Shown: piece after piece, positions 1 through 20,608 of the stretch
Numbering within the stretch: position 1 is the stretch's first letter
Layout: every line of letters begins with the position of its first letter
Source of the DNA: a virus
IMG/VR virus record: IMGVR_UViG_3300027974_000198
Location: 1 to 20,608 of that record
Reading direction: 5' to 3' (one strand)
DNA: 20,608 bases
Translations under genes and position numbers: made by a program
Notes under the pieces: generated by a model
What the model was told of the DNA's origin: nothing
Databases searched by the model: none
The model's input: only the letters and a program-made list of their open reading frames with translations

Positions 1-1
1 T

Positions 2-52
2 TACTTTGGTGGTCGCACTGTTGAGAAACTGGCAGAAATGAGGAAGAAATGA
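2..52 (+). CDS. 3' end of an unidentified rightward phage gene
   Basis: An open frame enters from the left edge and ends in TGA at 50-52, giving the C-terminal residues YFGGRTVEKLAEMRKK. Its stop codon overlaps the start of the endolysin gene (ATGA at 49-52), the same coupling used by many real genes here, which is the main reason to accept it. The tail is basic. Too little is visible to name a function. By position it belongs to the late or lysis end of the phage. Confidence 0.5.
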   Translation, partial: YFGGRTVEKLAEMRKK

Positions 53-387
53 GCTTAAACACCGAACAAGCTGCGTTCCTGCTGGACGCCTGCAAACTGA
101 TCCAATACGCCACTGAGCAAGGGTTTGTCGTGACCGGCGGTGAACTGTCCAGAACGCCAGAACAGCAAGCCATCTACTTCAAGACCGGCAGATCCAAGAC
201 CATGAACAGCATCCATTTGAAGCGTTGCGCCATTGATCTGAACTTCTTCAAAGACGGCAAGATCATATGGAGCAAGGCAATCATTGAGCCGCTGGGGCTG
301 TACTGGGAATCGTTGCACCCGAAAAATCGCTGGGGAGGCCACTTCAGTAACCTGGTGGACTGCCCGCACTTCGAGCGCAACGTCTAG
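49..387 (+). CDS. Endolysin, M15-type L-alanyl-D-glutamate / D,D-peptidase
   Basis: This 112-residue protein looks like a single-domain zinc peptidase of the M15 (VanY/D-Ala-D-Ala carboxypeptidase-like) family, used by phages to cut peptidoglycan peptide crosslinks at lysis. The zinc ligands expected for the family are visible: H56 and D63 in SIHLKRCAID, and H107 in the C-terminal CPHFE. D104 is placed as the likely catalytic acid, and RWGGHF (94-99) matches the Trp-Gly-Gly stretch common to phage members. There is no signal peptide or membrane segment, so export would need a holin, which is not seen in the window. The length is typical for a globular endolysin of this type. Its start overlaps the upstream stop (ATGA). 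Its last four bases overlap the convergent micro-gene on the other strand. Confidence 0.88.
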   Translation: MSLNTEQAAFLLDACKLIQYATEQGFVVTGGELSRTPEQQAIYFKTGRSKTMNSIHLKRCAIDLNFFKDGKIIWSKAIIEPLGLYWESLHPKNRWGGHFSNLVDCPHFERNV

Positions 388-470
388 TCAGCGAAGAAGT
401 GCAGGAAGGCAACAAGCCCGCCAATGCCAATGGCGGCACCCAGCAGCAGAATGAAGATTGTTTCGATCAT
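384..470 (-). CDS. 28-residue single-pass membrane peptide
   Basis: This very short gene is the last of the leftward operon. It encodes 28 residues: a short acidic start (MIET), a hydrophobic stretch of about 20 residues rich in Leu, Ile, Gly and Ala with the core AAIGIGGL, and an FFAD end. That is one predicted transmembrane helix. It has a strong ribosome binding site, GGAGG about 9 bases before the ATG, and its ATG overlaps the stop of the upstream zinc-ribbon gene (ATGA). The end overlaps the endolysin end by four bases, tail to tail. Function unknown; the position beside the endolysin allows a lysis-accessory role, but the strand is that of the early operon. A second 28-residue membrane peptide (6725-6811) shares the AIG(I/V)G core at the same position. 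Confidence 0.6.
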   Translation of the reverse strand: MIETIFILLLGAAIGIGGLVAFLHFFAD

Positions 471-556
471 TGAGGGTTACCTCCGCAATAAGGGCAAAGC
501 GTTGTGACGCTGATGATCTTGCGCTTGCATCTGACGCAAATATAGGCTTGTCTCAT
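467..556 (-). CDS. 29-residue CxxC...CxxC zinc-ribbon micro-protein
   Basis: A 29-residue ORF on the minus strand with two CxxC knuckles (C7-V-R-C10 and C21-P-Y-C24), a basic segment between them (KRKII) and a GG after the second, the pattern of a minimal zinc ribbon. A good Shine-Dalgarno (GGGAGG) lies about 8 bases upstream of the ATG. Its ATG overlaps the preceding gene's stop and its stop overlaps the next gene's start, both as ATGA. The conserved Cys spacing and tight coupling argue that it is translated. Zinc ribbons of this size usually support nucleic-acid or protein binding; the partner here is unknown. Confidence 0.62.
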   Translation of the reverse strand: MRQAYICVRCKRKIISVTTLCPYCGGNPQ

Positions 557-702
557 TTCATGACCTCCCTGTATGCCTTGATGGCGTCTTTCACATCGTT
601 TTGCAACTGCTGAATCAGGTCGTGCTGTTCCTGCATTTTTTGATACGCTTCGGCAGCAAACTTGACCAAGTTCTCATGGCTCCATGTTTCAAACGCTGGC
701 AT
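553..702 (-). CDS. 49-residue helical / coiled-coil protein, function unknown
   Basis: The start at 702 is chosen over an in-frame start at 747 because AGGAGA lies about 8 bases before this ATG. The product begins MPAFETWSHENLVKFAAEAY and continues as a Gln/Glu/Lys-rich amphipathic helix with hydrophobic spacing suited to a coiled coil, through QQLQNDVKDAIKAYREVMK. No cysteines, no membrane segment. It overlaps the upstream ribbon-helix-helix-like gene by 14 bases and the downstream zinc-ribbon gene by ATGA. I do not recognise a family; a small oligomerising accessory protein is the most that can be inferred. Confidence 0.6.
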   Translation of the reverse strand: MPAFETWSHENLVKFAAEAYQKMQEQHDLIQQLQNDVKDAIKAYREVMK

Positions 703-835
703 CGCGCTTCTCCTGTAAAAGTTTTCGCAACCACTTGGCGGCTCCAAGTTTTAGCCATTGCTGATATTCAGACTCAGTGAGCCGAATACCAATTGCCCTG
801 CCGGACTTGGTCAATTCACTTTTTGGTCTGGGCAT
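689..835 (-). CDS. Small ribbon-helix-helix-like DNA-binding protein
   Basis: The 48-residue product starts at 835, where GGAGAAG sits about 8 bases upstream; an earlier in-frame start at 895 lacks this support and would run deep into the upstream gene. The sequence begins MPRPKSELTKSGRAIGIRL (basic, then an alternating beta-strand-like IGIRL), followed by TESEYQQWLKLG and AKWLRKLLQEK, two helices. Basic tail, short strand, helix, turn, helix is the arrangement of Arc/MetJ-type ribbon-helix-helix proteins, which bind DNA as dimers. Comparable short MPRPKSE proteins occur in phages of proteobacteria. It is likely a small transcriptional regulator, but no operator can be assigned to it. Confidence 0.6.
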   Translation of the reverse strand: MPRPKSELTKSGRAIGIRLTESEYQQWLKLGAAKWLRKLLQEKRDASV

Positions 836-969
836 GGGTGCTTCTCCGCTGTAGATTTGGTTATGAAAATATGACTGCAACGTGTGCAACGCCAAACAAA
901 CCCTTGTTCGACAATTGTTCGGCCTTGACCGCGCAACTTACCCCAAAATGTTCTGATTGCTTCAATCAT
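811..969 (-). CDS. 52-residue Cys/His zinc-binding protein
   Basis: An ORF of 52 residues with a basic N-terminal half (MIEAIRTFWGKLRGQGRT) and a metal-site pattern C28-T-R-C31 followed by H44-P-C46. The spacing CxxC-(12)-HxC fits a small treble-clef or zinc-ribbon-like knuckle. GGGAG lies about 9 bases before the ATG and the ATG overlaps the upstream stop (ACATGA). Its last 25 bases overlap the start of the ribbon-helix-helix-like gene in another frame, so both are read from the same DNA there. Function unknown; a nucleic-acid-binding accessory role is inferred only from the motif. Confidence 0.6.
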   Translation of the reverse strand: MIEAIRTFWGKLRGQGRTIVEQGFVWRCTRCSHIFITKSTAEKHPCPDQKVN

Positions 970-1172
970 GTTTGTCTCTCCCTCATCATGGCTTTCGCCT
1001 GTTTGTATGCTGACTTTGCAATGTCGTCATAGTCAAGCTCAAAATCTTCTGGCGCAGTGTCTACCAAGGCTTGCATAGCTTTTGCGGCAAAGTAGTCGAG
1101 CGTTGTTATGCCCGCCCTACCCGAGTCTCTTGGCTCAGGCGTTGGAAACGCTGGGTGATTCTTGAGCTTCAT
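966..1172 (-). CDS. Small conserved phage protein with PAFPTP...DYFAAKAMQAL motif
   Basis: The 68-residue protein starts with a Pro-rich segment (HPAFPTPEPRDSGRAGITTL), followed by a helix DYFAAKAMQALVDTAPEDF and an acidic/Tyr-rich C-terminal helix (YDDIAKSAYKQAKAMMRER). This layout recurs in many unannotated proteins of proteobacterial phages, recognised here by general resemblance only. No catalytic motif is visible. There is no clear Shine-Dalgarno; translation is probably coupled to the preceding gene, whose stop overlaps its start (ATGA). Confidence 0.72.
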   Translation of the reverse strand: MKLKNHPAFPTPEPRDSGRAGITTLDYFAAKAMQALVDTAPEDFELDYDDIAKSAYKQAKAMMRERQT

Positions 1173-1291
1173 TTATAGACTGCCACCACTTCACCACCAA
1201 AGTTTTTTTGAATCTCTCTGGCTGGCTGCTCTGTCCAGAAAAATTTAGGTTCGTGTTTGTCTTTTGTCCAAACGTATCCGTATGGTTTCAT
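1169..1291 (-). CDS. 40-residue small protein, function unknown
   Basis: A short ORF of 40 residues beginning MKPYGYVWTKDKHEPKFFWT and ending GGEVVAVYK; it is aromatic-rich and slightly basic. Its ribosome binding site is strong (GGGAGGA, about 9 bases upstream) and it is locked to both neighbours by ATGA overlaps. The alternating pattern suggests a small beta-hairpin-type fold. No family is recognised. The coding call rests on the ribosome binding site and coupling rather than on similarity. Confidence 0.6.
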   Translation of the reverse strand: MKPYGYVWTKDKHEPKFFWTEQPAREIQKNFGGEVVAVYK

Positions 1292-1479
1292 GTCTTGTGT
1301 TCCTCCCATTTTTTGCATAGTTCTTTGACCTTGATGGTCTTCTTCTTTTTAGCGCAGACTGCGCTCACGGATTTGTACTTGGCCTTGGCTTGCAAAGTCA
1401 TTGGCACTGGCGGCTCAGGGTTCAGGCCATGCCAGCCAACCGTACCCAGCACGGCACTGAGAATGAGTCGGTCAATCAT
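1288..1479 (-). CDS. 63-residue Lys-rich small protein, function unknown
   Basis: The product has a hydrophobic N-terminus (MIDRLILSAVLGTVGWHGL), a Pro-rich linker (NPEPPVPM) and a strongly basic C-terminal half with a KKKK run and two cysteines. AAGGAG lies about 7 bases before the ATG. Start and stop are coupled to the neighbours by ATGA overlaps. The hydrophobic start could be a weak membrane anchor, but it is short and contains His and Trp, so this is uncertain. The basic tail could bind nucleic acid. No family is recognised. Confidence 0.6.
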   Translation of the reverse strand: MIDRLILSAVLGTVGWHGLNPEPPVPMTLQAKAKYKSVSAVCAKKKKTIKVKELCKKWEEHKT

Positions 1480-1697
1480 GCGTAGTCTCCTTCCTCTGTA
1501 TGCTCCAGCAGCCGTTTCTGCAAACGAGCAATTCGTTTTTCGTTGTACTGGACGATAGACACGGCGTACTCAACCGCAGCCTCTGCTTCCAGTTTCTTTA
1601 CGTGAGCTTCACGTAACTCTTTGGCAATGATCTCTCTGATCGTTCTGACCCGAGTAATGTCGCGTATGAACTTGCTTGATGCTTCGCGCCAAGTCAT
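1476..1697 (-). CDS. 73-residue helical coiled-coil protein, function unknown
   Basis: The start at 1697 is preferred over an in-frame start at 1847, because AAGGA lies about 7 bases before this ATG and the longer form would overlap almost the whole upstream gene. The protein (MTWREASSKFIRDITRVRTI...) is nearly all helical and highly charged, with EAEAAVEYAVSIVQYNEKRIARLQKRLLEH forming heptad-like hydrophobic spacing. No cysteines or catalytic motif are visible. It lies 10 bases after the upstream stop and ends in an ATGA overlap. A small dimerising accessory protein is plausible but not demonstrated. Confidence 0.62.
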   Translation of the reverse strand: MTWREASSKFIRDITRVRTIREIIAKELREAHVKKLEAEAAVEYAVSIVQYNEKRIARLQKRLLEHTEEGDYA

Positions 1698-1707
1698 GTT
1701 GTTTTCC

Positions 1708-1908
1708 TTAAAAAGGAATATTGTCGAATTCCCAATATTCACAATCAACTGATCCATGCAGCCAATCTTGCGGTGGCTGTGCTTGGTACTGTTTGCATTG
1801 TCCTTGGTCATACTCTGTGCAATTGATGCAGTTAACACCAATTGCATTAAGTTCAGCCAGCTGCTTGGATAAGTGCTCCTTGATGGCGTTCAACTCAATC
1901 AAATTCAT
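1708..1908 (-). CDS. 66-residue Cys-rich (putative zinc-binding) phage protein
   Basis: This protein has an N-terminal helix (MNLIELNAIKEHLSKQLAEL) and a C-terminal metal-site-like part: C27-x2-C30, C38 in GQCKQYQ, PPQDW, C56 in DCEYWEFDNIPF. The order CxxC...GxC...PP.DW...C..W..D is a recurring pattern in small proteins of proteobacterial phages, recalled without a family name. Four cysteines would make one zinc site. GAGG lies about 9 bases upstream and its first 14 bases overlap the helicase end in another frame. Function unknown. Confidence 0.7.
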   Translation of the reverse strand: MNLIELNAIKEHLSKQLAELNAIGVNCINCTEYDQGQCKQYQAQPPQDWLHGSVDCEYWEFDNIPF

Positions 1909-3511
1909 ATTCTTTTACCTCGGTGTATTTGCCGTTCTTGCGTGTTGCAATTCGGCGGGGTGTTTGCAAATAGTCTTGTCCTTCATCCATCAAAACTTCA
2001 ATGGCTTGATCAACTGAATTTGGATAGCTGTCGTCCAAACTGCGCTGCAACCACCAGGCCACCGCCTTTTGGCTAGCGTATCCAATGTGGTCAAAGCAAA
2101 CCCATTCGCTGGCGCACTGCAATATGCCGCTGTAATAGTCAACCCTCATGGAGTCAGGCTTACCAGGCTTGCGGTGCAGTTTATATTCCACTCTGGTCAC
2201 GTCATGCCAAACCAGCGTGGTTTCTGCTTGCGCTGACAAGAGCGCGGCTAGGGATACTTTGGCATCCACCGGCTTGACTTCTTCCTCGCGGATCGTTGCA
2301 CCACAGGACGTGCAAATCAGGGCTTTGGGGGCGTTGCGCTCGCCACACTCAGGACAGATGCTGTACGGTCCTTCGGTGTTGCCACCAATTCGTTTAGCCC
2401 GTCCCTTGATAATGTCCACCGGCCCCAAACGCTCAACCGTGTCGGTAAAGTCAAGCACCAAGCAATTCTCTTTATTCGGTGAAATTCGAGTACCTCGGCC
2501 CATTCCTTGGACATACAGTACCGGTGACTTAGTAGGACGGCACCAAATAATGCAGTCCACGTCCGGCACGTCAAAACCAACTGATAGCGCCAGCACGGTG
2601 ACCAAGCAATGAATCTGGCCAGACCGGAAGTCTTGGATTAAGTCTTGGCGCTCCTGCTTAGGTGTCTCACCACACACAACAGCCGCGGTAATGCCAAGGC
2701 CATTAAGGTTGTCGGCCAGGCATTCAGCGTTGGCCACACTTGGCGTGAAGGCTATCCACTTGCGGCGCTGTGAGGCCATGTAGACGGCTTCCTTGGCTAC
2801 TTGCTTAAGGTAACCGGCGACCACCGCGGATAGCTCGCCAACCTTATAGTCACCGTTGGCAATACCGACCTGGCTGGCATCGATGCGGATGGTCATTTTC
2901 TCGGTGGGCGGCACCAATGGCGCAATAAACTTTTGCTGCAGCAGCTCGCCCATGGTCACCTTGCTGGCCGTGCCGGTAAACAGCGGATCGTCACCGTCGG
3001 TCAGCCAAACCTGGTTACCTCTAAACGGCGTGGCCGTCATGCCGACCGTGCGGAAGTCGCACAGATTACCCAGCTTGGCCAAGAACGTGCGGTACATTCC
3101 CTGGGCTTTGGTGTCCACCAAGTGAGCTTCGTCAATAATCACAGCCTTGATGTCACCCAACAAGTGCGCTGACTTGTGAATGCTGCCAATCGTGGCCACA
3201 ATCACGTCAGCCTGGTGCTGTTTCTTGCCTAAGCTGGCGCTGACAAACCCGACATGGATGTCGTCCGGCAGCAGTGCCTGTAGCTTGGCCGCATTCTGTT
3301 CGGCCAGCTCCTTGCTAGGCACCAGGACTACCGTGCGAGGGTGGTAATCCGGCCACTGTGCCCACATTTGTCGCACAATCTCGGCGCAAATCACCGACTT
3401 GCCTGCCGCGGTAGGCAACACCAGCAACGGGATGTCGCTAGCATCCTGGTGCTTTGTCCACCAATCAAACAAATCGGTGACCGTGCGCGTCTGGTAGTCG
3501 CGCAGGATCAT
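1895..3511 (-). CDS. Superfamily 2 DNA/RNA helicase with C-terminal zinc ribbon
   Basis: The 538-residue protein is an SF2 helicase of the DEAD/DEAH (UvrB/RecG/ResIII-like) type. Motifs in order: Walker A LPTAAGKS (32-39), motif Ia-like VVLVPSKELAEQN (61-73), Walker B IIDEAH (125-130), motif III MTATPF (158-163), motif V region TVLALSVGFDVPDVD (305-319), and motif VI QGMGRGTR (335-342) with the arginine finger. After the helicase core is a four-Cys ribbon (C386, C389, C400, C403), then an alpha/beta C-terminal part without a recognised domain. The likely role is ATP-driven unwinding or branch processing in phage replication and recombination, consistent with the adjacent nuclease and recombinase genes. 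It starts four bases inside the nuclease gene (ATGA) with GGAAGGA upstream. A chromatin-type or restriction-type role is not favoured because no nuclease or methylase domain is fused. Confidence 0.9.
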   Translation of the reverse strand: MILRDYQTRTVTDLFDWWTKHQDASDIPLLVLPTAAGKSVICAEIVRQMWAQWPDYHPRTVVLVPSKELAEQNAAKLQALLPDDIHVGFVSASLGKKQHQADVIVATIGSIHKSAHLLGDIKAVIIDEAHLVDTKAQGMYRTFLAKLGNLCDFRTVGMTATPFRGNQVWLTDGDDPLFTGTASKVTMGELLQQKFIAPLVPPTEKMTIRIDASQVGIANGDYKVGELSAVVAGYLKQVAKEAVYMASQRRKWIAFTPSVANAECLADNLNGLGITAAVVCGETPKQERQDLIQDFRSGQIHCLVTVLALSVGFDVPDVDCIIWCRPTKSPVLYVQGMGRGTRISPNKENCLVLDFTDTVERLGPVDIIKGRAKRIGGNTEGPYSICPECGERNAPKALICTSCGATIREEEVKPVDAKVSLAALLSAQAETTLVWHDVTRVEYKLHRKPGKPDSMRVDYYSGILQCASEWVCFDHIGYASQKAVAWWLQRSLDDSYPNSVDQAIEVLMDEGQDYLQTPRRIATRKNGKYTEVKEYEFD

Positions 3512-4593
3512 ACAATCCTTCCCTCAAACTGGATGCGGATTTTCATCACGTCTTCGTGCACCAAGACTGCCTTGTCTTTGGCTGCATGAATTTCGGCGCT
3601 GGCCAAGTGTTTAGGGTTTACCTTGGGGTCTCCGTTGGTGAATTGTTGGCCGTCGGCCATCTGGTACACCACAGCGTCACCGTCCATGTCCATGGGCTTG
3701 GCACTCTTGGCCAACAAGATCGGTATGTAGCGGTGATGGCTACAACCGTCGCGCTGCACCTTGTCGGACACCTTTCCAGCATGGACTTCACACAGCCAGT
3801 TGCCGTTACCTTCCAACTTAGGCGTGATATGAGCGCATGACCGGCAAGTGGGTGCCGGTACATCGGTGCCATGGCAAATGCTGTGGAAGTCGCAAAACTT
3901 ACACTCGTACCAGGTCGGATCAGTGCTGATCCCCACCGGTGGCTCAGTGGCGGTAATGATGGCCAGTGCCTTGTCCACAATTGCTTGCGCTGCTTGTGCG
4001 TCGTACTCCAAGCGTTCGGTGTAAATGTCGTCGTTGTCTTTATTAACGACAATGTAAATGGCTCGCCTGCAACCGTCTTCGCCAAACTCAGCAATTGACC
4101 AGTGCATATATGATTGCATCTGCGCCCAGTGCTCGGGCTTGGCCACCTTCACTCCAGACTTTTGCATTTCCCGAAAATATTTGTCGGATGCTGTTTTTAT
4201 TTCCAGTATATGCGGGGCTTTAGGTGCTTGGGGTAAGCCAATCACAATGCCGTCGGCATTGCCTCGAAAGTGGTGCCCAGTGCTTGGTTCACTCCAGCCA
4301 AATTGTTTGCCGGTGGATGGGTTTACGTCAAAGACCGTGCAGCCAATGGCTCGCAAATCAGCATAAACCCTTGGTTCTTGCAAATGGCCACTGCGAAACA
4401 CTCGATACAGCCGGCCAGAGAATTCAGCGGGTTTGGACCATCTAAAAGAATACCAATGCTGGCGCAAACAAGGCTTACCAATGGCGCTAGCGCCAAGATA
4501 AGGGCGTTGCAACTCGGCGCCATACTTTGCCTTGTAATGGGCAAAGATGGCGTCGGCCACAGGGTCCACGACAGATGCGGGGATTGCGGCCAT
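3508..4593 (-). CDS. PD-(D/E)XK exonuclease with Cas4/AddB-like cysteine cluster
   Basis: The 361-residue protein carries a PD-(D/E)XK core: D114 in GNADGIVIG, E131-I-K133 in ILEIKTAS, and a downstream Q160 in QMQSYM, the motif II/III/QxxxY-like arrangement of RecB/Cas4-type nucleases. C42 plus C231-x2-C234-x5-C240 matches the split four-cysteine layout that holds an iron-sulfur cluster in Cas4 and AddB. A further set (C250, C253, C268, C284, with HH at 286-287) looks like a separate zinc knuckle. It probably resects double-stranded ends for the recombination module encoded just upstream. The start follows the previous stop by three bases and has only a weak AAGAAAG ribosome site, suggesting coupling. 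The precise polarity of cutting cannot be told from sequence. Confidence 0.85.
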   Translation of the reverse strand: MAAIPASVVDPVADAIFAHYKAKYGAELQRPYLGASAIGKPCLRQHWYSFRWSKPAEFSGRLYRVFRSGHLQEPRVYADLRAIGCTVFDVNPSTGKQFGWSEPSTGHHFRGNADGIVIGLPQAPKAPHILEIKTASDKYFREMQKSGVKVAKPEHWAQMQSYMHWSIAEFGEDGCRRAIYIVVNKDNDDIYTERLEYDAQAAQAIVDKALAIITATEPPVGISTDPTWYECKFCDFHSICHGTDVPAPTCRSCAHITPKLEGNGNWLCEVHAGKVSDKVQRDGCSHHRYIPILLAKSAKPMDMDGDAVVYQMADGQQFTNGDPKVNPKHLASAEIHAAKDKAVLVHEDVMKIRIQFEGRIV

Positions 4594-4596
4594 GGT

Positions 4597-5082
4597 TTAC
4601 TTTCTTGCCCAAGCGGGTGCTTTGGACACCGATGCAGCAGCTGGCGGCGCGGATGCGTCGGTTGCCGGTACAAATGCAACGGTTGAACCACCGGCAGACT
4701 CATAGCCTTTAACATTGTTGCTGGCCTGGTACTGGCCTTGAGCCTCGCGCACCACTACCTTGACCTTGACGGGCTTAAAGTGCAGGGCTGCGGTGTCTTC
4801 CAGCTTGATCACGTTGACGGCGTGGCACAGGGCTGAGAGCTGGCTCTGAGCGATGCGCTGGGTGTCCTCGTTTGTGTGTTGGATGTTGAGGTTCTCCCAA
4901 ATACGGCGGCCCTTGTACTGGCCATCCAAAACTTCAAAGGTCATTTTCAACCCGGTGCCGTTGCCAGACTTCAGCGGGGCGACATCGGATTCAATGCAAT
5001 GGGCAAGGTAAGTGCCTGCGGGGATTGGGCCAGTCACGGCCTGGGGTGCTACGGTTGATGCGTCAAAAGAAAAATGTGCCAT
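4597..5082 (-). CDS. DUF669-family phage protein, putative ssDNA-binding protein
   Basis: The 161-residue protein begins with ASTVAPQAVTGPIPAGTY and continues GTGLKMTFEVLDGQYKGRRIWENLNIQHTNEDTQRIAQSQLSAL (shown only in outline), the characteristic order of DUF669 proteins: PxGxY, a beta strand with the G-x-K-x-x-F-x-V core, and the G-R-x-x-(W/F)-x-x-(L/F)-x-(I/L) segment. Members are found in phage recombination clusters and are considered single-strand DNA-binding proteins. The last 40 residues are Ala/Pro/Ser-rich and probably disordered, as in many SSBs. It sits between a Sak4-like ATPase and an exonuclease, which fits that role. AGGAAACACAAA precedes the ATG, giving a clear ribosome binding site. 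Confidence 0.82.
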   Translation of the reverse strand: MAHFSFDASTVAPQAVTGPIPAGTYLAHCIESDVAPLKSGNGTGLKMTFEVLDGQYKGRRIWENLNIQHTNEDTQRIAQSQLSALCHAVNVIKLEDTAALHFKPVKVKVVVREAQGQYQASNNVKGYESAGGSTVAFVPATDASAPPAAASVSKAPAWARK

Positions 5083-5115
5083 TTTGTGTTTCCTAGTTAA
5101 TGGTTGGACTGAAAA

Positions 5116-5862
5116 TCAGGACTGAGCTGCAGTGAGCGCAGCCTGGAATGCCGCCCAGTCAAGCGGCATATTGGTGAGGCCAAAGCGATTACCACCGCAA
5201 TGAGCTGGATGGGGTTCAACGTGCAAAATGCGCTCGCCGGTAGTGGTGGCTTTGGTTTCTTTCTTGGAAAAGCCTGCGTCGGTCTTGCTGGTAAATATGC
5301 GGTAACCGGCATAGCCAATGATGTCGGCCCATTCCTGCACCAAGCCAGCGGCCTTGTCGTGCAACTTTAAAACATGGGAGTCATAGCCCTCGGTCAAGGG
5401 ATCTTCGATGCGCTTAATCTTGTCGTGAGCAATCAGGATGATGCCCATGCCTTTGGTAGCTCGCAAAACTTCCAAGCCAGACAGCAGGTTGCGCCACTCT
5501 TCAGCTGCTGCAACATAACCCTTACCAAAGCCCGGCGCTTCGATGTTCTTCCAGTTGTTTTGCTTGCAGACGTAGTCCTGCAACATGGGTTCAAGCCAAT
5601 CAAGCGAGTCAATGAACAAGGATTCAAACTTGTGATCCTGACTGATCAGTGTCTCAATGGCTGCGTACACGTCAGCCAGGCTTGCGGCCAACGGAAAAGC
5701 GTTAGCGTCTACGGCGTCAGCGCCGTCCTCAGTCAGAATGCCAATGGCGTTAGGTGCCATGGCGGCAAAGGTCGTTTTACCGATCTTGCCTTGGCCAACA
5801 ATCACAATTTTGGGGGCGCGGACACGGCGGGTCTTAGAGATGGAGTTCAGGTCAAAGCTCAT
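5116..5862 (-). CDS. AAA_24 / Sak4-like RecA-fold ATPase (phage recombinase)
   Basis: The 248-residue protein has Walker A GQGKIGKTTF (23-32) followed by an alpha/beta core, Walker B SLFIDSLDWLEP (81-92) with D85, and GIILIAHDKIKRIEDP, the sensor/loop strand ending in His-Asp. This is the layout of the AAA_24 family, which includes the short RadA/RecA-core Sak4 recombinases of phages. Sak4-type proteins pair single strands with help from an SSB, and a DUF669 protein follows 33 bases downstream, with an exonuclease next. That three-gene set is a typical phage recombination module. The start overlaps the preceding gene's stop (ATGA). A distinction between Sak4 and other AAA_24 ATPases is not possible by eye. 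Confidence 0.85.
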   Translation of the reverse strand: MSFDLNSISKTRRVRAPKIVIVGQGKIGKTTFAAMAPNAIGILTEDGADAVDANAFPLAASLADVYAAIETLISQDHKFESLFIDSLDWLEPMLQDYVCKQNNWKNIEAPGFGKGYVAAAEEWRNLLSGLEVLRATKGMGIILIAHDKIKRIEDPLTEGYDSHVLKLHDKAAGLVQEWADIIGYAGYRIFTSKTDAGFSKKETKATTTGERILHVEPHPAHCGGNRFGLTNMPLDWAAFQAALTAAQS

Positions 5863-6233
5863 GGTTTGTCTTTCAGGTCAATGGATGGTTTGGCGGGTTT
5901 GCTGGTGATGTATTCGGCGGCAGCTGAGTAGGACACGGGGTCTAGCTCGGCCAAAGCTCGCAGGTTCTTTAGTTCGACTTCGGCCTTCCAACGAAAGGCT
6001 CGCTGGGCGTTGACCGGCAAAGATTCGTAGCCAGCAGATAACTTCTCAGAATCAACCGTGCGGTTGAGCTTCCAAGTGATGCTGAATTCTTCGTCGTTGT
6101 GGGTGCCTTCGCCGGTAGCTGGCTTGGCGTACAGAGCAACTATCTTGCCTTCAATTTCAAGGCGCAAAGCCTTGGCATTGTCTTCGGCTGCCTTGGCGGT
6201 TTTCAATGCCGCGGTAAGTTCAGTAATCGTCAT
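5859..6233 (-). CDS. Conserved phage protein of 124 residues, function unknown
   Basis: The start at 6233 (MTITELTAAL) is chosen because GAGGA lies about 6 bases upstream; a longer in-frame start would cover the preceding gene. The protein has an N-terminal helical part rich in Ala, Lys and Glu, then a beta-containing section, FSITWKLNRTVDSEKL, and a C-terminal helical part with YSAAAEYITSKPAKPSIDL. The central W-K-x-x-R-x-x-D element recurs in small phage proteins encoded next to AAA_24 ATPases. It overlaps the ATPase start (ATGA) and its own start lies within the end of the upstream gene, so it is part of the recombination operon. No enzyme motif is seen. Confidence 0.75.
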   Translation of the reverse strand: MTITELTAALKTAKAAEDNAKALRLEIEGKIVALYAKPATGEGTHNDEEFSITWKLNRTVDSEKLSAGYESLPVNAQRAFRWKAEVELKNLRALAELDPVSYSAAAEYITSKPAKPSIDLKDKP

Positions 6234-6498
6234 TTTGTTCCTCTTCGGTGTATTTAAGGGCGTCGGCTTCAAGTTCATCAACCAAATACTGCAACAGCAA
6301 GTGGGCAATGTCTACGTCGCCAACGTAGGCGCTTACAAGGCAGCATTCTGCAATTCGGTCAGGCTCATAGAGCAAGCCCATGGAGTCTTTAGATCCTGAC
6401 TCGGCAGGGGAGTATTCAAAGTGGCAGACCAAGTCAACCCCTTCGCATTCAATGTTGATTTCCAACAGGCCATCTGGGCAGGGTGGGGCGATGTTCAT
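6220..6498 (-). CDS. Small acidic conserved phage protein (92 residues)
   Basis: The ATG at 6498 has GGAG about 9 bases upstream and overlaps the previous gene's stop (ATGA); an in-frame TTG further up is unlikely to be used. The product (MNIAPPCPDGLLEINIECEG...) has a beta-rich first half with LVCHFEYSPAESGS and an acidic helical second half, DIAHLLLQYLVDELEADAL, ending in an EEEQNDDY tail. Similar short acidic proteins with a C-H-F/Y-E-Y-x-P-A-E stretch occur in other proteobacterial phages. The strong negative charge resembles DNA mimics or charge-balancing partners, but this is only a suggestion. Confidence 0.7.
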   Translation of the reverse strand: MNIAPPCPDGLLEINIECEGVDLVCHFEYSPAESGSKDSMGLLYEPDRIAECCLVSAYVGDVDIAHLLLQYLVDELEADALKYTEEEQNDDY

Positions 6499-6728
6499 GG
6501 TTGTGTGCTCCAAGCGGCCACCAGTGCGGAGGCGTTGTAAGGGGTTGCGGTTACGGTGGACAAGAAAAGGCCTTTGCGGCGCTGTTTGCGGCCCCAGGCG
6601 TCGGTTGCATTAGTGTTAGTCAGTTCGTTGCGTTTGACGGCGTTGTAGACCGTGTGAGCAGCAAAGCCAGCGTCAACCAGTTCTTGCATGGTGCGCGGCT
6701 GTTGGCAGAAGTCTTGCAGGTTGGTCAT
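6495..6728 (-). CDS. Small helix-turn-helix-like protein (77 residues)
   Basis: The chosen ATG at 6728 overlaps the stop of the 28-residue membrane peptide (ATGA); its own ribosome site is weak (GGTGG), so coupling is likely. The sequence TMQELVDAGFAAHTVYNAVKRNELTN (14-39) reads as helix, turn, recognition helix, and is followed by a basic hairpin-like GRKQRRKGLFLST, the shape of a short winged-helix or HTH domain. It is probably a small DNA-binding regulator. An alternative start 12 bases upstream (MVVIM) exists but has no better ribosome site. Confidence 0.6.
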   Translation of the reverse strand: MTNLQDFCQQPRTMQELVDAGFAAHTVYNAVKRNELTNTNATDAWGRKQRRKGLFLSTVTATPYNASALVAAWSTQP

Positions 6729-6811
6729 GATGACCACCATGCGACAAGCAATGCGGCCAGGCCAACGCCAATGGCGGTGGCTGCTAAGACATCGAGGATT
6801 TTTTCTTTCAT
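6725..6811 (-). CDS. 28-residue single-pass membrane peptide (second copy type)
   Basis: This ORF encodes 28 residues: a charged start (MKEKILD), an Ala/Leu/Val/Gly stretch of about 18 residues with the core ATAIGVGLAAL, and a WWSS end, so one transmembrane helix with an aromatic boundary. The stop overlaps the next gene's start (ATGA). Only a weak ribosome site (GAAAG) precedes it. It has the same length as the peptide at 384-470, with Met1, Glu3, Ile5, Leu9 and the AIG(I/V)G core in register. Function unknown; small membrane peptides in early phage operons can act on host envelope or exclusion functions, but nothing here proves that. Confidence 0.5.
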   Translation of the reverse strand: MKEKILDVLAATAIGVGLAALLVAWWSS

Positions 6812-6830
6812 AGTGTGCTTTCAAGTTAAG

Positions 6831-6844
6831 GGGGCCGTGGCCCC
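6831..6844 (-). promoter_or_regulatory. GC-rich hairpin in a leftward intergenic gap
   Basis: GGGGCCGTGGCCCC is a near-perfect inverted repeat in the 40-base gap between the first gene of the leftward operon and the 28-residue membrane peptide. In the leftward transcript it would form a five-pair GC stem with a four-base loop. No T-run follows, so it is not a standard intrinsic terminator. It may be an attenuator or mRNA-stabilising stem that sets the first gene apart from the rest. Confidence 0.4.
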
Positions 6845-6851
6845 GTGGGTT

Positions 6852-7121
6852 TTAGATGCGTTCAACTGTGCCAACCAAGCTGCCGTCCATGATTTGGAAC
6901 AAAACAGCTTTGGCGCGGTTAAGAGTTTTGCGGGCACCTTCATTGTTGCCGTGAGCCATTTCTTCTTGAGCGTCTGACATTAAGCCAGCAACTACCATAT
7001 TGGCACCAGTTAATTTATAAGTGATTGAAGTTTTGATTGACGCAATATATGCGTTGATGTCGTTGACACCGTACATTTGATTTTCTTTGTACTGAGCAAG
7101 AGATTGAGCTGATGTTGTCAT
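6852..7121 (-). CDS. First gene of the leftward operon, 89-residue unknown protein
   Basis: The start at 7121 is fixed by a good ribosome site, AAGGAAACAAA directly before the ATG; a longer in-frame form lacks one. The product begins MTTSAQSLAQYKENQMYG and has a helical region rich in Ala, Asn and Met (ANMVVAGLMSDAQEEMAHG) then NNEGARKTLNRAKAVLFQIM, a basic helix. It appears mainly alpha-helical and is not membrane-bound. It is promoter-proximal in the early leftward transcript and separated from the others by 40 bases and a hairpin, so it is probably expressed earliest and most strongly. No family is recognised. Confidence 0.75.
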   Translation of the reverse strand: MTTSAQSLAQYKENQMYGVNDINAYIASIKTSITYKLTGANMVVAGLMSDAQEEMAHGNNEGARKTLNRAKAVLFQIMDGSLVGTVERI

Positions 7122-7157
7122 TTTGTTTCCTTTGTGTTGTTGGCCATTTGGCGCGAT

Positions 7158-7181
7158 GGGCAAGAACCTATTTTCCTGCCC
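7158..7181 (-). promoter_or_regulatory. Stem-loop in the 5' leader of the leftward operon
   Basis: The 24-base segment from GGGCA to TGCCC can fold as five pairs, one A-C mismatch, then three more pairs around a short loop. It lies about 37 bases upstream of the first leftward start codon, so it would sit in the transcript leader if transcription begins near the operator cluster. It could shape leader stability. Evidence is the inverted repeat only. Confidence 0.3.
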
Positions 7182-7192
7182 ATGACCAGAAT

Positions 7193-7282
7193 TCTAGCAA
7201 AAAACTAGATGTTTCTAGCGGTTTGATAGATTATTTTCTAAGTGTTTTCCCTATGCCCCTAGATTTATAGCGATCTGCTAGA
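7193..7282. promoter_or_regulatory. Divergent control region with five TCTAG/CTAGA half-sites
   Basis: Between the divergent starts at 7121 and 7294, perfect TCTAG or CTAGA pentamers occur at 7193-7197, 7205-7209, 7214-7218, 7259-7263 and 7278-7282, with partial copies (TAGA at 7227, TCTA at 7237-7240). The hexamer TCTAGC/GCTAGA occurs three times. The first three alternate in orientation as TCTAG-N7-CTAGA-N4-TCTAG, so dyads are formed. CTAG is usually scarce in proteobacterial and phage DNA, so the clustering is notable. This is the expected location of operators for the adjacent Cro-like protein. A leftward -10-like TAGAAT overlaps the first half-site; no good -35 box was found for either direction. 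Confidence 0.6.
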
Positions 7283-7293
7283 CTCAGTGCCCT

Positions 7294-7512
7294 ATGAATA
7301 CTCAAATAACCCCAGATGAGCGCCGACAACTGGCAGAAAAAGTTGGCATGAACGAGCAATATTTGTATCAATGCCTGACCGGCAGGCGTGAGATGAGTGC
7401 TTGGGAGGCGGTTCGGATAGAGCAGGAAACTGAGGGAAGAGTTAACCGGAAGATGGTGTGCCAAGGCAGCTGGAAGGCTATATGGCCAGAGCTGGTGTGG
7501 GTGCAGGCATGA
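7294..7512 (+). CDS. Cro/YdaS-like helix-turn-helix regulator
   Basis: The 72-residue protein has the compact HTH layout of the YdaS/Cro group: DERRQLAEKVGMNEQYLYQCLTGRREMSAWEAVRIEQETEGRVNR. The pattern is helix, AEKVGMNEQYLYQ turn and recognition helix, then TGRR, then SAWEAVRIE. Such proteins bind operators near their own promoters and switch early phage transcription. The ATG has no obvious Shine-Dalgarno; instead an operator half-site (7278-7282) lies about 11 bases upstream, suggesting autoregulation at the transcript start. Its stop overlaps the primase start (ATGA). The divergent first leftward gene and the absence of a CI-type gene beside it mean its partner repressor, if any, is elsewhere. 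Confidence 0.85.
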   Translation: MNTQITPDERRQLAEKVGMNEQYLYQCLTGRREMSAWEAVRIEQETEGRVNRKMVCQGSWKAIWPELVWVQA

Positions 7513-9557
7513 GCAGTTTATCGAGCATATTCCCCAACGGTTTTGCAGTGGCCACAGCATCGACTGACCTGGTTGATCCGGTTGCCAGTTTTAGAAAGCA
7601 CTGTGAGGCCAGTGGGTTGACCATCAAGGAGCTGATACCTGATGGCGAGATTCACAGGGTGCCTCACGTGTCGAGCAAGAAGGGGGCACTAGACGGTTGG
7701 TACATCTTGCACACTACAGGCAAGATCCCTGTGGGGGTTTGTGGCTGCTGGAAGGAGCCAACATTTGAGGCCAAGTGGGTGGCAGATACTGGCAGGTCGA
7801 TGACTTTTACTGAGCGCCTAGAGCATGACAAGTGGGTGGCTGAGTTCAAGGCCAAGCGAGAGGCTGAGAGGTTGGCATCCCAAGCGCAGGCGGCAGATCG
7901 GGCAGAGGAAGAGGTGTCGACCTATACGGACGCCAGCGCAGACCATCCTTACCTTGTGCGTAAACGTATTGAGCCACACGGGATCAAGATTGACCGTGCT
8001 GGCAGGTTGGTGGTGCCGGTGATTGACCAGGCGGGGGAGATACTGAGCTACCAGACCATTGATGCTGATGGCAATAAACGGTTTCTTAAAGGTGGCAAGA
8101 TCGAGGGTGGCTTTTATGAGTTACGGGGTAACAGGAAGGTGATCTTTATTGGCGAGGGGTTTGCCACTTGCGCCAGTATTTATGAAGCGACTGGGTATAC
8201 CACGTTGGTGGCGTTTGACTGTGGCAACTTGGCCAAGGTAGCCAAGGCTGCCAAGGAGATGTTCCCAGGTAGTCGGATTGTGATTGGTGCAGACAATGAC
8301 CAGTTCACGGAGGGCAACCCAGGTATCACTAAAGGGAAAGCTGCTGCCTCCCTTGTTTTTGGTGAGATCGTTTACCCCAACTTTGCGGAGTCTGACTTGT
8401 CCAATAAACCAACAGACTTCAATGATTTGCACGTGCTACAGGGTTTGGATGCGGTAAAAGAGCAAATTGAGCGAGTGGCAGGGCCGGTTAAGGACAAGCT
8501 GGCATTTGAGTTCACCAGGGCAGACAACCTACAGCTTACCCAGATCCATTGGGTGGTGGATGATTACATTGAGAGCGATTCACTGGCTCAGGTGTTTGGC
8601 GACCCAGGCGGTGGCAAGAGCTTTGTGTCCATCGACATAGCTTGCTGCATAGCTACCGGCAAACCATGGCACGGGCACCAAGTACAGCAAGGTGCCGTGT
8701 TCTACATTGCCGGTGAAGGGCATAACGGCTTGGCCAGGCGGTTCAAAGCGTGGGAGCTGGGTAACGGCACTAGCCTGCAAGGTGCACCGCTATACAAAAG
8801 CCACAGGGCTGCACAGCTGTACGACAGCACCGAGGCGGCCATCGTGGCTGAGTCAGTCAAGCAGCTGTCAACTGAGGCAGGCTGCATACCCAGCATGATC
8901 ATCATCGATACAGTGGCCAGAAACATGGGCGGGGATGAGAACAGCACCCAAGACATGAATGCCTTTATCCAGCACCTAGACACCTACTTGCGCCAACCAT
9001 GGAAGTGCTGCGTCTTAGTAGTCCACCACTCAGGAGCCATGGACAAGGAGCGCAGCAGGGGGTCTACAGCTCTCAGAGGCGCACTGGATGCAGAGTACAA
9101 AGTGGCGCTGGACTCAGGCACCAAAACCATTCAGTTTGAGTCCAGAAAGATGAAAGATGCCGAAATGCCAGCGGCCAAGAACTTTCAGATCACCCAGGTC
9201 GATCTGCCAATCCTAGACAAACACAATCTGCCAGTCAAAGGCGCATACCTTATCAGCGTAGACATCAGCGGTCTGGTCAGCCAAGTCCAAAAGAAAACCT
9301 ACCTCTCACCAAACCAAAAACTGGTCATGGAATGCCTAGTACTGATCGAAGTTAAGCGCGAACAGGACAACCTCGCCAACTATCCAGTGCAGTACGACGA
9401 GTGGCGAGAGAGCGCCAAAGAGCATGGCGTGAAGAACAATAGATTTTGGGAAGTAGTGAAAAGTATGATAGCCAAGGGTATGGTGGTGGAGGTGGAAGGT
9501 GGGTATCAGAGTCATCCAGACCATCCGAAACCATCCGAAGTCATCCGAATCGGATGA
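7509..9557 (+). CDS. Bifunctional primase-helicase (TOPRIM + RepA-like AAA_25)
   Basis: The 682-residue form starts at 7509 (MSSLSSIFPNG), coupled to the Cro-like stop by ATGA; an in-frame upstream ATG would overlap that gene. Domains in order: an N-terminal alpha/beta region with a Cys pair (VCGCWKE); a primase-type stretch with HPYLVRKRIEPHGI and KRFLKGGKIEGGFY (to about 205); a TOPRIM domain with VIFIGEGFATC (E216) and IVIGADNDQ (D262, D264) plus PTDFNDLH; and a RepA/DnaB-type ATPase with Walker A GDPGGGKS (364-371), Walker B MIIIDTVARN (D467) and VVHHSG. It should synthesise primers and unwind the fork. The last 15 or so residues (HPDHPKPSEVIRIG) are encoded by the ATCCGAA repeat array, so the gene runs into a probable origin. 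Confidence 0.92.
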   Translation: MSSLSSIFPNGFAVATASTDLVDPVASFRKHCEASGLTIKELIPDGEIHRVPHVSSKKGALDGWYILHTTGKIPVGVCGCWKEPTFEAKWVADTGRSMTFTERLEHDKWVAEFKAKREAERLASQAQAADRAEEEVSTYTDASADHPYLVRKRIEPHGIKIDRAGRLVVPVIDQAGEILSYQTIDADGNKRFLKGGKIEGGFYELRGNRKVIFIGEGFATCASIYEATGYTTLVAFDCGNLAKVAKAAKEMFPGSRIVIGADNDQFTEGNPGITKGKAAASLVFGEIVYPNFAESDLSNKPTDFNDLHVLQGLDAVKEQIERVAGPVKDKLAFEFTRADNLQLTQIHWVVDDYIESDSLAQVFGDPGGGKSFVSIDIACCIATGKPWHGHQVQQGAVFYIAGEGHNGLARRFKAWELGNGTSLQGAPLYKSHRAAQLYDSTEAAIVAESVKQLSTEAGCIPSMIIIDTVARNMGGDENSTQDMNAFIQHLDTYLRQPWKCCVLVVHHSGAMDKERSRGSTALRGALDAEYKVALDSGTKTIQFESRKMKDAEMPAAKNFQITQVDLPILDKHNLPVKGAYLISVDISGLVSQVQKKTYLSPNQKLVMECLVLIEVKREQDNLANYPVQYDEWRESAKEHGVKNNRFWEVVKSMIAKGMVVEVEGGYQSHPDHPKPSEVIRIG

Positions 9558-9639
9558 ACAAGGATGCATCCGAATTATCATCCGAATCATCCGAAACCAT
9601 CCGAAGTCATCCGGATTCCCACCCCGCCAATCATCCGAA
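9514..9639 (+). repeat. ATCCGAA iteron array (candidate replication origin, left arm)
   Basis: ATCCGAA occurs perfectly at 9523, 9533, 9543, 9568, 9580, 9589, 9599 and 9633, with variants ATCCAGA at 9514 and ATCCGGA at 9609. Several spacings are 9-10 bases, one helical turn, so bound protein would sit on one face. A 26-base block (9522-9547) is repeated exactly at 9588-9613. The array begins inside the primase-helicase C-terminus and continues past its stop. It is followed by a palindrome and by repeats of the opposite polarity. Iterons beside a replication initiator gene are typical of phage and plasmid origins; origin function is inferred, and slippage-type repeat growth is the alternative. 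Confidence 0.65.
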
Positions 9640-9647
9640 TCCTTCCT

Positions 9648-9667
9648 CCTGTGTCTATAGACACAGG
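9648..9667. repeat. Perfect 20-bp palindrome CCTGTGTCTATAGACACAGG
   Basis: CCTGTGTCTATAGACACAGG is an exact inverted repeat with a TATA centre. Flanking bases extend the dyad (ATCCTT on the left, AAGGAT on the right) apart from a three-base CCT extra on the left. It lies exactly where the polarity of the surrounding repeats switches from ATCC to GGAT on the top strand. No poly-T follows, so it is not an intrinsic terminator. It could be a binding site for a dimeric protein, a cruciform or an origin core. Confidence 0.8.
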
Positions 9668-9669
9668 AA

Positions 9670-9708
9670 GGATCGGATGGCGGATGGGCCGGATAGGATC
9701 GGAAGGAT
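9670..9708 (-). repeat. GGAT-rich inverted arm of the repeat array
   Basis: On the top strand GGAT occurs at 9670, 9675, 9682, 9691, 9696 and 9705, the reverse complement of the ATCC core of the left array, including TCGGAT at 9673-9678. Beyond it the top strand is almost purely purine (GGGAAATGGGAAAGACGGGAAAG) up to the resolvase start. The arm mirrors the left array about the palindrome, giving one large dyad of about 190 bases. The strand bias of the purine tract could ease melting or be a by-product of repeat expansion. Confidence 0.55.
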
Positions 9709-9742
9709 CGGGAAATGGGAAAGACGGGAAAGGGAACAGGAA

Positions 9743-10081
9743 ATGATCGAAATTAGGATGCCAGTGAAGATTGTGTCGGTTGCAAACTTAAGGTTGCATT
9801 GGGCTGTAAAAGCAAAATTGGCCAAAAGTCACCGGTCAAAAGCATTCAGCGCCCTGGCGTCTGTTGCCGCACCACCAGCTCCACCTTGCACACTGGTGTT
9901 GACCAGAGTTGCACCGCGAGCATTAGACGGTGACAACCTACAGTCAGCCTTCAAATCAGTGCGCGATGGGGTGGCTGATTGGCTTGGCGTCGATGATGGC
10001 CATCAACAGCTCGACTGGCAGTACAAGCAGCGCAAAGATGGCCCCAAAGTCTACGCGGTCGAAATCGAGGTGATAGCATGA
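9743..10081 (+). CDS. RusA-family Holliday junction resolvase
   Basis: The start at 9743 (MIEIRMPVKIV) is preceded by AAGGGAACAGGAA; upstream the frame stays open but reads through the repeat array, giving a low-complexity Ser/His/Pro extension that is not part of the family. The 112-residue protein has the RusA acidic pattern: LDGDNLQSAFKSVRDG with D62, D64, N65 and D75, then LGVDDGHQQLDWQYKQRKDG with D84 and D85. RusA enzymes are homodimers that cut four-way junctions using clustered aspartates. N20-equivalent N-terminal Asn-Arg motif (NLRLHWAVKAK, 15-25) fits the family too. It follows the putative origin and precedes packaging genes, suiting a role in resolving replication or recombination intermediates before packaging. 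Confidence 0.85.
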   Translation: MIEIRMPVKIVSVANLRLHWAVKAKLAKSHRSKAFSALASVAAPPAPPCTLVLTRVAPRALDGDNLQSAFKSVRDGVADWLGVDDGHQQLDWQYKQRKDGPKVYAVEIEVIA

Positions 10082-10320
10082 TGGGGCTGACTTTAGTTGC
10101 CGTCAGCTTTTGGGGGAAAGTTGATTCTGTGTGCCAACATACCGAGGCTGTTGGTAATGAGGAGCTGTGGGACAGCACGCGAAAGCGGAAAAGAGGAACT
10201 AACAGCACAGATTCAGCGAGTACCCCGCTTTTTTGGCATAACAAACAATTCAATTGTCGCTGTGGGCGATTTTCGAAGACAATTTTCCCAATTACGCGCA
10301 CGCGCACGGGGCAAGCATGA
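10078..10320 (+). CDS. 80-residue unknown ORF between resolvase and terminase small subunit
   Basis: The frame is flanked on both sides by ATGA overlaps, with the resolvase stop and with the terminase small subunit start, which is the main support. The product starts with a short hydrophobic stretch (MMGLTLVAVSFWG), has a basic RKRKRG segment near 35-40 and a C-x-C (NCRCGRF) later. It looks less like a folded protein than its neighbours: no clear secondary-structure pattern and no family recognised. A different-frame ORF overlaps it. It may be a real accessory gene, or a spacer in which the start codons are coincidental. Confidence 0.4.
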   Translation: MMGLTLVAVSFWGKVDSVCQHTEAVGNEELWDSTRKRKRGTNSTDSASTPLFWHNKQFNCRCGRFSKTIFPITRTRTGQA

Positions 10321-10829
10321 AAACTTTGGCAGAAAAAACAACTAAAAGCGGCGCGATTATGGGCAGACCGGTGGAATTTCCAATTGAAAACCCAGTCTGG
10401 CAGCAGATCATTGATGAGATTGCTGGCGGCAAAAGCCTGTCTGGCGCTTTGCGTTTGGAGGGAATGCCAAGCTATGGTTTGGCCAAGCTGATGATCCGAA
10501 CCAACCCAGAGTACAAGGAAGCCTACGAAAAGGCCGTAGAAGACCGCGCAGACCGTTTGGCGGAGGAGATTGTTGAGTTGGCTGATATGGTGCCTCCAGA
10601 CGGCTTAGAAGGCACTGCAATGAGCGCCTGGGTGAATCAGAAACGGTTGCAGGTCGATGCACGCAAATGGGTGGCCAGCAAGCTTAAGCCGCGGACGTAT
10701 GGCGACCGGCTTGATGTCAGCGTCAGCGACAACCGGATCAGCGTTATTCAGGCGCTGGAGCAGGCGCAAGCTCGAGTGCAGATCGGCATGGCCAAGTCGG
10801 ACGACATCACTGACATAGAGCCAAAGTAG
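10317..10829 (+). CDS. Terminase small subunit
   Basis: The 170-residue protein starts at 10317 (MKTLAEKTT), overlapping the previous stop by ATGA; another possible start is 10359 (MGRPVEFP) and a TTG lies upstream at 10254. The core reads GGKSLSGALRLEGMPSYGL, a helix-turn-helix for DNA recognition, followed by NPEYKEAYEKAVEDRADRLAEEI, a long oligomerisation helix, then QKRLQVDARKWVASKLKPRTYGDRL, the Arg/Lys-rich end common to small terminases of the Bbp25/Nu1-like group. It should recognise pac or cos DNA and recruit the large subunit. The large subunit lies 2.3 kb downstream, with a 380-base non-coding stretch and a 637-codon gene between, an unusual separation. Confidence 0.85.
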   Translation: MKTLAEKTTKSGAIMGRPVEFPIENPVWQQIIDEIAGGKSLSGALRLEGMPSYGLAKLMIRTNPEYKEAYEKAVEDRADRLAEEIVELADMVPPDGLEGTAMSAWVNQKRLQVDARKWVASKLKPRTYGDRLDVSVSDNRISVIQALEQAQARVQIGMAKSDDITDIEPK

Positions 10830-10928
10830 CATGTGCATATCTTTTAACGCTAAGTCATTGATCTATATGCTTTCTTACGGATTGCTTACAGAATCCATTT
10901 TACACGATGTCCATTATGTTAAGTCAAT

Positions 10929-11032
10929 TGTGGATAACTCATGCGTTCCTGCCTACTAATTGTGCAGAATGTAGTTGTCCACAGGGCAATGTGTCTAACC
11001 TTGGCCTAATCATGCGCTCAGCCTGTGGATAA
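10929..11032. promoter_or_regulatory. DnaA-box cluster (two perfect, one near-consensus)
   Basis: TGTGGATAA, the exact complement of the DnaA box TTATCCACA, occurs at 10929-10937 and 11024-11032 in the same orientation. TTGTCCACA, one mismatch, lies between them at 10975-10983 in the other orientation. Both perfect copies extend to TGTGGATAAC. Three boxes within about 100 bases of non-coding DNA is far above chance for a 9-mer. It suggests host DnaA binding, either to start phage replication or to control late transcription. Confidence 0.65.
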
Positions 11033-11054
11033 CTTTTCAATTGGGCTTGGTCGT

Positions 11055-11132
11055 GGCCGGATGTCGTGTGGCCAGCGCCCATGGCCTGCCCACCGGCTGG
11101 CCGGGCGGGGGGGTAGGGCCAGCGCAAAGGCC
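11055..11132. other. GC-rich island with six GGCC sites
   Basis: GGCC occurs at 11055, 11070, 11083, 11099, 11117 and 11129, within a block that is strongly GC-rich, including a seven-G run beside GGGCGG and partly repeated GGCCAGCGC elements (11070-11078 and 11117-11125). It is sharply bounded by AT-rich DNA on the right (T-runs from about 11161). Neighbouring genes are near balanced composition, so the island stands out. It can form several hairpins, such as CCGG-CTGG-CCGG. Function unknown. Confidence 0.55.
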
Positions 11133-11210
11133 GCGCCGGAACGGGTGCCCCCACGCACAATTTTTTATTTTTTTAAGGTATATTAAGCCGATCAAAACAG
11201 GGGTTTATTT

Positions 11211-13124
11211 ATGGCCACAAATAACTTGGCACCCGGCGGCAGAAATGTATTGAGTTCTATGCTGGGTTGGATGCAAGATCCAAACCGGACGCAGCAAATG
11301 CAAGGTATTGGCCAAGCGCTTAGTGGTAAAAATTTGCAGGAATCTCAACAACGCTGGCGTGATTTGCAGGCGAAGGCTTTTGGTGACAAGAGAAATCCGC
11401 TGAAGGTAACTGACCAGGCTGCGTTTGAGGAATTGTCGAATATGACGATGGCGGGGCCGATGTCGTTTGCCTCAATGGGCATAACCAAGGGTGTTAAGCC
11501 TGCAACTGATTTACAGAAATTGCAGGACATTACCGAGCAATATCAGAAATTAAGCAGCAAGGATCGAGATCTGGCTGATTTAGCTTTTACTGGTGAGGTG
11601 ACGGGTAGTGCGGTGCCGCGGTCCGAAGTGAAGAAGATACTCAAGGGCAATCCGGACATAGCCAAGTCGATATTGAACAATCCGGCTTTTAAGATTAACG
11701 GGTATGTGCCCAAGTCGGTAATTGATGATGCGTTGAGTACGCGCATGAGGATGAAGGGTGAAACACCGACGACGCCAGGGGCGAAGGCGAGCGAAGCTGA
11801 GTGGAAGGCTTGGGGTGAGAAGCACGGGGTGAATATGACGGTGACTGAGCCTCAGTCGTTGGGCATTACTGATTTGACCAGCAAGAGGGAGATCAAGATA
11901 CCTGGTGGTTTGGAGGGTAAGTTTACGGTGCCGGATATGTTTTGGATGAAGGCAAACAACATTGACCCTGGTGCGCTGCCGAAGGATTTGCATGATCAGT
12001 TGATGCAGAAATTGATCAGGACGCATGAGGTGGCGAATCCGGATCAAGTGGATATGTTTAACCGGTTGAGCTTTGCTCAGTTGTCGCCTAATGCGCCGTT
12101 GACGCCGAATGAATTTTTGGCGCAGCGGTTGCGGTTGACGAATATGGATGAGCTGAAGGCTTTGGCCAGTAGGGTTGGCGAGCCTGGTTTGTCTGTGACG
12201 GCGCAAGGGCAGACGGGAGTGCAGGCAGCTGGCCGCGGTGGTATGGGAGTGCTGGGCACGGCTGAGTTGAAGAATCAGGCGATGTTGGCCAAGTTGATTT
12301 TGGACAAGCCGGAGATGTTTCAGATTGCACCTGGTGAGACTATGCGCGACGTGACGTTGAGGGTGATGAATCAGGTGCCGGGTTTGGGGCCGAAGACTGC
12401 GTCGCTTGGCACGCCTTGGTTGGACTTGAACCGTGCAAACACGTCGGCAGTTGACTTGCACATGATCCGGCACTCGTATGAGAGGATGCTGGACGATCCG
12501 ATTGTGGGCGAGGCTTTTAGAACGCGCATGGCTGGCAAGTTGGGAGTTGAGCCGACTAAAGAAGCTATTTTGGGAGTGCCGACAAAGAAGGTTGAGAAGG
12601 CTGCGATTGACGTGATTGGTGGATCATCATTGTCGAAGATGTACCGCACAAGAACTGGCGAATTGAACGAGATACCTGGTGTGGCCACGCCTGAGAAGTT
12701 GGCGTTTGAGCCTAAGCAGCTGCAAGATTTCAACCCGTTTTACAAGAGAGTGGTTGACTACGTTGATGAGTCTAGGGGTGAAAATCCGGCGATTGAGTTG
12801 TTTCCCGAGCAGTGGCGCAAGTGGGACGTGTACCGGCAACGGTTAGAGCCGCATGAGTTTGCTCATCCGGACTACAGGTTGTTGCCTAAGCAGTCATGGG
12901 AAGAGATGCGAGATGCGCTGACGGCGCACAAGCAAGCAGGGTACACCGGCACTAAGCCGGTGATGAAGGAAGGCGATTGGCGACAGCTGTACTATGGTGC
13001 CGCCACTCCAGCAGCCTTAGCTGGCACGGCAGCATTAGCTGGTGGAGCAATGGCTGCAAAAAATATGCTGGCGCCACAACCGGCGCCAGAACAGCCAGCC
13101 AACTACATGTTGTCGCCATACTGA
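11211..13124 (+). CDS. 637-residue phage protein with embedded HhH-GPD glycosylase-like signature
   Basis: A large protein with no overall family I can name, starting after AGGGG at an ATG in an AT-rich leader. The N-terminal 100 residues include NPLKVTDQAAFEELSNMTMAGPM, an element seen in phage virion-associated or polyvalent proteins. Residues about 285-425 resemble an HhH-GPD DNA glycosylase core: a helical lead-in (LKNQAMLAKLILDKPEMF), then VPGLGPKTASLGTPW (389-403) and SAVDLHMIR (412-420). This matches the LPGVGxKTA...VDTHV signature with Lys395 and Asp415 at the positions of catalytic Lys120 and Asp138 of endonuclease III, separated by 20 rather than 18. No Fe-S cysteines are present. 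Residues 598-618 are Ala/Gly-rich and hydrophobic. It overlaps the terminase start by TGATG. The glycosylase call is inference; the protein may be injected or packaged. Confidence 0.75.
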   Translation: MATNNLAPGGRNVLSSMLGWMQDPNRTQQMQGIGQALSGKNLQESQQRWRDLQAKAFGDKRNPLKVTDQAAFEELSNMTMAGPMSFASMGITKGVKPATDLQKLQDITEQYQKLSSKDRDLADLAFTGEVTGSAVPRSEVKKILKGNPDIAKSILNNPAFKINGYVPKSVIDDALSTRMRMKGETPTTPGAKASEAEWKAWGEKHGVNMTVTEPQSLGITDLTSKREIKIPGGLEGKFTVPDMFWMKANNIDPGALPKDLHDQLMQKLIRTHEVANPDQVDMFNRLSFAQLSPNAPLTPNEFLAQRLRLTNMDELKALASRVGEPGLSVTAQGQTGVQAAGRGGMGVLGTAELKNQAMLAKLILDKPEMFQIAPGETMRDVTLRVMNQVPGLGPKTASLGTPWLDLNRANTSAVDLHMIRHSYERMLDDPIVGEAFRTRMAGKLGVEPTKEAILGVPTKKVEKAAIDVIGGSSLSKMYRTRTGELNEIPGVATPEKLAFEPKQLQDFNPFYKRVVDYVDESRGENPAIELFPEQWRKWDVYRQRLEPHEFAHPDYRLLPKQSWEEMRDALTAHKQAGYTGTKPVMKEGDWRQLYYGAATPAALAGTAALAGGAMAAKNMLAPQPAPEQPANYMLSPY

Positions 13125-14647
13125 TGCAAACCACAATTTACAAATCTGAAGAAGAACAAAAGCTGATGGTGGAGTTATGGTCACCGGCCATAGCTGATGA
13201 TCCGGAGGCTTTTGTGCTTTTTGCATTTCCTTGGGGCCAGAAGAATACTCCGCTGGAGAAGTTTAGTGGCCCACGCAAATGGCAGAGGGAAGTGCTCAGA
13301 GACATTACCCAGCACATCAAGAAGCAAAAGGGTTTGATTGACTATGACACCATCCGCATGGCCGTGTCATCCGGTCGAGGCATTGGCAAATCAGCCTTGG
13401 TGTCCTGGTTGATTTTGTGGATGCTAACCACCCGCATTGGTGGCTCAGTAGTGGTCAGCGCCAACAGCGAGAACCAGCTGCGCTCAGTTACCTGGGCCGA
13501 GCTGACCAAATGGGCTGCAATGCTCATTAACTCGCACTGGTGGGAAATCAGTGCTACCAAACTGGTGCCAGCACAATGGTTGACCGAGCTGGTTGAGCGC
13601 GATTTGCGTAAAGGCACCCGTTATTGGGCATGTGAGGGCAAGCTCTGGAGTGCTGAAAACCCCGATTCTTACGCTGGTGTGCACAATCAAGACGGGATGA
13701 TGCTGATTTTTGACGAATCCAGCGGTATACCTAACCCGATTTGGGAAGTTGGAGCTGGATTCTTTACTGAAAACACGCCGGACAGGTACTGGTTTGCATT
13801 TTCCAACCCCCGGCGCAATGAGGGCTACTTTTTTGAGTGTTTTCACGCCAAACGGGACTTTTGGACGTCAAAAATTGTGGATGCTAGGACGGTGGAGGAC
13901 ACCGACAAGTCGATTTATGAGCAGATCATTGCCGAATATGGCGAGGACAGCAGCCAGGCTAAGGTTGAGGTTTATGGCGAGTTCCCTTCAGCTGGTGAGG
14001 ATCAATTTATCAGCCCGGTGATTGTGGATGATGCTGCCAAGCGCCCGCGTTACAAGGATTTGACGGCACCAATCATCCTTGGAGTTGATCCAGCCAGGGG
14101 TGGCGCAGATTCGACGGTGATTGTGGTGAGACAAGGACGGGACATTGTGGCCATAAAGCGGTACAAGGGCGAGGACACGATGGAGATTGTGGGCCGAGTG
14201 ATTGATGCGATTGAGGAATACAAGCCAACGCTTACCGTCATTGATGAGGGTGGCCTTGGGTATGGGATACTAGACCGGCTGACAGAACAACGCTACAAAG
14301 TCAGAGGGGTGAACTTTGGAGGCAAGGCCAAGCACTCGCAGGCATTTGGAAATAAGCGAGCAGAGATGTGGAACGACATGCGTAACTGGCTGAAATCTGC
14401 TAGTATCCCCACAGATCGGCAGCTGAAGGCTGATTTCACTGGCCCAACGAAGAAACCAAATTCTTCAGGCACTATATTTTTGGAAGGCAAGAAAGAGATG
14501 CGAGCAAGAGGGTTAGCTTCACCGGATGCAGCTGATGCACTTGCTGTTACATTTGCATTTCCTGTAGCGCACAGAGAATACAGGGAGCCTACAATCAGGC
14601 AACTTTCTTCTCAAAGCGCAGTTTCAACCGGATGGATGGGAGCGTAG
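13124..14647 (+). CDS. Terminase large subunit (ATPase-nuclease)
   Basis: The start at 13124 (MQTTIYKSEEE) overlaps the preceding stop as TGATG; the frame is open further upstream, but that part would overlap the previous gene. The 507-residue protein has the packaging-motor layout. The N-terminal ATPase carries Walker A SSGRGIGKSA (82-91), an adenine-side SANSENQLRSVTW stretch, and Walker B MLIFDESS (193-200, D197, E198). A coupling-type SNPRRNEG (227-234) follows. The C-terminal RNase H-like nuclease carries D322 in GVDPARGG, D374 in VIDEGGLGYG and a late acidic DAADALAV. It packages DNA through the portal encoded downstream. The length and motif order are normal. Confidence 0.93.
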   Translation: MQTTIYKSEEEQKLMVELWSPAIADDPEAFVLFAFPWGQKNTPLEKFSGPRKWQREVLRDITQHIKKQKGLIDYDTIRMAVSSGRGIGKSALVSWLILWMLTTRIGGSVVVSANSENQLRSVTWAELTKWAAMLINSHWWEISATKLVPAQWLTELVERDLRKGTRYWACEGKLWSAENPDSYAGVHNQDGMMLIFDESSGIPNPIWEVGAGFFTENTPDRYWFAFSNPRRNEGYFFECFHAKRDFWTSKIVDARTVEDTDKSIYEQIIAEYGEDSSQAKVEVYGEFPSAGEDQFISPVIVDDAAKRPRYKDLTAPIILGVDPARGGADSTVIVVRQGRDIVAIKRYKGEDTMEIVGRVIDAIEEYKPTLTVIDEGGLGYGILDRLTEQRYKVRGVNFGGKAKHSQAFGNKRAEMWNDMRNWLKSASIPTDRQLKADFTGPTKKPNSSGTIFLEGKKEMRARGLASPDAADALAVTFAFPVAHREYREPTIRQLSSQSAVSTGWMGA

Positions 14648-14648
14648 A

Positions 14649-14801
14649 ATGGCAACTAAACCTGGACTTTATGCAAACATTCACGCCAAACAGGCACGTA
14701 TTGCCGCGGGCAGCAAAGAAAAAATGCGCCCTGTAGGCGCAAAAGGCGCTCCAACAGCCAAAGATTTCAAAGACTCGGCCAAAACTGCAAAGAAGAAATA
14801 A
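14649..14801 (+). CDS. 50-residue basic small phage protein (MATKPGLYANIHAK type)
   Basis: Fifty residues, starting one base after the terminase stop codon. The product is MATKPGLYANIHAKQARIAA followed by a GSKEKMRPVGAKGAPTAKDF stretch and a Lys-rich tail. Short proteins with this start and a KGAPTAKDFKDSAKT-like tail sit next to portal or terminase genes in many phages, recognised by general resemblance. High Lys and Ala, no cysteine. Its function is unknown; a DNA- or head-associated role is inferred from charge and position. Confidence 0.8.
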   Translation: MATKPGLYANIHAKQARIAAGSKEKMRPVGAKGAPTAKDFKDSAKTAKKK

Positions 14802-14802
14802 C

Positions 14803-14940
14803 ATGCCACTCGTTAAATCCAAATCACCCGAAGCCTTCCGCAAGAACATCAAAGCCGAAGTCGCTGCCGGTAAGCCGGTCAAACAGGCCGTGGCAATCGC
14901 TTACGCAACCAAGCGTGAAGCAGAAAAGAAGAAAAAATAA
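14803..14940 (+). CDS. 45-residue Lys-rich small phage protein (MPLVKSKS type)
   Basis: A 45-residue protein one base after the previous stop, reading MPLVKSKSPEAFRKNIKAEV, then AAGKPVKQAVAIAYATKREA and a KKKK end. The pattern MPLVKSKS...F.KN(I/V)K.E...GKP.KQAVAIAY..KR is shared by small proteins next to the portal in many phages. It is predicted as two short helices with a basic tail. The stop overlaps the portal start (TAATG), so it is translationally coupled to the portal. No biochemical role is known to me. Confidence 0.8.
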   Translation: MPLVKSKSPEAFRKNIKAEVAAGKPVKQAVAIAYATKREAEKKKK

Positions 14941-17114
14941 TGGCAGATTACACAGGCATCGCCGCAGCCGGTGCTGTGGCCAACGGCGGCAAGCAAAAGG
15001 ACACATCATCCAGTGTCTTGGCGACTGCTCGCGCGCGGTTGGACATGGCTATCGCCGCGCTGTCTGAATCCCGCGAAGATGAGATTGACGACCTGAAGTT
15101 CTACGCTGGTTCGCCCGACAACCATTGGCAATGGCCAGCGGACGTACTGGCCACCCGAGGCGCGGTTCAAGGTCAGACCATCAACGCCAGGCCGTGCCTG
15201 ACAATCAACAAACTGCCCCAGCACGTAAGGCAAGTGACCAATGACCAACGGCAAAACCGCCCAAGTGGCAAAGTTATTCCAGCCGATGACCACGCAGACA
15301 TTGAAGTTGCAGAAATCTTCAACGGCATGGTCAGACACATCGAGTACATCAGCGACGCCGACGTCGCGTACGATACTGCGTGTGAAAACCAAGTCTCCTA
15401 CGGCGAAGGCTACATCCGCATCCTGACCGAGTATTGCGACGCAGACACGTTTGACCAAGACATCAAGATTGGCCGTGTTCGTAACTCATTCAGCGTCTAC
15501 ATGGACCCAACCATTCAAGACCCAACCGGCGCAGATCAACAATGGTGCTTTGTCACTGAAGACATCCCCAAAGACGAATACACCCGCAAATACCCTAACT
15601 CAGCGCCCATCACCACACTGCAATCGCTGGGTGTGGGCGACCAAAATCTGAGCCAATGGCTCACCGAAGATACTATCCGCGTTGCTGATTACTACTATGT
15701 AGATTACGACAAATCAACGCTTAACTTGTACCCAGGGAACGTGACCGCTTTTGAAGGCACCCCAGAGGACAAACAACTGAAAGAAATTTATGGCAAACCT
15801 AAAAGATCTCGTGAATCGGATCGTGTCAAGATTAAATACTGCAAGATTAACGGTTATGAAATTCTTGAAGAACGCGATTGGGCGGGGAAATACATCCCCG
15901 TAGTCCGCATTGTTGGCAATGAGTTTGAAGTCGATGGCCGCTTGTACGTGTCTGGCCTTGTGCGTAACGCCAAAGATGCCCAGCGCATGTACAACTACTG
16001 GGTGAGCCAAGAGGCAGAGATGCTGGCCTTGGCACCCAAGGCACCGTTTATCGGCTACGGTGGCCAGTTTGAAGGCTATGAGAACCAGTGGAAGACTGCA
16101 AACACGACCAACTGGCCGTATTTGGAAGTCAATCCAGACGTTACAGACGGCGCAGGCTCAATCCTGCCATTACCCCAGCGGGCACAGCCTCCAATGGCCT
16201 CCAGCGGGCTGTTGCAGGCCAAAGCAGGCGCTTCTGAGGACATCAAAGCATCTACTGGCCAATACAACGCGTCTTTAGGTATGTCGTCCAACGAGCGCAG
16301 CGGCAAAGCCATTCTGGCCCGCCAGCGCGAGGGTGATGTGGGCACTTACCACTACGGTGACAACTTGGCCCGTGGTGTACGGCACATCGTGCGCCAGTTG
16401 GTGGACTTGATCCCCAAGGTATACGACACCCAACGTGTGGCTCGCATCATTGGTGTGGACGGCGAAACCAATATGGTCAAGCTGAACCCTGACCAGCCGG
16501 AAGCAGTCCGCAAGATTACCGATCAAAACAACCCTGACATTGTGATTGACAAAATTTACAACCCAAGTGTCGGCAAGTACGACGTGGTGGTTGCTACCGG
16601 CCCAGGCTACGCAACCAAGCGCCAAGAAGCCTTGGAAGCAATGGCTCAACTGTTGCAGGGTAATCCGCAACTGTGGTCTGTGGCCGGTGACCTGTTCGTC
16701 AAGAACATGGATTGGCCAGGTGCCCAAGAGATGGCCAAACGCTTTGCTAAGACCATTGATCCTAAGCTCATGGAAGACGGCGACAAGTCACCAGAGTTGC
16801 AAATGGCCGAGCAGCAAATGCAAGCAATGGGTCAAGAGATGGAGCAGATGCACCAGATGATCACCAATGTTGGCAAATCCATTGAGATGCAAGACATGGA
16901 GCGCAAAGACTTTGAAGCTCAGGTAAAACTTTACGAAGCCGAGACCAAACGAATTGCTGCGGTGCAAGCAGGTATGAGCGAGCAACAGATCCAAGATATT
17001 GCTATGGGCGTGGTTGCTGCGGCAATGGAATCGCAAAACATGGTCAATGAAATGCCTGGCCGTGAACAGCAACAGGAAATGGAAACTATGCCACCACAAG
17101 GAATGCCCCAATGA
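14940..17114 (+). CDS. Portal protein, P22-like
   Basis: The 724-residue protein fits the P22 gp1-like portal family in length and sequence. The N-terminal helix (RARLDMAIAALSESREDEIDD) is followed by DLKFYAGSPDNHWQWP, then RPCLTINKLPQHVRQVTNDQR and a conserved EGYIRILTEY wing segment, with FSVYMDPT. The crown/barrel end is long and rich in Met and Gln (EQQMQAMGQEMEQM...) with coiled-coil character, as expected for the portal barrel. It forms a dodecameric ring at the capsid vertex through which the terminase moves DNA. The next gene starts within its stop codon region (ATGATG). The order small protein, portal, without a directly following scaffold or capsid gene, is unusual. Confidence 0.9.
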   Translation: MADYTGIAAAGAVANGGKQKDTSSSVLATARARLDMAIAALSESREDEIDDLKFYAGSPDNHWQWPADVLATRGAVQGQTINARPCLTINKLPQHVRQVTNDQRQNRPSGKVIPADDHADIEVAEIFNGMVRHIEYISDADVAYDTACENQVSYGEGYIRILTEYCDADTFDQDIKIGRVRNSFSVYMDPTIQDPTGADQQWCFVTEDIPKDEYTRKYPNSAPITTLQSLGVGDQNLSQWLTEDTIRVADYYYVDYDKSTLNLYPGNVTAFEGTPEDKQLKEIYGKPKRSRESDRVKIKYCKINGYEILEERDWAGKYIPVVRIVGNEFEVDGRLYVSGLVRNAKDAQRMYNYWVSQEAEMLALAPKAPFIGYGGQFEGYENQWKTANTTNWPYLEVNPDVTDGAGSILPLPQRAQPPMASSGLLQAKAGASEDIKASTGQYNASLGMSSNERSGKAILARQREGDVGTYHYGDNLARGVRHIVRQLVDLIPKVYDTQRVARIIGVDGETNMVKLNPDQPEAVRKITDQNNPDIVIDKIYNPSVGKYDVVVATGPGYATKRQEALEAMAQLLQGNPQLWSVAGDLFVKNMDWPGAQEMAKRFAKTIDPKLMEDGDKSPELQMAEQQMQAMGQEMEQMHQMITNVGKSIEMQDMERKDFEAQVKLYEAETKRIAAVQAGMSEQQIQDIAMGVVAAAMESQNMVNEMPGREQQQEMETMPPQGMPQ

Positions 17115-17479
17115 TGTACAAGGCCGCTGATTTCGTAGGAATGCTGTTCCTTGCCCGTGATGTGGCGCACAGCGTCCACCTTAACACTCGCAGCTATTCC
17201 AAGCACGTTGCGCTCAACACGTTCTATGACAGCATCATTGACCACGCAGACGCATTTGCTGAAGCCTATCAAGGCCGTCATGGTCTGATGGGGCCAATTA
17301 CGCTGCATTCGGCTACCAAGACGTCCAACATCATTGACTTTTTGCAAAGCCAATTGGACGATATTGAAAAATGCCGTTATGAAGTGGTAGACAAATCTGA
17401 TTCATCATTGCAGCAATTGATTGATAATATCGTTGAACTGTACCTCACAACCCTCTACAAACTCCGCTTTTTGGCGTAA
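17111..17479 (+). CDS. Dps/ferritin-like helical-bundle phage protein (DUF5856-like)
   Basis: The 122-residue protein overlaps the portal stop (ATGATG, with starts at 17111 or 17114). It is helical throughout: KAADFVGMLFLARDVAHSVHL, then TRSYSKHVALNTFYDSIIDH, ADAFAEAYQGR and a final helix LQQLIDNIVELYLTTLYKL. The H-x3-T-x-S-Y-x-x-H and D-x-F/x-x-AE pattern resembles the first helices of Dps/mini-ferritins and of a phage group I recall as DUF5856. A complete di-iron site cannot be proven. Its position among structural genes suggests a virion or assembly protein. Confidence is moderate on fold, low on activity. Confidence 0.72.
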   Translation: MMYKAADFVGMLFLARDVAHSVHLNTRSYSKHVALNTFYDSIIDHADAFAEAYQGRHGLMGPITLHSATKTSNIIDFLQSQLDDIEKCRYEVVDKSDSSLQQLIDNIVELYLTTLYKLRFLA

Positions 17480-17488
17480 GGAAACATC

Positions 17489-17758
17489 ATGGCAAACTAC
17501 ATGCAATTGGCCGCGACCAAACAAGTCAAAGTTGGTGCAGGCAAACTTTTCGGTATTTTTGTGTCGGCAACTTCAAGCGGTACATTGGTCATTTATGACT
17601 CAGGCGCGTCCAGCACCGGTGACCCCAAGATTTCTGACACCATCACCGTAGCCGCAGGCACAACGTACTTGAACATTCCTGCGGGTCTGTATTTCAACAA
17701 AGGACTGTATATAGTGCTTGGTGGCACTTCAGCGTCCTTTACAGTAGCATACGAATAA
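17489..17758 (+). CDS. Small beta-rich virion-type protein (89 residues)
   Basis: The start is fixed by the strong AAGGAAACATCATG context. The product MANYMQLAATKQVKVGAGKL continues as alternating short strands (LFGIFVSATSSGTLVIYDSG) with Gly/Thr turns and ends ASFTVAYE, giving a compact all-beta fold. The closing GLYIVLGGTSASFTVAYE recurs in small phage structural proteins. Decoration or tail-associated roles are possible. No enzyme motif is visible. It lies between the Dps-like protein and the tailspike. Confidence 0.72.
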   Translation: MANYMQLAATKQVKVGAGKLFGIFVSATSSGTLVIYDSGASSTGDPKISDTITVAAGTTYLNIPAGLYFNKGLYIVLGGTSASFTVAYE

Positions 17759-17767
17759 AGGTTAATC

Positions 17768-19423
17768 ATGGCCGTCAATCTTTCCGCGCTTGCTGGAGCA
17801 GGCCAACAGTTTTTTGATAACAGCGGCGTAATTTTGTCGGGTGGCAAGTTGTACAGCTACGCGGCTGGAACAACAACGCCTCAAGCTACATACACTTCCG
17901 CTTCTGGCTCTACCGCGCACACAAATCCTATTATTTTAAATTCAGCAGGCCGTGTCGCAACAGGTGAAATTTGGCTGACTGCGGGAAGCAACTATAAGTT
18001 TGTTTTGTATACCAGCACTGATGTTTTAATTGCTACTTGGGACAACATTACTGGTATTAACGGCACAGGCATTACATCTAATGCTTCGAATGTCACATAC
18101 GACCCCGCAGGAACTGGCGCTGTAGCAACTACGGTGCAAACCAAATTGCGGGAAAGTGTAAGTCTTGCAGATTTTGGTGGGGTTCAAAACGGTACAACTG
18201 ATGACACTGCTGCATGGGACTTGATGATTGCAAATGCACCATCAGGCGCAACTTGTTTGATTAGCGGCCCATCACTTATTTCCTCAACAATTGTTGTTAA
18301 CCGAAAACTTCAATTTGAATTTCAAGGAAATGCTGCCGTAGCTAAAACGGAATTACCTTACGCTTATATTCTTAAAAAATCAACAATGACAACTGCTGGT
18401 TTACAAATTTCATACGACGGATTTGTAATGCGTGGTGGCGGTGTTGTTGGTCAAACAGGCAACACTGGCGATGGTATTCAAGTTTTGGCTAATAACGTCA
18501 CTTTATACAATCCTTGCGGGATAAATTGTGGTGGAGATGGTATTCGTATTGGTTCTGATTCTGTGGGTATAAATGCAAATACATTTTGCATCATTAAACC
18601 AGTTTGTTCACAAAATACGGGCAATGGAATTTACATAAACGATGAAGGTACTCCATCTGGCCCTGATGCTAATGCTGGAACAATCATTACTCCATTTTGT
18701 CAAGGAAATACGTTAGATGGAATACGAATTAAAAATGCAGTTAAAAACACAATCATAGGGCCATTGCTAGAAGAAAATACTGGTGCTGGTTTACGCATCC
18801 AAACAACAGGTCAATATACTACTGCTGTTGGTGGTGATTACGAAGGCAATACTGCTGGTGACATTATTATTGAAGCTGGTTCTTCGTGGAATCAACTAAT
18901 CAGTCCTGGTGTGCTTGGAACAATTACTGATAACGGTCAGTCAACAACCATAATAGATAGAGCTTCAATTCAAACTGGTTCTTTGGCTGGTGCTGTATTT
19001 AACAATGGAACTACTGGTGCTTCATATTCTGGCTCTAATGAATGCTACGTTCAGTTAAATGGAGACGCTAACCCTCGTGCAAAGTTTGGTTGGAGTGCGG
19101 CTGCTGCCCCACTTACAGGGCTAGTTGCTGGTCAAGTAATGCACTGTCAAAACACAATGTGGGTTACAAGTCGAGATACCGTATCAGGCAGAGTGCGATT
19201 AGCCGCTGGTACTGGACTTACTGCATTTGTTCAGCTTGACCCGCAAAATTTAGTGTTTGAAATTAGTGGTGTAGACCCTAAATTTTCAGGCACAAATTCT
19301 ACTGGCTCTAACACCCCAGCTTTAGGGTCTAACTTTCCTGGGGTGACTACTACCGCACCATATACATGGATACGGGCTAAAGCAGCAGACGGTACTACGA
19401 TATATATACCAGCTTGGAAATAA
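17768..19423 (+). CDS. Tailspike with head-binding domain and beta-helix (pectate-lyase-like)
   Basis: This is a 551-residue receptor-binding protein. Residues 1-110 resemble the phage tail fibre/P22-type head-binding module (QQFFDNSGVILSGGKLYSY, then NPIILNSAGRV, YKFVLY and WDNI). Residues 130-150 hold SLADFGGVQNGTTDDTAAWD, the entry motif of pectate-lyase-3-type right-handed beta-helices. Repeated rungs with GDGIRI, GNGIYI, DGIRIK and GAGLRI cover about 200-360. The C-terminus (NTPALGSNFPGVTTTAPYTW, then DGTTIYIPAWK) is a recurrent fibre end domain. It probably binds and may degrade host surface polysaccharide as a trimer. Codons in the middle are markedly more A/T-ending than in the terminase or portal genes, hinting at a transferred host-range module. 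Confidence 0.88.
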   Translation: MAVNLSALAGAGQQFFDNSGVILSGGKLYSYAAGTTTPQATYTSASGSTAHTNPIILNSAGRVATGEIWLTAGSNYKFVLYTSTDVLIATWDNITGINGTGITSNASNVTYDPAGTGAVATTVQTKLRESVSLADFGGVQNGTTDDTAAWDLMIANAPSGATCLISGPSLISSTIVVNRKLQFEFQGNAAVAKTELPYAYILKKSTMTTAGLQISYDGFVMRGGGVVGQTGNTGDGIQVLANNVTLYNPCGINCGGDGIRIGSDSVGINANTFCIIKPVCSQNTGNGIYINDEGTPSGPDANAGTIITPFCQGNTLDGIRIKNAVKNTIIGPLLEENTGAGLRIQTTGQYTTAVGGDYEGNTAGDIIIEAGSSWNQLISPGVLGTITDNGQSTTIIDRASIQTGSLAGAVFNNGTTGASYSGSNECYVQLNGDANPRAKFGWSAAAAPLTGLVAGQVMHCQNTMWVTSRDTVSGRVRLAAGTGLTAFVQLDPQNLVFEISGVDPKFSGTNSTGSNTPALGSNFPGVTTTAPYTWIRAKAADGTTIYIPAWK

Positions 19424-19431
19424 AAAAGTAA

Positions 19432-20424
19432 ATGGCTAACAGCAAAATATCAGCCCTTACTTCAGCTACCACGCCTTTGGCGGGGACTGAGACTTTGCCT
19501 GTTGTCCAATCAAGCGCAACAACCAAAGTTACTGTTGCTAACTTGACTGCTGGTCGGGCTGTAAGTGCTGCAAGTCTTTCTTTAACTACAACTCCTTTGC
19601 CTGTTAGCAGTGGTGGTACAGGGCTAAGTACATTAACAGCAGGGCGTATTCCTTTTGGGGCAACTGCTACAACCCTTAGCTCTGCCTCAGTATTATCTTG
19701 GGATAATACAAATACAAGATTAGGTGTTGGTACTGGTTCACCAACACAAACTTTATCTGTTGTAGGGGCAAGTTTTACAGGCGCGGCTTTTAACGGTCAG
19801 TCTTATGGTGACAGCACTGAACGATTGCGTATTGGCTATAAAGATGGAACGCCAGATACAGGGCTTGTTCCAGCGCAAATTATTGAAAGTACAGTTCAAC
19901 TTCATATAGCGTCAAGAGATAATGCAAATGGCGCAATCCTTTTTTATAGCGGGACAGGTGTTGTTGAACGAATGCGAATTGCTGGTACTGGAGACATAAC
20001 AGTTTCAACGGGTAATGTGATCCAAGGCACAGCAGCCAAAGGATTTGATTTTTCTGCCAACACCCCGTTAGCTGGTAAGACCAGCACAATATTAAACTGG
20101 TATGAGGAAGGCACTTGGACTCCCAATCAAGGCGCAGGTTTAACTCTTGTTGGTGCATTTAGCTCAACAGGCCGATACACACGCATTGGTAGACAGGTAA
20201 GCATTAGTGGAACAGTTACAGGTGCAACAAGTGTTGCCGTAACTGCCGCTGGTGTCATTACGAGCAATCTTCCTTTTACTGTTGTAACGGCAGGACATGG
20301 AGACGCAACGAACGCTGCTGTTACTGCTTCTGCTACGGTTATTTGCACAGGCACAAGCGTAACGGCTGCCGCCGCAATTGCGGCTACGGGAACAATTACA
20401 TTTTCTGCAACCTACTTTGTCTAA
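19432..20424 (+). CDS. Tail fibre-like protein, second receptor-binding candidate
   Basis: The 330-residue protein is low in charge and rich in Thr, Ser, Ala and Gly. It begins MANSKISALTSATTPLAGTE, a start widely seen in phage fibre proteins, followed by PLPVSSGGTGLSTLTAG (the GGTG fibre motif), WDNTNTRLGVGTGSPTQTL and, from about 225, a YEEGTWTPNQGAGLTL...GRYTRIGRQVSI domain typical of phage fibre C-terminal halves. No catalytic motif or chaperone domain. The ribosome site is weak (AAAAAGTAA), so translation may depend on the upstream tailspike. It probably extends the tail or binds a second receptor. Confidence 0.8.
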   Translation: MANSKISALTSATTPLAGTETLPVVQSSATTKVTVANLTAGRAVSAASLSLTTTPLPVSSGGTGLSTLTAGRIPFGATATTLSSASVLSWDNTNTRLGVGTGSPTQTLSVVGASFTGAAFNGQSYGDSTERLRIGYKDGTPDTGLVPAQIIESTVQLHIASRDNANGAILFYSGTGVVERMRIAGTGDITVSTGNVIQGTAAKGFDFSANTPLAGKTSTILNWYEEGTWTPNQGAGLTLVGAFSSTGRYTRIGRQVSISGTVTGATSVAVTAAGVITSNLPFTVVTAGHGDATNAAVTASATVICTGTSVTAAAAIAATGTITFSATYFV

Positions 20425-20433
20425 GGAAACATC

Positions 20434-20608
20434 ATGCTTGAAAAACAAACATTCATAGACCGAATTGAAATACTAAACAACCAAACCGTAGCAGTACGGT
20501 ACTTGGTAACCATTACTGAAGATGGTCTACTTTTAGCTGAACAATCCAAAGGCAACTATATCCGACCAGGCGATGACTACAGCGCAGAGGATGCCAAAGT
20601 TCAAGCCA
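20434..20608 (+). CDS. 5' part of an unidentified late gene (at least 58 residues)
   Basis: The start is supported by TAAGGAAACATCATG directly after the fibre stop, the same 15 bases that precede the small beta protein. The visible part reads MLEKQTFIDRIEILNNQTVA, then VRYLVTITEDGLLLAEQSKG and RPGDDYSAEDAKVQA, alternating strands with acidic patches. It runs off the right edge. It resembles small tail-associated proteins encoded after fibres in other phages, but I cannot name the family. Confidence 0.7.
   Translation, partial: MLEKQTFIDRIEILNNQTVAVRYLVTITEDGLLLAEQSKGNYIRPGDDYSAEDAKVQA

What the first reader, a model, noticed from the sequence alone, without database searches (positions are those of the whole stretch)
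11211..13124. HhH-GPD DNA-glycosylase signature inside a 637-residue late-operon phage protein
Residues 389-403 read VPGLGPKTASLGTPW and 412-420 SAVDLHMIR. This matches the helix-hairpin-helix plus Gly/Pro...Asp loop of endonuclease III/MutY enzymes (LPGVGxKTA...VDTHV), with Lys395 and Asp415 at the catalytic Lys120/Asp138 positions and a 20-residue gap instead of 18. The lead-in helix and the region from about 285 also look glycosylase-like. The protein sits next to the large terminase and has a virion-type N-terminal segment, so it could be a DNA repair or base-removal enzyme that is injected, or one that marks DNA during packaging. Sequence shows the motif; the activity is inference.
Basis: partly seen in the sequence, partly recalled or inferred. 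Interest (0 to 1): 0.78.

Follow-up and report, generated by a model that had tools for sequence, protein, structure and literature searches.

The report
Ogg-like DNA glycosylase in phage operon
A gene in the DNA-packaging operon of uncultivated water phages encodes a previously unlabelled base-excising DNA repair fold with both catalytic residues fully conserved; in relatives it is fused to a toxin-like enzyme domain of a kind that phages are thought to inject into their hosts.

Summary
The motif is real and is more than a motif. In 58 aligned relatives Lys395 and Asp415 are invariant. AlphaFold2 folds residues 185-600 with pLDDT 90.7 and pTM 0.89. Its best structural matches are Ogg2-type 8-oxoguanine glycosylases (Tm1821 Z 12.9, MjOgg Z 12.7), then OGG1, ROS1, EndoIII, MutY and Mag. 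Every row down to Z 5.9 has the HhH-GPD fold and the next unrelated row is Z 3.4. Profile comparison puts K395/D415 on OGG1 K249/D268 and EndoIII K120/D138. Pfam, PHROGs and NCBIfam do not recognise it. The same module lies in the terminase/portal region of phages with unrelated packaging genes. In some relatives it is fused to an ART-PolyVal ADP-ribosyltransferase domain, the architecture of injected 'polyvalent' proteins. It is dispensable: phage DSL-LC05, with 72% identical TerL, has TerS abutting TerL and no such gene. Most likely it is a bifunctional glycosylase/AP-lyase made late, packaged and injected. Fold and residues are well supported by computation; catalysis, substrate and packaging are inferred. 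It is a new HhH-GPD subfamily.

The parts
11211..13124 (+). Whole gene, 637-aa HhH-GPD glycosylase-like protein
   Evidence: ORF; about 100 relatives in IMG/VR
11211..11495 (+). Residues 1-95: interchangeable N-terminal cassette, low model confidence, weaker constraint; possible virion leader (inferred)
   Evidence: dN/dS 0.14-0.18 where alignable
11613..11960 (+). Residues 135-250: conserved helical and two-strand region in front of the glycosylase fold
11967..12854 (+). Residues 253-548: HhH-GPD fold
   Evidence: model ranges aligned to Tm1821 and MjOgg, Z 12.9 and 12.7; dN/dS 0.025-0.028 in close relatives
12342..12422 (+). Residues 378-404: helix-hairpin-helix (378-388, 394-404) with QVPGLGPKTASLG
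   Evidence: DSSP of the model; hhalign register with OGG1 and EndoIII
12393..12395 (+). Lys395 codon, predicted Schiff-base lysine
   Evidence: invariant in 58 sequences
12453..12455 (+). Asp415 codon, predicted catalytic aspartate capping helix 416-426
   Evidence: invariant in 58 sequences
12798..12887 (+). Residues 530-559 LFPEQWRKWDVYRQRLEPHEFAHPDYRLLP: most invariant block; its 548 end aligns with the C-terminus of MjOgg; possible substrate pocket (inferred)
13002..13121 (+). Residues 598-637: Ala/Gly/Pro-rich, unmodelled variable tail
10284..10829 (+). Context: terminase small subunit (Sf6 type)
   Evidence: PF20901 E 7.6e-26
13127..14647 (+). Context: terminase large subunit
   Evidence: phrog_2 E 9.2e-45
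14940..17114 (+). Context: P22-like portal
   Evidence: PF16510 E 4.9e-175

Best explanation
The gene encodes a DNA glycosylase with the HhH-GPD fold, closest in shape to Ogg2/OGG1 8-oxoguanine glycosylases. It is expected to work as a bifunctional glycosylase/AP-lyase: the HhH hairpin grips the backbone, Asp415 assists, and Lys395 displaces the flipped base and cleaves the strand by beta-elimination through a Schiff base. The protein is made late with packaging and head genes, is probably packaged through a variable N-terminal segment, and is injected with the DNA. Its likely task there is to remove damaged or modified bases at the start of infection; cleaning oxidised phage DNA is the leading option, attack on host or rival DNA the second. 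Shown by computation: fold, residue register, conservation, context, fusions. Inferred: catalysis, substrate, packaging, biological role.
For: K395 and D415 invariant in 58 sequences down to about 45-50% identity. Domain model pLDDT 90.7, pTM 0.89. VIA-align: 3n0u Z 12.9 (196 aa, 3.2 A), 3knt Z 12.7 (198 aa, 3.4 A), OGG1 about 9.7; all rows down to Z 5.9 are HhH-GPD-fold proteins, next row Z 3.4. hhalign P 1.9e-4 to the OGG1 motif and 1.2e-4 to an EndoIII profile with K and D in register; AlkA, which lacks the lysine, 0.054; TerL control 0.46. dN/dS of the fold 0.025-0.028 in close relatives. Late-gene context in several lineages with unrelated TerL/portal. ART-PolyVal fused before or after the module in relatives. 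Phage polyvalent proteins are typically near virion genes (PMC5512222).
Against: No sequence-family library recognises it. Foldseek's own scores are weak: best E 0.28 for the domain, 0.48 for the full model. Alignment diversity is low (Neff 2.2). No isolate, proteome or assay exists for any member I found. The window protein itself carries no second recognised effector domain. A fold does not prove activity: Mag2 and Qng1/DUF2419 share the fold with different functions.
Confidence: 0.72

Rival explanations
1. An injected offensive or counter-defence glycosylase: it makes abasic sites and nicks in host or competitor DNA, or removes protective base modifications, as part of host takeover.
For: Fusion to ART-PolyVal effector domains in relatives; cytosine-C5 methyltransferase genes in 3 of 20 related records; accessory presence. 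Bacterial glycosylases are known weapons in the opposite direction (Brig1, PMC11078745).
Against: Closest fold is repair-type Ogg; extreme purifying selection rather than diversification of the domain; no methyltransferase found in 17 of 20 records, some of them fragments.
Confidence: 0.28
2. A catalytically inactive HhH-GPD fold used only to bind DNA, for example a DNA-organising internal head protein.
For: Late-operon position; Foldseek weak; non-catalytic fold members exist (Mag2 among the matches).
Against: Both catalytic residues invariant, which a binding-only role would not require; a near relative assembles without it.
Confidence: 0.12
3. A nucleoside or nucleotide N-glycosidase, like the queuosine-salvage enzyme Qng1/DUF2419, acting on free nucleotides.
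For: DUF2419 structures match at Z 7.8 and 7.4; polyvalent proteins often carry nucleotide-targeting enzymes (PMC5512222).
Against: Matches to DNA glycosylases are clearly higher (Z 12.9); the HhH hairpin PGLGPKTA, a DNA-backbone binding element, and the lyase lysine are kept.
Confidence: 0.06
4. A chance motif in a structural phage protein.
For: No Pfam hit.
Against: Fold, register and conservation agree; pattern absent in 18.7 million shuffled residues.
Confidence: 0.03

Closest known systems
Ogg2-type 8-oxoguanine DNA glycosylase (Tm1821 3n0u; MjOgg 3knt/3fhf)
   Same: HhH-GPD fold over 196-198 residues at 3.2-3.4 A, Z 12.7-12.9; no cysteine cluster needed
   Different: 12-14% identity; extra region 135-250 and conserved tail 549-600; phage late gene; substrate untested
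Eukaryotic OGG1
   Same: Motif PGxGxK...VDxHM with Lys/Asp spacing 19 versus 20; Z about 9.7
   Different: 14-16% identity; different architecture
Endonuclease III / MutY
   Same: HhH and GPD motif (LPGVGRKTA...VDTH) in register; Z 6-7
   Different: Lacks the four cysteines of the 4Fe-4S cluster (no Cys at all)
Polyvalent proteins of phages and conjugative elements (Iyer et al. 2017, PMC5512222)
   Same: Located with virion genes; module fused to ART-PolyVal in relatives
   Different: 'Glycosylase' and 'endonuclease III' do not occur in that paper's main text; the window protein is a shorter form without ART
Phage repair glycosylases: T4 endonuclease V (PMC7824862), PaBG UDG-polymerase fusion (PMC7412058), HhH-GPD gp35 of Streptomyces phage Sf3 (PMC5336643)
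   Same: Phage-encoded base-removal enzymes
   Different: Those listed are other folds, or recognisable by Pfam and not reported in the packaging operon or fused to polyvalent effectors

Membership tests
HhH-GPD superfamily | HhH-GPD fold | tested here: met
   Z 12.9 to 5.9 for all HhH-GPD-fold rows, cliff to 3.4; model pLDDT 90.7
HhH-GPD superfamily | Helix-hairpin-helix with PGxGxK/x | tested here: met
   Helices 378-388 and 394-404 flank PGLGPK; nearly invariant
HhH-GPD superfamily | Catalytic Asp after the Gly/Pro loop | tested here: met
   D415 invariant, register with D138/D268
HhH-GPD superfamily | Score above the PF00730 cut-off | tested here: not met
   No PF00730 hit; only PF00633 HHH weakly in 10 of 47 members. 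The family is a divergent relative by fold, outside the Pfam model
Bifunctional glycosylase/lyase (Ogg, EndoIII type) | Lysine in the HhH second helix | tested here: met
   K395 invariant, aligned to K249/K120
Bifunctional glycosylase/lyase (Ogg, EndoIII type) | Base excision and AP-lyase activity | not testable with these tools
   needs biochemistry
Endonuclease III / MutY | 4Fe-4S cluster with four cysteines | tested here: not met
   No cysteine in the protein. Some members of these families lack the cluster, so this argues against the classical form only
Ogg2 | Sequence membership and 8-oxoG-specific C-terminal residue | tested here: inconclusive
   Top fold match but 12-14% identity; no Ogg2 profile was available for a sequence test
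Phage polyvalent proteins | Disparate effector domains in one polypeptide | tested here: met
   Met in relatives L047, L055, L060, L071 with PF18760; not in the window protein itself
Phage polyvalent proteins | Encoded among virion genes | tested here: met
Phage polyvalent proteins | Present in the virion and injected | not testable with these tools
   No isolate or proteome found

The most novel reading that the evidence does not exclude
Phages of several packaging lineages carry and inject a base-excision enzyme with their genome, a virion-borne base-excision step not described for tailed phages in the papers I could search, and the module is traded as a polyvalent effector domain alongside ADP-ribosyltransferases.
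Probability: 0.45. Interest if true: 0.8.

Novelty: new variant of a known kind. Interest (0 to 1): 0.64.

Why it matters
It adds an unrecognised, highly conserved branch to one of the main DNA-repair folds and places it where phages keep virion and injected proteins. If it is delivered with the genome, it would show that tailed phages bring their own base-excision step to infection, for repair of their stored DNA or for attack on host DNA. It would also add a glycosylase to the known set of injected polyvalent enzymes. The prediction is directly testable with a single purified protein and one lysine mutant.

Tried and rejected
Pfam, PHROGs and NCBIfam scans and PDB sequence searches gave nothing significant for the protein; the PHROG hit to a 'head-tail connector' at residues 181-210 is E 0.03 and was not followed. 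No relatives in INPHARED by tblastn or in GTDB genome contigs by two pattern scans. The idea that the nearby DUF5856/Dps-like gene forms an oxidative-damage partner was weakened: DUF5856 is present in 13 of 20 records but also in DSL-LC05 and ctNMl277, where no glycosylase gene was found, and its Dps resemblance is only E 0.076. A glycosylase/methyltransferase pair in the manner of base-excision restriction was tested: C5-methyltransferase in only 3 of 20 records. A required packaging role was rejected because of the empty site in DSL-LC05. I tried to obtain Ogg2 sequences through the genome search for a profile test; the handles were not accepted. I considered whether the ORF upstream of 11211 is an in-frame N-terminal extension; DNA alignment shows conserved non-coding sequence instead.

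Full report
OBSERVATION. The 637-residue ORF at 11211-13124 (+) and both motif stretches are as described. The combined HhH plus Asp pattern did not occur in about 0.5 million residues of other ORFs or 18.7 million shuffled residues. Library searches give no domain, so the claim needed comparative and structural tests.

RELATIVES. Scans of IMG/VR returned about 100 loci. A UniProt entry from an uncultured phage (A0A6J5LUD9, 'uncharacterized') matches at 42% identity. In 58 aligned sequences K395, D415, G391, L392, T396, S398 and L399 are invariant, and P390, G393 and A397 nearly so; with more divergent members K395 and D415 remain invariant while H417 becomes W in two. Conservation covers residues 135-596; residues 1-95 and 598-637 vary. 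Against close relatives dN/dS is 0.025-0.028 for residues 253-548 and 0.14-0.18 for the N-terminal segment. In very similar phages residues after the shared MAxNxLAP start are swapped between two unrelated cassettes.

FOLD. AlphaFold2 on the whole protein gave pLDDT 76.7, pTM 0.71; on residues 185-600 alone with a 47-sequence alignment, pLDDT 90.7, pTM 0.89. Foldseek alone is weak (best E 0.28-0.48, mainly EndoIII and Ogg2). VIA-align on Foldseek's candidates is clear: Tm1821 Ogg Z 12.9, MjOgg Z 12.7, human and mouse OGG1 about 9.7, ROS1 8.0, then EndoIII, Mag1/2, AGOG, MutY and related at 6-7. All rows down to Z 5.9 have the HhH-GPD fold, including the queuosine enzyme DUF2419, and the next row is an unrelated Z 3.4. 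The tool warns that Z under about 13 can be uninformative for helical bundles; here the weight lies in the uniform identity of the rows and the sharp drop. The hairpin helices are 378-388 and 394-404; K395 sits at the start of the second and D415 caps helix 416-426, the arrangement known for HhH-GPD lyases (established knowledge). Profile comparison independently aligns K395/D415 with OGG1 K249/D268 (P 1.9e-4) and EndoIII K120/D138 (P 1.2e-4); AlkA, which lacks the lysine, gives 0.054 and the phage's own terminase 0.46. There is no cysteine, which excludes a classical Fe-S EndoIII or MutY and agrees with an Ogg-like type.

CONTEXT. In the window the gene separates Sf6-type TerS from TerL, followed by a P22-like portal. 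In other relatives TerL and portal belong to other PHROG groups and the gene lies after TerL, before or after the portal, or upstream of TerL. The L035 lineage has a 76% identical glycosylase module but a 40% identical portal and no detectable TerL match to the window, whereas L036 has 77% module identity with 88-89% identical TerL and portal. The module therefore moves between phages. Of 87 loci listed, 15 encode it in ORFs of 900-1,800 residues; ART-PolyVal lies before the module in L055 and L060 and after it in L047 and L071. Iyer et al. (PMC5512222) define polyvalent proteins by such combinations and note that phage versions lie near virion genes; neither 'glycosylase' nor 'endonuclease III' occurs in its main text.

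EMPTY SITE. The closest sequenced phage by TerL (72%) is DSL-LC05, a complete 37.6-kb genome. Its TerS abuts TerL and no relative of this gene was found in it. The gene is thus accessory and cannot be needed for packaging or assembly in general, which argues against the 'marks DNA during packaging' option.

MECHANISM. Best reading: a bifunctional Ogg-like glycosylase/AP-lyase made late and delivered with the genome. Fold, residues, context and fusions are computational results. Catalysis follows from established HhH-GPD chemistry and is not shown. Packaging rests on operon position, the variable N-terminus and the polyvalent fusions. The substrate is unknown: Ogg-like shape suggests oxidised purines, but the strongly conserved block 530-559 at the end of the fold is a feature I did not find described for OGG, so specificity may differ. 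Repair of damaged virion DNA and attack on host or rival DNA both remain open.

NOVELTY AND LIMITS. Phage glycosylases are known (T4 endonuclease V; UDG fused to polymerase in PaBG; a Pfam-detectable HhH-GPD protein in Streptomyces phage Sf3). I found no description of a glycosylase in polyvalent or virion-linked proteins, within a library limited to open-licence papers.

Noticed in passing
window 10830-11210: Non-coding stretch between TerS and the glycosylase gene, conserved among relatives, with two exact DnaA boxes TTATCCACA (10929-10937, 11024-11032; 0 of 100 shuffles had two) and a near-match around 10977, plus a G-rich block; looks like a phage replication origin.
   Followed up: partly
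window 11211-11495 versus L007, L008, L009: Two alternative N-terminal cassettes following a shared start in otherwise very similar phages, as if a leader or adaptor is swapped by recombination.
   Followed up: partly
window 17111-17479: DUF5856 / phrog_858 protein after the portal; a faint Dps-like match (2yjj, E 0.076); also present in relatives lacking the glycosylase.
   Followed up: partly
L067 7644-10988: A second 1,115-aa protein with a strong ART-PolyVal domain (E 6.3e-36) directly downstream of the glycosylase fusion and sharing sequence with the N-terminal part of the L060 fusion.
   Followed up: no
L031 9277-10737; L125 2702-3655: A C5-cytosine methyltransferase in L031 and a methyltransferase-like ORF in L125 in two glycosylase-bearing phages; 3 of 20 records tested carry PF00145.
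   Followed up: partly
window 1895-5862 (-): Early cluster of DEAD-box helicase, PD-(D/E)XK nuclease, DUF669 and AAA_24 proteins on the opposite strand.
   Followed up: no
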